Assembly: GCF_000422245.1 (NCBI RefSeq)
Contig: NZ_ATHI01000031.1
Location: forward strand, 1 to 64,000
Direction: 5' to 3'
Length of the DNA: 64,000 nt
Source: Alkalidesulfovibrio alkalitolerans DSM 16529
Lineage (GTDB): Bacteria; Desulfobacterota; Desulfovibrionia; Desulfovibrionales; Desulfovibrionaceae
The notes under the pieces were generated by a model, which was not told the DNA's origin, searched no databases, and was given only the letters and a program-made list of their open reading frames with translations. Position numbers and translations under genes: made by a program. The stretch's first letter is position 1; each line of letters begins with the position of its first letter. Positions 1-64,000 of the stretch are shown in pieces.

Positions 1-51
1 AGGGTTTGGCGTTTTCGCGGCAGCGTGGCAGAAGGCGTTCTGGAACTGTCC
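1..51. repeat. Dispersed palindromic element, right arm only (cut by window edge)
   Basis: The first ~50 bases, with TTTTCGCGGCAGCG near position 12 and GGAACTGTCCGG at the end, match the right arm of the ~125-bp palindrome at 21867-21992, which has TTTTCGCGGCAACG and a closing CAACAGTCTGG. The rest of the element would lie left of the window. The match is by eye and the copy is diverged. Confidence 0.5.
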
Positions 52-58
52 GGTCGCC

Positions 59-1342
59 TTATCGTTCCTCGATGGGTACGTAGCGTCGTTTTGGTGGGCC
101 CATGTAGACCTGACGCGGCCGATGGATCTTCTGGCCGGACCGTGATTCCTCGTACCAGTGGGCGATCCAGCCGGGCATGCGGCCAATGGCGAACATGACC
201 GGGAACATGTTCACGGGAATCCCCAAGGTACGCAGGATGATGCCCGAGTAGAAGTCCACGTTGGGGTAGAGCTTGCGCTCGATGAAGAAATCGTCGGACA
301 GGGCGGCCGCTTCCAATTCCTGGGCGATCTCGATGAGCGGGTCGCCGGTCATGTCCTGGTCGTGCAAAAGCTTGTGCGCCGCCTTCTTGAGGATCTTGGC
401 GCGTGGGTCGAAGCTTTTGTAGACGCGGTGGCCAAAGCCCATGAGCCGCATCTCGCGACGCTTCACCTTTTCCAGGTAGTCTTTCACGGTCATGCGGCCC
501 GCGCTGATGTTCTCCAGCATCTCGATGACCGCTGCGTTGGCCCCGCCGTGCAGGCGGCCCCACAGGGCGCAGATGCCTGCCGCGATGGAGGCGAAGAGGT
601 TGGCCTGCGAGGAGCCGACCATGCGCACCGTGGAGCAGGAGCAGTTCTGCTCGTGGTCGGCGTGCACGATGAGCACCAGCGAGAGAGCCTTGATCTGGGC
701 GCGCGTGGGCTCGAACTCCTTGTAGGGCACGGAGAACATCATGTGCAGAAAGTTGGAGCAGTAGCTGCGGTTGGGGTCGGGATACATGAACGGCCTGCCG
801 AGCGATTTGCGGTAGGCGAAGGCCGAGATGGTGCGCACCTTGGAGATGATCTTGGCCACGGCCAGCCGGAACTCTTCCTCGGTCTGGATGTCGAGCAAGT
901 CCGGGTGGTAGCTGGCGAAGGAGTTGATGACCGCCGAAAGGATGGACATGGGCTGGCCGTATGGCGGGAAGCCCTCGAAATGGTGCAGCAGGTCTTCATG
1001 CAGCAGTTCTTGCGAGGAGAGCATTTCGCGGAAGGCCGCTCGCTCGGTCTGGCTCGGCAAGTGACCGAAGATGAGCAGCATGGCCGTTTCGATGAAGGAG
1101 CTGTGCTCGGCCAGTTCCTCGATCGGATACCCGCGATAGCGCAGGATGCCGTTCTCGCCGTCCACGAAGGTGATTTCGCTCTTGCAAGAGCCGGTGTTGG
1201 CGTAACCGGGGTCGAAGGTGATGAGCCCTGTTTCCTGGCGCAGCTTGCTGATGTCCAGGGCGCGTTCGCCTTCCGAGCCTTCGATGAGGGGCAGTTCGAT
1301 GGTCTTGCCGTCGATGGTAAGGATGGCCTTTTTCTGCTCCAT
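59..1342 (-). CDS. gltA: Citrate synthase (type II, GltA-like)
   Basis: Condenses oxaloacetate and acetyl-CoA to citrate in the cytoplasm. The 427-residue product has the normal bacterial length. It shows the family signatures HADHEQNCSCSTVRMVGS, the LHGGANAAV segment with the substrate-binding His, GFGHRVYKSFDPRAK with the second active-site His, and NVDFYSGI near the C-terminus with the catalytic Asp. I chose the ATG at 1342 (MEQKKAILTIDG) because that is where homology to GltA N-termini begins; the frame stays open for 85 more codons upstream but the added peptide is Arg/Pro-rich and unlike the family. The gene is divergent from the sigma-54 activator that starts at 1575, with about 230 bp between them. 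Identification is firm; a methylcitrate synthase role cannot be excluded from sequence alone. Confidence 0.95.
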   Translation of the reverse strand: MEQKKAILTIDGKTIELPLIEGSEGERALDISKLRQETGLITFDPGYANTGSCKSEITFVDGENGILRYRGYPIEELAEHSSFIETAMLLIFGHLPSQTERAAFREMLSSQELLHEDLLHHFEGFPPYGQPMSILSAVINSFASYHPDLLDIQTEEEFRLAVAKIISKVRTISAFAYRKSLGRPFMYPDPNRSYCSNFLHMMFSVPYKEFEPTRAQIKALSLVLIVHADHEQNCSCSTVRMVGSSQANLFASIAAGICALWGRLHGGANAAVIEMLENISAGRMTVKDYLEKVKRREMRLMGFGHRVYKSFDPRAKILKKAAHKLLHDQDMTGDPLIEIAQELEAAALSDDFFIERKLYPNVDFYSGIILRTLGIPVNMFPVMFAIGRMPGWIAHWYEESRSGQKIHRPRQVYMGPPKRRYVPIEER

Positions 1343-1574
1343 ATGTAAGAAAACCTCGTCGTGTGTCCGGATTGTTCGCCGTGTGCCAGGCCTTGTGGGA
1401 CAAGGCTTCCCGATCTTGGCCCAGACGGTGCGAATCAATTTCTCTAAACGATATTCGCCTCGAAGTCCATGCAGAGAAGTTCGCTCGCCCTCGCCCCTGC
1501 TTGCGCCGCCGCGCTCCTTGGGGTAGCAGGGAAGCGGCGCGGGGCATGGGGGGCGGGCCGTAAAGAGGTTGTTC

Positions 1575-3365
<1,791 letters not shown>

Positions 3366-3372
3366 CGCCCAC

Positions 3373-3422
3373 ATGTGCCGCAATGTGTCATGATACATGT
3401 GTCATATGTGCCAAATGTGGCT
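3373..3422 (+). promoter_or_regulatory. Cluster of five ATGTGNC repeats, candidate enhancer (UAS)
   Basis: ATGTGCC at 3373, ATGTGTCAT at 3383 and again at 3397, ATGTGCC at 3406 and ATGTGGC at 3415. A TGTGCC...GGCACA inverted pair spans 3407-3431. The block sits 100-150 bp upstream of the sigma-54 promoter at 3522, the usual enhancer distance. Binding by the 1575-3365 activator is inference. Confidence 0.6.
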
Positions 3423-3521
3423 TATGGCACATTCTCCAGCGCAGGTCGGCTATTCGCCGAAATCTTTATAAACATTTGTAATAAAAGGATTTGTATTCGC
3501 CGACGGGCGTCCTTCGCGCAT

Positions 3522-3537
3522 TGGTACGGGCCTTGCT
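3522..3537 (+). promoter_or_regulatory. Sigma-54 (-24/-12) promoter
   Basis: TGGTACGGGCCTTGCT matches the consensus TGGYACRNNNNTTGCW at every defined position, with the required 10 bases between GG and GC. A start site near 3548 would leave a short leader with the GAGGGGG ribosome-binding site before the ATG at 3567. Confidence 0.85.
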
Positions 3538-3566
3538 CATTGCCTGGATGAGAGGGGGAACGTTTC

Positions 3567-3896
3567 ATGCCCGATGTACTGAGGGGATTGGACATCGGCG
3601 CACGCTCCCTCGGACAGGCGACCCCGGTCCTGGTCGCCTGTCTGGGGAGCAAGGCGCAAGCCAAGGCGCAACTCGACGCGGTCGGCGATGTCGCCAGGCG
3701 CTTCGGTCCGAGCCTTCAGGTCTACGCCGTGGACGAAGAGGAACTGCCTGGCATGAGGGGAAGGCTGGGACTTCACGGCACGCCGACCTTCCTGCTGTTC
3801 TGGGGGGGCAGGGAGCGGGATCGCTTCGTGGGGGAAGCGGAGTCCATGGCGCTTGAGCGCTTCGTGCGCCATGCGCTCGGCAAGGACGCATCATAA
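3567..3896 (+). CDS. Thioredoxin-fold protein without a CXXC pair
   Basis: 109 residues. Spacing of secondary structure and the segment GLHGTPTFLLFW (with the cis-Pro of thioredoxins) indicate a thioredoxin fold. The usual WCGPC active site is replaced by VACLGSKA, leaving one Cys near residue 27, so a classical dithiol reductase activity is unlikely; single-Cys peroxidase-like, glutathionylation-type or purely binding roles are possible. No signal peptide is visible, so it is probably cytoplasmic. It is the only gene between the sigma-54 promoter at 3522 and the hairpin terminator at 4089-4142, so it appears monocistronic and under control of the adjacent PAS-type activator. Function unknown. 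Confidence 0.75.
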   Translation: MPDVLRGLDIGARSLGQATPVLVACLGSKAQAKAQLDAVGDVARRFGPSLQVYAVDEEELPGMRGRLGLHGTPTFLLFWGGRERDRFVGEAESMALERFVRHALGKDAS

Positions 3897-4088
3897 GGGA
3901 TTACGCGTCTGCGGCGGGGTTGTCTGCCACAGGACGCATGCCATACGCCACCAGGACGGCCGCACGTAGCATGAAGCGCCATTCGAACCGGCGCGAGGCG
4001 AAGGGATTCGGACAGGACGAACCGTTCGACGCATGATGGCGAGGGGGATGGCCGATCCTGGGGCGTAAAATTTGATCACGAGACGCGG

Positions 4089-4142
4089 GCCGTCGCCCAT
4101 GCGCATCGGGGGGAGGCGCATGGGCGACGGCTCTGCCTTTTT
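4089..4142 (+). terminator. Rho-independent terminator
   Basis: A perfect 16-bp stem (GCCGTCGCCCATGCGC at 4089-4104 with its complement at 4116-4131), an 11-nt loop and then TCTGCCTTTTT. It probably ends the thioredoxin-fold transcript, although it lies ~190 nt past the stop codon. Confidence 0.75.
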
Positions 4143-4346
4143 GCACAGTCTGGTCTGGCGGGCGTGCCCCGCTTTTCACAGACTTTCCACATTTTTTGCT
4201 TGCGAACCTGAAAAAATGCGTTTTCCGCTGGCGTTTTCCATGGACCTGGGGTAGACAGCAAGTACCCCCTCCTGTCATGCGTCATCTGTTGGCGCATCGC
4301 AGTTCCTTCGCCCGGCCGCCCGGTCGGCCGGGCGAAGGTTTTTTTG
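4143..4346 (+). ncRNA. Candidate small transcript ending in a strong terminator
   Basis: The interval between the terminator at 4089-4142 and a second plus-strand terminator at 4305-4346 (14-bp stem CCTTCGCCCGGCCG with complement, followed by TTTTTTT) contains no credible gene. A terminator with a plus-strand T-run needs something transcribed towards it, so a ~100-150 nt RNA is possible. I see no convincing promoter and recognise no RNA family. Confidence 0.3.
4305..4346 (+). terminator. Rho-independent terminator
   Basis: The arms at 4305-4318 and 4325-4338 are perfectly complementary and are followed by seven Ts on the plus strand. Confidence 0.8.
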
Positions 4347-4355
4347 AGGTGTTGA

Positions 4356-4405
4356 CCAGCAAAAGGCCGGGGCCGCGCAACCGCACGGCCCCGGCCTTTT
4401 GCTGG
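4356..4405 (-). terminator. Terminator hairpin of the lipoprotein gene
   Basis: A 20-bp inverted repeat (CCAGCAAAAGGCCGGGGCCG and its complement) just past the stop codon at 4433. The A/T tracts are built into the stem, so it can work in both directions. Confidence 0.7.
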
Positions 4406-4432
4406 CGGAATGGCAGGGCGGCTCTCGCCGAA

Positions 4433-4876
4433 TTATTCGGTGATCGTCACTGTCAGGGAGGCGTAGACCTCGTCCGTGGGGCGCTTGTCCGGGCCCATGC
4501 GCCGTATTTCCACCACGGCTTCGCCCGCGTCGAGGCAGACGAAGGAATACACGAACCTGCCGCTTTGGCCCTTGCTTTTCTCGTAGCCTGAGGGGGGCAG
4601 AAAGCGGAAGCCGGCGAAGTGCATGAAGCGCGGATTGTATTCGGGCTCATCCGATACCGGGGTGTCGGCCGTGAGGATGACCGTCAGCGAGAGGTAGTCG
4701 CCCGCCGGGATGCTGATGGCGGTCGTCTCACCCTGTTCGAGGGTCAGGTTGTGGTCATCGGGCGACCACAATGGTCCGCCGCGCGAGGCGATGCCGCAGG
4801 CTGAAAGGCTCAAGGCGAGGCACGCCAGGACGGCGAGCCGCATGGCGATGTTGATGGTGTGCGGGATGCGGGGCAT
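4433..4876 (-). CDS. Predicted lipoprotein, possible chagasin (I42)-like fold
   Basis: 147 residues. A lipoprotein signal peptide ends in the lipobox LSAC, with Cys at about residue 27. The mature part resembles proteinase-inhibitor I42 (chagasin) proteins in layout: an early beta segment LEQGETTAISIPAGDY and a late segment GRFVYSFVCLDAGEAVVEIRR. The diagnostic NPTTGY motif is not clearly present, so this assignment is tentative. The ATG at 4876 has GAGGAGG directly upstream and supersedes longer open starts. It follows the YkgJ-family gene in the same direction (35 bp gap), so the two may be co-transcribed. Probably exported and anchored to a membrane. Confidence 0.7.
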   Translation of the reverse strand: MPRIPHTINIAMRLAVLACLALSLSACGIASRGGPLWSPDDHNLTLEQGETTAISIPAGDYLSLTVILTADTPVSDEPEYNPRFMHFAGFRFLPPSGYEKSKGQSGRFVYSFVCLDAGEAVVEIRRMGPDKRPTDEVYASLTVTITE

Positions 4877-4910
4877 GGCTATTCCTCCTCGTGTGTCGTC
4901 CGGGAAGGCG

Positions 4911-5681
4911 TCAGTCCCGTTTGCGAAGTGTCGGACAGTCGCCGAACAGGACCAGTTCCACCCAGTCCATGGCGAAATCGAGCGCGGCCTCTTCGTCGGC
5001 GAAGACCGTTTCCTGACGGGGGGCATCGCATTCGAGTCTCGCAAACAACTTCATGTCGGCTGCGAAGCGCTGGAAATTGTCCACCTGGAAAAGCGCCATC
5101 AGAACCATGGTGGCCTTCCGCGCGTCGATGGCGTCGCCGGTTTTTTTCTGCCTGGCGAGCAACCGCACGTAGCGGTCGTTGCGCTCGTTATAGGCGATAA
5201 GCCCCTGGTCGGAGAGCCAGGCCGGGGTGTCCCATTCCTTGTCCTCGGCAAAACCCTTGCAATGCGGCTCGCGCACCAGAAAGAACTGCTCCGCTATACC
5301 GCCGTCTCCGGTCAGGCGGGAGGCGCGGCCGATGGGATAGGTGCGGCAGGCGCCGGGTCGGTTCTCGTAGACCGAGCAGCCGTTTTGGCGCACGAACGGG
5401 CAGGGGCGGCCGGGGGCGTCGAGCATGCGCAGGCGCAGCACCGGAAAGCCGGTGTCCGGCGCGGTGCCGATCTCGGCGTGGGCGGCGATGAAGTCGCGGC
5501 TGCTTTGCGACAGGCCGCGCCTGAGCCTGAGCACGTCGTAGGGCGTGAGCATCAGGGTCAGGTCGCCGCAGCAGGCGTTGAAACAGGCCACGTCCGGATG
5601 GCAGGCGAAGCGGAAACGCTCGCCCGGGCGCACCTCCGGGAGTGTGTCGAGAAAGGCCTGCGTGGCGTCGCGCTCGGTCAT
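4911..5681 (-). CDS. YkgJ-family cysteine-cluster protein
   Basis: 256 residues. The N-terminal two thirds carry the zinc- or iron-chelating Cys pattern of the family: CFNACCGD near residue 33, CPFVRQNGC near 95, then a Cys in RPGACRTYP and one in EPHC. The C-terminal ~90 residues are helical and not recognised. Members are cytoplasmic, some are linked to metal-centre assembly, and their precise role is unknown. The start has AAGGAGAATCC before the ATG. The gene stands between hcpR and the lipoprotein. A second member occurs at 42364-42834. Confidence 0.85.
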   Translation of the reverse strand: MTERDATQAFLDTLPEVRPGERFRFACHPDVACFNACCGDLTLMLTPYDVLRLRRGLSQSSRDFIAAHAEIGTAPDTGFPVLRLRMLDAPGRPCPFVRQNGCSVYENRPGACRTYPIGRASRLTGDGGIAEQFFLVREPHCKGFAEDKEWDTPAWLSDQGLIAYNERNDRYVRLLARQKKTGDAIDARKATMVLMALFQVDNFQRFAADMKLFARLECDAPRQETVFADEEAALDFAMDWVELVLFGDCPTLRKRD

Positions 5682-5745
5682 GGATTCTCCTTGGCCATCG
5701 GGAAAGAGCCGACATACCCGCTCGGCGGATCGAAGGCAAGGTGGG

Positions 5746-6423
5746 CTACAGCCGCTCCCGCCCTTCGGCCAGGGCCTGCAATCTGTCCTCGTCGTGGATC
5801 GATATCTCGTTGCCCTCCACGTCGATGTAGCCCGCCTCGGTCATCTTCTTGAGCACACGCGAGAGCGTCTCGGGGATGGTGCCCAGAAGGCTCGCCAACT
5901 GTCCTTTGGGCAGGTCCAGGCGAAGTCGCGCACGGCCCTGGTCCGCGTGCAGGAGCAGAAGATGCGCGGCTAGTCGTTCGGGCACTTCCTTCAGCGACAG
6001 CGCCTCGATGGTACGTGCGAAACCCTTGAGGCGGATGGAAAGGATGGCCAGCATGTTCAGCGCCAGATCCGGATCGCCCGCCACCAGGTCGCGAAAGGCC
6101 CTGCGCGGGATGAAAACCAGGCGCGAGTCCTCCATGGCCATGGCGCTGGCTGGGTACGCACCGCCCGCGAAGACCGGCACCTCGGCGAAAAGTTCTCCGG
6201 GTCCGAGAATGTGCAGTATCTGCTCCTTGCCCAGGGGCGAGAGTTTGAAGACCTTCACCTTGCCCTCGACGATGCCGTAAAGCCCGGCGGCCTCGTCGCC
6301 CTCGCGGATGATCTCCGCGCCGCGCTCGGCTTTTTTGGTATTGGCGATGCGGGCAAGGGACTGGGCCTGGCCATCGGGCAGGCCGTTGAAAAAGGATATG
6401 GAGCGGATGATGTCCGGTGTCAT
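5746..6423 (-). CDS. hcpR: CRP/FNR-family regulator HcpR
   Basis: 225 residues: N-terminal cyclic-nucleotide-binding-type beta barrel (about 10-120), long dimerisation helix, and C-terminal winged HTH with LASLLGTIPETLSRVLKKM as recognition region. It lacks the N-terminal Cys cluster of FNR, so it does not sense through an FNR-type Fe-S cluster. It is divergent from hcp with a 125-bp intergenic region holding the palindrome TTGATCTAAGTCAA. In Desulfovibrio and relatives HcpR proteins control hcp and nitrosative-stress genes through TTGAC-type palindromes, which fits the four copies seen in this window. The name rests on family, divergent position and operator type. Confidence 0.88.
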   Translation of the reverse strand: MTPDIIRSISFFNGLPDGQAQSLARIANTKKAERGAEIIREGDEAAGLYGIVEGKVKVFKLSPLGKEQILHILGPGELFAEVPVFAGGAYPASAMAMEDSRLVFIPRRAFRDLVAGDPDLALNMLAILSIRLKGFARTIEALSLKEVPERLAAHLLLLHADQGRARLRLDLPKGQLASLLGTIPETLSRVLKKMTEAGYIDVEGNEISIHDEDRLQALAEGRERL

Positions 6424-6462
6424 TTCGTAGCCTCTGAAATTTTTTTTGAAAGAGCAGGCTGT

Positions 6463-6476
6463 TTGATCTAAGTCAA
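6463..6476. promoter_or_regulatory. HcpR-type operator 1 (hcpR-hcp intergenic)
   Basis: TTGATCTAAGTCAA, a near-perfect palindrome, 72 bp upstream of the hcp start codon and 40 bp upstream of the hcpR start. It can serve activation of hcp and autoregulation. Confidence 0.8.
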
Positions 6477-6547
6477 GGCTTGAATGGGAGGACTTCGCCA
6501 CATTGGGCTCACCAGACGGCACAAACCTACCTAACAAGGAGAAAGCC

Positions 6548-8185
6548 ATGTTTTGCTACCAGTGTGAACAGACCGCGGCGGGAACCGGATGCACCAAGGT
6601 TGGCGTGTGCGGCAAGCAACCCGACGTCGCCGCTCTTCAGGATCTTCTCGTCTACTTCCAGAAAGGCCTGGCCCAGGTGGCCCTAGCCGCCCGCGAAAAG
6701 GGCGTTTACGACGCCTCGCTCGGCCACTTCATGGCCAGGGCCATCTTCTCCACCCTGACCAACGTCGATTTCGACGGCGCGCGCCTGATCGAACTGATCC
6801 GCGAGACGGTCTCGCGGCGCGACGCCCTGGCCGCCAAGGTCAAGGCTGCGGGCGGAAGCGTTCCCCGGGGACCGGCCACCCTCGCTCCGGCCGCCGACCA
6901 AGCGGGCATGATCGCCCAGGGCGAGGAGCACGGTATCGAGAAAGACCCCGAGCTGAACGCGGACATCAAGTCCCTTAAGCAGACCCTGATCTACGGCCTG
7001 AAAGGCGTGAGCGCCTATGCCGACCACGCCGCCATCCTCGGCCAGGAGGACGACGAGGTCTACAAGTTCCTGCAAGAGGCCCTGGCCGCCACCGAGCGCC
7101 TGGATCTGCCCCTGGACAAATGGGTCGGAATGGTCCTCGAATGCGGCCGCATCAATCTGCGCGCCATGGAACTGCTCGACGCCGGCAACACCGGCACCTA
7201 CGGCCATCCCGTGCCCACCTCCGTGCCTCTTGGGGCCAAGGCGGGCAAGGCCATCGTGATCTCGGGCCACGACCTGAAGGATTTGCAGATGCTCCTGGAG
7301 CAGACTGTGGGAAAGGGCATCAACATCTACACCCACGGTGAGATGATCCCCACCCACGGCTACCCCGAACTGAAGAAGCACCCCCATTTCTTCGGCCATT
7401 TCGGCACGGCCTGGCAGAACCAGCAGAAGGAATTCGGAGAGTTCCCCGGCGCGATCCTGATGACCACCAACTGTCTGCAGCGTCCGCGCAATGAGTACAT
7501 GGACAACATCTTCACCACCGGCCTGGTGGCCTGGCCGGGCGCGCAGCACATCGCCGAGAAGGCCGACGGCAGCAAGGACTTCTCGCCCGTCATCGAGAAG
7601 GCCCTGGCCATGCCCGGCTATCCGGCCGACACGGACAAGGGCTCGGTTTTGGTCGGCTTCGGCCGCAACACGGTCATGTCCGTGGCCGACAAGGTCATCG
7701 AAGCGGTCAAGGGGGGCGCGATCAAGCACTTCTTCCTCGTGGGCGGCTGCGACGGCGCCAAGCCGGGCCGAAACTACTACACCGAGTTCGTCGAGAAGGC
7801 CCCCAAAGACACCGTGATCCTGACCCTGGCTTGCGGCAAGTTCCGTTTCTTCGACAAGCAGCTCGGCGACATCGGCGGCATTCCGCGCCTGCTCGACGTG
7901 GGCCAGTGCAACGACGCCTACTCTGCCATCCAGATTGCCGTGGCCCTGTCCAAGGCTTTTGATTGCGGGGTCAACGACCTGCCTCTGTCGCTCATCCTCT
8001 CCTGGTATGAGCAAAAGGCTGTGGCCATCCTGCTGACGCTTCTGTACCTCGGCATCAAGAACATCCGCATCGGACCTTCGCTGCCGGCGTTCCTGACGCC
8101 CAACGTGCTGAACGTCCTGGTGCAGAACTACAACATCATGCCGATCACCACTCCCGACCAAGATCTGAAGGCCATCCTCGGCTAA
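6548..8185 (+). CDS. hcp: Hybrid cluster protein (hydroxylamine/NO reductase), class I
   Basis: 545 residues. The N-terminal motif MFCYQCEQTAAGTGCTKVGVC has the CX2C-X8-C-X5-C spacing of the strict-anaerobe (class I) proteins that carry a [4Fe-4S] proximal cluster. Ligands of the hybrid 4Fe-2O-2S cluster are recognisable in GKGINIYTHGEMIP, TTNCLQRP, the GGCDGAKPGRNYY block, LTLACGKFRFF and VGQCNDAYSA. Hcp reduces NO and/or hydroxylamine in the cytoplasm under nitrosative stress. The ATG at 6548 has AAGGAG upstream; the frame is open further 5' but that stretch contains the operator region. It ends in a strong terminator at 8214-8256. Confidence 0.97.
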   Translation: MFCYQCEQTAAGTGCTKVGVCGKQPDVAALQDLLVYFQKGLAQVALAAREKGVYDASLGHFMARAIFSTLTNVDFDGARLIELIRETVSRRDALAAKVKAAGGSVPRGPATLAPAADQAGMIAQGEEHGIEKDPELNADIKSLKQTLIYGLKGVSAYADHAAILGQEDDEVYKFLQEALAATERLDLPLDKWVGMVLECGRINLRAMELLDAGNTGTYGHPVPTSVPLGAKAGKAIVISGHDLKDLQMLLEQTVGKGINIYTHGEMIPTHGYPELKKHPHFFGHFGTAWQNQQKEFGEFPGAILMTTNCLQRPRNEYMDNIFTTGLVAWPGAQHIAEKADGSKDFSPVIEKALAMPGYPADTDKGSVLVGFGRNTVMSVADKVIEAVKGGAIKHFFLVGGCDGAKPGRNYYTEFVEKAPKDTVILTLACGKFRFFDKQLGDIGGIPRLLDVGQCNDAYSAIQIAVALSKAFDCGVNDLPLSLILSWYEQKAVAILLTLLYLGIKNIRIGPSLPAFLTPNVLNVLVQNYNIMPITTPDQDLKAILG

Positions 8186-8213
8186 AAGACCCTCTCCAGC
8201 CTTCCTTGCACGC

Positions 8214-8256
8214 GGGCGGGGCTCTCTCTTCCGAAAACGAAGAGAGAGCCCCGCCC
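8214..8256 (+). terminator. Rho-independent terminator of hcp
   Basis: An 18-bp perfect stem GGGCGGGGCTCTCTCTTC with its complement and a 7-nt loop, 28 nt past the hcp stop codon. Confidence 0.8.
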
Positions 8257-8380
8257 AGAGCGTTGAAAGGGCGTCGTCTGCGGCGTTGCTTCGAGAACGC
8301 CGGACCCTCGCGTATATCATTATACGCGTCGGCCCCGGCGTTCTCTCGCGCCTTGCATCCGACACCCTTTGAATGCTCTG
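8256..8380. repeat. Dispersed ~125-bp palindromic element, copy 1
   Basis: Begins CAGAGCGTTGAAAGGG and ends CCCTTTGAATGCTCTG (outer arms complementary). It contains GGCGTTGC, GAGAACGCCGG, the core CGCGTATATCATTATACGCG, CCGGCGTTCTC and GCGCCTTGC. The same modules occur in the same order in the copies at 9838, 21867, 25794 and 57483. Confidence 0.8.
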
Positions 8381-8434
8381 GGAAGTTGAAAGGGCGCCGT
8401 CTACGGCGTTGCTCTGAGAGCGCAGTGTCTTCCC
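8381..8434. repeat. Partial copy of the dispersed palindrome (left arm)
   Basis: TTGAAAGGGCGCCGTCTACGGCGTTGC repeats the first ~40 bases of the adjacent element almost exactly. It is then closed by its own short arms (GGAAG...CTTCC). This looks like a tandem duplication with internal deletion. Confidence 0.65.
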
Positions 8435-8493
8435 ACCTGTGACGCCTCGCCATGAATGAAAAAAACAGGATGAACGTGAAAAAAATCGCCGAA

Positions 8494-8507
8494 TTGACTT
8501 GGATCAA
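8494..8507. promoter_or_regulatory. HcpR-type operator 2 (frdX-like gene)
   Basis: TTGACTTGGATCAA, 70 bp upstream of the start codon at 8577. Same palindrome class as operator 1. Confidence 0.8.
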
Positions 8508-8576
8508 TGGTCTTTCCCGCTTGCGGGCCTAGAAGAAGGCTGTACGATGAACGAACAAGCAAGGGAGAAACAAATC

Positions 8577-9377
8577 ATGACCATCACCAACATAGTCCGC
8601 AAGATCGTGGAAATCGACGAAGAGAAGTGCGACGGCTGCGGAGCCTGCATCCCATCCTGCGCCGAAGGCGCGTTGGCCATCGTGGATGGCAAAGCCCGCA
8701 TTGTGAAGGATCTTTACTGCGACGGCCTGGGCGCGTGCCTGGGCGCGTGCCCGCGCGACGCCCTGACGATCATCGAGCGCGAGGCCGAGGAGTTCGACGA
8801 GGCCGCCGCCCATGCCCACGTCGCCCGCATGAAGGCCGAGGAAGAAGCCGCCAGGGCCAGACCCGTGACGCTTGGCTGCGGTTGTCCCGGCTCGGCCATG
8901 ATCGAGATGAAGCGCGAGCCCGCGAAAAAGGCCAAACCCACGAGTCCCTGCGCCTGCTTCGGGGATTTCGGCGAGCCCGAAGAGAAGGCCGCGAAGCCTG
9001 AATCGACGCTCTCGCACTGGCCGGTCAAGATCAAGCTCGTTCCTCCGCATGCGCCCTTCCTGCGCGGCGCGGACCTGATCGTGGCCGCCGATTGCGCGCC
9101 CGTGGCCCTGGCCGGGTTCAACCCCAATGTGCTGGCGGGCAAGGTCGTCATGATCGGCTGCCCCAAATTCGACGACGCGCAGGAATACCTGGCCAAGTTC
9201 AAAGCCATCCTCACCCAGTCGGGCGTGGCCAGCGTCACCGTGCTGCGTATGGAGGTTCCCTGCTGCACCGGGCTGTCACATCTCGTGCACCGCGCAGCCG
9301 AGGAAACCGGGTCGAGGGTGCCGCTCAAGGATATTGTCATCACCAGAAATGGTGATATGGTGGAGTCCATGCTCTGA
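8577..9377 (+). CDS. frdX: Two-[4Fe-4S] ferredoxin-domain Fe-S protein (FrdX-like)
   Basis: 266 residues. The N-terminal 2x[4Fe-4S] ferredoxin domain (about 10-65) has CDGCGACIPSC and a second Cys set CDGLGACLGAC. It is followed by a Glu/Ala-rich linker (75-100), a Cys-rich middle (GCGCPGSA and PCACFG, about 100-125) and a C-terminal domain with Cys in VAADC, MIGCP and EVPCCTG. It is the likely electron donor to Hcp or a related reductase and is probably cytoplasmic. The ATG at 8577 is chosen for the AGGGAG 8-9 nt upstream; an in-frame ATG at 8544 lacks one. It sits downstream of hcp but has its own HcpR-type operator and a terminator at 9388-9426. Genes of this type are described as HcpR targets in Desulfovibrio. 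Confidence 0.85.
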   Translation: MTITNIVRKIVEIDEEKCDGCGACIPSCAEGALAIVDGKARIVKDLYCDGLGACLGACPRDALTIIEREAEEFDEAAAHAHVARMKAEEEAARARPVTLGCGCPGSAMIEMKREPAKKAKPTSPCACFGDFGEPEEKAAKPESTLSHWPVKIKLVPPHAPFLRGADLIVAADCAPVALAGFNPNVLAGKVVMIGCPKFDDAQEYLAKFKAILTQSGVASVTVLRMEVPCCTGLSHLVHRAAEETGSRVPLKDIVITRNGDMVESML

Positions 9378-9387
9378 AAACGGCTTC

Positions 9388-9426
9388 GCCTCGGTCAGAC
9401 CTGCCCGCCGAAGGGCGGGTCGAGGC
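9388..9426 (+). terminator. Hairpin terminator after the frdX-like gene
   Basis: Nested arms GCCTCG...CGAGGC and CCCGCC-gaa-GGGCGG, starting 11 nt after the stop codon. There is no clear T-run. Confidence 0.5.
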
Positions 9427-9567
9427 TTGGCTAGCGTTTGACAGGGAAAGGTGTTTTTGTCTCACCCCTGTTGCAAAAAGGACATGAACGTGCTTTTTGC
9501 ATCTGGTGGAAGAGAACCAGTGCACAACCCACGTCCGCCTTGCGGCGGCACAAAACGGAGGAAGACC

Positions 9568-9759
9568 ATGGGCAAGAATGTCGTGATTGACGAGGACGCC
9601 TGCATTGGCTGCGAAACCTGCGTGGAACTGGCTCCGAACACCTTCGCCTTCAACGAGTCCGTGGGCAAGGCCTATGTGACCAACCCCGACGGCAACTCCG
9701 AGGACGAAATCCAGGAGGCCATCGATACCTGTCCCGCCCAGTGCATTTCCTGGGAATAA
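9568..9759 (+). CDS. Single-cluster [4Fe-4S] ferredoxin
   Basis: 63 residues, very close in length and pattern to Desulfovibrio ferredoxin I: CIGCETC near residue 12, then a lone Cys in DTCP near residue 55 completing the cluster ligands, and an acidic surface. It is a soluble low-potential electron carrier, for instance for pyruvate:ferredoxin oxidoreductase. The ATG at 9568 is preceded by CGGAGGAAG. The frame is open further upstream but that stretch is not ferredoxin-like. It is followed by a strong terminator. It has no HcpR palindrome of its own, so it may be constitutive. Confidence 0.95.
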   Translation: MGKNVVIDEDACIGCETCVELAPNTFAFNESVGKAYVTNPDGNSEDEIQEAIDTCPAQCISWE

Positions 9760-9779
9760 GGGGCTGACAACAAAAAAAT

Positions 9780-9813
9780 CAGCGGCCGGGAGGGGGAACC
9801 TCTCCCGGCCGCT
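9780..9813 (+). terminator. Rho-independent terminator of the ferredoxin gene
   Basis: AGCGGCCGGGAG / CTCTCCCGGCCGCT stem, 20 nt after the stop codon, flanked by A-rich sequence on the left so that it also suits a minus-strand transcript. Confidence 0.7.
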
Positions 9814-9837
9814 CAAGTTGCTGACGCACGTTGTTCC

Positions 9838-9962
9838 GCAGAGCGCGCAAAAACACCATCTGCGGCGTTGCCGCGAAAAATCCAGTCCCTCGCGTATTCT
9901 CTGATACGCGTCGGGCCTGGATTTTCCTAGCGCCTTGCATCTGGCGCTTTTGCGCGCTCTGC
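9838..9962. repeat. Dispersed ~125-bp palindromic element, copy 2
   Basis: Outer arms GCAGAGCGCGCAAAAAC / TTTTGCGCGCTCTGC are nearly perfect complements yet differ in sequence from the outer arms of other copies. Inner modules are GGCGTTGCCGCG, AAAATCCAG, core GCGTATtctctgATACGC, CCTGGATTTT and GCGCCTTGC. It lies between the ferredoxin and the M20 peptidase (tail to tail). Confidence 0.8.
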
Positions 9963-9965
9963 CGT

Positions 9966-11093
9966 TCAAGATAAATAGCGTAAAGCAAGCGCCTCATAGA
10001 AGCGCGCGGCCGTGTCGATCTGGTCCACCGGGCAGGACTCATCGGTCGAGTGACAGGCCTCGGGCTCTCCCGGACCGAAGAGCGTCACCCCCGCGCCGGG
10101 ATAGGCCCTGGCCAGCACCGAGCCGTCCGTGAAATAGGTGGCCGCCGCAGGGGGATGGTCGCGGCCCGTGATCTCGCGCGCGACCTCGGCTGCCAGCCGC
10201 GCGAAGGCATTGTCCGGCTCGGTCCACACGGGCGGGTAGCCGTCTCGAAGCGTAACCTCGCAAAGCCCCTGGCAGCGATTTGAAAGCTGCGACACGACCG
10301 CGGCCCTGCCCTGGCCCGGCACGATGCGCACGTCCATCTCGATCTCGGCCAGGTCTGGCACCACGTTGACCTTGTGCCCCGCGTGCATGATGTTGACCGA
10401 GATGCTCGGCCTGCCCATGATGACATGACCCGGATGGCCGTCGAACGTCCCGCGCAACTTGAGCGCGGCCTCGCAGGCCTTGTAGAGCGCGTTTTCCCCC
10501 TTTTCGGGCATGGAGCCGTGGGCCGCGCGACCTTTCGCTTCCCCTGTCACCCAGAGCACGCCCTTGTGACCGAGCAGCAGGTCGCAACCCGTGGGCTCGC
10601 AGACGACCACGGCCTTGGCCCCCCCCAGCACTCCGGGCAAATTCTCTAGATATTTTGCACCTTCCAGGCCGTTTTCTTCTCCGGCGCTCAAAACTACGCG
10701 AAGCCCCTTTACGAACGGACCGCGCGTGGCCGCGCGCAAGGCCGCCACGACCAGCGCGGCCACGCCCGACTTCATGTCGGCCGAACCGCGTCCCCACAGC
10801 CGCCCGTGCGCCACCTCGCCGCACAGGGGAGGCCTCGCCCAGGTGTCGGGGCCGATGGGCACGGTGTCCAGATGGCCCGAGAGGCACAGGCAGCTTTCCA
10901 TGTCCGGAGCTGCCAACTCGGCCACCACGCTCACGCGGCCAGGGGCGAAGGCATGGCGGGCGACGGTGAATCCGGCCGATTCGAGAAGATTCGCGCACAG
11001 ATCGGCCGCCTCCTCCTCGCGCCCGGGCGGATTGCAGGTGTCCAGGCGCACGAGGGCTTGCGCCAGTTCGAGTGGGTCGGGGATTCGGGCCAT
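9966..11093 (-). CDS. M20-family metallopeptidase (ArgE/DapE type)
   Basis: 375 residues. Metal-binding pattern of the M20 family: SGHLDTVP (His and Asp), GRGSADMKSG (bridging Asp), GEENGLEG (general-base Glu and metal Glu) and CHSTDE near the C-terminus (final His). Members hydrolyse N-acyl-amino acids or dipeptides: acetylornithine deacetylase, succinyl-diaminopimelate desuccinylase or acylase. The substrate cannot be settled here and no biosynthetic neighbour helps. The start at 11093 gives the usual N-terminus with the RLDTCNPPG motif; the GGAAGG upstream is close to the ATG. Cytoplasmic. Confidence 0.85.
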   Translation of the reverse strand: MARIPDPLELAQALVRLDTCNPPGREEEAADLCANLLESAGFTVARHAFAPGRVSVVAELAAPDMESCLCLSGHLDTVPIGPDTWARPPLCGEVAHGRLWGRGSADMKSGVAALVVAALRAATRGPFVKGLRVVLSAGEENGLEGAKYLENLPGVLGGAKAVVVCEPTGCDLLLGHKGVLWVTGEAKGRAAHGSMPEKGENALYKACEAALKLRGTFDGHPGHVIMGRPSISVNIMHAGHKVNVVPDLAEIEMDVRIVPGQGRAAVVSQLSNRCQGLCEVTLRDGYPPVWTEPDNAFARLAAEVAREITGRDHPPAAATYFTDGSVLARAYPGAGVTLFGPGEPEACHSTDESCPVDQIDTAARFYEALALRYLS

Positions 11094-11189
11094 GTTCCTT
11101 CCGGGGTTGGAGTTTCGAACGACCAGAATCCTAAGTCCTCGCGGCGTATTCCTCAACCCTGGGGCGGAGGCTTTTCGTCGTGCACCGCA

Positions 11190-12395
11190 CTATCTGTCCG
11201 CCGGGCTCAGGCGCAGGAGCATGTCGCCGCCCGTGCGGCCCGGTCCGTAGGCGTCCGTGGAGGACGTGAGCACGTACAGCGCGCCGTCCGGGCCGCCGGA
11301 CACGTCGCGCAGCCGTCCGAACTTGCCTTCGAGCAGGAACTCCTGCTCCACGGGCGTCTCGCCGTCGAACTTCACGCGCACGAGTTTTTCGCCGCGCAGG
11401 CAGGCGAAGAAGAAGTCGTGCCGCCAGCCGGGAAAGAGGTCGCCCGTGAGGAACGCGGCCCCTGCCGGGGCGATGGCGGGCGTGTATTCGAGCAGCGGCG
11501 GGATCATGCCCGGCGAGGTCTGGCGATGGTGGATTACTGGCCAGCCGTAGTTGAGACCGGGCTTGATGATGTTCACCTCGTCGCCGCCACCCGGCGCGTC
11601 GTTCCAGGTCGGACCGTGCTCGGTTTGCACGATCATGCCGGTTTCGGGATGCACTGCCATGCCCTGGGAATTGCGGTTGCCGTAGGTGAATATCTCGGGC
11701 CGGGCGTTCTCCACGCCGACAAAAGGGTTGTCCTGCGGAATGGAGCCGTCGTCTTTCAATCGCAGGGTCTTGCCATTGAGGTCCATGAGGTCCTGGGCTC
11801 GCCGTCCTTCGCCGCGCTCTCCCAGGGTGACGTAGAGCATGCCGTCGCGGCCGAAGGCGATGCGGCTGCCGAAGTGCTTGCTGTTCTTGCCGCCAGGAAA
11901 CCCGGGGAAGACGATCTCGGCTTGCGAAAGCCCTTTGGGGCCGAGGACGTGGCGCGAGACGCAGGTCATCTCGCCTTCTGGAGTGTCCACGGTGTAGGCG
12001 AGGTAGATCAGCGAGTTGCGCGCGAAGCCCGGATGCAGGGCGATGTCCAAAAGGCCTCCCTGGCCTGCGCGTCCACGGTAGCTGACCTCGGGAACGCCGG
12101 GCAGGGGATCGGGCAGGAGCACGCCGTTTGCAACGACGCGCAGCCGTCCTGGCCGCTCCGTGACCAGAATTCGGCCGTCGGGTAGGAAGACCATGCCCCA
12201 GGGGCTTTCGAGTCCTTCCACCACCACGTCCACACGCAGACCGCCGTTGCTCGCCTCGACGAGGGGCGTGGAGTGGTCGGCGGACAGGGCGCGCAGCCAG
12301 CCCCAGACGTCGTAAGCCTGGGCGTCGCGTGTGAACGTTGCAGGGAAGAGGCAGGCAAGGACGAACAGGCAGGAAATGAGTGTTCTTCTGGTCAT
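11190..12395 (-). CDS. Exported PQQ-dependent sugar dehydrogenase-like beta-propeller (YliI/Asd type)
   Basis: 401 residues with a Sec signal peptide (hydrophobic segment 5-20, cleavage after AQA near residue 27). The mature part is a six-bladed glucose/sorbosone dehydrogenase propeller: LESPWGMVFLPDGRILVTER, LLDIALHPGF, GRIAFGRDG-like and HGPTWNDAPGGGDEVN signatures. Soluble aldose sugar dehydrogenases of this family use PQQ in the periplasm. Whether this organism makes PQQ is not visible here. The gene overlaps the preceding rhodanese-YceI gene by 4 bp (ATGA), so the two are translationally coupled. Confidence 0.85.
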   Translation of the reverse strand: MTRRTLISCLFVLACLFPATFTRDAQAYDVWGWLRALSADHSTPLVEASNGGLRVDVVVEGLESPWGMVFLPDGRILVTERPGRLRVVANGVLLPDPLPGVPEVSYRGRAGQGGLLDIALHPGFARNSLIYLAYTVDTPEGEMTCVSRHVLGPKGLSQAEIVFPGFPGGKNSKHFGSRIAFGRDGMLYVTLGERGEGRRAQDLMDLNGKTLRLKDDGSIPQDNPFVGVENARPEIFTYGNRNSQGMAVHPETGMIVQTEHGPTWNDAPGGGDEVNIIKPGLNYGWPVIHHRQTSPGMIPPLLEYTPAIAPAGAAFLTGDLFPGWRHDFFFACLRGEKLVRVKFDGETPVEQEFLLEGKFGRLRDVSGGPDGALYVLTSSTDAYGPGRTGGDMLLRLSPADR

Positions 12396-13327
12396 GGGCG
12401 TGCCTCCGGATCGGCCACGAGTCGCACGGCAATGCCGACCTGATCGTGGACGAGATGATAGCCAAGATAACGGTATAATTTTCCCGAGCCGTAGTCCGCG
12501 CCCCACAGGGTGCGGTCCAACTCGAAACTGGCCTGGGCCGCAAGCCGGCCATCGTCGAGTCGTTCGACCGTGGCCGGGAAGGCCAAGGGCAGGCGCACGC
12601 CCCGCAGATTGAGCGTCCCCTGCACCAGGCGGTTGGCGGTGCCTGGCGTCGCGCCGGGCAGAGACTGGCCCGATGTGATCGTCATCACGGCCGTGGGGAA
12701 TCTGGCTGTGGCGAAAAAGTCTTCGGAGAGGAGATGGGTCACGAGCGTTTTGTTCAACTCGGGATCGGTCAGGTCCAGGTTACTGATCGAGCCGACGTCG
12801 ATGTGGATCTCGCCCAGCACGTCCGTATCGTCCAGGCGGATGCGGCCGCCGCGAATCTCAACAAGCCCGTGGTGGCGGTTGTTTTTGTTGGTTCCGGTCC
12901 ATTCCAGGGTACACTGGGCCGCATCCAGCACGTAGGTCCCTGGCGCGGGCGGCAGCACGGCGATATCCACCAGCGGTTCGTTCGCGGCCTCTCCTTCCAG
13001 TGGCAGCCCCGCCGCTTCCCAGGCATCGAGCCCCCCGGCCAGAATGGCGACGTCGGCGTAGCCCAAGGCGGAGAGCCGACCGGCCGCGACCTCTGCCTCG
13101 CGCGATGCGCCCGCGCCGTACACGACCACGGGGCGGGACTTGTCCAGCACGGCTTGGCGCATCGTTTGGGGGAAGACGACTTCGTATATGCAGGCGCAGA
13201 TGCTGCCGGGCAGCCGTTTTCGTGCATGCGTCTCGGGTGTCAGAACGCACACCACCGTCATGGTGGGGGACTTCTCCAGGCGAAAGGCGAGCTCACGAGG
13301 AGACAGGGTCGGTATTTTTATGGGCAT
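12392..13327 (-). CDS. Fusion of a rhodanese-like domain (no catalytic Cys) and a YceI domain
   Basis: 311 residues. The N-terminal ~110 residues form a rhodanese-like domain, but the active-site loop that normally begins VVYC reads VVYGAGASREAE, so the sulfur-carrying Cys is missing. From about residue 120 the protein is YceI-like (YVLDAAQCTLEWTGTNKN start, repeated beta strands, a lipocalin-type isoprenoid-binding barrel). No signal peptide is seen although most YceI proteins are periplasmic. GGAGGCCCGC precedes the ATG at 13327. Coupled by a 4-bp overlap to the sugar dehydrogenase-like gene. The physiological role is not known. Confidence 0.8.
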   Translation of the reverse strand: MPIKIPTLSPRELAFRLEKSPTMTVVCVLTPETHARKRLPGSICACIYEVVFPQTMRQAVLDKSRPVVVYGAGASREAEVAAGRLSALGYADVAILAGGLDAWEAAGLPLEGEAANEPLVDIAVLPPAPGTYVLDAAQCTLEWTGTNKNNRHHGLVEIRGGRIRLDDTDVLGEIHIDVGSISNLDLTDPELNKTLVTHLLSEDFFATARFPTAVMTITSGQSLPGATPGTANRLVQGTLNLRGVRLPLAFPATVERLDDGRLAAQASFELDRTLWGADYGSGKLYRYLGYHLVHDQVGIAVRLVADPEARP

Positions 13328-13484
13328 GCGGGCCTCCAAAAAAGACTTCACCAGTAGCTCAAAATACCAGATGATGGCGACCGCGCAAGGGAAATCGGGC
13401 AACCGTCTCCTCGCGCGAGCCCCAGGCGATCGACAGGTGGCGGCCAAGGCCGCATGGATTCACGCAGAGCATGGAGGATGAGGG

Positions 13485-14915
13485 ATGGACGTCATGCGGA
13501 CCAGGATCGTGGCCACGCTCGGCCCGGCATCCACGGACACGAAGATCATGAAGGCCATGGCCGAGAACGGCGTGCGCATATTTCGGCTCAACTTCTCCCA
13601 CGCCTCGGCGGACAAGTTCATCCCCGTGGTGCAGATGATCCGTCAGGTCGAGGACGAACTCGGCATTCCCCTGACCATCATGGGCGACCTGTGCGGCCCC
13701 AAGATCCGCATCGGCGAGGTCGAGGGATCGCCGCGCACCATCGAGAAGAGTTGCCTGGTTGAACTCGGCCTCACGGGGCGCGTGCCTTCGCCCGAGGGCT
13801 GCGTGGCCATTGGTGTGGACCTGCCGCAGGTGCTGCACGGGCTGGACGTGGGCATGCCGGTGACGCTTTCCGACGGCATGCTGCAATTCAGCGTGGAGAA
13901 AGTGCTGGAGAAGGATCGCCGCTTCCTCTTGCGGGCGCACAATTCAGGCATCCTGACCTCCAACAAGGGCATCACTTTTCCCGGCAAGTCGCATCCGCTG
14001 CCCGCGCTCACGGACAAGGACAAGGTCGACCTGCATGAAGGGCTTGCCATCGGCATCGACGCCTTTGCCATCTCCTTCGTGCAGACCCGTCAGGACGTCG
14101 AGGACGCCAAGGAGGAAATCAAGCGCCATGGTCTGTGGGCGCCCGTGGTGGCCAAGATCGAGCGCGAGAACGCCGTGCGCAACATCGAGTCCATTCTTGA
14201 AGCGGCCGACGCGGTGATGGTGGCGCGCGGCGATCTGGGGCTCGAATGTCCCCTGGCCGAGGTGCCGGTGATCCAGAAGCGGATCATCCGGGCCTGCCGC
14301 CATGCCCAGAAGGCCTGTATCGTGGCCACCCAGATGATGCTCTCCATGGTCAACAACCCCGTGCCCACCCGGGCCGAGGCCACGGACGTGGCTGGGGCGG
14401 TGATGGACGGCGCGGATTGCGTCATGCTCTCCGAGGAGACCGCCGTGGGGCGCTATCCCGTGGAGGCCACGGCCTACATCCGCGAGATCGCCAAAAACGC
14501 CGAGGAGTACTTTCTTGAGCGGGTGCAAGGGCCTTACGCCCCCAAAAAAGAGAAGAATTTGGTAAAGTACATGGCCTACAGCGCCTGCATCCTGGCCGAG
14601 ACCGCGGAGAGCGCAGCCCTGGTGGCCCACACCACGAGCGGCGCCACGGCTCGTTTGCTCTCCAGCCGGCGCCCGGCGCATCCCATCTACGCCCTGACCA
14701 CGAGCAAGCCGGTGCAGCGCTACCTGAACTACTTCTGGGGCGTGCGGCCAAGGCTCGCGGACATGAACGTCGAGAACCACCTGGACCGGGCGCAGTCCTT
14801 CGTGCAGAAAAGTTCGCTCTTCAAGCCCGGCGAGAACGTGATCATCACCTCGGGCCAGCCTACCCCGGGTCAGCCTCGTATCCATACCAACGAGCTCAAG
14901 GTCTACTATAAGTAG
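13485..14915 (+). CDS. pyk: Pyruvate kinase
   Basis: 476 residues. Converts phosphoenolpyruvate and ADP to pyruvate and ATP. Recognisable: TRIVATLGPAS start, RLNFSHAS, the B-domain after DLCGPKIRIG, the catalytic region VVAKIERENA, MVARGDLGLE and the family signature around ATQMMLSMVNNPVPTRAE (ATQMLESM in most homologues, so LE is ML here), then a C-terminal allosteric-type domain with AHTTSGATARLLSSRRPAHPI. GGAGGATGAGGG precedes the ATG. Monocistronic, with a palindromic terminator-like hairpin at 14928. Confidence 0.95.
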   Translation: MDVMRTRIVATLGPASTDTKIMKAMAENGVRIFRLNFSHASADKFIPVVQMIRQVEDELGIPLTIMGDLCGPKIRIGEVEGSPRTIEKSCLVELGLTGRVPSPEGCVAIGVDLPQVLHGLDVGMPVTLSDGMLQFSVEKVLEKDRRFLLRAHNSGILTSNKGITFPGKSHPLPALTDKDKVDLHEGLAIGIDAFAISFVQTRQDVEDAKEEIKRHGLWAPVVAKIERENAVRNIESILEAADAVMVARGDLGLECPLAEVPVIQKRIIRACRHAQKACIVATQMMLSMVNNPVPTRAEATDVAGAVMDGADCVMLSEETAVGRYPVEATAYIREIAKNAEEYFLERVQGPYAPKKEKNLVKYMAYSACILAETAESAALVAHTTSGATARLLSSRRPAHPIYALTTSKPVQRYLNYFWGVRPRLADMNVENHLDRAQSFVQKSSLFKPGENVIITSGQPTPGQPRIHTNELKVYYK

Positions 14916-14927
14916 CGCCTTTTCCTG

Positions 14928-14958
14928 TCGGCCGCCGGGGAATCCCCGGCGGCCGACC
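14928..14958 (+). terminator. Terminator-like perfect palindrome after pyk
   Basis: GTCGGCCGCCGGGGAATCCCCGGCGGCCGAC is self-complementary through its whole length (15-bp arms); no T-run follows. Confidence 0.55.
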
Positions 14959-15017
14959 GAACTGCCGCCGAACGCGGTTGACAGCCAAGCGCGTTCGCGT
15001 CACCTGTTCCCGAACGT

Positions 15018-16001
15018 ATGGCCACACCGCACACCATCTTGCGCGGTCGATTCGCGCCAAGTCCCACGGGCCGCATGCACCTGGGCAACTCCTGGGCTTC
15101 ACTGCTGGCCTGGCTTGCGGCCAAGAGCCGTGGCGGCTCCATGATTCTGCGCATCGAGGACATCGATCCCCAGCGCTCCCGTCCCGAGTACATCGACGGA
15201 CTTCGCCGCGACCTCGAATGGCTCGGCCTGACCTGGGACGAGGGCCCGGACAAGGGGGGGCCGCACGCGCCCTATCTGCAAAGCGAGCGCACGCATCTGT
15301 ACCAGCGGGCCGTGGACGCTCTCGGCGAACGCGGTCTGATCTACCCCTGTTTTTGCACCCGCAAAGAGTTGCGCTCCCTTGCCTCGGCTCCGCATGCGGG
15401 CGAGGCGGGGCCAGCCTATCCCGGCTTGTGCGCCAGGCTCTCCAGGGAAGAGTGCGCGGCCCGGCTGGCCAAGGGGCGCTCGCCCGCCTTGCGGCTGCGC
15501 TGCGCCAATGACGAAGTGACGTTCGTGGACCTTGTGCGGGGGCGGCTGTGCCTTTCGCCCGCCAGCGCCGGGGACGTGGCCGTGCGCCGCTCCGACGGCG
15601 TGTGGGCCTACCAACTCGCCGTGGTCGTGGACGACATCGCCATGGGCGTGACCCAGGTGGTGCGGGGCGAGGATCTGCTCGACTCCACTCCCTCGCAGGC
15701 CATGCTCTTTTCCCTGCTCGGCGGGCAGGTTCCCGAGTTCTGGCATGTGCCGCTGCTCGTGGATCACGAAGGCGAGCGCCTGGCCAAGCGCCATCGCTCC
15801 CTGGAGATAGCGGCTTTGCGCGAGATGGGCGTCGCACCTGGAGCGGTGATCGGCTGGCTGGCGGCCAGGGCCGGACTGTTGCAGCGCGAGCGGCCCACCA
15901 TGCCCGATGAGTTGCTGTCCGGCTTTTCCACGGACCGCGTTCCGCACGGGCCGGTGGTCGTCCCCGCCGATCTGCCCGCGCGCCTTTGCGCGCTCTCCTG
16001 A
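15018..16001 (+). CDS. gluQ: Glutamyl-Q tRNA(Asp) synthetase
   Basis: 327 residues, the length of the truncated glutamyl-tRNA synthetase paralogue that attaches glutamate to queuosine in tRNA-Asp. It has only the catalytic core: RGRFAPSPTGRMHLGN (HIGH-type motif), RIEDIDPQRSRPEY, a zinc site with CFCTRKE and a later GLC, RLRCAND, and VRGEDLLDSTPSQ. The KMSKS-like loop reads LAKRHRSLEI. The anticodon-binding domain of GltX is absent, which separates it from true GltX. No clear Shine-Dalgarno before the ATG. Confidence 0.92.
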   Translation: MATPHTILRGRFAPSPTGRMHLGNSWASLLAWLAAKSRGGSMILRIEDIDPQRSRPEYIDGLRRDLEWLGLTWDEGPDKGGPHAPYLQSERTHLYQRAVDALGERGLIYPCFCTRKELRSLASAPHAGEAGPAYPGLCARLSREECAARLAKGRSPALRLRCANDEVTFVDLVRGRLCLSPASAGDVAVRRSDGVWAYQLAVVVDDIAMGVTQVVRGEDLLDSTPSQAMLFSLLGGQVPEFWHVPLLVDHEGERLAKRHRSLEIAALREMGVAPGAVIGWLAARAGLLQRERPTMPDELLSGFSTDRVPHGPVVVPADLPARLCALS

Positions 16002-16082
16002 GGCGGTTGAGAGGCTGTTGAAAAATCTGGTTTCGCAGACCGTTTGAAACGGCTCCAGATGCACGGCCGCACGGAAAAATTC

Positions 16083-16120
16083 AAGGCCCCTTGTCGCGCG
16101 AATGTGCGGCAAGGGGCCTT
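16083..16120. terminator. Bidirectional terminator between gluQ and nrfA
   Basis: AAGGCCCCTTGTCGC / GCGGCAAGGGGCCTT, a 15-bp stem with one mismatch and an 8-nt loop, followed by GGTTTTA on the plus strand. It lies between convergent genes. Confidence 0.75.
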
Positions 16121-16177
16121 GGTTTTATAACCGCCGAACTTCAGGTCCGGCACGGTCCGGAGTTTGTCAGTTCTCTG

Positions 16178-17755
16178 CTAGTGTCCTTCCTTGGCCTCCG
16201 GGGTGCCTTCCACGCGCTTGTTCAGGTTCCAGACCAGATCGGCCTCGGGGAACTTGGGCAGGTAGCTCAGCCACTTGTGCGACTGCAAGTGCTCGGCGCT
16301 TTGCTGCAGCTTGCGGCTGTGTTCCAGGATGGGCGGCACGATCTGCTTGATGTCGCCCGCGAGCGTGGGGCCGATGCCGAACATGGTGGCCTGCATGGCG
16401 TAGTCCACGGCCTCCTGGCTGTAGCGGCGCGAGTTGGCCAGGGCTTCCAGGGCCTTGGCCGGGTTGTGGAAGCCCACACTGTTCTCAGCCGAGACCATGT
16501 CCCACAGCCACTGGCCCTTGCGGCAGCGCTCACGCGCCTGGGCCATCAGAGCGTCGAAGTCGGCGGCCTTCTCGCCCTGCCATTCGCTGGCCTGGCGGAT
16601 GGCCTCGTGCGCCTTCACGGAAACCTCTTGAGCCAGGATGAGCTGGTCGAAGACCCGGCGCTGCGTGGTCACGACGCGATCCTTCAGGTACTCGGGAGAC
16701 TTGTCCGTGTGGCAGGTGCGGCAGGCCGCGGCGATGCCCTCGGGCGACTTGAGCGGCGATGTCCAGTGGTGATTGGATATCTTCTTCTTGCCGTCCAGCC
16801 GGGTGTAGGACATGTGGCAGTCGGCGCAGGACACGCCGGCCGCGCCATGCGTGCCGTCGATGAACATCTCGTATTCGGGGTGTTGGGCCTTGAGCATGGG
16901 CGTCTTGGACACGGCGTGCGTCCAGTCCGCGAACCAGCCCTCCATGCCCGGCGCGGTCACGGAGCCAAAGTCCTTGTAATATTCGTACATTTCTTCGAAG
17001 TCGAAACCGCGCGTCCAGGGGAAGACAGGTTTGGCCGCGGGGCCGTGCTTGGGATCGGTGAAGTAGTATTCCACGTGGCACTGGGCGCAGACCAGCGAAC
17101 GCATCTCGTTGCGCGAGAGGGTCTTGGGATCCTTGCCCTCCTTGGCCAGGTAATCGTTCAGCGGCACCGAGGTGATGCGCAGATCCATGGTCTTGGGGTC
17201 GTGGCAGTTGGCGCAGCCGATGCTGTGGTCCTTCAAGTCCAACTCGGTACGGAAGCCGTGGAACTCCATGGCCCAGAAGTCGTCGCCGTACTTCCCGACC
17301 CATTCGACCATCTTGGGGGTCTTGCAGTTGTAGCAGGTGGAAGGCAGGCCCGCCTTGTCCGAGTAGCGGTTGATGCGGTCGATCTCCAGGACGTCCGTCA
17401 GTGCGTAGGTGTGGCCGCGCGTTTCGTTGTATTCGTAGCTGAAGGGATAGCCCATCCACAGATTTTTCAGGTAGGGCTGGGCGTGCTTGTAGCCCTTGGG
17501 AAGCTGATTGACGTCGTCGTTTTTTCGGAAGGGAACCGAGCCCTTGTACTCGGTCATGATCGTGTCTTCGTCGTTGCGCAGGTACGTCTTGTACTGCAAC
17601 GGGAAGGGCTTCTCGAAAGGTTTGTTGGTGACCGTTGTTTCGGGCAGATCGGTCTTGTAGCTCGGCGCCTTGGGCTCGGGGATCTCCGCGCAGCCGAAGA
17701 ACAAGGCCGCGAGGGCGCACAAGGCGGCGGTCAGAAGACAGTTTTTCCTACTCAT
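16178..17755 (-). CDS. nrfA: Cytochrome c nitrite reductase, catalytic subunit
   Basis: 525 residues. Pentahaem periplasmic enzyme reducing nitrite to ammonium with six electrons; it also reduces NO and sulfite. The signal peptide ends at FFGCAE (possible lipobox). Haem sites in order: CYNCK (catalytic haem with Lys ligand), CANCH, CAQCH, CADCH, CRTCH. The substrate-channel region DGTHGAAGVSC and distal-ligand His motifs are present. It overlaps nrfH by 8 bp, giving the deltaproteobacterial nrfHA order. It follows a block of nitrosative-stress genes on the same strand, but I see no HcpR palindrome directly before nrfH. Confidence 0.97.
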   Translation of the reverse strand: MSRKNCLLTAALCALAALFFGCAEIPEPKAPSYKTDLPETTVTNKPFEKPFPLQYKTYLRNDEDTIMTEYKGSVPFRKNDDVNQLPKGYKHAQPYLKNLWMGYPFSYEYNETRGHTYALTDVLEIDRINRYSDKAGLPSTCYNCKTPKMVEWVGKYGDDFWAMEFHGFRTELDLKDHSIGCANCHDPKTMDLRITSVPLNDYLAKEGKDPKTLSRNEMRSLVCAQCHVEYYFTDPKHGPAAKPVFPWTRGFDFEEMYEYYKDFGSVTAPGMEGWFADWTHAVSKTPMLKAQHPEYEMFIDGTHGAAGVSCADCHMSYTRLDGKKKISNHHWTSPLKSPEGIAAACRTCHTDKSPEYLKDRVVTTQRRVFDQLILAQEVSVKAHEAIRQASEWQGEKAADFDALMAQARERCRKGQWLWDMVSAENSVGFHNPAKALEALANSRRYSQEAVDYAMQATMFGIGPTLAGDIKQIVPPILEHSRKLQQSAEHLQSHKWLSYLPKFPEADLVWNLNKRVEGTPEAKEGH

Positions 17756-18215
17756 TGGCGGCGCTCCTCTTGGAAATGGGGAGTTTGTTCATATGGGGCA
17801 CGCTGCGGTGGCAGTCGGTGCAATAAGGCTTCACGTCCATGGCCACGTTGAGGACCGTGATGTCGTGACAACGCTTACAGTTGTCGTTGACCACTTCCTT
17901 GGTGTCCAACCCGGCGTGGATGACGTCGGGCACGGTGCCGAATGCGGTCACGTAAGAATCGTGCGCGCCGCTCTTGGCCTTGAAGACGTAGCGTTCGACG
18001 CCCGAGGCGGGGATGTGGCATTCGTTGCAGGCCTGCTTGGCATGACCCGACATCTGGTGGGTACGCACGTATTCGTACATGGTGTGGCAGTTGCCGCAGA
18101 ACTGCGCCTGATCCGTGGACTTCATGGAAAACGCGAACCCGCCGTACAGCACGACGCCGAGGAGCAGCCCGAGCACGACGATCTTGAGGCCGGTCTTCGA
18201 ACGGTTTTCCGTCAT
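17748..18215 (-). CDS. nrfH: NrfH, membrane tetrahaem quinol dehydrogenase
   Basis: 155 residues of the NapC/NirT family. One N-terminal membrane helix (about 10-30), then four CXXCH motifs: CGNCH, CNECH, CKRCH and CTDCH. It takes electrons from menaquinol and passes them to NrfA on the periplasmic face. The ATG at 18215 is preceded by GGAGGTGCGGCC. The ~160 bp upstream hold a hairpin (CGCGTGAT...ATCACGCG at 18297-18321), but no palindrome of the TTGAC...GTCAA type. Overlap with nrfA implies coupled translation. Confidence 0.95.
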   Translation of the reverse strand: MTENRSKTGLKIVVLGLLLGVVLYGGFAFSMKSTDQAQFCGNCHTMYEYVRTHQMSGHAKQACNECHIPASGVERYVFKAKSGAHDSYVTAFGTVPDVIHAGLDTKEVVNDNCKRCHDITVLNVAMDVKPYCTDCHRSVPHMNKLPISKRSAANE

Positions 18216-18296
18216 GGCCGCACCTCCGGGGGTGGGGAGACGATAGGGGGAATGCGCATGCCTCTACCTCCTTGTCCAGCTTCCTGATTGCCAAGC

Positions 18297-18326
18297 CGCG
18301 TGATCCGCCTCGAATCACGCGTTTTT
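18297..18326 (+). terminator. Hairpin upstream of nrfH
   Basis: CGCGTGAT (18297-18304) and ATCACGCG (18314-18321), followed by TTTTT on the plus strand. It is a terminator-like or operator-like element between the zinc-ribbon gene and nrfH; its direction does not fit the flanking minus-strand genes, so its role is unclear. Confidence 0.4.
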
Positions 18327-18376
18327 CCACACATATGGAACGCTACTGGAATCTTACCGGCCGGGGTAGAAAAAAA

Positions 18377-19219
18377 TCAGTCGATACGTTTTGGCACCAG
18401 GGAACACAGCGCCTCGGCCAGAAGCGGATACAGCGGCGTGTCGCGGTGATTGAACCGGAATTCGATCTCCTTGAGGTAAGCGAACGAGTTCTCGGGCGAA
18501 AGACAGTGATACTGACTGAACCAGGCCTCGGCGAAGGCCATGAAGTCTGTGGCGTCCAGGCGCAGGGGGTCGCGGGTGAATTTCGCCTGGAAGAGGGTCC
18601 GCGCGGTGCGGCAGCAGCAGAAGATCAGGGCGTCGAATTCCTGGAAGGTCTCCGTGTAGACTAGGCTGCGCCAGGTTTTGAGCCTGAGTGGCATGGCGAA
18701 GACGCCTTGGGCGTTGAGCTTGTTGAAAAGACTCAGGCGCACGCCCCGCTCGTTTTCGCGGATGCCCATGACGGGCGAGGCGCAAGTCAGGCATAGGGGA
18801 CGGTCCTCGTCCTCATTTTCGATTTCGGGGCAGAAGCGAACCGGCTCGCCCTTGCCGTCGAGAAGAGCGTGGCCGTCGCCGGAGGTGGCGGCGATGGCCA
18901 GCCGGATGGTGGCGTAGGCCTTGAAGACTGTGGCATAGGTCAGGGCGAGGCGGGATGCGGCCTCGTGCGGCGGCAGGCCGCCGATGAAATAGTGCAGGAT
19001 GGCGTGCCAGTATTCCGGGGGCAGGCTGCCCCGGTTGATGAAGCGGCGCGAGAAGCGATGGAAGGTGTAGCCGCACTGCGGACAGCGCAAACGGCCGCTT
19101 TTCAGGACGTAGGCGTCCTCGCGGCCGCAACGCGGACACCCGGTGCCGCGGCACAGGGTGGAGAAATAGTCGCTGGCCGCCTGCGTGGTATGCAGGGGAG
19201 GCACGGCGTTTTGGAGCAT
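18377..19219 (-). CDS. IS1595/ISXO2-like zinc-ribbon protein (probably domesticated)
   Basis: 280 residues. The N-terminus resembles the zinc ribbon and helical part of IS1595-family transposases: CPRCGREDAYVLKSGRLRCPQCG at about 28-50, followed by a helical segment with GGLPPHEAASRLALTYATVFKAY. The last ~60 residues, with NSFAYLKEIEFRFNHR, recall the ISXO2 DDE C-terminus (FEFRYNRR). The middle has another Cys pair (CLTC) and a CCC run, and I could not pick out a clear DDE triad. The start lies one base after the stop of the sulfite reductase gene, so it is embedded in that operon. No terminal inverted repeats are visible. A regulatory or DNA-binding role is inference. Confidence 0.6.
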   Translation of the reverse strand: MLQNAVPPLHTTQAASDYFSTLCRGTGCPRCGREDAYVLKSGRLRCPQCGYTFHRFSRRFINRGSLPPEYWHAILHYFIGGLPPHEAASRLALTYATVFKAYATIRLAIAATSGDGHALLDGKGEPVRFCPEIENEDEDRPLCLTCASPVMGIRENERGVRLSLFNKLNAQGVFAMPLRLKTWRSLVYTETFQEFDALIFCCCRTARTLFQAKFTRDPLRLDATDFMAFAEAWFSQYHCLSPENSFAYLKEIEFRFNHRDTPLYPLLAEALCSLVPKRID

Positions 19220-19220
19220 A

Positions 19221-19883
19221 TCATGTCCGCAGGCCCAGTTTCGCGCGCAGGACTTCGATGCCCTCGCGCTCGACGAAGCGGGCCGTTCGTGTTTTGGCAG
19301 GCGCTGATTCAAGATACATATGCAGAATGCGGCGCGAGAGGTCAAGCGAGTCGTCATCCGAAAGGCCGGAAGCAAGCACGTCGGCGGTGCGCGGCGCGAT
19401 GCCCGCATTGCCTCCGAAAGCCAGCGTCCAGCCGTTCGTGCGGCCGATCAGCCCCAGGTCGCGGACCATGCTCTCGGCGCAGCAGCGGGGGCAGCCCGAG
19501 ACGCCGATCTTGACCTTGGCGGGAAAGGACAAGTCCGAAAGGTGCGCTTGCAGACGTCGCGCGATGGAGATGGTGTCGCGCAGACCGTTTTTGCAGCCCG
19601 CGCTGCCGGGGCAGGCATGCACCGAGAGGGAGCGGGGCGGGGCCACGACGCCAAGCGCCTCGCGCGCGGCCTGGGCCTGCTCCTCGCCAAGGCCCAGGAA
19701 CAGGAAGCGTTGATCCGCCGTGAGCTTGGCTTCCCCGAGGTCCAGGGTGCGCATGGTCCTCGCCAGGCGCTCGACCTCTTCAAGAGTGATGAAGCCAAGC
19801 GTGTCCTTGGGCTTGAAGGCCACGGACCCCATGGCCCGTGGCCTCGCGCCCTGATCGTCGCGATGCGGGTTTTCGTCGCGCAT
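19221..19883 (-). CDS. Small assimilatory-type sulfite/nitrite reductase
   Basis: 220 residues, matching the ~218-residue low-spin sulfite reductase known from Desulfovibrio. It has one sirohaem/[4Fe-4S] half-domain with the ligands CPGSAGC (C-X5-C, near 95) and GCPRCC (C-X3-C, near 135). It reduces sulfite, and enzymes of this fold also reduce nitrite, by six electrons in the cytoplasm. An alternative start is the Met at 19832 (MGSVAFKPKD), where family similarity begins; the ATG at 19883 has only a weak ribosome-binding site. It follows the cupin gene by 7 bp and precedes the zinc-ribbon gene by 1 bp, so the three form an operon under an HcpR-type operator. Confidence 0.85.
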   Translation of the reverse strand: MRDENPHRDDQGARPRAMGSVAFKPKDTLGFITLEEVERLARTMRTLDLGEAKLTADQRFLFLGLGEEQAQAAREALGVVAPPRSLSVHACPGSAGCKNGLRDTISIARRLQAHLSDLSFPAKVKIGVSGCPRCCAESMVRDLGLIGRTNGWTLAFGGNAGIAPRTADVLASGLSDDDSLDLSRRILHMYLESAPAKTRTARFVEREGIEVLRAKLGLRT

Positions 19884-19890
19884 GTCCGGC

Positions 19891-20208
19891 CTACAGCGTC
19901 GGCGCGATGGTCACCACCACGCGCATGCGGGTAGTGGCCCGGATGCCGTGGGGCTCGGCGATGTCCGCGATAAGCACGTCGCCCGTCTTGGCCGGGATGG
20001 CCGCGTTGTCCGCGCCCAGGAACTCGCCCTCGCCCTCGACGACCAGGATGGAGAGCTGGCCTTCCACGTCGTGGTTGTGCACGGGCAGTTCCTGGCCCGG
20101 CTCGAAGTTGAAGTTCAGGATGCGGAAGTAGGGGGAATCGTGGACCAGGAGCTTGCCGAAGCCCTTGTCCTTGAAAACGCCTTGCTCGAACAGATTGATG
20201 GTCTTCAT
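19891..20208 (-). CDS. Small cupin-domain protein
   Basis: 105 residues making up a single cupin barrel. Metal-binding His/Glu residues appear in PVHNHDVEGQLSILV and a later His in ADIAEPHG. CGGAGGACC precedes the ATG. It is the first gene of the cupin-sulfite reductase-zinc ribbon operon. The TTGACCTGGGTCAA palindrome sits 65 bp upstream. Small cupins bind metals or small ligands, so reaction and substrate are unknown; the operator suggests a part in the nitrosative-stress response. Confidence 0.85.
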   Translation of the reverse strand: MKTINLFEQGVFKDKGFGKLLVHDSPYFRILNFNFEPGQELPVHNHDVEGQLSILVVEGEGEFLGADNAAIPAKTGDVLIADIAEPHGIRATTRMRVVVTIAPTL

Positions 20209-20272
20209 GGTGGTCCTCCGTGTTTTCGTTTCGAGTACACCTAGACGATAGCACCCTGCGGGGAGGTGTCCA

Positions 20273-20286
20273 TTGACCTGGGTCAA
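20273..20286. promoter_or_regulatory. HcpR-type operator 3 (cupin operon)
   Basis: TTGACCTGGGTCAA: arms TTGACC and GGTCAA are exact complements. It lies 65 bp before the cupin start codon and overlaps the last codons of the NapH-like gene. Confidence 0.85.
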
Positions 20287-21596
20287 ATTCTGGCGACTCC
20301 GAGAAAAACAGCGTGCAGCGAGACGACCATGACCAGGAACGCGGACCTCGCCGCCTGCCGTGAGAGGCCTGGAAAGAAGTAGCCCGTATGGGAGTGGGGG
20401 CAGGCGGGCAGGCAATCGCCGCACAGGGTGCAGGACAGGCCCGGCCGTCCGGCCGCGAGGTCGCGCATTGTCAGCGCGCCGTAGCGGCAGGCGTGCGAGC
20501 AGACCCCGCATTGCGTGCAGCCCTTGTCGATGCGCAGCCGCCAGGGCGAGAGGCGGCCGAGCAGATTGCCCACGAGCCCCATGGGACAATACGTGGCGCA
20601 GTGGACCATGTAGCCCCGGCGGCGCGAGGCCGCGAGCATGATCCCGACCCCGGCCAGTCCGAAGGCCGCGGCCGCGAGCACTGCCGTGCCGGGAGAGACG
20701 CCAAGGGCGCGAAGCGAGAGCGCCGCGCCCACGGTCAGGGCCAGGGCTGCCCCCCGGCCGTACCATAGGAGCTTGCCAGGGGAGCTTTCGGGCGGGCGGC
20801 GCGACAGGCGCGAGGCTTGGTCGTCCCAGGCGCCGATGTAGCACAGCCATGAGCACCAGGCCGGGCCCACGAGCAGGACCGAGACCGCGAAGAGGATGGG
20901 CATGAAGAAACCCTCGCCCCTAAAAAGCGGCCCGCCCACGATGAGCGCGGGCACGGGCAGGTGAAGGCGGCCGGTCATGAGCATCTCCTGGATTCCGGAG
21001 AGTCCCAGGGCGAGTTGGGCGAAGAACACGGCCGAGAAGAAGGCCCAGAGCATGGGGCGCAGGCGGCGGGCGTTCTTTGGGTCGCCGAGCGCGCCTGCGG
21101 CCCAGGCCGCGTACAGGGCGAGGAGGAAGATTTCGAGCCAGCCCGAGCCGGGCCAGAAGCGGTTGGCGAGCAGCACGGGCAGCGGCGATTTGGCGCGGGC
21201 TATGCCCAGCAGGGCGGCCGTGAGGATGAAGGCGGCCGCCTGGGGCGAGGCGCGCTCGGGGCTTTTGTCGAACCAGTCGCGCAGGCGGCGTGCCGCCAAA
21301 AGGAGCGTCAGGCCGAGCGCGGCCAGGGCCATCACGCCGCCCATGATGTACAAAAGCCGTTCCCATGGCATCCCGGCCATGATGCGAAAGGCCAGCAGGT
21401 TCTTTGTGGTCTGGGCCCAGAGCACAAGCCCCCAGGCCAGGGCCGCGGCCAGGACCGGCCGCGCGAAGGAGCGGCGCGAAAAGGCCAGGGCGACGAGCAG
21501 CACGAAGGCGGCCGTAAGCCCCCATTCGCCCCGGCGCAGGGCATGGGCAGCCAGGAGCAGCAGCGAGAGCAGCACCGGAAGAAGCCGTGCGATCAT
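20283..21596 (-). CDS. NapH/NosR-like 4Fe-4S membrane protein
   Basis: 437 residues. About eight to ten hydrophobic segments occupy most of the protein, with a CSWLCYIGAW motif near 245 and CATYCPMG near 320 (CXXXC-type motifs of the NapH/NosR/CcoG family). A cytoplasmic two-cluster ferredoxin follows (CTQCGVCSHACRYG, CTLCGDCLPACPHS), and a last helix. Such proteins move electrons between the quinone pool and cytoplasmic or periplasmic reductases. CCAGGAGG precedes the ATG at 21596, and an HcpR-type palindrome lies 48 bp upstream. It is probably an electron conduit for the reductases of this block; the exact partner is unknown. Confidence 0.82.
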   Translation of the reverse strand: MIARLLPVLLSLLLLAAHALRRGEWGLTAAFVLLVALAFSRRSFARPVLAAALAWGLVLWAQTTKNLLAFRIMAGMPWERLLYIMGGVMALAALGLTLLLAARRLRDWFDKSPERASPQAAAFILTAALLGIARAKSPLPVLLANRFWPGSGWLEIFLLALYAAWAAGALGDPKNARRLRPMLWAFFSAVFFAQLALGLSGIQEMLMTGRLHLPVPALIVGGPLFRGEGFFMPILFAVSVLLVGPAWCSWLCYIGAWDDQASRLSRRPPESSPGKLLWYGRGAALALTVGAALSLRALGVSPGTAVLAAAAFGLAGVGIMLAASRRRGYMVHCATYCPMGLVGNLLGRLSPWRLRIDKGCTQCGVCSHACRYGALTMRDLAAGRPGLSCTLCGDCLPACPHSHTGYFFPGLSRQAARSAFLVMVVSLHAVFLGVARI

Positions 21597-21643
21597 GAAA
21601 AGCCTCCTGGCGGGGACAATTGCACGGCTTGGGAGCACGGTCC

Positions 21644-21657
21644 TTGATCTAGGTCAA
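21644..21657. promoter_or_regulatory. HcpR-type operator 4 (NapH-like gene)
   Basis: TTGATCTAGGTCAA, palindromic, 48 bp upstream of the start codon of the NapH-like gene. Confidence 0.8.
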
Positions 21658-21740
21658 GGACCATGTTTTGTCATGTGACGCGTTTTGGTCGGCGGTTTTT
21701 CGTTTCCCTGCCGCCGCCCGGGGGTGTATTACCCGGAGCA

Positions 21741-21843
21741 GAAAATATGCAATATTTTCGCGCGCCGGGTTATCAGTACGGCCCGCCAAAGGCGGGTCAA
21801 AGCGGCGAAGCCGCAGGAGCGCAAAGTAAAAAACTTTGCGCTG
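21741..21843. repeat. Run of four consecutive short perfect inverted repeats
   Basis: In order: GAAAATAT-GCA-ATATTTTC, CCCGCC-aaa-GGCGGG, GCGGC-gaa-GCCGC and AGCGCAAAGT-aaaaa-ACTTTGCGCT. Together they fill a gap that has no gene, between operator 4 and the dispersed palindrome at 21867. Confidence 0.7.
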
Positions 21844-21866
21844 AGATTGTTGACAAACCCCTTTTC

Positions 21867-21992
21867 CCAGGCTGTTCAAAAAGGCCCAGGTGCAAGGCGC
21901 AAGAAAAACTCAAGGCCGACGCGTATTTGCAATACGCGAGGATTTGAGATTTTCGCGGCAACGCAGCAAATGGGACTTTTTCAACAGTCTGG
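21867..21992. repeat. Dispersed ~125-bp palindromic element, copy 3 (best preserved)
   Basis: Outer arms CCAGGCTGTTCAAAAAG / CTTTTTCAACAGTCTGG. Inner modules: GCAAGGCGC, AAACTCAA, core GCGTATTtgcAATACGC, TTTGAGATTTTCGC and GGCAACGC. Orientation is opposite to copies 1 and 2. Confidence 0.85.
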
Positions 21993-22035
21993 CGCTCCGA
22001 GTAATGGGAGCGAGGCGGCACGCAAGGAGCGGATC

Positions 22036-23322
22036 ATGGACCTGCACGTCTTTTTCGAACACGAAGTCACGCCCGCGTTGGGCTGCACCGAGCCGGGCGC
22101 GGTGGCCTACGCCGCCGCCGTCGCGGCCTCGCGCCTCGAAGGCGCGCCGCGCCACATTCATCTTAGGCTCTCGCAGAACATCTGCAAGAACGGGCAAAGC
22201 GTAGGCATTCCGGGGGCTGGCGGACTCACGGGCAACATGCTCGCGGCCGCCCTTGGCGCGCTTGGCGGCAAGCCCGAGCAAGGGCTTTCCGCCCTGACGG
22301 GCCTTGATGAGGGCGTGATCCGGGAAGCCGCGTCGATGGTGCGCGAGGAGAAGGTCACCCAGGAAGTGGTGCCCGAGGTGCCCAGCGTCTACGTCGAGGT
22401 GGAACTGCTCGGGCGCGGGGAGAGCGTGACCGCGGTGGTGGCCCACCGTCACGACAACCTCGTGGAGATTCGTCAGGGCCGGAAGGTGGTCTTTAGTTCG
22501 GGGGAAGGCGAGGTCGGAGCGGCCATTCCCGCTTATCTGCGCGATCTGGGCCGCATGAATTTCGCCGAGATGTGGGAGGCCGCCGAGAGTATCGACGCGG
22601 CCTTGCGCAAGAGCATGCTCGACGGCGCGACCATGAACATGGCCGTGGCACGCGAGGGGCTCGCCAAGCCGTGGGGGCTTGGCGTCGGACATCACCTTTC
22701 GCGGGTTTACGGCGACGAAAGCTTGGTCCTGAGCGTCAAGGCCCATGCGGCGGCGGCCGCGGACGTGCGTATGGCGGGCGGCGAGATGCCGGTCATGAGC
22801 AGCGCGGGCAGCGGCAACCACGGACTCACGGCGATCGTCCCCCCTGTGGTGGCGGCTCGCGCCTGGGGAAAGAGCGACGACGAGTTGGCCGAAGCCCTGG
22901 CGCTTTCCCACCTTGTGACCGGGGCAGTGAAGGTCAAGACCGGCAGGCTGACGCCGGTATGCGGCTGCGCCGTGGCCGCTGGATCGGGCGCGGCCGCCGC
23001 GCTGACCCGGCTCGCTGGCGGCGATGCCCGGCAGAGCGAGAGTGCTGTGGCGTATGTCCTGGCCGCGCTCATGGGCATGGTCTGCGACGGGGCCAAATTT
23101 GCCTGCAGTCTCAAGGTCGCCACGGCCTCGGCCGAGGCCTTCGACGCGGCCATGCTGGCCGTGCACGGCGCGCCGCTTCGCACCCGAGAAGGGCTCGTGG
23201 GGCCGGATTTCCTGGACAACGCGCGCGCCGTGGGCGAATTGTGCGGCATGGGGTTTGCGGCCGTGGATGGCGTGATCATGCGCATTCTGGGTGGAACATC
23301 TGGCCCTCTGGCCGAAAAATGA
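22036..23322 (+). CDS. UPF0597 / L-cysteine desulfidase-like protein (YhaM/CdsB family)
   Basis: 428 residues. Conserved Cys motifs of the family, which resembles the alpha part of Fe-S L-serine dehydratases: LGCTEPGAVAYA near residue 18, ICKNGQSVGIPGAGG, VCGCAVAAGSGAAAAL near 310, and VCDGAKFACSLK near 352. Characterised members break L-cysteine down to sulfide, ammonia and pyruvate by way of 2-aminoacrylate, using a labile [4Fe-4S] cluster in the cytoplasm. The AAGGAGC before the ATG at 22036 fixes the start; longer upstream starts run through the dispersed palindrome. ridA follows 20 bp downstream. Confidence 0.85.
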   Translation: MDLHVFFEHEVTPALGCTEPGAVAYAAAVAASRLEGAPRHIHLRLSQNICKNGQSVGIPGAGGLTGNMLAAALGALGGKPEQGLSALTGLDEGVIREAASMVREEKVTQEVVPEVPSVYVEVELLGRGESVTAVVAHRHDNLVEIRQGRKVVFSSGEGEVGAAIPAYLRDLGRMNFAEMWEAAESIDAALRKSMLDGATMNMAVAREGLAKPWGLGVGHHLSRVYGDESLVLSVKAHAAAAADVRMAGGEMPVMSSAGSGNHGLTAIVPPVVAARAWGKSDDELAEALALSHLVTGAVKVKTGRLTPVCGCAVAAGSGAAAALTRLAGGDARQSESAVAYVLAALMGMVCDGAKFACSLKVATASAEAFDAAMLAVHGAPLRTREGLVGPDFLDNARAVGELCGMGFAAVDGVIMRILGGTSGPLAEK

Positions 23323-23342
23323 CTTGAAAGGAGAGGAGCATC

Positions 23343-23729
23343 ATGTCCAAGGCATTGACCTTCGTGCACACGGAAAAGGCCCCGGCCGCGGTCGGACCAT
23401 ACTCCCAGGCCGTTCAGGCGGGCGGTTTCGTCTTCGTCAGCGGCCAGCTCGGCCTCGATCCGGCCTCCATGACCCTGCGTGAGGGCTTCGAGGCCCAGGC
23501 GCGTCAGGCCCTGGCCAACATCGGAGCCATTTTGGCCCAGGCCGGGTGCGCGGTCACGGATATCGCCGCCGTGGACGTTTTCTTGCTCGACATGGGCCAG
23601 TTCAAGGTTTTCAACGGGATCTACGCGGAGTTCATGGGCGCGCACAAGCCCGCCCGTGCGGCCATTCAGGTGGCGGGGCTGCCGCTCGGCGGCCTGGTGG
23701 AGATCAAATGCGTGGCGGTGAAGGCCTGA
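23343..23729 (+). CDS. ridA: RidA-family 2-iminobutanoate/2-iminopropanoate deaminase
   Basis: 128 residues, normal size. Family features: AVGPYSQAV, FVSGQLGLDP, the segment ending in KPARAAIQVAGLPLGGLVEIKCVAV with the catalytic Arg and Glu. RidA hydrolyses reactive enamine/imine products such as those derived from 2-aminoacrylate, which the preceding cysteine desulfidase-like enzyme would release. GGAGAGG precedes the ATG. The two genes are 20 bp apart and probably one operon. Confidence 0.93.
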   Translation: MSKALTFVHTEKAPAAVGPYSQAVQAGGFVFVSGQLGLDPASMTLREGFEAQARQALANIGAILAQAGCAVTDIAAVDVFLLDMGQFKVFNGIYAEFMGAHKPARAAIQVAGLPLGGLVEIKCVAVKA

Positions 23730-23808
23730 CGTTTTGCCGAGTCGGACGCAAATCGGTCGCATGGTGCGACCGAGACAGGTCGGAAGTGGTAGATTTTGTT
23801 GGCCACGA

Positions 23809-23841
23809 AAAAGGCCGGTGCGGGTTTGATCCGCGCCGGCC
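23809..23841 (-). terminator. Terminator of tRNA-Asn
   Basis: On the minus strand GGCCGGCGCGG / CCGCACCGGCC with a 7-nt loop, then TTTTT, 10 nt past the tRNA 3' end. Confidence 0.75.
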
Positions 23842-23851
23842 ATTGATTTCG

Positions 23852-23927
23852 TGGCTCCCCGGGGGTGACTCGAACACCCAACCTAATGATTAACAGTCAT
23901 CCGCTCTGCCGATTGAGCTACCGGGGA
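23852..23927 (-). tRNA. tRNA-Asn (GTT)
   Basis: A full cloverleaf on the minus strand: acceptor TCCCCGG/CCGGGGA, D stem GCTC/GAGC, anticodon loop CTGTTAA (GTT), T loop TTCGAGT and an encoded CCA. 76 nt. The terminator follows, and a TTGACG -35-like element lies upstream within the hairpin at 23970. Confidence 0.97.
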
Positions 23928-23969
23928 TCGCTCCGCGTACGCGGGAGCAAGCCTTTACCCAAATTATCG

Positions 23970-24003
23970 CCGCCCCGTCAAGTGCGCGGGGCGGATTTTT
24001 TTG
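23970..24003 (+). terminator. Rho-independent terminator
   Basis: CCGCCCCG / CGGGGCGG stem with a 9-nt loop, followed by ATTTTTTT. It probably ends plus-strand transcription from the desulfidase-ridA operon. Confidence 0.7.
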
Positions 24004-24093
24004 AATCGCGCCCAGGTGCGTGCTCCGTATTGACTGCCCGTCCAAATGCGCATACCGATTGCGGGTTCACCGACACCCACTGGAGTTTACGCC

Positions 24094-25677
24094 TTGAACG
24101 ACAGCACCGGCACGTCCAAAGCCCCCATCAAGTTGAAGATCAAGTCGCCCACCGTGGAGCGCTTTCAGCCAATGCTCCAGGCTCTGGCCGATAAGGACGA
24201 GCTCAACGAAATCCTCAAGAACAGGGTCGAAAAAGCGGTGCTCCTGGCCGACGACGGCGTGGCGCTGTTTCCCAACGACCGCAAGAAAGCCGACGACGTG
24301 GCCGACATCTGGGCCGAGCACGGCGATTCGCCGTCCGAGGTGCTGGAAGGACTCTCGCGCGAGTACCTGCTTGCGGGGCGCATCGTCTCCCTGCGCTCGT
24401 TCGGCAAGGCGGCCTTCTTCCATTTGCAGGACGCCAGCGGTCGCATCCAGGCCTACGCCCAGCGCGACGACCTGGGGCAGGACGCCTACAACGTCTTTAA
24501 AAAGCTGGACGTGGGCGACATCGTCTTCGTGCGCGGCGGACTCTTTCGCACCAAGACCGACGAGTTGACGGTCAAGTCGGCCGAGGTCACGCTGCTTTCC
24601 AAGTCCATGCGGCCCCTGCCCGAGAAATACCACGGCCTGACCAACGTGGAGATCAGGTACCGCCAGCGGTACGTCGATCTGATCGTGACCCAGCGCGCCA
24701 AGGAAATTTTCCTCGCCCGGACCAAGATCATCTCCGCCATGCGCCGCTTCCTCGACGCCAAGGGCTTCATGGAAGTGGAGACGCCGATCCTGCAGTCAAT
24801 ACCCGGCGGCGCCACGGCCAAGCCCTTCATCACGCACCACAACGCCCTGGACATGCAGCTTTACATGCGCATCGCGCCGGAGCTGTACCTCAAGCGGCTC
24901 TTGGTGGGCGGCTTCGAGAAGGTCTACGAGATCGGTCGACAGTTCCGCAACGAGGGCATCTCCACCCAGCACAATCCTGAATTCACCATGTGCGAGTTCT
25001 ACTGGGCCTACGCCACCTATGAGGATCTCATGGACCTCACGGAGGAGATGTTCTCCCACCTCGCCAGGGAAGTCTGCGGCGACACGAAAGTCACCTACCA
25101 GGGGCAGGAGATCGACCTCACCGAAGGAACCTGGCGGCGGCTGTCGTTCCACGAATCGCTCGAGCAGGTGGGCGGGCTTTCTCCGGAATTCTTCAATAAT
25201 TTCGAGCGTGCCAAGGCCTACGTCAAGGAAAAGGGCGAAAAGGTCTTCGACGGCGACAAGCTCGGCAAAGTTCAGGCCAAGCTCTTCGACATGCACGTGG
25301 AGCAAAAGCTCGTGCAGCCGACGTTCATCTACGGCTACCCCACGGACATCTCGCCGCTCTCGCGCCGCAACGAGCAAAATCCCGAGATCACCGACCGCTT
25401 CGAACTCTTCATCTGCGGCCGCGAGATATCCAACGCCTTTTCGGAACTGAACGATCCCGTGGACCAGCGCTGCCGGTTCATGGATCAGGTGCGCGAGAAG
25501 GAGTCGGGCGACGACGAGGCCCACTACATGGACGACGACTACGTGCGCGCCCTTGAGTACGGCATGCCCCCGGCCGCCGGGCAGGGCATCGGTATCGATC
25601 GGCTGGTCATGCTGCTCACGGACTCGGCCTCGATCCGTGAGGTCATCCTCTTTCCGCTGCTCAGGCCGGAGGCGTGA
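24094..25677 (+). CDS. lysS: Lysyl-tRNA synthetase (class II)
   Basis: 527 residues from the TTG at 24094, which has TGGAG 8 nt upstream; an in-frame ATG at 24046 without a ribosome-binding site and internal ATGs are less likely. N-terminal OB-fold anticodon domain (about 80-190, LAGRIVSLRSFGKAAFFHLQD), then the class II core: motif 1 FLDAKGFMEVETPIL, motif 2 FEKVYEIGRQFRNEGIS plus HNPEFTMCEFYWAY, motif 3 GQGIGIDRLVMLLT. Charges tRNA-Lys in the cytoplasm. About 25 residues at the N-terminus are family-variable. Confidence 0.95.
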   Translation: MNDSTGTSKAPIKLKIKSPTVERFQPMLQALADKDELNEILKNRVEKAVLLADDGVALFPNDRKKADDVADIWAEHGDSPSEVLEGLSREYLLAGRIVSLRSFGKAAFFHLQDASGRIQAYAQRDDLGQDAYNVFKKLDVGDIVFVRGGLFRTKTDELTVKSAEVTLLSKSMRPLPEKYHGLTNVEIRYRQRYVDLIVTQRAKEIFLARTKIISAMRRFLDAKGFMEVETPILQSIPGGATAKPFITHHNALDMQLYMRIAPELYLKRLLVGGFEKVYEIGRQFRNEGISTQHNPEFTMCEFYWAYATYEDLMDLTEEMFSHLAREVCGDTKVTYQGQEIDLTEGTWRRLSFHESLEQVGGLSPEFFNNFERAKAYVKEKGEKVFDGDKLGKVQAKLFDMHVEQKLVQPTFIYGYPTDISPLSRRNEQNPEITDRFELFICGREISNAFSELNDPVDQRCRFMDQVREKESGDDEAHYMDDDYVRALEYGMPPAAGQGIGIDRLVMLLTDSASIREVILFPLLRPEA

Positions 25678-25793
25678 GGCGCCTGCGCGGGGAGGGCCTT
25701 TTCCGTGCTGGCCCTTCGCGCTCGACAATGGTAAGGACACGGTCGATGCGCACATCGCACACCACATGCTCCATGCCCTCCGCGTGGCGGGAT

Positions 25794-25917
25794 CAGGCTG
25801 CCGAGAAAGCCCCATCCGCCGTGTCGCTGCGAAAATCTCAAACCCGCGTGCATTTGATCTTCGCGTCGATTGTGAACTTTTTGCGCGCCTTGCATCTGGC
25901 GCCTTTCGGGCGGCCTG
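25794..25917. repeat. Dispersed ~125-bp palindromic element, copy 4
   Basis: Outer arms CAGGCTGCCGAGAAAG / CTTTCGGGCGGCCTG, GTGTCGCTGCG, AAAATCTCAAACCCGCG, degenerate core and GCGCCTTGCATCTGG. It occupies most of the 300-bp gap between lysS and lolC and has the orientation of copies 1 and 2. Confidence 0.75.
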
Positions 25918-25978
25918 AAAAAAGAGATTTATCGGCAAGCTCGGTTGTTCTTCTCTTCCACGGGGATGCGGCGAGGGG

Positions 25979-27205
25979 ATGAGCACCGAACTCTTCATCG
26001 CCCTGCGCTATCTCTTTTCGCTGCGCAGACAGGCCTTCATCTCGCTCATCAGCCTGTTCGCGGTGCTGGGCGTGTGCCTCGGCGTGGCCTCGCTGATCGT
26101 GGTCATGGGGGTCATGAACGGCTTTTCGCACGACCTGCGCGAGAAGATTCTCGGCGTCAACGCCCACATCATCGTCAGGAGCTTCGCCAACACCATCCCC
26201 GAGTATCGTGAACTGGCCGAGCGTCTGGCCGTGACGCCCGGCGTCAAGACCGTGTCGCCCTTCGTCTATTCCGAGGTCATGCTCTCGTCCGACAGGGGCG
26301 TGAAGGGCATTGTGCTGCGCGGGATCGACCCGGCCACGGCGGGCGAGGCGCTAAGCCTCGAACGTGACATGATCGCGGGCTCCCTGGCCGAACTGGATGC
26401 CGAGGGGGCCTTGCCCGGCGTGATCGTGGGGCGGCAGTTGGCCGAGAACCTGGGGCTTCACGTGGGCGCGCGGGTGAATCTGCTGTCGCCCATGGGCGAG
26501 CGGTCGGCCGCGGGCTTCACGCCCAAGGTCAAGTTTTTCACCGTGGCGGGCATCTTCCGCACGGGCATGTTCGAGTACGACTCCTCGCTCGGCTACGTCT
26601 CCATGAATTCGGCTCAGCAGTTGCTGGGCTTCGACGGCGATCTGGCCACCGGCATCGAGGTGCGGCTGCACGATCTGGAGCGCGCCCCGGCCGTCAACGA
26701 GGCCATCCGCAAGACGCTCGGCTATCCGTTTTACAGCCACACCTGGATGGAGATGTACGGCAACCTGTTCGCGGCCATGCAGCTCGAGAAGACCGCCATG
26801 TTCATCATCCTGGCCCTGATCATCCTCGTGGGCTCCTTCAGTATCGTCACGACCCTGGTCATGCTGGTGATGAAGAAGACCCGGGACATCGCCGTGCTCA
26901 TGTCCTTGGGCATGGGCGCGGAGAGCATCCGCAAGATATTCCGACTGCAGGGCACGATCATCGGCGCAGCGGGCACGGCGCTCGGTTTCGCGCTGGGCAT
27001 TCCGGCGGCTCTCTTGCTTCGTCGCTATCAGTTCATCGACCTGCCCAAGAACGTCTATCCCGTGGACACGCTGCCGGTGCGCCTCGAAGCTTTCGATCTC
27101 ACACTCATCGGCGTGGCTTCGTTCCTCCTGTGTTTCCTCGCGACCATCTATCCGGCCCGAAAGGCGGCCTCCATGAACCCGGTCGAGGCGCTGCGCTATG
27201 AATGA
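25979..27205 (+). CDS. lolC: Lipoprotein-releasing ABC permease LolC/E
   Basis: 408 residues of the FtsX-like family: N-terminal membrane helix (about 20-45, ISLISLFAVLGVCLGVASLIVVMG), a large periplasmic domain (about 50-270), then three helices, ending in the typical MNPVEALRYE. With LolD it extracts outer-membrane lipoproteins from the inner membrane and hands them to LolA. A single LolC/E gene is present, so the transporter may be a homodimer (LolF-type use cannot be excluded). Its stop overlaps the lolD start by 8 bp. Confidence 0.92.
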   Translation: MSTELFIALRYLFSLRRQAFISLISLFAVLGVCLGVASLIVVMGVMNGFSHDLREKILGVNAHIIVRSFANTIPEYRELAERLAVTPGVKTVSPFVYSEVMLSSDRGVKGIVLRGIDPATAGEALSLERDMIAGSLAELDAEGALPGVIVGRQLAENLGLHVGARVNLLSPMGERSAAGFTPKVKFFTVAGIFRTGMFEYDSSLGYVSMNSAQQLLGFDGDLATGIEVRLHDLERAPAVNEAIRKTLGYPFYSHTWMEMYGNLFAAMQLEKTAMFIILALIILVGSFSIVTTLVMLVMKKTRDIAVLMSLGMGAESIRKIFRLQGTIIGAAGTALGFALGIPAALLLRRYQFIDLPKNVYPVDTLPVRLEAFDLTLIGVASFLLCFLATIYPARKAASMNPVEALRYE

Positions 27206-27896
27206 CGCATACGTCTACGAACTGAGCGGGGTGGCCAAGGAATTCGCCGGCCCGGCGGAAAAGGTCCGTGTTTTGAGGAACGTGGAGCTTCGGATCGCAA
27301 GAGGCGAGGCCGTGGCCATTATCGGGGCCTCGGGGTCGGGCAAAACGACACTCTTGCATCTTTTGGGAACTCTCGATACCCCTTCGCAGGGAACGATACG
27401 CTTCGAGGGGACGGACCTCGTCTCTCTCGGCGCAACTCAAAGGGCGCGTTTCCGCAACCGGGAATTGGGGTTCGTGTTTCAACAGCATCATCTATTGCCG
27501 GAGTTCACGACGCTCGAGAACGTGGCCATGCCCGGCCTGATCGCCGGGATGCCCCGCAAGGAGGCGTACGCCCGGGCGCTCGACGCGCTCGCGCGCGTGT
27601 CCTTGGCCGAACGCGCTGGATTCGACGTGACCACGCTTTCCGGCGGCGAACGGCAGCGCGCGGCCATCGCGCGGGCGATCCTGCTCGGTCCCAGGGTGCT
27701 GCTGGCCGACGAGCCCACGGGCAGCCTCGACGAAGAGACCGGCCGTCAGGTCGGTGACGTGCTTTTGCAATTGAACCGCGATCTGGAGATGACCCTGGTC
27801 GTCGTCACGCACAATCTGGAATTGGCCCGCAAAATGGACAGGCAACTGGAACTGCACTCCGGAGAGCTCTATGCCCACACCATGTGCCACGCTTAG
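27198..27896 (+). CDS. lolD: Lipoprotein-releasing ABC ATPase LolD
   Basis: 232 residues. Walker A GASGSGKTT, Q-loop QQHHLLPEFTTLENV, signature LSGGERQRAAIARA, Walker B LLADEPTGSLD and switch His in VVTHN. Energises lipoprotein release with LolC. It overlaps lolC by 8 bp and bamA by 26 bp, a compact translationally coupled arrangement. Confidence 0.95.
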   Translation: MNDAYVYELSGVAKEFAGPAEKVRVLRNVELRIARGEAVAIIGASGSGKTTLLHLLGTLDTPSQGTIRFEGTDLVSLGATQRARFRNRELGFVFQQHHLLPEFTTLENVAMPGLIAGMPRKEAYARALDALARVSLAERAGFDVTTLSGGERQRAAIARAILLGPRVLLADEPTGSLDEETGRQVGDVLLQLNRDLEMTLVVVTHNLELARKMDRQLELHSGELYAHTMCHA

Positions 27897-30594
27897 CCGA
27901 GCCTGTCGGCTTTTCGCCGTGCTGCTTTTCTTCACGGCCCTCGTCTGCCCCGGGGCTGCCCAGGCGCAGGCTACGAGGATTCTGGTTCTGCCCTTCGAGG
28001 TCAACGCCGGGCCGGAACTGGGATACCTCCGTGAGAGCCTGCAGGGGTTGCTGGCTGAAAAGCTTCGCGATCAGGGGCTGGACGTCGTTCCTGCCGAGGA
28101 GGCCAAGGCTCTCGTCGAGCAGCGCAAGGTCACGCGTATCGACACGGCCTCAGCCCGTGAACTGACGCTGCTGGCCAAGGCGCAAAACGCGATTTACGGA
28201 TCGTTCACTCAGGTCGGCGAGGCCATCAGTCTGGACGCCCGTCTCGTGGATGGTTTCGGCCTCAAGCCCGACCGGAACATCTATGTCGCCAAGGATGGGC
28301 TCATCAGCATTCTTCCCGCCGTGGAGGAGGTCGCCCGCTCCGTGCGCATGGAACTCATGAGCACGGACGTCGTTTCCCAGGTTTCCGTCGAGGGGCTTCG
28401 GTTCCTTGATCCCGATATCGTCCTCATGCGCGTCAGGATGCAAAAGGGCGAAGTCTTCAGCCCGGAAGTCGCCAACCAGGACCTGCGCGAAATCTTCAAT
28501 CTCGGATACTTCGAGGACGTCCGTGTGGAATCGCGCGACACCCCCGAAGGCAAGCACGTCGTCTTCGTGGTCGAAGAGAAGCCCCGCGTGGCAGCCATTT
28601 CCCTGTACGGCGTGGACGAACTCAAAGAGGACGACATCCTCGCGGTCATGAACACCAAGACCGGATCGGTGGTCAACCTGCGGATCCTGTCCGACGACCT
28701 GAACAAGATCAGGTCGCTCTATCGCGACAAAGGCTACTATCTGGCCGAGGTCTCCTATCGTTTCGACCAGACAGACAGGGGCACCGCCCGCCTCATCCTG
28801 GACATCAAGGAAGGCAACAAGCTCTACATCCGCGACATTTCCATCCGTGGAGCCAACCAGATCAGCGAAAGCTCCCTGAAGAGCGAACTCGCCTTGTCGG
28901 AGCGCGGCTTCTTTTCCTTCATCACCGGCTCGGGCATCCTCAAGGAGGACATGCTCGAGCGCGATGCCGCCGTCATCGAAGCCTACTATGCCAACAGGGG
29001 CTTCATGGACGCCAAGGTTTCGCCCCCGGAGGTAGACTACCGCGACGACGGCATCCACATCTTGTTCACTGTCGAAGAGGGAGCCCGCTATAGGGTTTCC
29101 GGCGTGGATATCCGCGGCGATCTCGTGGAATCCCAGGACGACTTGTTCAAGATCACCAAGCTGGATGACATCGCGGCCGCCAACGACTTCCTCGACAGGT
29201 CCATCGTCAGGGACGACGTGCATCGACTCTCTGAGCACTATGCGGAACTCGGCTACGCCTTTGCCAACGTCGACGTCCGGTTCAACGAGGACCGTGAACG
29301 CCAGACGGTCAGCATCGTGTACATCATTTCCAAACGCCAGAAGGTGTACATCCGGCGCGTGCTGGTCGAGGGCAACACCTCCACCCGCGACAATGTCATC
29401 CGGCGTGAACTTCTGTTGGGCGACGGCGACAGATTCAGCGGCAGGCGCATCTCGCGCTCGTCGGAGCGTCTGAACAAGCTCGGATACTTCAATGCCGTGG
29501 ACATCGAGACGGTGCCCACCGGCGATCCCACGCAGATGGACCTCAAAGTCAAGGTTGAGGAGCGGCCCACGGGCACGATCAGCGCGGGCGTGGGATATTC
29601 GAGCCTCAACAGGTTCTTCGTGGGCGGCCAGATTCAGGAGCGAAACCTGTTCGGTCGGGGCTACATCCTGGCGCTGGCAGGCCAGATCGGTGGCGTGAGC
29701 ACGGATTCGAGCCTCTTGTTTGTCAATCCGAGCATCTACGACACCAAGTTCAGCTGGTCCACGAGCGTCTACTGGCAGACGTACGACTACACCGACTACG
29801 AGAAGAAGACCATCGGCGGCCGGACTGCCCTGGGCTATCCTCTGGGCGAATACACCACGTTTGAGGCGGGATATTCACTCGAACGATTCGACATCCGCGA
29901 CGTGGATGACAAATCCGCGCGCCTCATCAGGGATTTCAAGGGCGTGAACTGGTCGAGCACCGTCGATGTGGGCGCAACGCGCGACACTACGGACGACAAC
30001 TTCATGCCCACGCGCGGCACGGTGAACAGGGTGGATGTCTATTACAGCGGAGGACCCTTAGGCGGCACCACGGACTACATCAAGTATACCTACAGCAGCC
30101 ATTGGTTCCAGTCGCTCATGTGGGACACCGTCTTTCACGTGCACGGCATGGCCGGCTACGTCTCCAAAAACTACGGTAACAACGAGATTCCGCCCTGGGT
30201 GCGTTTCTACCTGGGCGGCATCGACGACGTGCGCGGCTACGATGGCTCGCGCATCTCCCCTTCCGATGCCGCCACCGGCGATCGCATCGGCGGCAACAAG
30301 ATGTTCTTCATGAATCTCGAATATCTTTTCCCCATCTCGCAATCCAACAGCATTTGGGGAGTGACCTTCTTCGATGCGGGTAATGCCTGGGACGACGACC
30401 AGCCGTATTTCAAGGATACCCGGCAACGAGACGGAAGCTCGCTGCCGTTCGGTCTCTACAAGAGTGTCGGTCTCGGCATCCGCTGGAATTCCCCATTCGG
30501 ACCGATCCGTCTGGAGTACGGTTATCCGCTTGACAAGCTGCGCAACAGCTCTGATAGCGGCAAGTTTGAATTCAAGATCGGTGGCGCCTTCTAG
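27871..30594 (+). CDS. bamA: Outer-membrane assembly factor BamA with extra N-terminal domain
   Basis: 907 residues, about 100 longer than E. coli BamA. A Sec signal peptide (cleavage near AQAQA, residue 32) is followed by an extra domain of ~120 residues beginning TRILVLPFEVNA, reminiscent of the N-terminal alpha/beta domain of TolB-like proteins. Five POTRA domains follow (about 170-530), and a 16-strand barrel whose C-terminal Omp85 region contains the VRGYDGSRISP loop (the VRGF/Y lid-lock motif) and ends in FKIGGAF with a terminal Phe. Inserts beta-barrel proteins in the outer membrane. It heads the skp-lpxD-fabZ-lpxA run. Confidence 0.93.
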   Translation: MPTPCATLSRACRLFAVLLFFTALVCPGAAQAQATRILVLPFEVNAGPELGYLRESLQGLLAEKLRDQGLDVVPAEEAKALVEQRKVTRIDTASARELTLLAKAQNAIYGSFTQVGEAISLDARLVDGFGLKPDRNIYVAKDGLISILPAVEEVARSVRMELMSTDVVSQVSVEGLRFLDPDIVLMRVRMQKGEVFSPEVANQDLREIFNLGYFEDVRVESRDTPEGKHVVFVVEEKPRVAAISLYGVDELKEDDILAVMNTKTGSVVNLRILSDDLNKIRSLYRDKGYYLAEVSYRFDQTDRGTARLILDIKEGNKLYIRDISIRGANQISESSLKSELALSERGFFSFITGSGILKEDMLERDAAVIEAYYANRGFMDAKVSPPEVDYRDDGIHILFTVEEGARYRVSGVDIRGDLVESQDDLFKITKLDDIAAANDFLDRSIVRDDVHRLSEHYAELGYAFANVDVRFNEDRERQTVSIVYIISKRQKVYIRRVLVEGNTSTRDNVIRRELLLGDGDRFSGRRISRSSERLNKLGYFNAVDIETVPTGDPTQMDLKVKVEERPTGTISAGVGYSSLNRFFVGGQIQERNLFGRGYILALAGQIGGVSTDSSLLFVNPSIYDTKFSWSTSVYWQTYDYTDYEKKTIGGRTALGYPLGEYTTFEAGYSLERFDIRDVDDKSARLIRDFKGVNWSSTVDVGATRDTTDDNFMPTRGTVNRVDVYYSGGPLGGTTDYIKYTYSSHWFQSLMWDTVFHVHGMAGYVSKNYGNNEIPPWVRFYLGGIDDVRGYDGSRISPSDAATGDRIGGNKMFFMNLEYLFPISQSNSIWGVTFFDAGNAWDDDQPYFKDTRQRDGSSLPFGLYKSVGLGIRWNSPFGPIRLEYGYPLDKLRNSSDSGKFEFKIGGAF

Positions 30595-30624
30595 GCGTCC
30601 CGGCGTACATGCAAGGAGTATCCG

Positions 30625-31158
30625 ATGCGTAAGATGATCATGGGTTTCGCCCTACTTCTGTCTCTGGCTGTCTGTGCACCAGCCTTCGCCGCCGACCTCA
30701 AGATCGGCGTCATGAACCTGCAACGGGTGGTTGAGGAATCGCAGGCAGGTTTGGAGGTGCAAAAGAATCTCAGGGCCAAGTTTGAGAAAATGAACACCGA
30801 CGTGGAAAAGCAGAAGACCGAGATCGAGCGCATGCGCGAGGAGATGGACCGCCAGGGCATGGCGCTTTCACCCGAGGCCATGCAGGACAAGGAACTGGCA
30901 TTCAAGCGCCGGGTTCGCGACTATCAGGACATGGTCATGGCCTACCAGCGCAAGCTCAAGTCCGAGGAGGAACAAGCCACCGGCCCGGTTCTCGATCTGC
31001 TCGCCAAGGTGGTCGAGGACTACGCGAAGCGCAACAGCTACAGCCTTATCCTGGACACCGCCGGGCAGTTCAATAACGTTCTCTACAACGATGCTTCCGT
31101 GGACGTGAGTCAGGACATCATCAACGAGTTGAACAAGGCCTGGGCCGCCAAGAAGTAG
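30625..31158 (+). CDS. skp: Periplasmic chaperone Skp/OmpH
   Basis: 177 residues. The Sec signal peptide is cleaved after AFA (residue 22). The mature protein begins [13 protein letters not shown] and is a long charged coiled coil (about 45-130), as in the tentacles of Skp. Holds unfolded outer-membrane proteins for BamA. It lies 30 bp after bamA with an AAGGAG ribosome-binding site. Confidence 0.93.
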
Positions 31159-31165
31159 CCGTTCG

Positions 31166-32206
31166 ATGCGTATCCTGCTGTCCGAACTGGCTAGGCGTTT
31201 TTCGCTCGAACTCGTCGGGGACGACCGCGAGGTCTTCGGGGTCAACACCCTGGAGGCCGCGGGCCCCGGCGAGTTGAGCTTTCTGGCCAACCCGAAGTAC
31301 GCCGACCGTCTTGCCACCACCAAGGCCGAGGCGGTCATCGTGTCGAAACGCCATGCGGGGGTCGTTCCCAGGGCGCTCGTTTCGGACAACCCTTATCTGA
31401 GTCTGGCCCGTATCGCCACGCTCTTCGCTCCGGAACAGGGGTTCATTCCGCCGGGCGTTCACCCACTCGCTTTCGTGCACGACGACGCCATCGTCGCGGG
31501 CGACGCCTCGATCCATCCCTTCGCCGTGGTCGGGCCGCGCTCGGTGATCGGCGCCAAGGCGCGGCTTTTCCCGCACGTGTATGTGGGCGAGGACTGCGTG
31601 GTGGGCGAAGGCTGCACGCTGTACCCAGGTGTTACGCTCATGTCTGGGGTGCGCCTTGGCAAGGGCGTGACCTGCCATCCGGGTGCCGTGCTCGGCTCCG
31701 ACGGCTTCGGTTTCGCCCAAGGGCCGGAGGGACTGGTCAAGGTGCCGCAGATCGGCCCCGTGGTCGTCGGCGACGGCGTGGAGATCGGGGCCAACACCAC
31801 CATCGACAGGGGGTCGCTTGGCACCACCGAGATCAGGTCTGGAGCCAAGGTGGACAATCTTTGCCAGGTGGCGCACAACGTACGCGTCGGAGAGCATTCG
31901 ATCCTCGTGGCCCAGGTGGGCGTCTCCGGCAGCACGAGCATCGGCCGTGGAGTCATTTTGGCCGGGCAGGCAGGCGTTGTGGGCCATTTGACGATAGGTG
32001 ACGGAGCCATGGTGGGCGCTCAGGCCGGGGTTGGGCAGGATTTGCCGCCTGGAGCCAGGGTCAGCGGCAGCCCTGCGTATGAGCACGGACTGTTCCTGCG
32101 CAACGCGGCGCTCATGCCCAAGCTCCCCGAGATGGCCAAGCGACTCAAGGCGCTCGAAAAGGAAATTTCCGCATTGAAGGAAGGATTGAAGAACGATGAC
32201 GCATGA
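31166..32206 (+). CDS. lpxD: UDP-3-O-(3-hydroxyacyl)glucosamine N-acyltransferase
   Basis: 346 residues. N-terminal uridine-binding domain (about 1-95, ending with the [14 protein letters not shown] segment), then a left-handed beta helix of hexapeptide repeats (about 100-300). The catalytic His lies in [13 protein letters not shown]. Transfers the second hydroxyacyl chain in lipid A synthesis from acyl-ACP. It is 7 bp after skp and overlaps fabZ by 11 bp. Confidence 0.95.
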
Positions 32207-32660
32207 CGCTTCACGCCGTGTGGATGTCCGGCAGATCATGGAGTACATCCCCCACCGTTATCCCTTTCTGCTCGTGGACAGGGTCGTCGAGTACACGCCG
32301 GGCGAATCCCTGGTAGCCATCAAAAACGTGACCATCAACGAGCCTTTCTTCCAGGGGCATTTCCCCGGCCTGCCCGTGATGCCTGGCGTGCTGATGATCG
32401 AGGCGATGGCCCAGGCGGGCGGCGTCCTGGTCTTCAAGAGCTTCGACCTCGACCTGAACGGCAAGCTGTTCATGTTCACGGGAATCGACAAGGTCAAGTT
32501 CCGCCGTCCGGTCACCCCGGGCGACCAACTGGTGCTTCGCCTGAGCGACCTCAAACGCAAGTTCACGCTCTTCAAGATGCACGGCCAGGCCCTTGTCGAT
32601 GGCGAGGTCGCGGCCGAGGCCGATCTGTCCGCCGCGCTCGTCGAGTCGGGGGATATCTAG
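32196..32660 (+). CDS. fabZ: 3-hydroxyacyl-ACP dehydratase FabZ
   Basis: 154 residues. Hot-dog fold with the catalytic His in [12 protein letters not shown] and the Glu helix in [23 protein letters not shown]. Dehydrates hydroxyacyl-ACP in fatty acid synthesis and competes with LpxA/LpxD for the shared substrate, which explains its location. Overlaps lpxD by 11 bp and the lpxA GTG by 1 bp. Confidence 0.96.
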
Positions 32661-33499
32661 TGGCGAACTCCATCGACAAAACCGCCATGGTGCATCCCGG
32701 TGCGCGCCTGGGCAAGGACGTGCGCATCGGCCCCTGCTGCGTGGTCGAGGACAACGTCACGCTGGGCGACGGCACGGTTCTCGACGCCTTTGCCCAAGTC
32801 AAGTCATTTTCGCGACTGGGCGCGAACAACCACGTCCATTCCTACGCCATTATCGGCGGCACGCCGCAGCATCTCGGTTTCAAGGGCGAGGAGACGTGGG
32901 TGGAGATGGGCGACCGCAACGTGGTGCGCGAGTTCGCCACCGTCCATCGCGGCACGGTCCAGGGGATCGGCAAGACCGTCGTGGGCTCCGGCTGCATGCT
33001 CATGGCCTACGTTCATGTGGCGCACGACTGCGTGCTCGGCGACGGCGTGATCATGGCCAACGCCTCCAGTCTGGCAGGCCACGTGGAGATAGGAAGCCAC
33101 GCCATCGTCAGCGGCATGAGCGGCGTGCATCAGTTCGTGCGCATCGGCGAGTTCGCCTTCCTGGGCGCCATGGGCGGCTTCGGTCAGGACGTGCCGCCCT
33201 TCACCATCGCCACGGGCGTGCGCGCCAAACTGCACGGCCTGAACACCATCGGCCTCAGGCGTGGCGGCATGGACCGTGAGACGATCATGGCCCTCAAGCG
33301 CGCCTACCAGATGATCTTCCGCTCGGAGATGATCCGCGAGGAGGCGCTGGCCGAAGTCAAGACGCACCTCGGTCATTTTCCGCAGGTCGCCCGCCTCGTG
33401 GAATTCATCGCCTCCAGCACGCGCGGCGTGACTCCCGCCTCCACCACCAACGGCAACGGCGGTGTGAACCTGGTCGGCGGAGCGGGCGGCGAGGAATAG
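32660..33499 (+). CDS. lpxA: UDP-N-acetylglucosamine O-acyltransferase
   Basis: 279 residues starting with GTG that overlaps the fabZ stop by one base. Hexapeptide beta-helix (about 5-185) with the catalytic His region YVHVAHDCVLGDGV, then the helical C-terminus. First step of lipid A synthesis. A Gly/Asn/Thr-rich tail (last ~30 residues) is an addition relative to the ~262-residue family norm. Confidence 0.95.
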   Translation: MANSIDKTAMVHPGARLGKDVRIGPCCVVEDNVTLGDGTVLDAFAQVKSFSRLGANNHVHSYAIIGGTPQHLGFKGEETWVEMGDRNVVREFATVHRGTVQGIGKTVVGSGCMLMAYVHVAHDCVLGDGVIMANASSLAGHVEIGSHAIVSGMSGVHQFVRIGEFAFLGAMGGFGQDVPPFTIATGVRAKLHGLNTIGLRRGGMDRETIMALKRAYQMIFRSEMIREEALAEVKTHLGHFPQVARLVEFIASSTRGVTPASTTNGNGGVNLVGGAGGEE

Positions 33500-33513
33500 G
33501 CAGGAAGTTTCGG

Positions 33514-34350
33514 GTGCGCATGGCGGATACAGTCGGCATCATTGCGGGCGGGGGACAGTTCCCCATCCTGGTCGCCCGGGGGGTGCGCTCCTCGGGCGGT
33601 CGCGTCGTGGCCGTCGGGTTTCCGCGCAACACCAACCCAGGCGTCGCCGCCGAGGTGGACGCCTTTTGCGAGCTCAAGCTCGGCCAGCTCGGCAAGCTCA
33701 TCGACTTCTTCCGCACCCAGGGCGTATCCCGCGTGGTCATGGCCGGGACGATCAACAAGGCCCGTGCCTTGGACATCCGGCCCGACTGGCGCGCGGCCAA
33801 GGTGCTCGTGCGGCTTGTGGGCAAGGGCGACGACGCTTTACTCAGGGCCGTGGCCTCGGAACTGGAGAGCGAGGGCTTTCCCGTGGTCGGGCCGCACGAG
33901 GTGGCCCCGGAGCTTTTGACGCCTGCGGGCGTGCTCACCCGTCGCGCCCCCAGCGACGAGCAATGGGCCGACATCCGCTACGGCTGGCCACTGGCCAAGC
34001 GCATCGGCGAACTCGACATCGGGCAGACCATCGTGGTCAAGAAACAGGTGGTGGCGGCGGTCGAGGCCCTTGAGGGCACCGACGAGGCGGTCGCGCGCGG
34101 GCTTTCCCTTGCCGGTCCCGGCGCCGTCGTCGTCAAGATCTTCAAACCCGGCCAGGAAGAGCGCGTGGACATGCCTTCGGTGGGGCTTCGGACCATCGAA
34201 CTGATGGCTCGCCATGGTGCGGGTTGCCTGGCAGTGGAGGCGGGCAGGAGCCTCTTCTTCGATCGCGAGGGGGCTCTCGCCCTGGCTGATCGCGAAGGCG
34301 TGGCCGTGGTTGGCGTGGATTGCTCCGTGCTCGACGCCGGATTAGGTTGA
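33514..34350 (+). CDS. lpxI: UDP-2,3-diacylglucosamine pyrophosphohydrolase LpxI
   Basis: 278 residues. The family start TVGIIAGGGQFPILVARG and the C-terminal KIFKPGQEERVDMPSVGLRTIE are typical of LpxI (formerly DUF1009), which replaces LpxH in many bacteria and makes lipid X. AGGAAG precedes GTG at 33514; ATG at 33520 (second Met) is an equally possible start. Last gene of the lol-bam-lpx run. Confidence 0.93.
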   Translation: MRMADTVGIIAGGGQFPILVARGVRSSGGRVVAVGFPRNTNPGVAAEVDAFCELKLGQLGKLIDFFRTQGVSRVVMAGTINKARALDIRPDWRAAKVLVRLVGKGDDALLRAVASELESEGFPVVGPHEVAPELLTPAGVLTRRAPSDEQWADIRYGWPLAKRIGELDIGQTIVVKKQVVAAVEALEGTDEAVARGLSLAGPGAVVVKIFKPGQEERVDMPSVGLRTIELMARHGAGCLAVEAGRSLFFDREGALALADREGVAVVGVDCSVLDAGLG

Positions 34351-34400
34351 GAAAGCGTCATTTGCCGTGTTGTTGCGAGAAGCTCGATTCCTCGCGCCGC
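34346..34400. repeat. Half copy of the dispersed palindrome
   Basis: GAGAAAGCGTCATTTGCCGTGTTGTTGCGAGAA matches the left arm of copy 4 (GAGAAAGCCCCATCCGCCGTGTCGCTGCGAAAA); the right half is absent. It lies just after lpxI. Confidence 0.55.
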
Positions 34401-34427
34401 ATGGCAGCGTGGTGCGGGTGACGCCCA

Positions 34428-34808
34428 TTACAGCTGCAGTAGGTCCTTGGCGATGTGCAGGACCTTGTCCGGATCGAACGGCTTGGTCAGATACATGTGC
34501 GCCCCCGCCTCCAGCCCGTGCTTTCTGTCCGCCTCCTGCCCCTTGGCGGTGAGCAGCACGATTTTCACGCCGGCAAGATCGGGGTCGTCCTTGACGCGGC
34601 GGCAAACCTCGTAACCGTTCATCTTTGGCATCATGATATCCAGAAAGACGACCTGGGGCCGCTCGCGCGCCAGGATGTTCATCCCTTCGAGTCCGTCTCC
34701 GGCGGTAAGTATCTCGACTCCGTACTCGCCCTCAAGTTCCTCAAGGGTTTGTTCGAGCAGCATTCGTATATGTATCTCGTCGTCCACGACGAGAATCTTC
34801 CTGGTCAT
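34428..34808 (-). CDS. Single-domain (CheY-like) response regulator
   Basis: 126 residues, receiver domain only: VDDE acidic pocket, VVFLDIMMPKMNGYEV with the phospho-acceptor Asp near 56, LLTAKG (Thr) and LTKPFD (Lys). No output domain, so it acts by protein-protein contact. GGAGAGGG precedes the ATG. It is immediately downstream of a histidine kinase gene in the same direction, which is the likely partner. Confidence 0.9.
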   Translation of the reverse strand: MTRKILVVDDEIHIRMLLEQTLEELEGEYGVEILTAGDGLEGMNILARERPQVVFLDIMMPKMNGYEVCRRVKDDPDLAGVKIVLLTAKGQEADRKHGLEAGAHMYLTKPFDPDKVLHIAKDLLQL

Positions 34809-34956
34809 GGAGCCCTCTCCGGTTGTACGCCGGGCTGGCGGACGGCATGGTTCCGGCAAGTCCAGCCTCGTGTGTTCAAATCAATAATTATCTTACCTGT
34901 TTCCAGCCCGACGGTAAAGCGCCTGAACCTGGGTGTCTCATACGCAATGTCCCGGT

Positions 34957-36567
34957 TCAGGCCGTTGGAGCGGGCAGGGTGACGGTCATCGTCGTTCCTT
35001 GTCCCGGCATGGACTCCGCACGGATGCTCCCGCCGTAGTGGGCCAGTATCTGACGGCAGATAGCCAGGCCAAGGCCCGTTCCCGGCGGTTTGTCGCGTAG
35101 GGTGTCGCGTCTCGTGGTCTGATGGAACTTGTCGAAGATCAGGGAGAGTTCCTCGGGCGGAATGCCTGTGCCCGTGTCGCGCACAGCTATTTCCACCAGT
35201 CCGGCTCTGGCCGAAGCGGTTATCCGCACCTCGCCCGTGGCGGTGAACTTGAAGGCATTGTCTAAAAGGTTCAGCAGCACCTGGGTCAAGCGGTCCTTGT
35301 CCGCGAGCACATGGGGTAGGTCGGGAGGGATGGCCAGGGCCAGGGCCACGCCCTGTTCTGTCGCGCGTGTTCTGAAGGTCGCGGCGGCCGCAGTGATCAA
35401 TTCGTCCAGGGCGATCTGCTCGTTGTGCCAAGTCATGCGACCGGATTCGATTTTGGCGAGGTCCAGCACATCGTTGATGAGTCTGGTCAGGCGTTCGCCT
35501 TCGCTGATGATGATATCGCAGTTGCGTGCGATGCGGGCCGCAAGCTCCGTTTGGCGAGGATTCTCGCCGGATGCGGGAGTGAAGGAGCGGGAGAAGTCCC
35601 GGCGAATGAGCTTGGCGAAGCCGAGCACGGCCGTCAGCGGAGTGCGCAGTTCGTGCGAGACGCTGGAAAGGAACGCCGTCTTCAGGCGGTCCATTTCCGT
35701 GAGACGCTGGTTGGCCTCCTCCAGTTCGCGCGCTTTGGCCGCCAGAGCGGCCGTGCGCGTCCGCACCTGTTGTTCGAGGGTGCGGTAGGCCTCGTCCATC
35801 TCCACCTGCCTGAGCTGCTCGGTCTGCATGAGCTCTTGCAGCGAGCGGACCATGGCGTTGAACTGGCGGCACAGGTCGCCTATTTCCCCGGACATGTGTT
35901 CGTCGGCCCGGACGGTGAAGTCGCCTGCCTGGAGGCGGTCATAGGCGTTAGCCAGGCACGAAACCGGTCGCAGAAGGGCGGTCAGGAGCACGGCCAGGGC
36001 GAATCCGAGCGCGATTACAGCCAAGATGCCTGTGATCAGGATGGTGTTGACGAAACCCGACATGGAGTCGTCGAGAACCGCCGCAGGCAGAAGAAAGACG
36101 ATGAATTGCCCCGGAATCGGGCCATCTGCGACCCAGAACAGGCTGTCGCCGGAGTGCAGGCGCCTTTCGAGGCGGCCAGGCACCGGCGATGCGTCAGATT
36201 CGGCGCGGAACCTGGCTTCCTTGATTCGGGCACAGTCCTCGGGCCAACGCGAGTGGTCGAGCGTGACGGACGAGGCGAGGGGGAGGCAGGCGGCGTCGAA
36301 GACCACTAGTGAACCTTCGGAGCCTCGCGCGAGGTCCTCCACGTGGCGCATGAAATCCGGCGTGAATCCGTGCTGGGCGAGATCCGACCCCGCGCTGGCG
36401 ATGAGCGACGCGGCGGTGACGCCGTGGGCATTGGTGAAGGTTTTCTGCCCCCTGAAGTAAACGACCGTGGTCATTATCAGGAAGGCACACGCCGTGGCGC
36501 ACAGGATGGGGAGGAAGAATCTCCAGAAGGTTCGTGGCAGGGCGGCGTGGCCGTTTCGGCGGGACAT
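34957..36567 (-). CDS. Membrane sensor histidine kinase
   Basis: 536 residues. TM1 at about 13-35, a periplasmic sensor region (about 36-175), TM2 at about 180-205, HAMP (about 206-258), a coiled coil (about 262-300), HisKA with FLSSVSHELRTPLTAVLGF, then HATPase with N box LLNLLDNAFKFT, DTGTGIP, FDKFHQ and GTGLGLAICRQI. All catalytic residues are present. Start at 36567 (MSRRNGH) with AGAGG upstream. Pairs with the receiver gene at 34428-34808. Signal unknown. Confidence 0.9.
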   Translation of the reverse strand: MSRRNGHAALPRTFWRFFLPILCATACAFLIMTTVVYFRGQKTFTNAHGVTAASLIASAGSDLAQHGFTPDFMRHVEDLARGSEGSLVVFDAACLPLASSVTLDHSRWPEDCARIKEARFRAESDASPVPGRLERRLHSGDSLFWVADGPIPGQFIVFLLPAAVLDDSMSGFVNTILITGILAVIALGFALAVLLTALLRPVSCLANAYDRLQAGDFTVRADEHMSGEIGDLCRQFNAMVRSLQELMQTEQLRQVEMDEAYRTLEQQVRTRTAALAAKARELEEANQRLTEMDRLKTAFLSSVSHELRTPLTAVLGFAKLIRRDFSRSFTPASGENPRQTELAARIARNCDIIISEGERLTRLINDVLDLAKIESGRMTWHNEQIALDELITAAAATFRTRATEQGVALALAIPPDLPHVLADKDRLTQVLLNLLDNAFKFTATGEVRITASARAGLVEIAVRDTGTGIPPEELSLIFDKFHQTTRRDTLRDKPPGTGLGLAICRQILAHYGGSIRAESMPGQGTTMTVTLPAPTA

Positions 36568-36810
36568 GGAACCTCTGTTGGAATGCGGGTAGCCTCTACG
36601 ATCACCGGAATATTTTGCCACGCAAGAACTTAGCCGTTGCATGCCCGAAAGGCAAGGATCGTCGGCCAAACAGCGGTTTCGGACTGAATGGTTTTGGCTT
36701 CAGCCCGTGGCGAGCGCGGCTCGTGCATTGAAGTTTGGCCAGGATTTGGCTAGCATGACCGCCTCGCGTGCGCACGGTACGCTGCAATTGTCTTGCCCAA
36801 GGATTGGCGG

Positions 36811-37971
36811 ATGTCATCAATGAGTCGAGTGGTCGGAGTCAAGTTCAAGGATTACGGCCAGATATATTATTTCGAGGCAGACGGTCACGAACTCTCCGTC
36901 AAGGATTGGGTCATCGTGGAGACCGACCAGGGGAGAGGTATGGCCCAGGTGGCGACGCTTGGCGACGCTCCCATGCACCCCGACGGGGAGCAGGAACTGA
37001 AACCCATTCTTGGGGTTGCCGGGGCGGACGACTTCGCCATCAAGGCGGAGAACGAGACCCTGGCGGCCAAGGCTCATCGCTTCTGTCGTGAGCGCATTTC
37101 AGAGCGCAGCCTGGACATGAAGCTCGTCGAGGTCGAAGTTTTTCACGACAAAAGCAAGGTAATCTTCTACTTCACCGCCCCAGGAAGGGTTGATTTCCGC
37201 GAGCTGGTCAAGGATTTGGTGCGGGAGTTTCGTACCCGCATCGAGTTGCGGCAGATCGGCGTGCGTCACGAGACGCAGATGATCGGGGCCGTGGGCAATT
37301 GCGGCCAGTTGTGCTGTTGCCGCCGCTTTCTACGCAAGTTCGATCCCGTGACCATCAAGATGGCCAAGGAACAGAATCTGTTCCTCAATCCGTCGAAAAT
37401 TTCCGGCATGTGCGGCCGTCTGCTTTGCTGCCTGGGCTATGAGCAGCACAATTACGAGAATTTTCAGCGTCGCTGTCCCAAGCTTGGCCGACGATTCCGC
37501 ACTTCGCAGGGCGTGTTCAAGGTCTTGCGCTCCAATTTTTTCCGCGAGACCGTGACGGTCCTCTCGGAGGAGGGCGAAGAGCGGGATTTCACTCTCGACG
37601 AATGGACCGAGATCGTCCAGTCGCGCGCGGACACACCCTCCGACCAAGTCCAACAGGCCGCGCCCAGGCCGCCGCGCCAAGCCCCCAGGCCCCAGGCCGT
37701 CGCGGCGGCGGAGCGCGCGCCCGAGGCCGAAGCGCCGCTGGAGGCGCCTTCCGGGGGCGGTGCGGACGAGGCGGGGCAGGGCTTAGTTCAAGCCGTCTCG
37801 TCCGAGGCGACGTCCGAGGCGGCGTCCGAAGGGACGCAGGAGAAGCCGGGGCCGCAGCGTCCCAGGCAGTCGCCCGCCGCCAAGACGGGGCAGGGCGAGC
37901 GGAAATCCCAGGGGCGTGGGCGTCGTCCCCGCCGCCGGGGCGGCCGCAAGGGCGGCGGTTCCGGTTCCTAG
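36811..37971 (+). CDS. PSP1-domain protein (RicT/YaaT-like)
   Basis: 386 residues. PSP1 C-terminal domain within about 5-270, with the conserved Cys cluster GNCGQLCCCRRFL and CGRLLCCLGYE (ligands of the Fe-S clusters in the Bacillus RicT complex). The last ~115 residues are a low-complexity Pro/Ala/Gln tail ending in a strongly basic RGRRPRRRGGRKGG segment, which suggests RNA or membrane contact. AAGGA 7 nt upstream selects the ATG at 36811. It precedes metG by ~145 bp, a common pairing in deltaproteobacteria. Molecular role here is inferred. Confidence 0.85.
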   Translation: MSSMSRVVGVKFKDYGQIYYFEADGHELSVKDWVIVETDQGRGMAQVATLGDAPMHPDGEQELKPILGVAGADDFAIKAENETLAAKAHRFCRERISERSLDMKLVEVEVFHDKSKVIFYFTAPGRVDFRELVKDLVREFRTRIELRQIGVRHETQMIGAVGNCGQLCCCRRFLRKFDPVTIKMAKEQNLFLNPSKISGMCGRLLCCLGYEQHNYENFQRRCPKLGRRFRTSQGVFKVLRSNFFRETVTVLSEEGEERDFTLDEWTEIVQSRADTPSDQVQQAAPRPPRQAPRPQAVAAAERAPEAEAPLEAPSGGGADEAGQGLVQAVSSEATSEAASEGTQEKPGPQRPRQSPAAKTGQGERKSQGRGRRPRRRGGRKGGGSGS

Positions 37972-38115
37972 AAAATTCGTCGCCATGGACAGAGCAGCGC
38001 CGCCGCCATGGGCACCGGGCTGAGGAATTCATACGCAATCACGTGTCTTCCGGGGGAGCGGACGGGTCGAGTGGCGCGTCCGCCTTCAAGGCGAGACATG
38101 TTTCAAGGAGCTATT

Positions 38116-40068
38116 GTGGAGCGGTTCTACATCACCACCCCGATCTATTACGTCAACGCCCTACCGCACCTGGGCCACGCCTATACGACCATCGTGGCGG
38201 ACAGCATGGCGCGTTTTCACCGGGCTATGGGGCACGACACCTATTTCTTGACCGGCACCGACGAGCACGGCGACAAGATCGTGCAGGCCGCCGAGAAGAA
38301 CGGTCAGGCCCCCAAGGCTTACGCCGACGAGATCAGCGGGCATTTCCGCGCGCTCCTGCCCGATCTTTCGATCACCAACGACGACTTCATTCGCACCACC
38401 GAGCCGCGCCATGCCGCGGCCGTGCAATCCATCTTGCAGCGCATCTACGACGCGGGCGACATCTATTTCGGCGAGTACGGCGGGCACTACTGCACGGGCT
38501 GCGAGCGCTTCCTGACCGACAAGGAATTGCAGGAGGGGCTTTGCCCCGACCACAAGACCAAGCCCGAGTACATCGCGGAGAAGAACTATTTCTTCCGCAT
38601 GTCCAAGTACCAGGGCTGGCTTTTGGACCACATCAAGGCCAATTCCGACTTCATCCGGCCCGAGCGCTACCGGTCCGAGGTCGTGAGCATGCTGGAGATG
38701 GGCGTGCTTGAGGATCTGTGCATCTCGCGGCCCAAGTCGCGCCTCTCCTGGGGCATCGAACTGCCCTTTGATTCCGATTTCGTCTGCTACGTCTGGTTCG
38801 ACGCCCTGACCAACTACCTGACGGCCCTGGACTGGCCCGAAGGGGAGAAATACCGCCGCTACTGGCCCGCCTGCCAGCACTTGGTGGCCAAGGACATCCT
38901 GAAGCCCCACGCGGTGTTCTGGCCGACCATGCTCAAGGCCGCCGGGATCGAGCCCTACCGCCACCTGAACGTGCACGGCTACTGGCTGATCAAGGACACC
39001 AAGATGTCCAAGTCGCTGGGCAACGTGGTGCGCCCCTTGGAGCTCACGGCCAAATACGGGCTGGATACTTTCCGCTACTTCCTGTTGCGCGAGATGCGCT
39101 TCGGCAACGACGCCTCTTTTTCGGAGGAGGCGCTGGTGGCCAGGCGCAACGCCGATTTGGCCAACGACCTGGGCAATCTCTTCAACCGCTCCCTGAACAT
39201 GACCCACAAGTTTTGCGACGGGAAGACGCCTTCGCCCGCGGGCGAGCCGGACGCCGAACTGCGCGAGACGGCTCTGAACGCGGCCTCGAACTTCATCTCC
39301 CTGTTCAACTCCTGCAACTTTTCGCAGGCACTTGAATCTCTGTGGGAACTGGTGCGCGGCCTGAACAAGTACATCGACACCCAGGCGCCGTGGGCTCTGA
39401 ACAAGGAAGGCCGCGTCGAACGTCTGGCCGAAGTGATGTACGGGCTTTTGGAAGGCATGCGCAAGGTGGCGGTCTGCCTCACGCCGGTCATGCCCCAGGC
39501 CGCGGCGGCGATGCTCGAACAGCTTGGCTACCGCGAAAAGCCCGACCTTGCGGCCGAGGCGACGTCCTTCGGCCTGCTGCCCAGGGGCGTGCCCGTTGCG
39601 CTTTCCTCCACGCTCTTTCCGCGTCTGGACATGCCCATGGCCGACGAAGCGCCGAGGGAACAAGCCGCCAAGGCCGACGCGAAAAAGGTGGCAAAGCCGC
39701 AGGCCGCCAAGGCTCCCGCTTCGGATGCTGCGCAAGCGCCCGGGGTGGCCGAGTTCGCCGACTTCCAAAAACTCGATCTGCGCGTGGGCAAGGTGGTCGA
39801 GGCCGTGCGCCATCCCGACGCCGACCGCCTGCTGCTCGTGCGCGTGGATTTGGGAGAAGAGAAGCCGCGTCAGGTTGTGGCCGGACTGGCCGAGTTCTTC
39901 GCCCCGGAAGCGCTTGTGGGTCGCCGGGTGGTCGTTGTGGCCAATCTTGCGCCGCGCAAGCTGCGCGGGCAGGATTCGCAGGGCATGATTCTGGCCGTGC
40001 GCACCGAAGAGGGCATGGAACTGCTCACGTCCTCGGGCGACGTACCGTCCGGCTCCAAGGTTTCGTAG
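38116..40068 (+). CDS. metG: Methionyl-tRNA synthetase
   Basis: 650 residues from the GTG at 38116 (AAGGAG 5 nt upstream); this gives the canonical start ERFYITTPIYYVN, whereas upstream ATGs add unrelated residues. HIGH motif in LPHLGHAYTT, zinc-binding Cys pair GHYCTGCERF plus EGLCPDH, KMSKS motif DTKMSKSLGNVV, anticodon domain, an Ala/Lys linker (about 525-550), and a C-terminal EMAP-II-like tRNA-binding OB domain (FQKLDLRVGKVVEA) for dimerisation. Charges initiator and elongator tRNA-Met. Confidence 0.96.
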   Translation: MERFYITTPIYYVNALPHLGHAYTTIVADSMARFHRAMGHDTYFLTGTDEHGDKIVQAAEKNGQAPKAYADEISGHFRALLPDLSITNDDFIRTTEPRHAAAVQSILQRIYDAGDIYFGEYGGHYCTGCERFLTDKELQEGLCPDHKTKPEYIAEKNYFFRMSKYQGWLLDHIKANSDFIRPERYRSEVVSMLEMGVLEDLCISRPKSRLSWGIELPFDSDFVCYVWFDALTNYLTALDWPEGEKYRRYWPACQHLVAKDILKPHAVFWPTMLKAAGIEPYRHLNVHGYWLIKDTKMSKSLGNVVRPLELTAKYGLDTFRYFLLREMRFGNDASFSEEALVARRNADLANDLGNLFNRSLNMTHKFCDGKTPSPAGEPDAELRETALNAASNFISLFNSCNFSQALESLWELVRGLNKYIDTQAPWALNKEGRVERLAEVMYGLLEGMRKVAVCLTPVMPQAAAAMLEQLGYREKPDLAAEATSFGLLPRGVPVALSSTLFPRLDMPMADEAPREQAAKADAKKVAKPQAAKAPASDAAQAPGVAEFADFQKLDLRVGKVVEAVRHPDADRLLLVRVDLGEEKPRQVVAGLAEFFAPEALVGRRVVVVANLAPRKLRGQDSQGMILAVRTEEGMELLTSSGDVPSGSKVS

Positions 40069-40078
40069 GGGATTTGCG

Positions 40079-40534
40079 GTGCCCGGCTACAGGGCGCATG
40101 TCTTCGGTGGGACGCTCATCGCGGGCGGGGCGCTCGGCCTGCTCGCCTGGGCCGGGCTGTATGCCGCCTCCCTGGAATACGCCCTGGTGCTCGTCTGCAT
40201 CGCGGCCCTGGCCGCGCTCTTCCCCGACGTGGACACCGATTCCAAGGGGCAGCATCTTTTCTATGGCGTGCTTTTCGTCATCGACCTTGGGCTCATCGTC
40301 ACGGAGCGCTACTTCTGGGCCGCTCTGCTCGGACTGTTCGCCATGCTCCCGGCCATCGGACGGCACAGGGGCTGGACCCATACCTGGTGGGCCATGCTCC
40401 TCGTGCCGTTGCCGCTTCTTCTGTTGCCTGCCTACGTCTTTGGAGCGCAATGGCAGGCTTTCGCTCCCTATTATCTCGCGGCCGTGACCGGCTACGGATC
40501 ACACCTGCTTCTGGATGGCTTTTTCAAGGGGTAG
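40079..40534 (+). CDS. YdjM-like membrane-bound metal-dependent hydrolase
   Basis: 151 residues with four or five hydrophobic segments. The pattern HVFGGTL near the N-terminus, ALFPDVDTDSKGQ, HRGWTHTWW, and GYGSHLLLDGF supply the His/Asp residues of the YdjM/DUF457 family. Starts with GTG at 40079 with AGGGGA upstream, 10 bp after metG, so probably co-transcribed. Inner membrane; the substrate is unknown. Its end overlaps the convergent XRE-kinase gene by 11 bp. Confidence 0.8.
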   Translation: MPGYRAHVFGGTLIAGGALGLLAWAGLYAASLEYALVLVCIAALAALFPDVDTDSKGQHLFYGVLFVIDLGLIVTERYFWAALLGLFAMLPAIGRHRGWTHTWWAMLLVPLPLLLLPAYVFGAQWQAFAPYYLAAVTGYGSHLLLDGFFKG

Positions 40535-41426
40535 TGGAGCGGAACAAGCAGATCGCCCGAACGCCCTTTGCCGATTTGAGGACCAGCCGACCGCCGAGAC
40601 GCCCAGCCAGGGTCTTGACGAGCTCAAGGCCCAGGGAATCGCAGGAACTACGCGTCGCGTCGAGCCCCACCCCATTGTCCGAGACCATGAGCACGCCGTG
40701 ACGCGCTCTGCCGTGCAGGCGGACCCTGATCGTTCCTTGGCCGTTGTTTGGAAAGGCATGCTTGGCGGCGTTGAGAAGCAATTCGGCGGTGATCATGCCC
40801 AAAAGCGTTCCCTGGTGCCAGTCCAGGTGAAGCGGGCAGCCCAGGCTGCGGAAACTTGCTTCCACACCGCAAGGCAGTCCGGGAGCAATCGAATTCACGA
40901 GTTTCTGGAGATAGGCCGACGCGTCCACGGAGCCGTTCGTTCCCATGGAATGCACCGCCTCATGGGCGTGGCAAGCAGCAAGGAGCGCGCCTTGCGCCTT
41001 GGCGATGTTCTCCTTGCAGCAGGGGCAGTCCGGGTTGAGCCGTGCCGTGGCGAGAGCGCAGGTGACAAGGTGCAGGTGGTTCTTGATACGGTGGTGCATC
41101 TCGCGCAGGAACGTCTGCTCCATGCCGATGGCCGCTCCCGCGTCGTCCTGCCAAGAACGTCTGGCCATGTGCGCGGTATCCAATTGATGGTGCGAAGAGG
41201 CCGGGGCGAAGCTGGGGTCGAAGAGATCCGCTGGTGAAACGCCGAGAACCCGCGCCAGCCTGCTGATGACCGTGAACGAAGGGGAGCACTGGCCGCGTTC
41301 GAGCTTGCTGACATATTCCTCCGAAATGGTGCACAACTCCGCAAGCTTTGCCTGCGTTATTCCGTTCAGCCTGCGAAACGCCTGTAGGCTTTGTCCGAAC
41401 ACGACCTTGATTTCCCCATCGTCCAT
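40524..41426 (-). CDS. HTH_XRE - HisKA_2 histidine kinase fusion
   Basis: 300 residues. The N-terminal Cro/CI-type HTH (about 8-65: FRRLNGITQAKLAELCTISEEYVSKLERG) is followed by a histidine kinase of the HisKA_2/HWE-like group: phospho-acceptor motif REMHHRIKNHLHLV near 108, a Cys pair PDCPCC near 130, N box ELLLNAAKHAF, G1 VSDNGVGLD, and GLELVKTLAGRLGGRL. A DNA-binding domain on a soluble kinase, with no receiver, is uncommon. Start at 41426 is tentative; a GTG at 41450 is in frame and neither has a good ribosome-binding site. Confidence 0.85.
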   Translation of the reverse strand: MDDGEIKVVFGQSLQAFRRLNGITQAKLAELCTISEEYVSKLERGQCSPSFTVISRLARVLGVSPADLFDPSFAPASSHHQLDTAHMARRSWQDDAGAAIGMEQTFLREMHHRIKNHLHLVTCALATARLNPDCPCCKENIAKAQGALLAACHAHEAVHSMGTNGSVDASAYLQKLVNSIAPGLPCGVEASFRSLGCPLHLDWHQGTLLGMITAELLLNAAKHAFPNNGQGTIRVRLHGRARHGVLMVSDNGVGLDATRSSCDSLGLELVKTLAGRLGGRLVLKSAKGVRAICLFRSTTP

Positions 41427-41560
41427 GCGCCGAATATAGCCGATCTCCACGGCTGGAGAACGGAATCACAATACGGCTTGTGCAATTCGGCCGAATGCTT
41501 GTTCAGTCATATGTGCGGGCGTGGCGCAATTCGTCGCGGAAGTGGGGAAAAAAGGATGGT

Positions 41561-42367
41561 CTATTTCGGCAGGAGTTTCAGAAAGAGATCTCCTTTGAAC
41601 GGGCCGATGCGGCGGCCGAGGCCCTTGAGGCGGATGGGCTTTCCGGGCACGAAATCGGCGGGCAGCGTAACCTCGACCTGTTTCTCCTCACCGGAAAGCC
41701 CCAGGTGGATTTTCAGGCGCACGGTGCGACCGGGTAAGAGACTTGCAGCGTTCATGTGGGCGGTGTGTTCGTCGTCGAGTTGGCTGCGCAGCCACGATTT
41801 GACGCTGCCCAAAACTCCTTGCGACAGGTCGAGCCGCAGTTTCTTGCCGCTGAGGTCGAGTTCCAGGGCGCGTCGCTTGAGGGTGGCGGAGCCGTGCGCC
41901 GCGCCCTTGCGTACCTGGGCGTAAATGTCCTCGAAGACCTTGCGCGCGAAGGGGTCGCGAAGAATGTCGCGCAGCACCTCTTCCTGCCGGAATTCGAATG
42001 TGGCGCCCCCGGCCGAGAAGCTGCCCTGCCTGGGGGCCTGCTCCTCGGTTTCCCCCCGCTTGCGAAAGACCTCTCGCGCCGCTTCGCGGGCATAGGCCTC
42101 GTCCGCCCTCTTGGTTTCGCCCGGGGTGGTTTTTCTTCTGGCCCTGCCCTTCGTGCGCCCTTTGGGAGGGCTCTCGCCCGCGCCGGGCTTTTTGGAGAGC
42201 ACGACGTAGGCCTCGTTCAGCCGCTGGAACTTGCGCGAGGCCTCGGGATCGTCCGGATTGAGGTCCGGGTGCAGGCTGAAGGCGAGCTTGCGGTAGCTCG
42301 ATTTGATGATCTCCAGGGATGCCCCTTCCTCCACCTGGAGGATGCGGTAGCATTCGGCGAGGGTCAT
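41561..42367 (-). CDS. DnaJ-domain co-chaperone (CbpA-like, no zinc finger)
   Basis: 268 residues. J domain at 1-65 with the HPD motif ([11 protein letters not shown]), a basic linker (about 68-100), a middle region not typical of DnaJ, and a C-terminal substrate-binding beta domain (about 205-268, [16 protein letters not shown]). No CXXCXGXG repeats. It would stimulate the DnaK ATPase. Overlaps the upstream YkgJ-family gene by 4 bp (ATGA), third gene of a three-gene operon. Confidence 0.85.
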
Positions 42368-42834
42368 GCCTCGTCTCCGAGGATTTCGATTTTCAGCGCC
42401 CCGGGCATGTCCTCGCCGTCTTCCGGCGTGACCAAGTCGTGGTCGCGCAGGTAGGCTATGCCAACGCGCCTGAACGCCTCATGGCCGGGGTCAGGGTCGA
42501 TGCCCCGGCAGTCCTCGGCGGCCATGACGAAGCTTTCGGCGTCGTAGAGATTGCCCGCGAAGAACGGCCAGGCGCGGCAGACGTCGGGGCGGGCGGGGTG
42601 CACGCCGCAGCCGGGCAGGGTGGAGTCGAAGAAGATGCAGTAGCCGTCGTCACGCACACGCAGCCTGTTGCGTCCGGATTTGGTCTCGGCGTAGCGGACC
42701 AGGAAGGCGTCCGCCTCGACGGCGAAGTGCGCGGCCAGACGGCGCGTGTCGCGCGGCCTGAGGACGATCCCGCCGCTGCCGTGGCAGCAGTGCCCGCAGC
42801 GTCTGCAGTCGAAGATATCGGAAGGCGTGGCCAT
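42364..42834 (-). CDS. YkgJ-family cysteine-cluster protein
   Basis: 156 residues. Cys pattern [13 protein letters not shown] at about 10-22, then Cys residues in [21 protein letters not shown]. Predicted metal (Zn or Fe-S) binding; function of the family is unresolved. The context of a DnaJ-type chaperone and a CoA-binding protein suggests a repair or assembly role, which is inference. It lies 6 bp after the CoA-binding gene and overlaps the dnaJ-like gene by 4 bp. Confidence 0.87.
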
Positions 42835-42840
42835 GATCCC

Positions 42841-43257
42841 TTATCCGAACAACCGGTTGTGTTCGATCTTGGTGCACAGGTTCTCGACCACCAGTATGTC
42901 TGCCGGTTCAAGCAGGGCCCGTGCCTCGAGGCTGAACACCCCAACCTGCATCCAGAAGCAGCGCGGCTTGACGGGCAGGGCGAGGACCTCGCGCGCATGG
43001 GCCGCACAATGTTCCGAGGCCCTGAAGAGGTTCACGAGATCGGCAGGCACGGGCAGATCGGCCAGGCTCTGATAGGCCTGAATGCCCCAGACCTCCTGCC
43101 GTTTGGGGTGCACAGGCAGGATCGTGAATCCGGCGTTTATGAGGTAGCGCCCCACCATGTCCACGGGGCGTCCCGGACGGTCGTTGGCCCCGACCACGGC
43201 TATCGTCTTGACGGATGTGAAGAGGGCGGTTAGCTCGGTATCCTTTGGCGCAAACAT
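42841..43257 (-). CDS. CoA-binding-domain protein (YccU-like)
   Basis: 138 residues, a single Rossmann-type CoA-binding domain: IAVVGANDRPGRPVDMVGRYL, LPVHPKRQEVWG, PADLVNLFRAS, CFWMQVGVFS. Small proteins of this group bind CoA or acyl-CoA; activity unknown. First gene of the operon with the YkgJ-family and dnaJ-like genes; divergent from the M24 peptidase with a ~40-bp gap that must hold both promoters. Confidence 0.88.
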   Translation of the reverse strand: MFAPKDTELTALFTSVKTIAVVGANDRPGRPVDMVGRYLINAGFTILPVHPKRQEVWGIQAYQSLADLPVPADLVNLFRASEHCAAHAREVLALPVKPRCFWMQVGVFSLEARALLEPADILVVENLCTKIEHNRLFG

Positions 43258-43298
43258 GATGTCTTCCTTGTTTTCCTTCTCGCCCGGAGCACTACACC

Positions 43299-44522
43299 AT
43301 GTTCGAAACGTTGGAAAGAATGCCGCTTGAGGAAGTCCTGGGCCGCCACGAGCGCTGCCGCGCCCTGCTGGCCGTCCATGCCCCTCGCGCTGGCGGACTC
43401 ATGGCCTTCACCAAGACCAACATCTACTGGCTCTCGGGCACACTCGTGCCCGGCGTGTTCTGGTTGCCTCTCGCAGGCGAGCCCATACTCTTCCTGCGGC
43501 GCGGGGCCGAGCGCGCGGCGCTGGAGTCGCCCTTGGCGAACATCGTCCAGTTCCGTTCCTACCGCGACATCCCCGGGCTTGCGGCCGAAATCGGCAGCCC
43601 GCTCTCGAAGATAGTTGCGGCCGAAAAGGGCGGACTGCCCTGGAACCTGGCCGAGTCGTTGCAGAAGAACCTGACGCAGACGGATTTTCTGCCCGGCGAC
43701 GGCGTGCTGGCCCGCGCGCGTGGCGTGAAGAGCCATCGCGAGCTTGCCATCATGCGTTTAGCCGGGGCACGCCACGACCAGGCGCTTCGGGTCCGCGTGC
43801 CCGAGTTGGTGCGGCCCGGCATGAACGAGCGCGAGATCTCGCACCTCGTCTGGCAGGCCTTTTTCGAGCTCGGCCACATGGGCCACATGCGCATGAACTC
43901 CTTCGGCGAGGAGATTTTCCTTGGCCACGTGGCGGCCGGGGATTCGGGCAACTACCCGAGCGTCTTCGACGGTCCGCTGGGGCTTCGCGGCGAGCACCCG
44001 GCCCTGCCCTTCATGGGCTATCGCGGCAAGATATGGCAAAGGGGCGAGCCGCTGGCGCTGGATTGCGGCTTCTCGCTGGAAGGCTACGCCACGGACAAGA
44101 CCCAGGTACTGTGGGCCGGGGAGGCCGCCACGATTCCCGAGAAGGCGAAGCGCGGCCACGACTTCTGCATGCGGATACAGGCTTGGCTGGCCGAGAACCT
44201 GAAGCCCGGCGCGATCCCGTCCGAACTGTACCGCCACTGCATGGCTAGCGCCGAAAGCGAGGGGCTTTTGGAAGGGTTCATGGCCCTTGCGCCCAATACC
44301 GTGAAGTTCGTGGGCCATGGCATCGGCCTGGCCATCGACGGCTGGCCGGTCATCGCCGAGGGCTTCGAGGAGCCCCTGGAAGAGAATCAGGTGGTGGCCA
44401 TCGAGCCCAAGTTCGGCATTCCCGGACTCGGCATGGTGGGCGTGGAGAATACCTTCGTGGTCACGCCAAGCGGCGGCGAGTGCATCACCGGCTGCGACTA
44501 CGACATCATCTGCGTTCCGTAA
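43299..44522 (+). CDS. M24-family aminopeptidase (Xaa-Pro dipeptidase-like)
   Basis: 407 residues. Creatinase-like N-terminal domain (about 1-150) and pita-bread catalytic domain. The metal ligands appear as LDCGFSLEGYATDKTQ (two Asp), FVGHGIGLAIDGWP (His), VVAIEPKFGIP (Glu) and MVGVENTFVV (Glu). Cleaves Xaa-Pro bonds or a related substrate in the cytoplasm. The end overlaps the convergent dsbD-like gene by 17 bp. Confidence 0.9.
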   Translation: MFETLERMPLEEVLGRHERCRALLAVHAPRAGGLMAFTKTNIYWLSGTLVPGVFWLPLAGEPILFLRRGAERAALESPLANIVQFRSYRDIPGLAAEIGSPLSKIVAAEKGGLPWNLAESLQKNLTQTDFLPGDGVLARARGVKSHRELAIMRLAGARHDQALRVRVPELVRPGMNEREISHLVWQAFFELGHMGHMRMNSFGEEIFLGHVAAGDSGNYPSVFDGPLGLRGEHPALPFMGYRGKIWQRGEPLALDCGFSLEGYATDKTQVLWAGEAATIPEKAKRGHDFCMRIQAWLAENLKPGAIPSELYRHCMASAESEGLLEGFMALAPNTVKFVGHGIGLAIDGWPVIAEGFEEPLEENQVVAIEPKFGIPGLGMVGVENTFVVTPSGGECITGCDYDIICVP

Positions 44523-46389
44523 GCTCGCGCTCCATCACCCGCTCCAGGGTGGGGGTGGTGAAGAGGTCGCGCAGGACCACGGGCGAGAACGCCTTCTCCC
44601 CCACGGGAAAGACCGCCACCACGGGGATGCTGCGGCTGCCCATGGCCGCGAGCAGGGCCTGGGCCTCGGGATGCTCGCGCGTCAGGTCCACCTTCACGAA
44701 GCGCAGACCGTAGCGCCTGTGCCAGCGTGCCAGATTGCCCTCCGTGAGCACCGTCATCTCCAGGAACTTGCAGTTGGGGCACCAGTCGGCCGTGAAATCG
44801 GCCAGGATCGGCTCCTTGCCGAGCATCTCCTCGAAGGCGGGGGCGTCGAATGCCTCCCAGCGGACGTTGGGCATGGGCGGGTTCGCGGCCCAGGGAAAGA
44901 GCGCCACGATGATGGCCAAGGCCGCGCCGCGCGTGGCGAGCCTGTGCCACAAGGGGCGCGAGAGCGAGGTCCAGCCGCCCCACATCCAGGCCGCGAAGGC
45001 CGTGGCCAGGAGCAGGATCAGGGTCCGGTTCATGGCCCAGTCGGGCAGGATGGTCAGCAGATAGACGGCCGTGCCCGCCAGGAAGAATCCGGCCACGCGC
45101 TCCACGAACAGGGTCCAGCGGCCCGGCAGGTTGAAGATGAAGAAGATGCCGGGCTTGATGCACATCACCAGATAGGGCGAGGCCATGCCCAGGCCGATGC
45201 AGACGAAGACCGTGGCGATGACCAGCGGCGGCTGGGCCAGGGTCCAGGCCAGCACGCCACCCAGGAACGGCCCTGAGCACGGAGTGGCCAGGAGCGTGGC
45301 CAGGCAGCCCGCGAAAAAGGCCGAGGCGCGCGTCTGCGTGCCTTCCACCGGGGCCTTCAGGTCCACCACGGGCAGTGTGAAGACGCCGAACAGGCTCAGG
45401 GAGAGGGCGAAGACGAGCACGGCCATGGCCAGCACCGCCGTGGTGCTCTGGAATATCTGGCCCCAGGCCAGGTCCAGCGAGGCCAGCAGGATGGCCAGGA
45501 AGAGGAAGAAGCTCAGGATTCCCAGCGCGAAGAAGAAGTTGAAGGTGCGAAAGCAACGCACCGGGTCGTCCTCGCCGCCGGGAATGGCGCAGCCCGAGAG
45601 CAGGCCCTTGAGCTTCAGGCTCGCCACGGGCAGCACGCACGGCATGAGGTTCAGGAGGAATCCGGCCAGGACGGCCAGCAGGGCGGCCTTGAACAGTCCC
45701 TGCACCTCAAGCCCTGGCTCGTGGTAGCGGGGGGCCATGTTTTCACGGGAGAATGCCGCCTGCATCCCTCCGGAGGGCGCGAGCGAAGCGGGAGCGGGCT
45801 CGGTTCGTGTCGCATCGGGGCGCGCCACGGCCATGTCGGGCCACCATGCCTGGGCTGCGGCCTGGGGCAGGGACGAGACGTCGTCTGTAAGGGTGATCCG
45901 CCTGCTCACTTCCGCGGGCAGGCAGCTTACGTCCGAGCAGAGCAGAAGTCTGGCCCGTAGCGATACATCTCCGGTGAGGCCCTCGGGCATGAGGACGAAG
46001 AGCCGCGTCGCGCCTTCGTACATGCGCACCATCTCGCCCGAGCCGAAGGGGTCGAGTTTTTCCCGGCCAGGGGGATAGAGCACTGTAAGCACGGTCTGGC
46101 CGGTTTCGGCCGCAAGGCGCGTGGGTTGACCCATGGCGCCGGGATCGTTGGCGTAGAAATACCAGCCGCTTTCAGGCGTTATGAGCACTTCGAGGATCTG
46201 GGCCGTGCCGGAAGGCAGGCCGGGCGCATGGGCGGACATGTCGGGGGGCGCGGCCAAGGCCCGCGCGGCCATCTCCACGGGATAGGCGGGCTCGGATACG
46301 TCTTCGGCTTGCGCCGTCGTGGGTGCAAGAGTTGCGAGGCAGGCCAGGATGGAGAGCGAGACAAGGCGGAAAAGGACGAAAAACGGCAT
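44506..46389 (-). CDS. dsbD: Thiol:disulfide interchange protein DsbD
   Basis: 627 residues. Signal peptide (1-28), periplasmic N domain with the redox Cys pair in LLCSDVSCLPAE (near 150-157), eight-helix CcdA-like membrane domain with Cys in NLMPCVLP and ATPCSGPFLGG, and C-terminal thioredoxin domain with WCPNC near 540. Carries electrons from cytoplasmic thioredoxin to periplasmic substrates, for example cytochrome c maturation needed by NrfHA. Complete three-domain form. Confidence 0.94.
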   Translation of the reverse strand: MPFFVLFRLVSLSILACLATLAPTTAQAEDVSEPAYPVEMAARALAAPPDMSAHAPGLPSGTAQILEVLITPESGWYFYANDPGAMGQPTRLAAETGQTVLTVLYPPGREKLDPFGSGEMVRMYEGATRLFVLMPEGLTGDVSLRARLLLCSDVSCLPAEVSRRITLTDDVSSLPQAAAQAWWPDMAVARPDATRTEPAPASLAPSGGMQAAFSRENMAPRYHEPGLEVQGLFKAALLAVLAGFLLNLMPCVLPVASLKLKGLLSGCAIPGGEDDPVRCFRTFNFFFALGILSFFLFLAILLASLDLAWGQIFQSTTAVLAMAVLVFALSLSLFGVFTLPVVDLKAPVEGTQTRASAFFAGCLATLLATPCSGPFLGGVLAWTLAQPPLVIATVFVCIGLGMASPYLVMCIKPGIFFIFNLPGRWTLFVERVAGFFLAGTAVYLLTILPDWAMNRTLILLLATAFAAWMWGGWTSLSRPLWHRLATRGAALAIIVALFPWAANPPMPNVRWEAFDAPAFEEMLGKEPILADFTADWCPNCKFLEMTVLTEGNLARWHRRYGLRFVKVDLTREHPEAQALLAAMGSRSIPVVAVFPVGEKAFSPVVLRDLFTTPTLERVMERELTERR

Positions 46390-46736
46390 GGCTGCGACCT
46401 CGTATCGAAAAAGCGCCGCGACGGCGCGGATTCTCGCTTCCTAGCACAGCCCGGTGCGCTGGTAAATCGGCGGAGAAATCGATTCGGCAGGGTTTGGCCC
46501 CTGGGGGCCTGAAATCGCCTGCGACGGCAGGAGTCGGTCGTGGTTCGCGCCCGACTGGCCGGGGCGGCGGAGCGGCGACCGGGGAGGGCTTTCAAGCCCG
46601 TTATTGGCGGGCCGGGCTGCTGATCCGGCGCACCAGGCGATTGCATCCGTTCTGCTTCGGACAATATTTTCAATGGCGCGGCAAAAAAACTGTTGACGGC
46701 TGGCGAACGGCTCTATACAAGGCACTTCCACGTCAC
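46390..46736. other. Intergenic region upstream of dsbD and tRNA-Lys
   Basis: No gene seen in these 347 bp. The right end holds a plausible promoter for the tRNA: TTGACG at 46693 and TATACA at 46714 with a short 15-bp spacer. Nothing else was recognised. Confidence 0.5.
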
Positions 46737-46812
<76 letters not shown>

Positions 46813-46818
46813 GGAAAT

Positions 46819-46857
46819 TCAACGGGTTGTCGCCTGCAAGTCAGCGGCAACCCGTTT
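46819..46857 (+). terminator. Terminator of tRNA-Lys
   Basis: AACGGGTTGTCGC / GCGGCAACCCGTT stem followed by TTTCTTT, 6 nt after the tRNA. Confidence 0.8.
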
Positions 46858-47190
46858 TTCTTTGCCCTGCTTCCTGGGCTTTCGCTTATTTCATGCAACG
46901 CGTTCGTGGTCCGCATGGCCGTTTTTTCGCTCCCGTTTTCATGCCCGATCCGTTTCCCATGACGCCGGGCGCTGTGCCGCATCCACGGACGGCCGCCAGA
47001 TATGTTGCGAAGTCCTGTCCGGTTTGCCTGGATTATTGTGGTCGCCAAATAGCGTGCGACTCTCATTTGCCTGAAATCAAAGATTATTTTTGATTGGCAA
47101 AGTTCTTGATAAGTATGTCGCGGATATCAGCCGGAGCAGAACGCTTCAGTATTTTTGTGTTTCCGGCAACAAGATGCGAGGGGGTATCTC
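46858..47190. other. Intergenic leader upstream of glmS
   Basis: A gene-free stretch of ~330 bp, AT-richer near 47070-47130. No glmS ribozyme fold could be matched by eye. The promoter of glmS presumably lies here, but I cannot assign it. Confidence 0.4.
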
Positions 47191-49017
47191 ATGTGCGGCA
47201 TTATCGGCTATTGCGGCCATCGTCCGGCCGTTCCCGTGTGCATGGAAGGCCTGAAGCGCCTCGAATACCGTGGCTACGACTCGGCTGGCGTGGCCTTTGT
47301 GCGTCAGGGCGAGATCGCCGTGATCAAGGCGCCGGGCAAGCTCTCGGCCCTGGAAGAGGCGCTTGAGCACGCGGGCAACGTGATGAACGCCACCACGGCC
47401 CTGGCCCACACCCGCTGGGCCACGCACGGCGCGCCCACGACCGGCAACGCCCACCCGCACCTGGACGCCGGGCGCTCCATCGCCATGGTCCACAACGGGA
47501 TCATCGAGAACTTCGCCGAGCTCAAGCAGGAGCTTCTGGCCGAGGGGCTGACGTTCGAGTCGGACACCGACACCGAGGTTCTGACCAAGCTCGTGGGCTG
47601 GTGCCGCGCCCGGACAGGCTCCATGCGCGAGGCCCTGTCCATGGCCCTTTCGCGCGCCGAAGGAGCCTACGCCGTGGTGCTGCTCTGCAAGGACCGGCCC
47701 GGCAGGCTCTGGGCCGCGCGCAAGCAAAGCCCGCTCGTGCTCGGGCTTGGCGTGGGCGAGAACTTCCTGGCCTCGGACGTGCCCGCGTTTTTGCCCTACA
47801 CGCGCGAGGTGGTCTTCATCGACGACGGCGAGATGGTGATCATCGACGCCGACCGCCACGAGATCCTGGACGCCGCGACCCTCGCGCCCAGGGAGAAGAC
47901 GCCCCAGACCATCACCTGGGACGTGCAGGCCGCGCAAAAGGGCGGCTACAAGCACTTCATGCTCAAGGAAATCTTCGAGCAGCCAAAGGTCATCCGCGAC
48001 TGCCTGGCGGGCCGCATCGACCATGCCTCCGGCGCGGTGCGCCTGCCCGAGATCGAGGCCCTGCCCGTGCCCGGCAGGCTGGTCATCGTGGCCTGCGGCA
48101 CCTCGTCCTATGCGGGGCTTTGGGGCAAGCAGATCATCGAGAAGCTGGCCCGCGTGCCCGTGGACGTGTGCATCGCCTCGGAGTTCCGCTACGCCGATCC
48201 GATCCTTGCGCCCGGCGACCAGGTGCTGGTCGTCTCGCAATCGGGCGAGACGGCCGACACCCTGGCCGGGCTGCGGCTGGCCAGGGAGCGCGGCGTGCCC
48301 GTGATCGGCCTGTGCAACGTGGTGGGCTCGTCCGTGGACCGCGAGGCGGACTTCGTGCTGCACACCCAGGCGGGCCCGGAGATCAGCGTGGCCTCGACCA
48401 AAGCCATGTGTTCGCAGATGGTCATGCTGCTCCTGCTGGCCCTGCGCTACGCCGACGCCAAGGGCCTGCTCTCCAGGGAGGACCGCGCGGCCTGCATCGA
48501 GGGCGTCCAGGCCATGCCAAAGCTCCTGGACGACCACCTGCCCTTCATGCGCGACACGGCGCAGCGGCTGGCGCGGACCTATTCCGAGGCCACGAGCTTT
48601 CTGTACCTTGGCCGCGGCCCGGCCTGGCCGCTGGCCCTGGAAGGCGCGCTCAAACTGAAGGAAATCAGCTATATCCACGCCGAGGGCTATCCGGCAGGCG
48701 AGATGAAGCACGGTCCCATCGCGCTCATCGACCCCAAGTTCCCGACCTTCGCCATCGCCCTGGCCGACGAATTGTTCGGCAAGGTCAAAAGCAACCTCAT
48801 CGAGGTGCAGGCGCGCGGCGGCCGGATCATCGCCCTGACCAACCCCGGCCTGGACCTGGAGGTGGACCACCCGTGGGTGCTGCCGCAGGTCTTCTGGCCG
48901 CTCGCGGGCTTCACGGCGCTGCCCGCGCTGCAGCTCTTCGCCTACGAGATCGCCGACTACCTGGGCAAGGACGTGGACCAGCCCAGAAACCTCGCCAAGA
49001 GCGTGACCGTGGAGTAG
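47191..49017 (+). CDS. glmS: Glutamine-fructose-6-phosphate aminotransferase
   Basis: 608 residues. Starts MCGIIGY with the N-terminal nucleophile Cys after Met removal; glutaminase domain (about 1-220, LAHTRWATHGAP, HNGIIENF), then two SIS isomerase domains (CGTSSYAG, SQSGETADT, EGALKLKEISYIHAEGYPAGEMKHGP) and the invariant end AKSVTVE. Makes glucosamine-6-phosphate for peptidoglycan and lipid A. GAGGGGG precedes the ATG at 47191. Confidence 0.97.
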   Translation: MCGIIGYCGHRPAVPVCMEGLKRLEYRGYDSAGVAFVRQGEIAVIKAPGKLSALEEALEHAGNVMNATTALAHTRWATHGAPTTGNAHPHLDAGRSIAMVHNGIIENFAELKQELLAEGLTFESDTDTEVLTKLVGWCRARTGSMREALSMALSRAEGAYAVVLLCKDRPGRLWAARKQSPLVLGLGVGENFLASDVPAFLPYTREVVFIDDGEMVIIDADRHEILDAATLAPREKTPQTITWDVQAAQKGGYKHFMLKEIFEQPKVIRDCLAGRIDHASGAVRLPEIEALPVPGRLVIVACGTSSYAGLWGKQIIEKLARVPVDVCIASEFRYADPILAPGDQVLVVSQSGETADTLAGLRLARERGVPVIGLCNVVGSSVDREADFVLHTQAGPEISVASTKAMCSQMVMLLLLALRYADAKGLLSREDRAACIEGVQAMPKLLDDHLPFMRDTAQRLARTYSEATSFLYLGRGPAWPLALEGALKLKEISYIHAEGYPAGEMKHGPIALIDPKFPTFAIALADELFGKVKSNLIEVQARGGRIIALTNPGLDLEVDHPWVLPQVFWPLAGFTALPALQLFAYEIADYLGKDVDQPRNLAKSVTVE

Positions 49018-49201
49018 GGGCGGCGTTTTACCGCGTTCTTTTTATGTCGAGACGATCCTGGATTCATTTGTTTCAGGCAGAACGAATGAAAGGCGCGGGT
49101 CAATCCTCCCAGATGCAATCTTTTCCGAAACATTGTCGGCAAACTTGACAATGTGATGACTTCTTTTTTGCATAATATGCCGAAATTATTTTTTTATTCC
49201 T

Positions 49202-49218
49202 TGGACACGTTTTTTGCA
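49202..49218 (+). promoter_or_regulatory. Sigma-54-like promoter with an 11-base spacer
   Basis: TGGACACGTTTTTTGCA resembles TGGCACGNNNNTTGCA with one extra base, so GG and GC are 11 bases apart instead of 10. The position (33 bp before the ATG) is right for a promoter, but function is doubtful unless the spacer is tolerated. The inverted repeat CATTGTC/GACAATG at 49131-49153 lies upstream. Confidence 0.35.
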
Positions 49219-49249
49219 ACACCATGTCGGAAGACGGAGGTCCGGGGAT

Positions 49250-49936
49250 ATGCGCAATAAAAGAATGTTCATTTCATTGTTGCTGGCGGCTGTTTTGGCC
49301 TTGGCGATTCAGGGTGCGGCTTTTGCGGCATCCATTCTCTACATCGAGTACAATGACGTCTATACCGAGGATAGCGTGGCGCCAGGCGGGGCCACGCCTT
49401 GGCTCACGGCGCTCTTTGCCGATCAGCCCGCGGGTGGGGTGCTTCTGACCTTGGCCGCACCCAATCTGCTTTCCGGCGAATTCGTGGCCAACTGGTATTT
49501 CAACTTCAATCCCGAGAAGGATCTGGAGGCTTTGGTCTTCACGCATGTGGACGGCGTCATGCCGATCACGTCCAAGGATTTCACCAGTGAAGACGCCTTG
49601 ATAGCGGGCATGGGGCTGCGCATGGACGTCAATGTCCCCTATCCCAATCCGCCCTCCAAACGCTTCGCGGACGACATGCTCTCGAAAATCCTCATCACCG
49701 GTCTGAGCGACCTGACTGCCGATGATTTTAACTTCAGAATCGAGAAGCATGATGCCTTGTTCATATCAGTGGCTCATATTCGCGGCACCGGAGAAGGAAA
49801 CGAATTCAGCGCCTGGGTCAAGGGGTATGACCCACCCCCGCCTCCGGCGGTTCCCGAACCCGCGACCTTGTTCCTGGCTCTCTCCGGCCTGGGGGCGGCC
49901 GCGCTGGCCCGCAAGCGGGGCGCTCGTCGGAACTAA
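49250..49936 (+). CDS. PEP-CTERM sorting-domain protein 1
   Basis: 228 residues. Signal peptide 1-27 (cleavage after AFA), a ~170-residue beta-rich mature region with no recognised domain, a Pro run (PPPPP near 197), then the C-terminal sorting signal: VPEPATLFLAL, a hydrophobic helix and the basic end RKRGARRN. Such proteins are cut by an exosortase and released or anchored at the surface, often with exopolysaccharide. GGAGG lies ~10 nt before the ATG. Divergent in sequence from the other two PEP-CTERM genes here. Confidence 0.88.
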   Translation: MRNKRMFISLLLAAVLALAIQGAAFAASILYIEYNDVYTEDSVAPGGATPWLTALFADQPAGGVLLTLAAPNLLSGEFVANWYFNFNPEKDLEALVFTHVDGVMPITSKDFTSEDALIAGMGLRMDVNVPYPNPPSKRFADDMLSKILITGLSDLTADDFNFRIEKHDALFISVAHIRGTGEGNEFSAWVKGYDPPPPPAVPEPATLFLALSGLGAAALARKRGARRN

Positions 49937-49972
49937 GTGCAGCAAAGGCGTCGGCCAACCAGGCCGAGAACG

Positions 49973-50013
49973 CGAGCAAAGGGCGTCCGGGTTTGTCGGA
50001 CGCCCTTTGCTCG
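49973..50013. terminator. Bidirectional terminator
   Basis: A 17-bp perfect stem CGAGCAAAGGGCGTCCG and its complement, 7-nt loop, between two convergent genes. Confidence 0.8.
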
Positions 50014-50080
50014 TGGGGCACGAGATTTATCCGGGAGAGACGGGGCGACGTATCCGGGATGGCCGTGCGTCAGGTCCCGG

Positions 50081-52723
50081 TCATCCAGCTTTTCCTGCCC
50101 GCAGCAGGCTATCGATGCGCTCGGCAAGACTCGCGGCGTGAATGGGTTTTCGGGCGCACGCCCGCACCCCGAGGGCCATGGCCTCGGGAATGCGGGAGGC
50201 GCTTTGCGCATCGACGAGGGCCACGACCGCCATTTGCGGGAATGTTTTCAAGGCGGTCGCCAAAAGTGGAACCTCCGCGATGCTCAGGTCGATGTTCATG
50301 ACGGCTAGGCGGTATTCGAACTGGGAGAGAAAATCCAACGCCTCGGCTGCGTCGGCAACGGCGTCCACTTGGTGACCGGCCTGCTCCAGGGCTAGGGCGA
50401 GGGAATCGCGCATCGCTGGGTCGGATTCGGCGACAAGAACGTCGCAGACCATGGCCATGGGGGGGCGGTGTTGCATAAAAGCCGACACGTCTGAATTCGA
50501 GGCCCGATGCATCTGGTCCCTGGTCGGCAGAGCCAACGTGAATTCGGTCCATTCTCCCTCCCGGCTGCTTACGTCCAGGCTGCCATGATGGTTGCTGGCG
50601 ATGCCGTGGCAGACGGAAAGTCCAAGGCCGAGGGGCGATCTGCCGCCGGTGGTGAAGAAAGGATCGAAGACTCTCGGCAGCATCTCTCTGGGGATGCCAC
50701 TGCCCGTGTCGCGCAGGCCGAGAACGATGCGGGAGCCGTTCAGGCCGAGGCGCGTCGTAATGGTTATGTGCCCGTCCCCGCGGTCCTCCACTGCGTTCAG
50801 GGCGTTTAGCAACAGGTTGACGATCAGGCGTTTCATTTGGGCCTGATCCACCATGACGTCCGGCAGATCCTCCGCGAGATGCAAGACTATGGACACGCCC
50901 GTCCTGGCGTGGCCGCCCACCAGCGGAAGGCATTCCTCGACGAGGCTGTTCAGGGATGTCCGTTCGAACACGGGCTGCGGCGGTCTGGCGAAATCCATGA
51001 GATTTTGCATCGTATCCGTAATTCTTTCGACCTGCGTGAGCATCTGGCGCAGACTGCGCTTCTTCTGCGGATCGCTTTCCTGCCGTTCCAGAAGCTGGGT
51101 TCGGGCCGAGATGATGGACAAGGGATTATTGATCTCCTGGGCCGTTCCCGCAGCCGCATGGCCGATGGCCGAGAGCCGTTCCGCGCGCAGTTCCCTGTCC
51201 CGAGCCTTTTCGAGGCGGCTGAGCGCGGAGGAAAGCTCTTCGGATTTCGTCGTCAGCGTCTCCAGGACCTTCAGCCTGCCGAGATGCGCGCAAGCCAAGT
51301 CCGCTATCTGGCGTAGACACCACAACACCTGTTCGTGTTCGAAAAAAGGCTGTTCATCGATACCGATGGCGAAAATGCATCTCGATTGTTCATCGACGTT
51401 GAACAGGGCGGCGTAACCCTGCTTCGAGAAACGTTCCCGCCTGCCTTCCTGGCTGCGATGCGCCGCTGCCGCATGCTCCGCCAGCGTGTTCTCAATCAGG
51501 TCGCCGAGAAGAGGGGCCGTGTCGGGCGGAATTTCCGGGCGGCCTTCGGCGATGCGCAAGCCGCAGTTTGTTTGGCCGTTCCAGGCCACGCCCTCGAAGG
51601 CGCTTCCCGCATTTTCGGAAAACGCCAAGCAACCTTGATACTCGGGGAGCATTTCGGAAATGCAGGAATGGATCAGGTTGAAGATTTCCGCTTGAGCCAC
51701 AGCCAAGGCGAGACGAGGGCCAAAACGTCCGACGATGGAAAGGAAACGCTGGGGCAGGTTCGGTTCGCCGCGCCTGACGGTCCGCTCGTTGGCGTGCCGG
51801 GAAATGGATTGGTGCGCCCGCGCAAGCGACGTCCGGTAAAAGGAGACAATGTTCGGGTCGAGGCCAATCAATTCGGCCAACGCGCAGTATTTCTCCGGAA
51901 TCCCATGTCTGACTAAGAGCACGATTTCTTCCGCAATGCCCAGTTTGTTCGCCAATCGCTTTGTACGGTCGTGGTCTTCGGGGCGTAGAGCTTCCGACAT
52001 GACGTTTCGCGCGAGGATGTCCCCCAAGGCGACCAATCCGAGGACCGCCGACCGCGCGAGCGAGTCGCGGACGGCGGCCGGTTTGTGGTGGTGAAGCCAG
52101 GCCGCGTTGATGATCGAGGACGGTGCTTTCCAGTGTTCGAGCATCCATTTGCCGACCACGGCATGGTCGAGACCGAAATTGATCACTTCAAGAGCTCTGG
52201 TATCTTTTCGCTGGATGTCCGGCGATTGCGTGATCAAGGTGTAGCGCTCGGGATGGAGGCGAAAGAGCAGCGCCTTGCCGCAGTCATGCACAAGGCCACA
52301 CGCGAACGCCTGGCCCGCCAGCGTCGGGTCGATTTGCTCGGCGAGCGACCTGGCGGCCACGGCGCAGGCTAGGGAGTGGCTTCTGAGGCCGACGATCACT
52401 GGATCGTCTGGAGTGAAGTTTCCGAGCAAAACACGGTGGACATGATGTTCGAGGGTGAAGCCGACGAGGTCGGCCTCGCCGAACCGGGCCATGGCCTTCT
52501 CGATGATTTCGTCTTCCAACATCCCGCCCCGCGCGTTCTTCTCCCAGGCGATGAAACGTTGTGTGAGGAAGCCATCCTGGGCGATGATTCGCGAGATGGA
52601 GTTGTGAGAGACTTTCGAGGACGCCTGGGCAAGCAGGACAGGCGGCGGAGGCAGACGTTTGATCGCCTGCACCAGGGATCGTACGCGCTGACGGGCGTCG
52701 CTGGCCGGTTCGGGGAGGGTCAT
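50081..52723 (-). CDS. HDOD - histidine kinase-like - receiver hybrid protein with both phospho-acceptors substituted
   Basis: 880 residues, no membrane helices seen. HDOD domain at about 15-215 (with LVHDCGKALL and HHHKPAAVRD), a middle region (about 220-480) that may contain a GAF-like fold, a coiled coil (about 485-515), a kinase core and a C-terminal receiver (about 757-875). The H box reads GTAQEINNPLS, with Gln where His is expected in AHEINNPL. The ATPase motifs (LLLNALNAV, DTGSGIP, FDPFFTT, GLGLSVCHG) are intact. The receiver has VMNIDLS, Asn where the acceptor Asp belongs, but keeps the Lys in ARKPI. Probably a non-phosphorylating ATP-binding signalling scaffold. Confidence 0.88.
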   Translation of the reverse strand: MTLPEPASDARQRVRSLVQAIKRLPPPPVLLAQASSKVSHNSISRIIAQDGFLTQRFIAWEKNARGGMLEDEIIEKAMARFGEADLVGFTLEHHVHRVLLGNFTPDDPVIVGLRSHSLACAVAARSLAEQIDPTLAGQAFACGLVHDCGKALLFRLHPERYTLITQSPDIQRKDTRALEVINFGLDHAVVGKWMLEHWKAPSSIINAAWLHHHKPAAVRDSLARSAVLGLVALGDILARNVMSEALRPEDHDRTKRLANKLGIAEEIVLLVRHGIPEKYCALAELIGLDPNIVSFYRTSLARAHQSISRHANERTVRRGEPNLPQRFLSIVGRFGPRLALAVAQAEIFNLIHSCISEMLPEYQGCLAFSENAGSAFEGVAWNGQTNCGLRIAEGRPEIPPDTAPLLGDLIENTLAEHAAAAHRSQEGRRERFSKQGYAALFNVDEQSRCIFAIGIDEQPFFEHEQVLWCLRQIADLACAHLGRLKVLETLTTKSEELSSALSRLEKARDRELRAERLSAIGHAAAGTAQEINNPLSIISARTQLLERQESDPQKKRSLRQMLTQVERITDTMQNLMDFARPPQPVFERTSLNSLVEECLPLVGGHARTGVSIVLHLAEDLPDVMVDQAQMKRLIVNLLLNALNAVEDRGDGHITITTRLGLNGSRIVLGLRDTGSGIPREMLPRVFDPFFTTGGRSPLGLGLSVCHGIASNHHGSLDVSSREGEWTEFTLALPTRDQMHRASNSDVSAFMQHRPPMAMVCDVLVAESDPAMRDSLALALEQAGHQVDAVADAAEALDFLSQFEYRLAVMNIDLSIAEVPLLATALKTFPQMAVVALVDAQSASRIPEAMALGVRACARKPIHAASLAERIDSLLRAGKAG

Positions 52724-53031
52724 GTGCCTCTCTGTCGTTGTTCACAAATGCCGGTGGATTCAAAATCATACAAAGATTGCAAAAAATGTTCTGGCTGGTC
52801 GCTGGCGGCGCGTTAAATCGGCAATGGGATCGTTTGTCGTGAAAGCTCCGTCCCCCGCGATATTGAGCGATATTTGCGCCCCGGCCGCGGAATCGGGCTG
52901 AACGGCGGGCGTAAATTCTGGGTGGGGCGCCGACAACGCTCGAAAAATGGAAAGTTCTCCGACATTTTTATACGAAGAACTTTACACATTTCCGTTTTCA
53001 TGGCGTCCAGCATCCGGCTCGTCCAAACGGC
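52724..53031. other. Gene-free interval
   Basis: No credible coding region. It is the upstream region of the HDOD-kinase gene. An AT-rich patch at 52960-53000 is the only visible feature. Confidence 0.4.
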
Positions 53032-53066
53032 AAGGCCCGCTGTCCCGAAAAAGGACAACGGGCCTC
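53032..53066. terminator. Terminator hairpin after PEP-CTERM gene 2
   Basis: AGGCCCGCTGTCC / GGACAACGGGCCT with a short A-rich loop, 24 bp past the stop codon of the minus-strand gene; a T-run follows on the plus side. Confidence 0.65.
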
Positions 53067-53089
53067 GTTGTTTTTTGGTTCGAGCGGTT

Positions 53090-53848
53090 TCAGCTCATTT
53101 TGCGCAGCCGTCTGGCGAACATGGCCCCTGCGCCGCCCAAAAGCAGAAGCATGGTGCCGGGTTCGGGCGTGGGCACCGGTCCTGTCCCGTAGAGGACGTC
53201 GTTGGCGCAGGTGAGCGCGAAGCCGTAGATGAACTCACCGCCGTTGCCGCCGAAGAATATCGGCGAATTGGAGAGATCCCAGAGGGCAGTGTAGGTGGTG
53301 GAAGTGTTGGGTTTGGAGTTGCGCCAGCCGGAGAACTCGGCGTAACCGAGAAGCTCGGAATCACCGAGATCGGCCTTGACCGGATGGTCGTAGCGAGGAA
53401 GGAAGCCGCTCGGCGCAACGGAGAAGTAGTAGGAGCCCGGATCGGCGAAGTCGAGGCTTACCCCGTACACGGCCCAGTCTCCCGGCTGCCGCGCGGTGGC
53501 GTAGTCAGTGAGCCGCTCTTGGCTCGTGATGACGTAGTCCCAGGTCCCGTCGGCGTTGACGTCGAAAAACCAGTCAGCCGGAGCGAAGGCGTCCCAGCCG
53601 CTCTGGGTGGGGTACTTGTAGTCTATCTGGATGCCGGTCAGGTAATGGCCGTCGAAGGTAAACACCCCGCCGAGAATGTCGGGGGTTCCCCACACGTCCT
53701 TGCTGTTTTGCTCGGCGCCGTATTTGGCGTTCTGACTCGGGAAGCCGGGCCAATGGATCGTGCCGTCTCCAAACACGAAGTCCGCACGGGCATTCGGGGC
53801 GAAAAGCATGCAGGACAGAAGCGCAAAGAGGAAAACGGCTTTTTTCAT
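53090..53848 (-). CDS. PEP-CTERM sorting-domain protein 2
   Basis: 252 residues. Signal peptide 1-22 (after ARA), a beta-rich mature part with an Asp-rich FFDVNADGTWDYV segment that may bind calcium, and the C-terminal signal PTPEPGTMLLLLGG followed by RRLRKMS. No enzymatic motif recognised. Probably an exported surface protein processed by exosortase. AAGGAG lies ~8 nt before the ATG at 53848, and a sigma-54 promoter (53882-53897) is directly upstream. Confidence 0.9.
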   Translation of the reverse strand: MKKAVFLFALLSCMLFAPNARADFVFGDGTIHWPGFPSQNAKYGAEQNSKDVWGTPDILGGVFTFDGHYLTGIQIDYKYPTQSGWDAFAPADWFFDVNADGTWDYVITSQERLTDYATARQPGDWAVYGVSLDFADPGSYYFSVAPSGFLPRYDHPVKADLGDSELLGYAEFSGWRNSKPNTSTTYTALWDLSNSPIFFGGNGGEFIYGFALTCANDVLYGTGPVPTPEPGTMLLLLGGAGAMFARRLRKMS

Positions 53849-53881
53849 GACACGGCTCCTTGATGTTCTGCATGGCGTGAT

Positions 53882-53897
53882 AGCAAGGGATATGCCA
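53882..53897 (-). promoter_or_regulatory. Sigma-54 promoter of PEP-CTERM gene 2
   Basis: On the minus strand TGGCATATCCCTTGCT: matches TGGCACRNNNNTTGCW except T for C at one position, with 10 bases between GG and GC. The start site would be near 53871. Confidence 0.82.
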
Positions 53898-53931
53898 TAT
53901 CGGGCGTCGCGAATTCCGCAGTCCATGAAAG

Positions 53932-54315
53932 ATGGACCGGCGATTGCAGCGAGAGTTCGATCGCATTCTCGAAATGATCGGCGCTACCTCGGAGGCTCGC
54001 TTGGTATACGTGCTTGCGCTTATCGCCGCGATTCTCGTCAGCCAAGCCATTCAGGCGGCGGACGACCTCTTGAGCAAGCTCGGAGCGATATCCCTGGCCC
54101 ACGGCGTGCTGGTCGGATACGTGGAGATTTACGTCTGTAAACATCTGATGGAATGGATCGGGTTATCCCTCGACTGGTTGGTGGTTCTGCTCGTGGCTTT
54201 GAGCGCACTGGCCGTTTCCCTCATCAAGATTCACAGGACGGGAACACGTTGGATATTGGCTTTTAATTTCGGCGTGTTGGCTGGTGTCGTCGCGGGCGGA
54301 TTCCTACTTGTCTGA
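53932..54315 (+). CDS. Small integral membrane protein, unknown function
   Basis: 127 residues with about four hydrophobic segments (about 22-42, 53-70, 77-98, 107-127) and short charged connections. No motif recognised. It is divergent from PEP-CTERM gene 2 with only ~80 bp between start codons and is followed by the acyltransferase gene 210 bp downstream. No good ribosome-binding site precedes the ATG; a TTG at 53944 is an alternative. A link to the PEP-CTERM system is suggested only by position. Confidence 0.6.
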   Translation: MDRRLQREFDRILEMIGATSEARLVYVLALIAAILVSQAIQAADDLLSKLGAISLAHGVLVGYVEIYVCKHLMEWIGLSLDWLVVLLVALSALAVSLIKIHRTGTRWILAFNFGVLAGVVAGGFLLV

Positions 54316-54384
54316 CTCTTTTTTTCATGAGGCATGTCCGCGTTGGCCGGACTGAAGACAAATTACAGTCGATTCGCCAATTTC

Positions 54385-54400
54385 TGGCACATTTCTCGCT
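54385..54400 (+). promoter_or_regulatory. Sigma-54 promoter of the FeeM-like acyltransferase
   Basis: TGGCACATTTCTCGCT matches TGGCACRNNNNTTGCW with a single change (C for T before GC) and correct spacing. It is 127 bp upstream of the ATG at 54527, giving a leader of ~115 nt. Confidence 0.8.
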
Positions 54401-54526
54401 GTGCAATGAAAAGCCGGACTTTCCCCATCAGGGCAAACCGGCTGCCTCGCCGTGCGTATTCCAGGATGGGCGACCTGGGCTCGCGCGCATTCTCGTGCAT
54501 TTCGCCTCTACGACAAGGGGAAGGAC

Positions 54527-55396
54527 ATGGAGCGTTCAATTGAGCGCAGGCGGACCATTCGGATCCGCCGCTCGGCCCTCACTGCGGCCAAGTTGGGAGA
54601 CCTGGACAGACCAAGCATCAAGATCGCCGAGACACTCGACGAGCTTTCTCAAGCCTTTAAGCTCATCTACGCGGAATACAACAGCCAGGGGTACATCAGT
54701 GCTCAGCATCCCAAGCAGATGCTGTACAGTGTTTATAACTTTCTGCCAAAAACGTGTGTCTTTATTTTTCAATCCTTCAAAGACGTTATTTCAACGATCT
54801 CATACACTCCTGATACGAAACTGTTCGGAGTGCCGATGGACTCGCTATACAAGAGTGAGCTCGATGGGCTGCGGGTGCAGGGGAGGAAGATCGTAGAGAT
54901 AGGGTCTCTTGCGACAGAAAGAAGCGTTCGTGGGAAGAACGTTGTCATGTATTTGTACAAAGCTGTCATAAATTATGCGTTTCTGACAAGGGTCAATGAT
55001 CTTTGCCTCATGGTCAATCCGAAGCATGTCAGGTTTTACTCGGACATCATGCTGTGCGAGCAGCTTGGTGAAGAGAAATTCTACGAGGCCGTGAACGCCC
55101 CCGCAGTCGCCATGCGCGTGAACTTCGACACCTATCAGGAAAAACTGCGAGAAGTTTACGGTGACAGTGATTTCGAGACTGATCTGGCCTCGTTCTTTCT
55201 GAAAATGAACTACAGTTCGGTCGATCCCGACATCGAGGCCATCGACGTTGAACGCAACCAACTTCTCGATTATGACGCGGCCCGCGATCTGCTGATGCAC
55301 AAGCCGACGATACTCGAAGGGCTCACCCAGAAGCAGTATGAGTACATTGAGCGGATGTACCATAAGGCCATTTACGTCCCATCCATGGTCGCCTGA
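54527..55396 (+). CDS. FeeM-like N-acyl amino acid synthase / GNAT acyltransferase
   Basis: 289 residues. Resembles the LuxI/FeeM branch of GNAT acyltransferases: IAETLDELSQAFKLIYAEYN (entry helix), a central PDTKLFGVPMDSLY strand, EIGSLATERSVRGKNVVMYLYKAV (acyl/pantetheine loop region), and LCLMVNPKHVRFYSDIML, like the terminal GNAT helix. It would join a long acyl chain from an acyl carrier protein to an amino acid. FeeM-type synthases are known to be associated with PEP-CTERM/exosortase genes, as here. GGGGAAGG precedes the ATG. A ThiF-nitroreductase gene follows after 29 bp and is probably co-transcribed. Product unknown. Confidence 0.82.
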   Translation: MERSIERRRTIRIRRSALTAAKLGDLDRPSIKIAETLDELSQAFKLIYAEYNSQGYISAQHPKQMLYSVYNFLPKTCVFIFQSFKDVISTISYTPDTKLFGVPMDSLYKSELDGLRVQGRKIVEIGSLATERSVRGKNVVMYLYKAVINYAFLTRVNDLCLMVNPKHVRFYSDIMLCEQLGEEKFYEAVNAPAVAMRVNFDTYQEKLREVYGDSDFETDLASFFLKMNYSSVDPDIEAIDVERNQLLDYDAARDLLMHKPTILEGLTQKQYEYIERMYHKAIYVPSMVA

Positions 55397-55425
55397 GTCC
55401 GAACCCTTTCTTGTCGGGGGAATCG

Positions 55426-57474
55426 ATGCTGTCCCAGGATTCCAAGATGCCTCTCCACGAAAAATGGTCAAGGGGCCGTGTTGATTACCAGGATATCGCC
55501 TTTGCGAGAAATCACGGCCTGTTTTCCATAGACGAGCAGGATGCCCTGGCCGAGGCCGTGGTGGCGATACCTGGGCTTGGCGGAGTCGGGGGACAGCATC
55601 TCATATCACTCGTGCGGTGCGGGTTCAGAAGGTTTCGTCTGGCGGAACCAGACAGGTTCGAGTTGGTCAACGTCAACCGACAGGCCGGTGCATCGATCGA
55701 TACGCTCGGGCGCAAGAAACTCGATGTCATGTGCGAAATGGCCAGGGCCATCAATCCCTTTATCGAAACCGAGCTGTTTGCGGACGGCGTGACCGAGGGC
55801 AACCTCGACGCGTTTCTCGGCGGCGCGACCATGGTGGTGGATGGGCTTGACTTCTTCGTGTTCGACATGCGGCGGCGCATGTTCATGCGCGCGAAGGAAA
55901 TGGGCGTGCCCGTGATAACGGCAGGGCCGCTTGGCTTCAGCACGGCTATGCTGGTGTTCTCGCCCAGAGGGATGTCCTTTGACGAATATTTCGACATCCA
56001 TGACGGTTTGAGCCAGGAGGAATGCTTCCTGCGATTCGCCATGGGACTTGCTCCACGCGCCGTCCATTTCAGGTATGTGGACCGGACGCGGATCAGTTTG
56101 CAGCGCCGCAAGGGGCCGTCGTCGTTCATAGCTTGCCAGGCATGCGCCGCTATGGCCTCCATGGAGGCCGTGCGCATCGTTCTCGGGCGGCCGGGACTTC
56201 GTTCCGCGCCATCCTACCTGCAGTTTGATCCCTACTTCGGAAAACTGTGCGTCGGGCGCCTGGCCTGGGGCAATCGCAACCCCGTGCAACGGGCCAAGCT
56301 CACCGTGGCCAGGACCTTTCTTCTGGCGCGCCAAGGACGGATCGGTCATCAGGAGCCCGCGCAGCGTCCCAGGCTGCCCGCACCCCAGGGAGAGCAAGGC
56401 GGCGGCGTAGTCTCAGGCGAGGTGTTCAGGTATCTCGTTGCCGCCGCAGTGGCCGCCCCTTCCGGCGACAATGTCCAGCCCTGGCGTTTTTCCAGGAACG
56501 GAGACACGCTGCGCGTGCATATGGTCGCCGAAGCGGACACATCATTCTTCAATATCCGTCAGATAGCCACGCAGATATCCTGCGGCGCGGCGGTCGAAAA
56601 TATTGTCGTCGCGGCGAGCGAACTCGGCTTGTCGGCCGATGTGCGCCTGCCGGGAGCGATTGGAGGCGACGGCCTCATCGCCGAGGTCGGGCTGGACCGG
56701 GGCGCGTCCGAGGCCGATCCCCTCTGCGAGGTCATCTGGGAGCGTTGCACGAACCGGCGGCTCTTCAAGCGAAAAGAGATCTCCACGGGCCTTGTCGGCC
56801 GCTTCGCCGCCGAGGCAGAACGCCTGGGCTGCCGCTTGCACACGGTGCGCGGCCGCGAGGATCTCAAGGCGCTCGGGCGGCTCGTTTTTCAGGCGGATCG
56901 TATTCGTACCGAGCACCAGGGCCTGCACGAGCATTTCGCTCACATGGTTCGCTTCACTCCTCAAGAGGCCGAGCAAACGCGCGACGGGTTGCCCCTGAAA
57001 AATCTCTATGGCGGATTCGCGGGCGAGCAGTTCCTCAAGCTGACCCGGCCGTGGTCCGCCATGCGCGTGGCCAATGCCATCGGCGCGGGCCGCATGGTGG
57101 CCATGCACTCGGCGCGGGGCATCGTGAACAGCGGGGCCGTGTGTCTGCTGACCGCGCCGGGCTTCGGTTGGGCCGACTTCGTGAACGGCGGGCGCGCCTT
57201 GGAGCGCTGCTGGCTCAAGCTGACGGCCCTGGGACTGGCCATGCAGCCCATGACCGCCATAACCCTGTTTCGTCTGCGCTGGGACATGGAGGGCGAGCAG
57301 GCGTTCTCACCCCGCCACGGCAAAATGCTCAAAGCCCTGTGGCCCGAATTCGACGCGCTTTTTCCCGCGGTCGATTTCTCGCGCGAAGGGCAGGTCATGC
57401 TCTTCCGCATCGGCTACGCCAGGCCCATCCGGTACGGAACCTATCGCAAGCCCGTCGAGCAATTCCTGATGTGA
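55426..57474 (+). CDS. ThiF (E1-like)-nitroreductase fusion protein (Rv1355c/MoeY-like)
   Basis: 682 residues. N-terminal E1/ThiF-type adenylating domain (about 35-270): nucleotide motif IPGLGGVGG, DRFELVNVNRQAG with the E1 Arg, GRKKLDV, VVDGLDFF, and one Cys pair ACQAC rather than the two CXXC zinc pairs of MoeB. A linker (about 280-320) leads to a nitroreductase-family flavin domain (about 325-670) with AAAVAAPSGDNVQPWRF, WERCTNRRLFKR, GLAMQPMTAI and a final RIGYARP. Predicted to activate a carboxylate with ATP and carry out an FMN-dependent redox step, perhaps on the product of the adjacent acyltransferase (inference). GGGGG precedes the ATG. Confidence 0.85.
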   Translation: MLSQDSKMPLHEKWSRGRVDYQDIAFARNHGLFSIDEQDALAEAVVAIPGLGGVGGQHLISLVRCGFRRFRLAEPDRFELVNVNRQAGASIDTLGRKKLDVMCEMARAINPFIETELFADGVTEGNLDAFLGGATMVVDGLDFFVFDMRRRMFMRAKEMGVPVITAGPLGFSTAMLVFSPRGMSFDEYFDIHDGLSQEECFLRFAMGLAPRAVHFRYVDRTRISLQRRKGPSSFIACQACAAMASMEAVRIVLGRPGLRSAPSYLQFDPYFGKLCVGRLAWGNRNPVQRAKLTVARTFLLARQGRIGHQEPAQRPRLPAPQGEQGGGVVSGEVFRYLVAAAVAAPSGDNVQPWRFSRNGDTLRVHMVAEADTSFFNIRQIATQISCGAAVENIVVAASELGLSADVRLPGAIGGDGLIAEVGLDRGASEADPLCEVIWERCTNRRLFKRKEISTGLVGRFAAEAERLGCRLHTVRGREDLKALGRLVFQADRIRTEHQGLHEHFAHMVRFTPQEAEQTRDGLPLKNLYGGFAGEQFLKLTRPWSAMRVANAIGAGRMVAMHSARGIVNSGAVCLLTAPGFGWADFVNGGRALERCWLKLTALGLAMQPMTAITLFRLRWDMEGEQAFSPRHGKMLKALWPEFDALFPAVDFSREGQVMLFRIGYARPIRYGTYRKPVEQFLM

Positions 57475-57482
57475 TGGACTGC

Positions 57483-57592
57483 TGAAGGGGAATCAGCCGC
57501 TGTGTTGCTTTGAGAAGTCCAAGGCCGACGCGTACGTTCGATACGTGTCGGCCTTGGACTTTTTGTGCGCCTTGTTTCCAGCGCCCTGTTTC
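57483..57592. repeat. Dispersed palindromic element, copy 5, also terminator-like
   Basis: Central perfect stem GTCCAAGGCCGAC (57517) / GTCGGCCTTGGAC (57547) around the core ACGCGTACGTTCGATACGT, then TTTTTGTGCGCCTTG. The outer arms are decayed. The T-run after the stem could end transcription of the ThiF-nitroreductase gene. Confidence 0.7.
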
Positions 57593-57786
57593 CGTCGCGA
57601 GAATGGGACGGGAACTTTGGCTACATGTGCAGATACGGCAGGGCCTTTCAGCCATGGACTCGGGGGATGCTTTCCAATGGGAGACCGGGGCAGGAAAGCC
57701 TGTTTATCGAGGCTGGCTCGGTTAGGAGACGAGACTGGAAATGTCGCCGGACAAAAATGTGGAAGCGCAGCGGCCGAAACTGATGT

Positions 57787-57822
57787 GGCGGGGAAGGAGA
57801 GATCGCTCTCTCCTTCCCCGCC
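57787..57822. terminator. Terminator of PEP-CTERM gene 3
   Basis: GGCGGGGAAGGAGAGA / TCTCTCCTTCCCCGCC, 16-bp perfect stem with a TCGC tetraloop, 28 bp past the minus-strand stop codon. Confidence 0.75.
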
Positions 57823-57850
57823 ACTGGGGAGGGGGTCGTGTGTTGCAGGC

Positions 57851-58693
57851 TTAGGCCTTGTTGCGGCGGCGGCGGGAAGCAGCCAGGCCGAGGAGGCCGG
57901 AGCCGAGGATCAGCAGGGTGCCGGGCTCGGGAGTGGCCACGACCGCGGGGTCGGAGCTGTAGAATTCCCAGAAGGCGCCGGTCGGGTTGTTGGGATCGCT
58001 CGTGAAGACCTTGGCCTGGCCGTAGAAGTTCACGTCGAGGTCGAAGAGATCTTCGATGGGATCGTTGATCTGGATCAGACCGCTGCTGGCCGAGCCGTCC
58101 ACCGCGTTCAGGCCGTAGAAGGAGTCGGCGACCAAGGTGTTGGCGCCGAGGCCGGCGGCCGAGGGAAGCGCCAGGCTCCACCAGTAGCCGTCTTCAATCG
58201 AGAGGCTCAGCCACAGGCTGCCGTCGGTGGCCGAGGCGACGCTCGCGGCCTCGCTGGTGAACATCAAGGGAGTGTTGGACTCGAACCACTTCAGGACCAC
58301 GCCCTGGGCGAGATCGGCGTCGCTGATCACGCCGTAGGGATCGCTCACGGTCGGGGTCTCGAAGATGATAATGACTTGATCGTCGTTGACCGGGGTGACC
58401 GAAGCCACCTGCGTGAAGAAGTAACCCTGCAGGTACTGGGTGTTCAGGGTCGGGATCCAGTCCGGGGAGACCGGAGTCGAGGCCCAGTCGATGGCATCGA
58501 TGCGCGCGATGCCGTAGAAGATGTCGCCCGGAAGGATGAGGTCGTTGTCGCCCTCGACGGGAATGCGGTTTTCGAAGTTGGTGAAGGTGATGAAGTTGAA
58601 CCCGGGGCCGAGCGTGGGTTGCGCGAACGCGCTTCCCGCGCAGAGCAGCAGGGCCAACAGGGCCATTGCCAGGATCGTCTTGATGCGTTGCAT
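57851..58693 (-). CDS. PEP-CTERM sorting-domain protein 3
   Basis: 280 residues. Signal peptide 1-24 (after AFA), a ~220-residue secreted region rich in Asp, Asn, Ser and aromatic residues without a known domain, and the sorting signal ATPEPGTLLILGSGLLGLAA with the basic end RRRRNKA. CTGGAGGAC precedes the ATG at 58693, and a sigma-54 promoter lies 50 bp upstream. Likely an abundant exported protein of the exosortase system. Confidence 0.92.
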   Translation of the reverse strand: MQRIKTILAMALLALLLCAGSAFAQPTLGPGFNFITFTNFENRIPVEGDNDLILPGDIFYGIARIDAIDWASTPVSPDWIPTLNTQYLQGYFFTQVASVTPVNDDQVIIIFETPTVSDPYGVISDADLAQGVVLKWFESNTPLMFTSEAASVASATDGSLWLSLSIEDGYWWSLALPSAAGLGANTLVADSFYGLNAVDGSASSGLIQINDPIEDLFDLDVNFYGQAKVFTSDPNNPTGAFWEFYSSDPAVVATPEPGTLLILGSGLLGLAASRRRRNKA

Positions 58694-58742
58694 GGTAGTC
58701 CTCCAGTAAAACGGTGCTTTCGATTGCGAACGCCCAAATGAT

Positions 58743-58758
58743 TGCATGGGGCGTGCCA
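58743..58758 (-). promoter_or_regulatory. Sigma-54 promoter of PEP-CTERM gene 3
   Basis: On the minus strand TGGCACGCCCCATGCA: matches TGGCACRNNNNTTGCW with one change (A for T) and a 10-base spacer. The start site would be near 58732. Confidence 0.85.
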
Positions 58759-58916
58759 CCATGTATAACAATGATTTTATTTACTTTTTGTTGCTCAAGT
58801 GGGGGGTGCAAGGTCTGGATTTTGTAAGATGTCTCGACAGGCGCTTCGTGAAGTTTAACACCTTGGCGGCGGATCGACCGGATGATCGAGAGCAGCGTGA
58901 AGCGCTTGGGGCGATA

Positions 58917-58977
58917 CGCACGAAAGCATCGACCCCGCGTGAAAATCATCTCTGCGTGAGGCCGATGCTTTCGTGCG
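58917..58977. repeat. Perfect 15-bp inverted repeat with 31-nt loop
   Basis: CGCACGAAAGCATCG (58917-58931) and its exact complement CGATGCTTTCGTGCG (58963-58977). It lies just past the stop codon of the HlyD-like gene at 59013 and could be its terminator, though the loop is long and no T-run follows. Confidence 0.6.
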
Positions 58978-59012
58978 GCCACGCCGCACAGAGTGTTTTG
59001 GGGAACAGCCTG

Positions 59013-60062
59013 TCAGCGGTTGTCCTCGATGTAGACTTCCATGCGCAGGCCGACCGGCAAAGTGGGGTGTTCGTCAAGAGTGACCAGGGTTTCGAGCACC
59101 TTGGTGTCCTTGCGTTCCGAGGGGGAGTCGGAATGCACGGTCTTTCGGCCCATCAGGCCTCCGATGCGCGTGATCGTGCCCCAGAACCGCGCGTCGCCGA
59201 AGCCTTCGGCCGTGGCGTAGGCCCGTTGGCCCAGGCGCAGCCGCCCCACGTCTCGCTCGTCCACCTCCACGCGCAGACGCAAGGTGCTTATGTCGCCCAC
59301 GGTCAGAACCGGGCTGTCGAAAAAGACGGACACCATCTCGCCTGCCCTGCGGTGTATCTTCAGCACGTTTCCGCCCTTCGGCGCGTGGATGCGGGTTTTG
59401 TCCAGAAGCGCCCGGGCCTCCGCTTCTTCATTTTGTGCGGCTTCGAGCGTGGAGAGGGCGATGACGATGTCTTCCCGGCGTCCTCTGTCGCGTGCCAGGA
59501 GCTGCTGCCGACGCATCTCATGCTCGGCCGCGGCGGTCTCGTAATCCCGCGCGGCGCGGTCGGCCGTCTCCTGGTCCACCAGCCCTTGAGCCAGAAGCGA
59601 GGCACGGCGTTCGGCTTCGATGCGCGCGATGCGCATCACCGTTTCGGCCTGCTCCAGGGCGGCCAGGGCTTCGCGTTTTTCCTCGGGGCGCGAGCCGGAC
59701 ATGGTCCGCTGTACTTCGGCCTTGGCAGCGGCCACACGGGCCGTGGCCGCGTCGAGCCGGGCCAGGTGCTCGGCGTTGACCAACTCGGCCAGCACGGCTC
59801 CCTTCGACACGCTGTCTCCTTCCTCGACATGCACGGCCGCAAGGATCCCGGGGGTGTCGAAGCCGAGCCTAAGCTCTTCCGAAATGGGCTCGACCCTGCC
59901 CGGAGCCACGATCCAGGCGTGCGTGTCCTTCGGGATCGCCGCGATGAACGAAGGCTGCTGGGCTTTTGATTCCTCCTGGGAAGAGAACAGCCCGGCGAAA
60001 TGCGCGCCGAGCGCGATCAGGGCGGCGAGGAGCGCGAAAAAGACGATGCGGCCTGGTTTCAT
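59013..60062 (-). CDS. HlyD/DevB-like membrane-fusion protein of an ABC exporter
   Basis: 349 residues. One N-terminal membrane anchor (about 6-26), a biotinyl-lipoyl half-motif (IVAPGRVEPISEE), a long periplasmic coiled-coil hairpin (about 100-225), then barrel segments (IHAPKGGNVLKIHRRAGEMV). Matches the DevB type that joins a DevA/DevC ABC pump to outer-membrane export. ATGA overlap of 4 bp with the ATPase gene. Third gene of the devCAB-order operon. Substrate unknown. Confidence 0.88.
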   Translation of the reverse strand: MKPGRIVFFALLAALIALGAHFAGLFSSQEESKAQQPSFIAAIPKDTHAWIVAPGRVEPISEELRLGFDTPGILAAVHVEEGDSVSKGAVLAELVNAEHLARLDAATARVAAAKAEVQRTMSGSRPEEKREALAALEQAETVMRIARIEAERRASLLAQGLVDQETADRAARDYETAAAEHEMRRQQLLARDRGRREDIVIALSTLEAAQNEEAEARALLDKTRIHAPKGGNVLKIHRRAGEMVSVFFDSPVLTVGDISTLRLRVEVDERDVGRLRLGQRAYATAEGFGDARFWGTITRIGGLMGRKTVHSDSPSERKDTKVLETLVTLDEHPTLPVGLRMEVYIEDNR

Positions 60063-60811
60063 GGGGCGGTCTCCTGGGCGGGAGTGGGACATGTGCTTCC
60101 CGCCGGGTCGCTCCCGGCGGGCAGTATCCGGCCGTCCTCGATGCGGACGACCCTGTCGGCGTATTCGATGATGCGCGGATCGTGGGTCACGATGACCAGG
60201 GTCCGTTGCAGGTCGTGGGCCAGTCCACGCAGAAGGTTCAGCACGGAGCGGCCGGTTTCGGAGTCCAGCGCGGCGGTGGGCTCGTCCGCAAGGATTATGC
60301 CGGGCTCTCCCGCCAGGGCCCTGGCGATGGCCAGACGCTGCTTCTGACCGCCGGAAAGCTTGGCCGGATACTCATTGAGCCTGTCGCCAAGGCCCACGGC
60401 CGAAAGGCCCGCCGTGGCCGCCTTGCGCGCCGCAACGCCCTTGATTCCCTTCAGGTCCAGGGAGACGAGCACGTTCTGCAGCACGGTCAGCGTCGGGAAG
60501 AGATGGTATTCCTGAAAAATGAAGCCGATGTGGCGCAGTCGCACCAACGACAGAGCGTCCTGACCTGCCTTGGTGACGTCCTGGCCCGCTATGCGCACGA
60601 CTCCGCTGTCCGGACGCAGGATGCAGCCCATGATCGAGAGCAGCGTGGTCTTGCCGGAGCCCGACGGCCCCATGAGCAGCAATATCTCCCCCCGGCCCAC
60701 CGACAGGCTCACGTCGTCGAGGGCTATGGTCGCGCTCGTGCCGCTGCCGAAGCGTTTGCCGACGCCCATGATCTCGATGGGGGCCAGGGAGTCGTTGGCT
60801 GCAACGTGCAT
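60059..60811 (-). CDS. DevA-like ABC transporter ATPase
   Basis: 250 residues. Walker A MGPSGSGKTTLL, Q-loop FQEYHLFPTLTVLQNV, signature LSGGQKQRLAIARAL, Walker B IILADEPTAALD, switch His in VIVTHDP. MacB/LolD/DevA-like group that drives transport across the envelope together with an FtsX-type permease. 2 bp separate it from the permease gene and 4 bp overlap it with the HlyD-like gene. Confidence 0.93.
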   Translation of the reverse strand: MHVAANDSLAPIEIMGVGKRFGSGTSATIALDDVSLSVGRGEILLLMGPSGSGKTTLLSIMGCILRPDSGVVRIAGQDVTKAGQDALSLVRLRHIGFIFQEYHLFPTLTVLQNVLVSLDLKGIKGVAARKAATAGLSAVGLGDRLNEYPAKLSGGQKQRLAIARALAGEPGIILADEPTAALDSETGRSVLNLLRGLAHDLQRTLVIVTHDPRIIEYADRVVRIEDGRILPAGSDPAGSTCPTPAQETAP

Positions 60812-60813
60812 GG

Positions 60814-61953
60814 TTACCGGCCCTTGAAGACCACAAGCGGGTCGATGCGCGTGACTTTGTTGATGGAGATGAACGAAGCGCCCAGGCACATGGCCAGGGT
60901 GACCGCGAACATGGCCGCCGCGAACTCGAAGGGGATGAGCACCAGCGCGTCGCCGTGGCGGCTGGCGCGTGCGGCGGCCAGGCTCAGGGCCATTCCGGCC
61001 GAGTAGCCGACCACGGCGCTCAACGCGGCCTGCAGGGTGATGATGCGGTAGATGTAGCTGTTTGGCGCGCCCATGGCCTTGAGCGTGGCGAATTCGGGGA
61101 GGTGATCCATGGTCGTGGCGTAAAGCGTCTGGGCCACCACGACCATGCCCACCACGAGGCCGAGCCCGGCCGCCAGGAGCAGGGCCACCCCGGCGCCGGT
61201 GCTGAACATCCAGTAATGCTGGGTCAGTGCGCTGAACTCGGCGGTGGTGAAGACGTCCACGTCGCCCACGGCGACCGCGAGACGTCCTTTCAGATCCTCC
61301 AGGTCGGCCCCTTCCCTGGCCTTGACCAGGATGTAGATGGTCTGGTCCTCGGCCACCGTGGAGTACTGCAGCGCGTTCTTGAAGGAAGCGAAGACGAAGG
61401 GGGAGGTCGTGAAGGAACGGATGCCGCGCGTCATGCCCGCTATGCGGGCGCGGCGATCGTTGATCTCGGCTGTTTCTCCCACTCCTTCGAGGCCGAGCCG
61501 GTCGAGGTAGAGTTCATCGACGAAAACGGTGTCCTCGATGTCCAGCGCCCCGAGCGACCCCTGGATGACGTTCCAGGGGCCGCCCAGGCCCGAACGCGTC
61601 TCGAAACCGACGATCTGGATCGACTCCTGGCCCCCGCGCGGCTTTTTCCAGTTGGCGAACTGGACGATGAACTTGGCCGCCTTCTCCACGTCTGGCACCG
61701 AGAGCGTCCGATAGACCTTGCGCTCGTCCATGGGCAAGGCGATGTCGAAGTTCTTGAGGCCCTTGGAGGCGATCCAGATGTCCGCGCCCGAGTTGTCGAT
61801 CACGCCGGATATGGTCCGTGTGAAGCCTATGAAGATGCCGATCTGCACACTGATGAGGACCACGGCGAAGATGACACCGGTCAGGGTCACGGCGAGCCGG
61901 ATCTTGTCGTGCACCAAATTGCGCAGAGCCAGGGTGAAAGCCATCGACCTCAC
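60814..61953 (-). CDS. DevC-like FtsX-family ABC permease
   Basis: 379 residues. An N-terminal helix (about 20-42), a periplasmic domain (about 45-250) with SGADIWIASKG, and three C-terminal helices, ending with INKVTRIDPLVVFKGR, typical of DevC. Start at GTG 61953 with AAGGA 6 nt upstream; an ATG three codons later is possible. 9 bp downstream of the epimerase stop, so the epimerase and exporter form one operon. In cyanobacteria DevBCA exports glycolipids. Confidence 0.9.
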   Translation of the reverse strand: MRSMAFTLALRNLVHDKIRLAVTLTGVIFAVVLISVQIGIFIGFTRTISGVIDNSGADIWIASKGLKNFDIALPMDERKVYRTLSVPDVEKAAKFIVQFANWKKPRGGQESIQIVGFETRSGLGGPWNVIQGSLGALDIEDTVFVDELYLDRLGLEGVGETAEINDRRARIAGMTRGIRSFTTSPFVFASFKNALQYSTVAEDQTIYILVKAREGADLEDLKGRLAVAVGDVDVFTTAEFSALTQHYWMFSTGAGVALLLAAGLGLVVGMVVVAQTLYATTMDHLPEFATLKAMGAPNSYIYRIITLQAALSAVVGYSAGMALSLAAARASRHGDALVLIPFEFAAAMFAVTLAMCLGASFISINKVTRIDPLVVFKGR

Positions 61954-61962
61954 GGCGTTTCC

Positions 61963-62994
61963 TTAGGCCAGGGCATGCACATACCACTCCGCTGCCTCTT
62001 CGAGCCCCTGGCGGATGGAATGGGTCGGCGCGTAACCGATGAGGTTCCTGGCGCGAGAGATGTCGGCCAGCGAGTGCCTGACGTCGCCTGGCCGCTCCGG
62101 CCCGTACTCGGGCGTGATCGTGCCGACGGCAGGCCTTACGCGGGCCACGATGTCGCGGATCATGCCGAAGAGTTCATTCAGGGTGGTGCGCTCCGCGAAG
62201 GCGACGTTGTAAACCTGTCCTTGCGCATGGCTGTTACGGCTGCAAGCGGCGAGAATGTTCGCCTGCACTGCGTTGTCCACATAGCAGAAGTCGCGGCTCG
62301 TCAGGCCGTCGCCGTTTATGCGCGGGGTCTTGCCGTGCAGGAGCGCGGCGAACCAGCAGGGGATGACCGCCGCGTATGCACCTTCGGGGTCCTGTCTCGG
62401 GCCGAAGATGTTGAAGTAGCGAAGTCCGGTGGCCTGAAAGCCGTAGCACTTGGCGAAGACCTCGGCATAGAGCTCGTTGACGTATTTTGTCACTGCATAG
62501 GGCGAGAGTGGGCGGCCTATCTCGTCCTCGACCTTGGGAAGTCCGGGATGGTCGCCGTAGGTTGAACTGGAGGCAGCGTAGACGAAGCTCTTGACTCCGG
62601 CGTCGCGTGAGGCGACGAGCATGTTCAGGAAGCCGTCTACGTTGTTCTCGTTGGTCAGTACGGGGTCCTCGATGGACCGGGGCACGCTGCCCAGGGCGGC
62701 TTGGTGGAGGACGAAATCCACCCCTTCGACCGCCGTGGAGCAATCCCTGGCGGACCGGATGTCCCCGGTGTGCATCACGAATCTTCCCCATTGCGCGGGG
62801 CTGACCTTGTCGTGCACCTCGTCGAGATTCCTTTTATGGCCGGTTGAATAGTTGTCGATGCCGACCACCTCCTGGTCGAGCTTGAGCAGTGCCTCCACGA
62901 GGTTCGAGCCGATGAATCCCGCCGCCCCGGTGACAAGCCAGCGTGCGGCTTTGCCTGAAATCCTTTCCTGAATCGCAGTGCGAAGAATGTCCAT
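61963..62994 (-). CDS. NAD-dependent UDP-sugar 4-epimerase (WbpP/TviC-like)
   Basis: 343 residues. Extended SDR: GxxGxxG in [34 protein letters not shown], the catalytic SxnYxxxK as [13 protein letters not shown], and [13 protein letters not shown]. Closest in pattern to UDP-N-acetylglucosamine C4-epimerases that supply GalNAc-type sugars for surface polysaccharides. TTGGAGC precedes the ATG at 62994. It fits an exopolysaccharide locus next to the PEP-CTERM system and leads the exporter genes. Confidence 0.9.
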
Positions 62995-63454
62995 GGGTAG
63001 TGCTCCAAAGAGGATTTTCTTCGCAGGTGGCGGCCCCATCCTTACAAGATTTGTGCAAACGTTCCGATCTCCGGGATGCGCCGTCGAGTGCGGAAAGCTC
63101 GGGCGGTTCGGGTCGTTTCGTGCGTGGAGACGCGCATCGGCATCGATTCCTTCGTTCATTTCGCCTGCGGCGCTTCTCTGAAATCTTTATCTGGCGAAAC
63201 TCGTCATCGAGCATGCTTTCGACTCAGAAGTGATAGGCCGCCGAACCCCCAGTTGGCGGGGTTTCCTTGCTTAGCGCACTGCAACCATCTGTTTTTGTTG
63301 TTTATAATTCGTTGGGCAGGAGAGCTTTGGGTACGACAATTCCGGAATAGTCCGGAAAAACCGGAGGCCATTTGCCTCTCGCTTGGCCTTGGTCGGTTCA
63401 TGTCGAAAGGGCCAATGAGCCGCTGCCACGGGCTTTCAAGGCTTTCCGAATGAG
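62995..63454. other. Long divergent intergenic region
   Basis: No credible gene in ~460 bp between the epimerase and the sigma-54 promoter. It contains a triplet of CCGGA units (CCGGAATAGTCCGGAAAAACCGGA at about 63342-63365) ~100 bp upstream of the promoter, which could be an activator site. Confidence 0.45.
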
Positions 63455-63470
63455 TGGCACGCAATTCGCT
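63455..63470 (+). promoter_or_regulatory. Sigma-54 promoter of the prsT-like gene
   Basis: TGGCACGCAATTCGCT matches TGGCACRNNNNTTGCW with one change (C for T before GC, the same change as at 54385-54400) and correct spacing. Start site near 63481. Confidence 0.82.
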
Positions 63471-63641
63471 CTTCAGGGGCAGAACGCATCGGGGAAGGGC
63501 GTTGATTATGCGGAAGGGGGATGGCGCAACTTGCAGGTGGCGCGCGCGTCCCGTTCGCGCGAACCACCTGCTCCTTCCTCCCTTTGCAGGCTCTTGGAAA
63601 ATCGGATCGATATGAAAACGGTTCCGCGAGACGCGGTTTCG

Positions 63642-64000
63642 ATGAGTAATCGAAGCGCTGTGGGACAATGGGGGAAAAGCGTGCGCACGCACTTCGCACT
63701 CGGTACCGTCCTGTTGCTGGTCATCGCCATGCTGACCGGTTGCGAGGGTCACACGAAGGAGTCTCTCAATGCCGAGGGACAGGCTCTGTTCCAGGAAGGG
63801 AATTACAACGGAGCCATAATCCACTATCGCAACGCCCTGGAGAAGGACCCCAATTTCGTCGAGGCGCGCTACAATCTGGGCTTGGCATACATCGAGACCG
63901 CCAAGTTCGAGCATGCCGAGCGAGAATTCCAGAAAGTGCTGCTGCAAAATCCCTATGACAAACGCGTCAGGCTTCATCTGGGGCGCATCGCCAACCATCA
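63642..64000 (+). CDS. prsT: TPR-repeat lipoprotein, PrsT-like (5' part, runs off the window)
   Basis: 119 residues are visible before the window ends, still open. A lipoprotein signal peptide ends MLTGC (Cys near 34), then TPR units: LNAEGQALFQEGNYNGAIIHY, VEARYNLGLAYIETAKFEHAE, VRLHLGRIA. This is the layout of PrsT, the large TPR lipoprotein found with exosortase and exopolysaccharide genes. Start is uncertain: ATG at 63612, ATG at 63642 and GTG at 63681 (the last with GGGGG upstream) are in frame. A sigma-54 promoter lies ~185 bp upstream of 63642. Exosortase and polysaccharide genes are expected to the right. Confidence 0.8.
   Translation, partial: MSNRSAVGQWGKSVRTHFALGTVLLLVIAMLTGCEGHTKESLNAEGQALFQEGNYNGAIIHYRNALEKDPNFVEARYNLGLAYIETAKFEHAEREFQKVLLQNPYDKRVRLHLGRIANH

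Follow-up and report, generated by a model that had tools for sequence, protein, structure and literature searches.

The window analysed here, a stretch of 64,000 nucleotides from Alkalidesulfovibrio alkalitolerans DSM 16529, contains two adjacent genes on the forward strand. The first, feeM (54527..55396, +; ATG 54527, stop 55396), encodes a FeeM-like N-acyl amino acid synthase of 289 aa, which was matched by PF21926 (E=2e-45 for the 314-aa open frame, 1.6e-45 for the 289-aa form) and by PDB 2g0b (E=1.3e-14). Its residue E124 aligns with the FeeM glutamate and is invariant in 23 of 23 aligned sequences, and at the sequence level the product has the features of an N-acyl amino acid synthase of the FeeM/AHL-synthase fold with the catalytic glutamate. 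A TIGR03694 search of the same genome gave no match, but it gave none anywhere else either, and such a gene may still be present. After a gap of 29 bases (55397-55425), the close adjacency expected of an oxazolone synthase, follows a gene for a 682-aa protein (55426..57474, +; ATG 55426, stop 57474) that joins an E1-like adenylating/cyclising ThiF domain to a flavin domain of the nitroreductase family (NTR), of the OxzB/TrzS type by profiles, residues and predicted fold. Its open frame of 687 aa was matched by ThiF PF00899 (E=4.6e-33), Nitroreductase PF00881 (E=7.4e-09) and NF011424 (E=2.8e-260). The coordinates and domains that an earlier note on this DNA had given for the pair are confirmed.

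Residues D76, R85, K98 and D142 of the ThiF domain are invariant in all 19 sequences of an alignment that took in 16 of the named loci (L005, with an internal stop, was left out of the alignments), and D142 is also invariant in a second set (25/25). In the NTR domain, Q607 is kept in 19/19 sequences and R494 in 18/19. D142 is the likely equivalent of the catalytic D217 of TrzS, as judged by motif rather than by direct alignment with the M. smegmatis protein, and R494/Q607 likely match TrzS R540/Q651, via a Mycolicibacterium homologue that shares 24% identity and has an identical 111-residue spacing. The structure model of the fusion (mean pLDDT 86.8, pTM 0.60) has the Acg homologue 2ymv as its best PDB match (target TM 0.78) and AclA (9egb) as the second-best fold match; ThiF-fold enzymes rank after 2ymv, with ThiF 1zfn at rank 9. 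Predicted fold and alignment thus agree on an Acg-like FDO domain with the R/Q residues. Of the family models tested, only NF006077 (PRK08223, hypothetical protein, covering the ThiF part) passed its cut-off (346.9 of 266 bits). The fusion stayed below the Rv1355c equivalog NF005901, to which TrzS belongs (259.4 of 476 bits), and below the NCBIfam cut-offs of PRK14851 (865.1 of 1170 bits) and PRK14852 (547 of 1337); it is homologous, by sequence, to the latter two families but falls outside both.

The label of a PEP-CTERM locus in the earlier note proved right. One PEP-CTERM protein (57851..58693, -; PF07589) lies convergently and directly downstream of the pair, a second lies upstream (53090..53848, -) and a third at 49250..49936 (+). 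Three of the five PEP-CTERM motifs in the genome that exceed the cut-off are found at 49.8, 53.1 and 57.9 kb, and a sixth motif, below cut-off, at 107.9 kb. From about 6 kb beyond the pair, prsT and the XrtA polysaccharide genes follow; prsT (PrsT TIGR02917, E=1.5e-113) likely starts at 63612 and leaves the window. An exosortase gene is located 45 kb past the pair, and PEP-CTERM proteins, XrtA polysaccharide genes, exosortase A and PrsK are all present on one contig, as in an XrtA locus. On the strand opposite to the pair, at 59013-61953, are genes for a DevB/HlyD-type membrane fusion subunit, a possible exporter part (59013..60092, -; TIGR02971, E=2.3e-30), a DevA-type ABC ATPase (60059..60889, -; TIGR02982, E=1.7e-71) and a DevC-type FtsX-fold permease (60814..61953, -; TIGR01185, E=2.7e-41). 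Each of the three scores below its family cut-off; as transporter of the product, the exporter proposed earlier is a plausible partner.

The linkage of feeM and ThiF-NTR proposed in the earlier note is conserved across genomes. All 14 genomes that matched ThiF(-NTR) strongly (under 1e-100, a threshold that keeps 14 of 16 matching genomes) also had FeeM, versus 8 of 233 others among the 247 sampled (p=1.3e-17); at the genus level the figures were 8/8 versus 6/163 (p 2e-10). Not all of these 14 genomes carry fusions, because the ThiF and NTR matches separate in several; one of the FeeM matches is weak (G147, 9.8e-10), and 8 of the 22 FeeM genomes have no ThiF partner. Among 43 named ThiF(-NTR) loci, a FeeM-type or TIGR03694-type acyltransferase was found in 32, and in 23 of the 26 loci flanked by 6 kb or more on either side; of the 11 loci without one, five lie on pieces shorter than 6 kb. 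Four further loci of the total of 47 (L081-L084; ThiF only, E 4e-8 to 9e-6) were excluded from the neighbour counts, the tree and the sigma-54 survey. On the N. vulgaris plasmid pDVUL01, the acyltransferase, ThiF and nitroreductase domains are all found in one 989-aa protein, in the same arrangement of a synthase in a PEP-CTERM/exosortase context with a sigma-54 candidate, and a single megaplasmid gene encodes the entire synthase in N. vulgaris DP4. That the two genes are chance neighbours sharing no pathway could be argued from the genomes in which FeeM and ThiF are on different contigs (6/14) or 50 kb apart (one); the strength of the co-occurrence, the fusion protein and the nearness of an acyltransferase to ThiF(-NTR) in several phyla make this exceedingly improbable. 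Co-occurrence, adjacency and the one-protein fusion instead support a single pathway.

The surroundings of the pair recur as well. Among the same 26 loci, an exporter was found in 18, a LolA-like carrier in 15, a DUF1302 barrel in 14 and PEP-CTERM ORFs in 16. In 20 control stretches, hand-picked and not random, from six genomes, the acyltransferase, LolA-like carrier, DUF1302 barrel and exporter were each found 0 times, the ATPase profile alone four times and PEP-like ORFs in three. The PEP-CTERM ORFs of the loci were detected by a regular expression and their counts may be inflated, because two of its three control matches look spurious and one looks real. Homologues of the PEP-CTERM protein at 57851..58693 are also encoded downstream of the pair in the related loci L052 and L055. 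A single dedicated PEP-CTERM partner found no support: with the C-termini removed, the convergent downstream ORFs split into separate groups (window, L052 and L055; L041 and L042; L044 and L073; L045 and L046) or stand alone (L047, L049, L057). The E1/MoeB/ThiF fold of the domain and the nearby PEP-CTERM proteins could point to protein modification, in which the ThiF domain would activate the C-terminus of a protein or peptide and not a lipid acid. This is highly improbable, as the recurring neighbour families that could be identified include no ubiquitin-like protein, the commonest ThiF partner is an N-acyltransferase that is fused to ThiF in N. vulgaris, and PEP-CTERM processing is thought to happen outside the cytoplasm.

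Candidate promoters may also connect the pair with its setting. Using TGGCACN5TTGCW, which we take to be the sigma-54 (-24/-12) consensus, a candidate with one mismatch was found about 127 bp before feeM (54385..54400, +), and others before the PEP-CTERM genes downstream (58743-58758) and upstream (53882-53897, -) of the pair and roughly 141 bp ahead of the point where prsT likely starts (63455..63470, +). Four of the five one-mismatch sites in the window precede feeM, two PEP-CTERM genes and prsT. Sites with two mismatches, such as the weak candidate at 49203-49218 before the third PEP-CTERM gene, are not above chance in the window (36 vs 31.5 expected). In the survey, 15 of 35 PEP-CTERM ORFs had a sigma-54 site (0.45 expected) versus 1 of 30 FeeM genes, so that a sigma-54 site is not the rule among FeeM genes in general. 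A good candidate also precedes the fused synthase gene of N. vulgaris; no site was found at L049 and L055, and at L052 only one with two mismatches. Going by the candidates in the window, the pair may be switched on together with the exosortase surface-protein and slime-making genes.

Based on its architecture, we propose that the pair, whose host is presumably a sulfate reducer of Desulfovibrionales type, is probably an operon for making N-acyl oxazolones (azlactones), akin to OxzAB, TyzACB and TrzAS. These three systems make N-acyl oxazolones (PMC12856293, PMC10404671). TrzS, of the Rv1355c type, carries out an ATP-driven cyclisation of N-acyl-tryptophan followed by desaturation with O2 (PMC12856293), so the earlier statement that ThiF-nitroreductase fusions lack an assigned reaction is out of date; OxzB and TyzB/TyzC perform like reactions on acyl-tyrosine (PMC10404671). 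In the proposed scheme, FeeM would acylate the amino group of a probably aromatic amino acid, with acyl-ACP or acyl-CoA as donor, the ThiF domain would adenylate the carboxylate of the N-acyl amino acid, and the FMN-bearing nitroreductase-type (FDO) domain would strip two hydrogens to give an α,β-desaturated oxazolone. The order suggested before, acylation, adenylation and flavin redox, is close to the published chemistry of this architecture; because the reactions of TrzS, OxzB and TyzB/TyzC are published, an N-acyl oxazolone is the expected product and the reductive outcome also suggested is unlikely.

Two other end products were considered. The ThiF domain may merely activate, with the oxazolone transient and a free open-chain N-acyl dehydroamino acid as the end product, since ThiF and nitroreductase genes are also present in bacteria that make N-acyl dehydrotyrosines, in which oxazolones were not observed (PMC12479983). 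Oxazolones are hydrolysed in acid and opened in methanol or ethanol (PMC12856293), which fits a transient intermediate but can also account for their absence in Stieleria, and gently quenched TrzS and TyzB/TyzC yield oxazolones; we regard this outcome as rather unlikely. The other concerns oxygen. The genome carries dsrA and the host is presumably an anaerobic sulfate reducer, with which the O2-dependent desaturation by TrzS (PMC12856293) contrasts. The pathway could then end at the saturated oxazolone, the cyclised intermediate that TrzS accumulates under limiting O2 (PMC12856293), or the flavin domain could reduce the activated acyl group. The conserved FDO-type fold and R/Q residues argue against both, a cytochrome bd gene in the same genome suggests exposure of the host to O2, and another electron acceptor is possible; an end without desaturation is thus unlikely. 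The desaturated oxazolone remains our preferred product, and the locus raises the question of how an anaerobe performs a desaturation that is O2-dependent elsewhere.

This oxazolone would reach the outer envelope through the DevBCA-type exporter in the window and, in relatives, through MMPL or MacB-type pumps together with a LolA-like carrier and a DUF1302 barrel. There it may act jointly with exopolysaccharide and PEP-CTERM proteins, whether as matrix lipid, as signal or as acylating reagent. A general exosortase cofactor role for the enzyme pair was rejected, because no strong ThiF(-NTR) match was obtained in 75 of the 87 genomes with an exosortase; two of the 14 ThiF genomes have no detectable exosortase. 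A more specific idea, which we regard as speculative and improbable, is that the acyl-oxazolone is an activated lipid for the exosortase system that, once exported, serves to acylate PEP-CTERM proteins or exopolysaccharide, or to anchor them, at the cell surface. Archaeosortase needs the lipid-synthesis genes PssA/PssD, and such a lipid, if real, would be their bacterial counterpart in some of the exosortase systems.

The purpose of bacterial N-acyl oxazolones has been called a "major unresolved question" (PMC12856293), and the mode of PEP-CTERM protein attachment at the surface was left open in PMC12188702. The locus joins these questions in one neighbourhood, parts of which recur in other genomes. 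Four of the five PEP-CTERM genes of N. vulgaris Hildenborough lie on its plasmid, which can reportedly be cured with ease (PMC1569441); together with the one-gene synthase of DP4, the question therefore suits simple genetics and metabolite analysis. In the open-licence literature, we found no description of an oxazolone-type pair in an exosortase/PEP-CTERM context. Oxazolone and exosortase occur together in one paper, whose subject is methanobactin (PMC8776678), THIF-type and ABC genes are tabulated inside a Rubrivivax PEP-CTERM cluster and go uncommented in the passage concerned (PMC3684757), and PMC3226654, in its available part, is unrelated to this link. Of the earlier claim of an undescribed pair, the exosortase context appears to stand, while the enzymology, published for OxzAB, TyzACB and TrzAS, does not; new enzymology was dropped given the TyzACB, TrzAS and stieleriacine literature. 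What appears to be new is the link of an oxazolone-type pair to an exosortase/PEP-CTERM locus, the chemistry itself being already known.

A FeeM-type enzyme beside a PEP-CTERM system is not without parallel, as FeeM/NasY synthases were reportedly linked to PEP-CTERM/exosortase by Craig in 2011, going by the title. The clusters for stieleriacine, thalassotalic acid and kyonggic acid likewise hold ThiF and nitroreductase genes besides one for an N-acyl amino acid synthase, but the genes are unfused, the products are open-chain dehydro compounds and methyltransferases are present in Stieleria (PMC12479983). OxzAB of Pseudoalteromonas rubra, which makes tyrazolones and phenazolones, also consists of an acyltransferase gene and a ThiF-nitroreductase fusion (PMC10404671). 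Gammaproteobacterial fused proteins that we infer to be OxzAB are only 31-34% identical to the window protein, belong to another clade of the tree and pair with TIGR03694-type acyltransferases, whereas the window fusion pairs with a FeeM-type one. TrzAS of mycobacteria and Rhodococcus (Rv1356c/Rv1355c; tryptazolones) has the same acyltransferase and ThiF-FDO fusion, and the likely equivalents of D217, R540 and Q651 are present in the window fusion. The latter is, however, about 24% identical to the plasmid-borne Mycolicibacterium homologue of the Rv1355c family, which sits on a very long tree branch, and below the Rv1355c equivalog cut-off; the window pair lies in an exosortase locus, whereas exosortase goes unmentioned in the available part of the TrzAS description. 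TyzACB of M. tuberculosis (tyrazolones) comprises the same three activities, with ThiF and FDO as separate proteins, and is adjoined by mmpL9 (PMC10404671), and MMPL-family pumps recur in the loci related to that of the window.

The gene pair proposed in the earlier note was borne out. feeM (ATG 54527, stop 55396, plus strand; 289 aa; Pfam FeeM, E = 2e-45) is followed after 29 bases by a gene on the same strand (ATG 55426, stop 57474) for a 682-aa protein fusing ThiF (Pfam, E = 4.6e-33) and nitroreductase (NTR; E = 7.4e-09) parts. The fusion matched the NCBIfam model PRK14851 with E = 2.8e-260, while the 989-position model PRK14852 matched feeM over positions 6-281 and the fusion from position 305, a layout that suggests a family with all three domains as one protein. 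The curated NCBIfam cut-offs of PRK14851, PRK14852 and the Rv1355c equivalog were not reached by the fusion, and the only one passed was that of NF006077 (PRK08223, 'hypothetical protein', ThiF part; 346.9 vs 266 bits). Immediately 5' of feeM lies a 127-aa ORF (53932-54315, plus strand), hydrophobic by eye and without Pfam or NCBIfam match. An 880-aa hybrid histidine kinase (50081-52723, minus strand) is flanked by two PEP-CTERM genes, and the best 25 NCBIfam matches listed for it all fall under the cut-off and belong to general histidine kinases.

FeeM, ThiF and NTR are joined in one 989-aa protein, DVUL_RS15680 (11113-14082 of locus L086, N. vulgaris DP4 plasmid pDVUL01), annotated merely as a ThiF family adenylyltransferase; the ThiF-NTR part was also matched in two further N. 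vulgaris plasmid records. On one side of this gene, a TPR gene and the XrtA polysaccharide genes extend down to an exosortase about 27 kb off, the TPR gene (annotated only as a TPR protein) occupying the place of prsT. On the other side are three PEP-CTERM genes, and an ABC exporter together with a periplasmic adaptor follows about 8 kb further along. The same parts occur on the contig of the window, where prsT starts at 63612 and is followed by genes for a TIGR03013 glycosyltransferase, an export protein, a chain-length protein, a tyrosine kinase, an ATPase, a TIGR03016 protein and a deacetylase, with exosortase A at 102 kb and PrsK after it. The stretch at 49.8-57.9 kb holds three of the genome's five PEP-CTERM motifs above cut-off. 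FeeM-type synthases were reportedly linked to exosortase by Craig in 2011. A PEP-CTERM polysaccharide cluster of Rubrivivax is tabulated with two THIF-type and two ABC genes (PMC3684757).

The linkage of ThiF(-NTR) with FeeM held up across a sample of 247 genomes from the phylum. ThiF(-NTR) was matched strongly in 14 of them (E < 1e-100; two further genomes with E < 1e-30 were left out of the count), FeeM in 22 (E up to 1e-8) and exosortase in 87. With p-values that are optimistic because the sampled genomes are related, FeeM was found in 14/14 of the ThiF(-NTR) genomes (one, G147, with a weak match) vs 8/233 others (Fisher p = 1.3e-17), by genus in 8/8 vs 6/163 (p = 2e-10), and exosortase in 12/14 vs 75/233 (p = 1e-4). 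Among exosortase-positive genomes, FeeM was present in 12/12 with ThiF(-NTR) vs 4/75. In seven of the 14 genomes the ThiF and FeeM match starts lay at most 7 kb apart; six genomes had them on different contigs, and in the remaining one the distance was 50 kb.

One scan of named genome contigs gave 47 loci; 43 were kept, after exclusion of four Nitrospirae/Nitrospirota loci that had only ThiF and matched weakly. An acyltransferase gene was present in 32 of the 43 (23 FeeM-type, 15 TIGR03694-type, 6 both). Where at least 6 kb was available on both sides (26 loci), acyltransferase was found in 23, an exporter (MMPL pump, or DevA/MacB-type ATPase with FtsX permease) in 18, LolA-like in 15, DUF1302 in 14 and any PEP-CTERM ORF in 16. 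With the same profiles, 20 control stretches of 20 kb, hand-picked from six sampled genomes, gave no acyltransferase, MMPL, LolA-like, DUF1302, FtsX or exporter; the ATPase profile alone was matched in four and PEP-like ORFs in three, one of which looks real. Of the 32 loci whose downstream sequence extends for 2.5 kb or more, 10 have a convergent PEP-CTERM gene within 1.7 kb downstream, as does the window. The window, L049 (Desulfovibrio; fusion 50% identical to that of the window) and L055 (Salidesulfovibrio; 46%) share the gene order FeeM, ThiF-NTR, convergent PEP-CTERM, DevB, DevA, DevC, with an epimerase next after DevC in the window and L055. The ThiF-domain tree (46 rows) places the window together with L052 of Desulfovibrionaceae (97/89) and puts gammaproteobacterial fusions in a different clade, among split betaproteobacterial genes; it requires three or more switches between the fused and the split state.

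Some loci showed further arrangements. In three of Candidatus Omnitrophota (L065, L068, L080), an exosortase gene lies 3-5 kb from the FeeM and ThiF genes, and L065 and L068 also have NTR, MacB-type ABC pair, LolA-like and DUF1302 genes. In Sterolibacterium (L075, L077), the FeeM-type protein encoded beside a ThiF gene is 443 aa long (open frame) and has an additional C-terminal region; it may be a FeeM-PilZ fusion, since such fusions have been described (PMC4897644). ThiF, nitroreductase and FeeM genes also stand on an archaeal-binned contig (L070, a Candidatus Pacearchaeota archaeon record), an assignment that could be misbinning.

The sigma-54 consensus is TGGCACN5TTGCW. Allowing one mismatch, the 64-kb window contained five sites vs 2.2 expected, an unremarkable number since 8 of 100 shuffles had at least five; two-mismatch sites were not notable either (36 vs 31.5 expected). 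Unlike their number, the placing of four of the five is remarkable: on the right strand, they precede the likely starts of two PEP-CTERM genes (sites at 53882, about 34 bp before, and 58743, about 50 bp), feeM (site at 54385, about 127 bp) and prsT (site at 63455, about 141 bp). A 26-kb stretch of pDVUL01 held just three sites: one before the TPR gene, one about 48 bp before the fused synthase gene and one before a PEP-CTERM gene. In Aquincola, a PEP-CTERM gene was shown to be under RpoN control (PMC9850573). Over the 43 loci, a site precedes 15 of 35 PEP-CTERM ORFs (0.45 expected) and only one of 30 FeeM ORFs; upstream of feeM, L052 has a two-mismatch site only, and neither L049 nor L055 has any. 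Taken together, these placements and the Aquincola case make it plausible that sigma-54 co-regulates the synthase in the window and N. vulgaris, but this is not general.

An alignment of 19 sequences comprised the window fusion, 16 of its relatives at the named loci, the fused N. vulgaris protein and a Mycolicibacterium Rv1355c-family protein. D76, R85, K98 and D142 of the ThiF part, which match the MoeB catalytic set, were invariant in it. In the NTR part, Q607 was invariant and R494 kept in 18 of 19; both are likely equivalent to Q651 and R540 of M. smegmatis TrzS, because they align with Q638 and R527 of the Mycolicibacterium protein, whose 111-residue spacing is exactly that of TrzS. FeeM E124, invariant in 23 of 23 sequences, aligned to residue 96 of the 2g0b chain; Glu95 is reported as the proposed active-site residue (PMC4897644), and the one-residue offset is attributed to the numbering of the chain. 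The AlphaFold model of the fusion (25-sequence alignment; mean pLDDT 86.8, pTM 0.60) had as top PDB match the Acg homologue 2ymv (E 1.2e-13, target TM 0.78), also taken in the TrzS paper as the closest structurally characterised nitroreductase-type flavin domain (FDO; PMC12856293), followed by ThiF-fold enzymes (AclA, PaaA, MccB, ThiF, MoeB; ThiF 1zfn at rank 9).

Most likely, FeeM would put an acyl chain on an amino acid, ThiF would adenylate and cyclise the N-acyl amino acid, the FDO would desaturate it, and the product would move to the envelope. The genome has dsrA and cytochrome bd, and from dsrA the organism is presumably a sulfate reducer. As TrzS desaturation is reported to require O2 (PMC12856293), desaturation here must use O2 traces or another acceptor, or else the saturated oxazolone must be the product. 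A further reading, which we regard as very improbable, is that the acyl-oxazolone serves exosortase substrates as an activated lipid. It has a reported precedent in the PssA/PssD genes needed by archaeosortase (PMC7157517), but the enzyme is missing from 75 of 87 exosortase genomes, which weakens it. For the oxazolone synthase reading, we found in open-licence literature no description of such an enzyme in an exosortase/PEP-CTERM system, of the N. vulgaris one-protein form as one, or of recurring outer-membrane export genes beside the pair.

The enzyme kind itself is already known. TrzA (Rv1356c) is reported to N-acylate tryptophan, and TrzS (Rv1355c type), a ThiF-FDO fusion, to cyclise N-acyl-tryptophan with ATP and desaturate it with O2 to tryptazolones; TrzS D217A gave no cyclised product and R540A impaired desaturation (PMC12856293). 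Tyrazolones are described as the product of TyzACB, and P. rubra OxzAB as an acyltransferase plus a ThiF-nitroreductase fusion (PMC10404671), and genes for the same three activities are reported in N-acyl dehydrotyrosine producers (PMC12479983). In view of these studies, the chemistry suggested in the earlier note, an undescribed route in which the acyl amino acid carboxylate is adenylated and then oxidised or reduced by the flavin domain, comes close to a published pathway; the product to be expected is an oxazolone.
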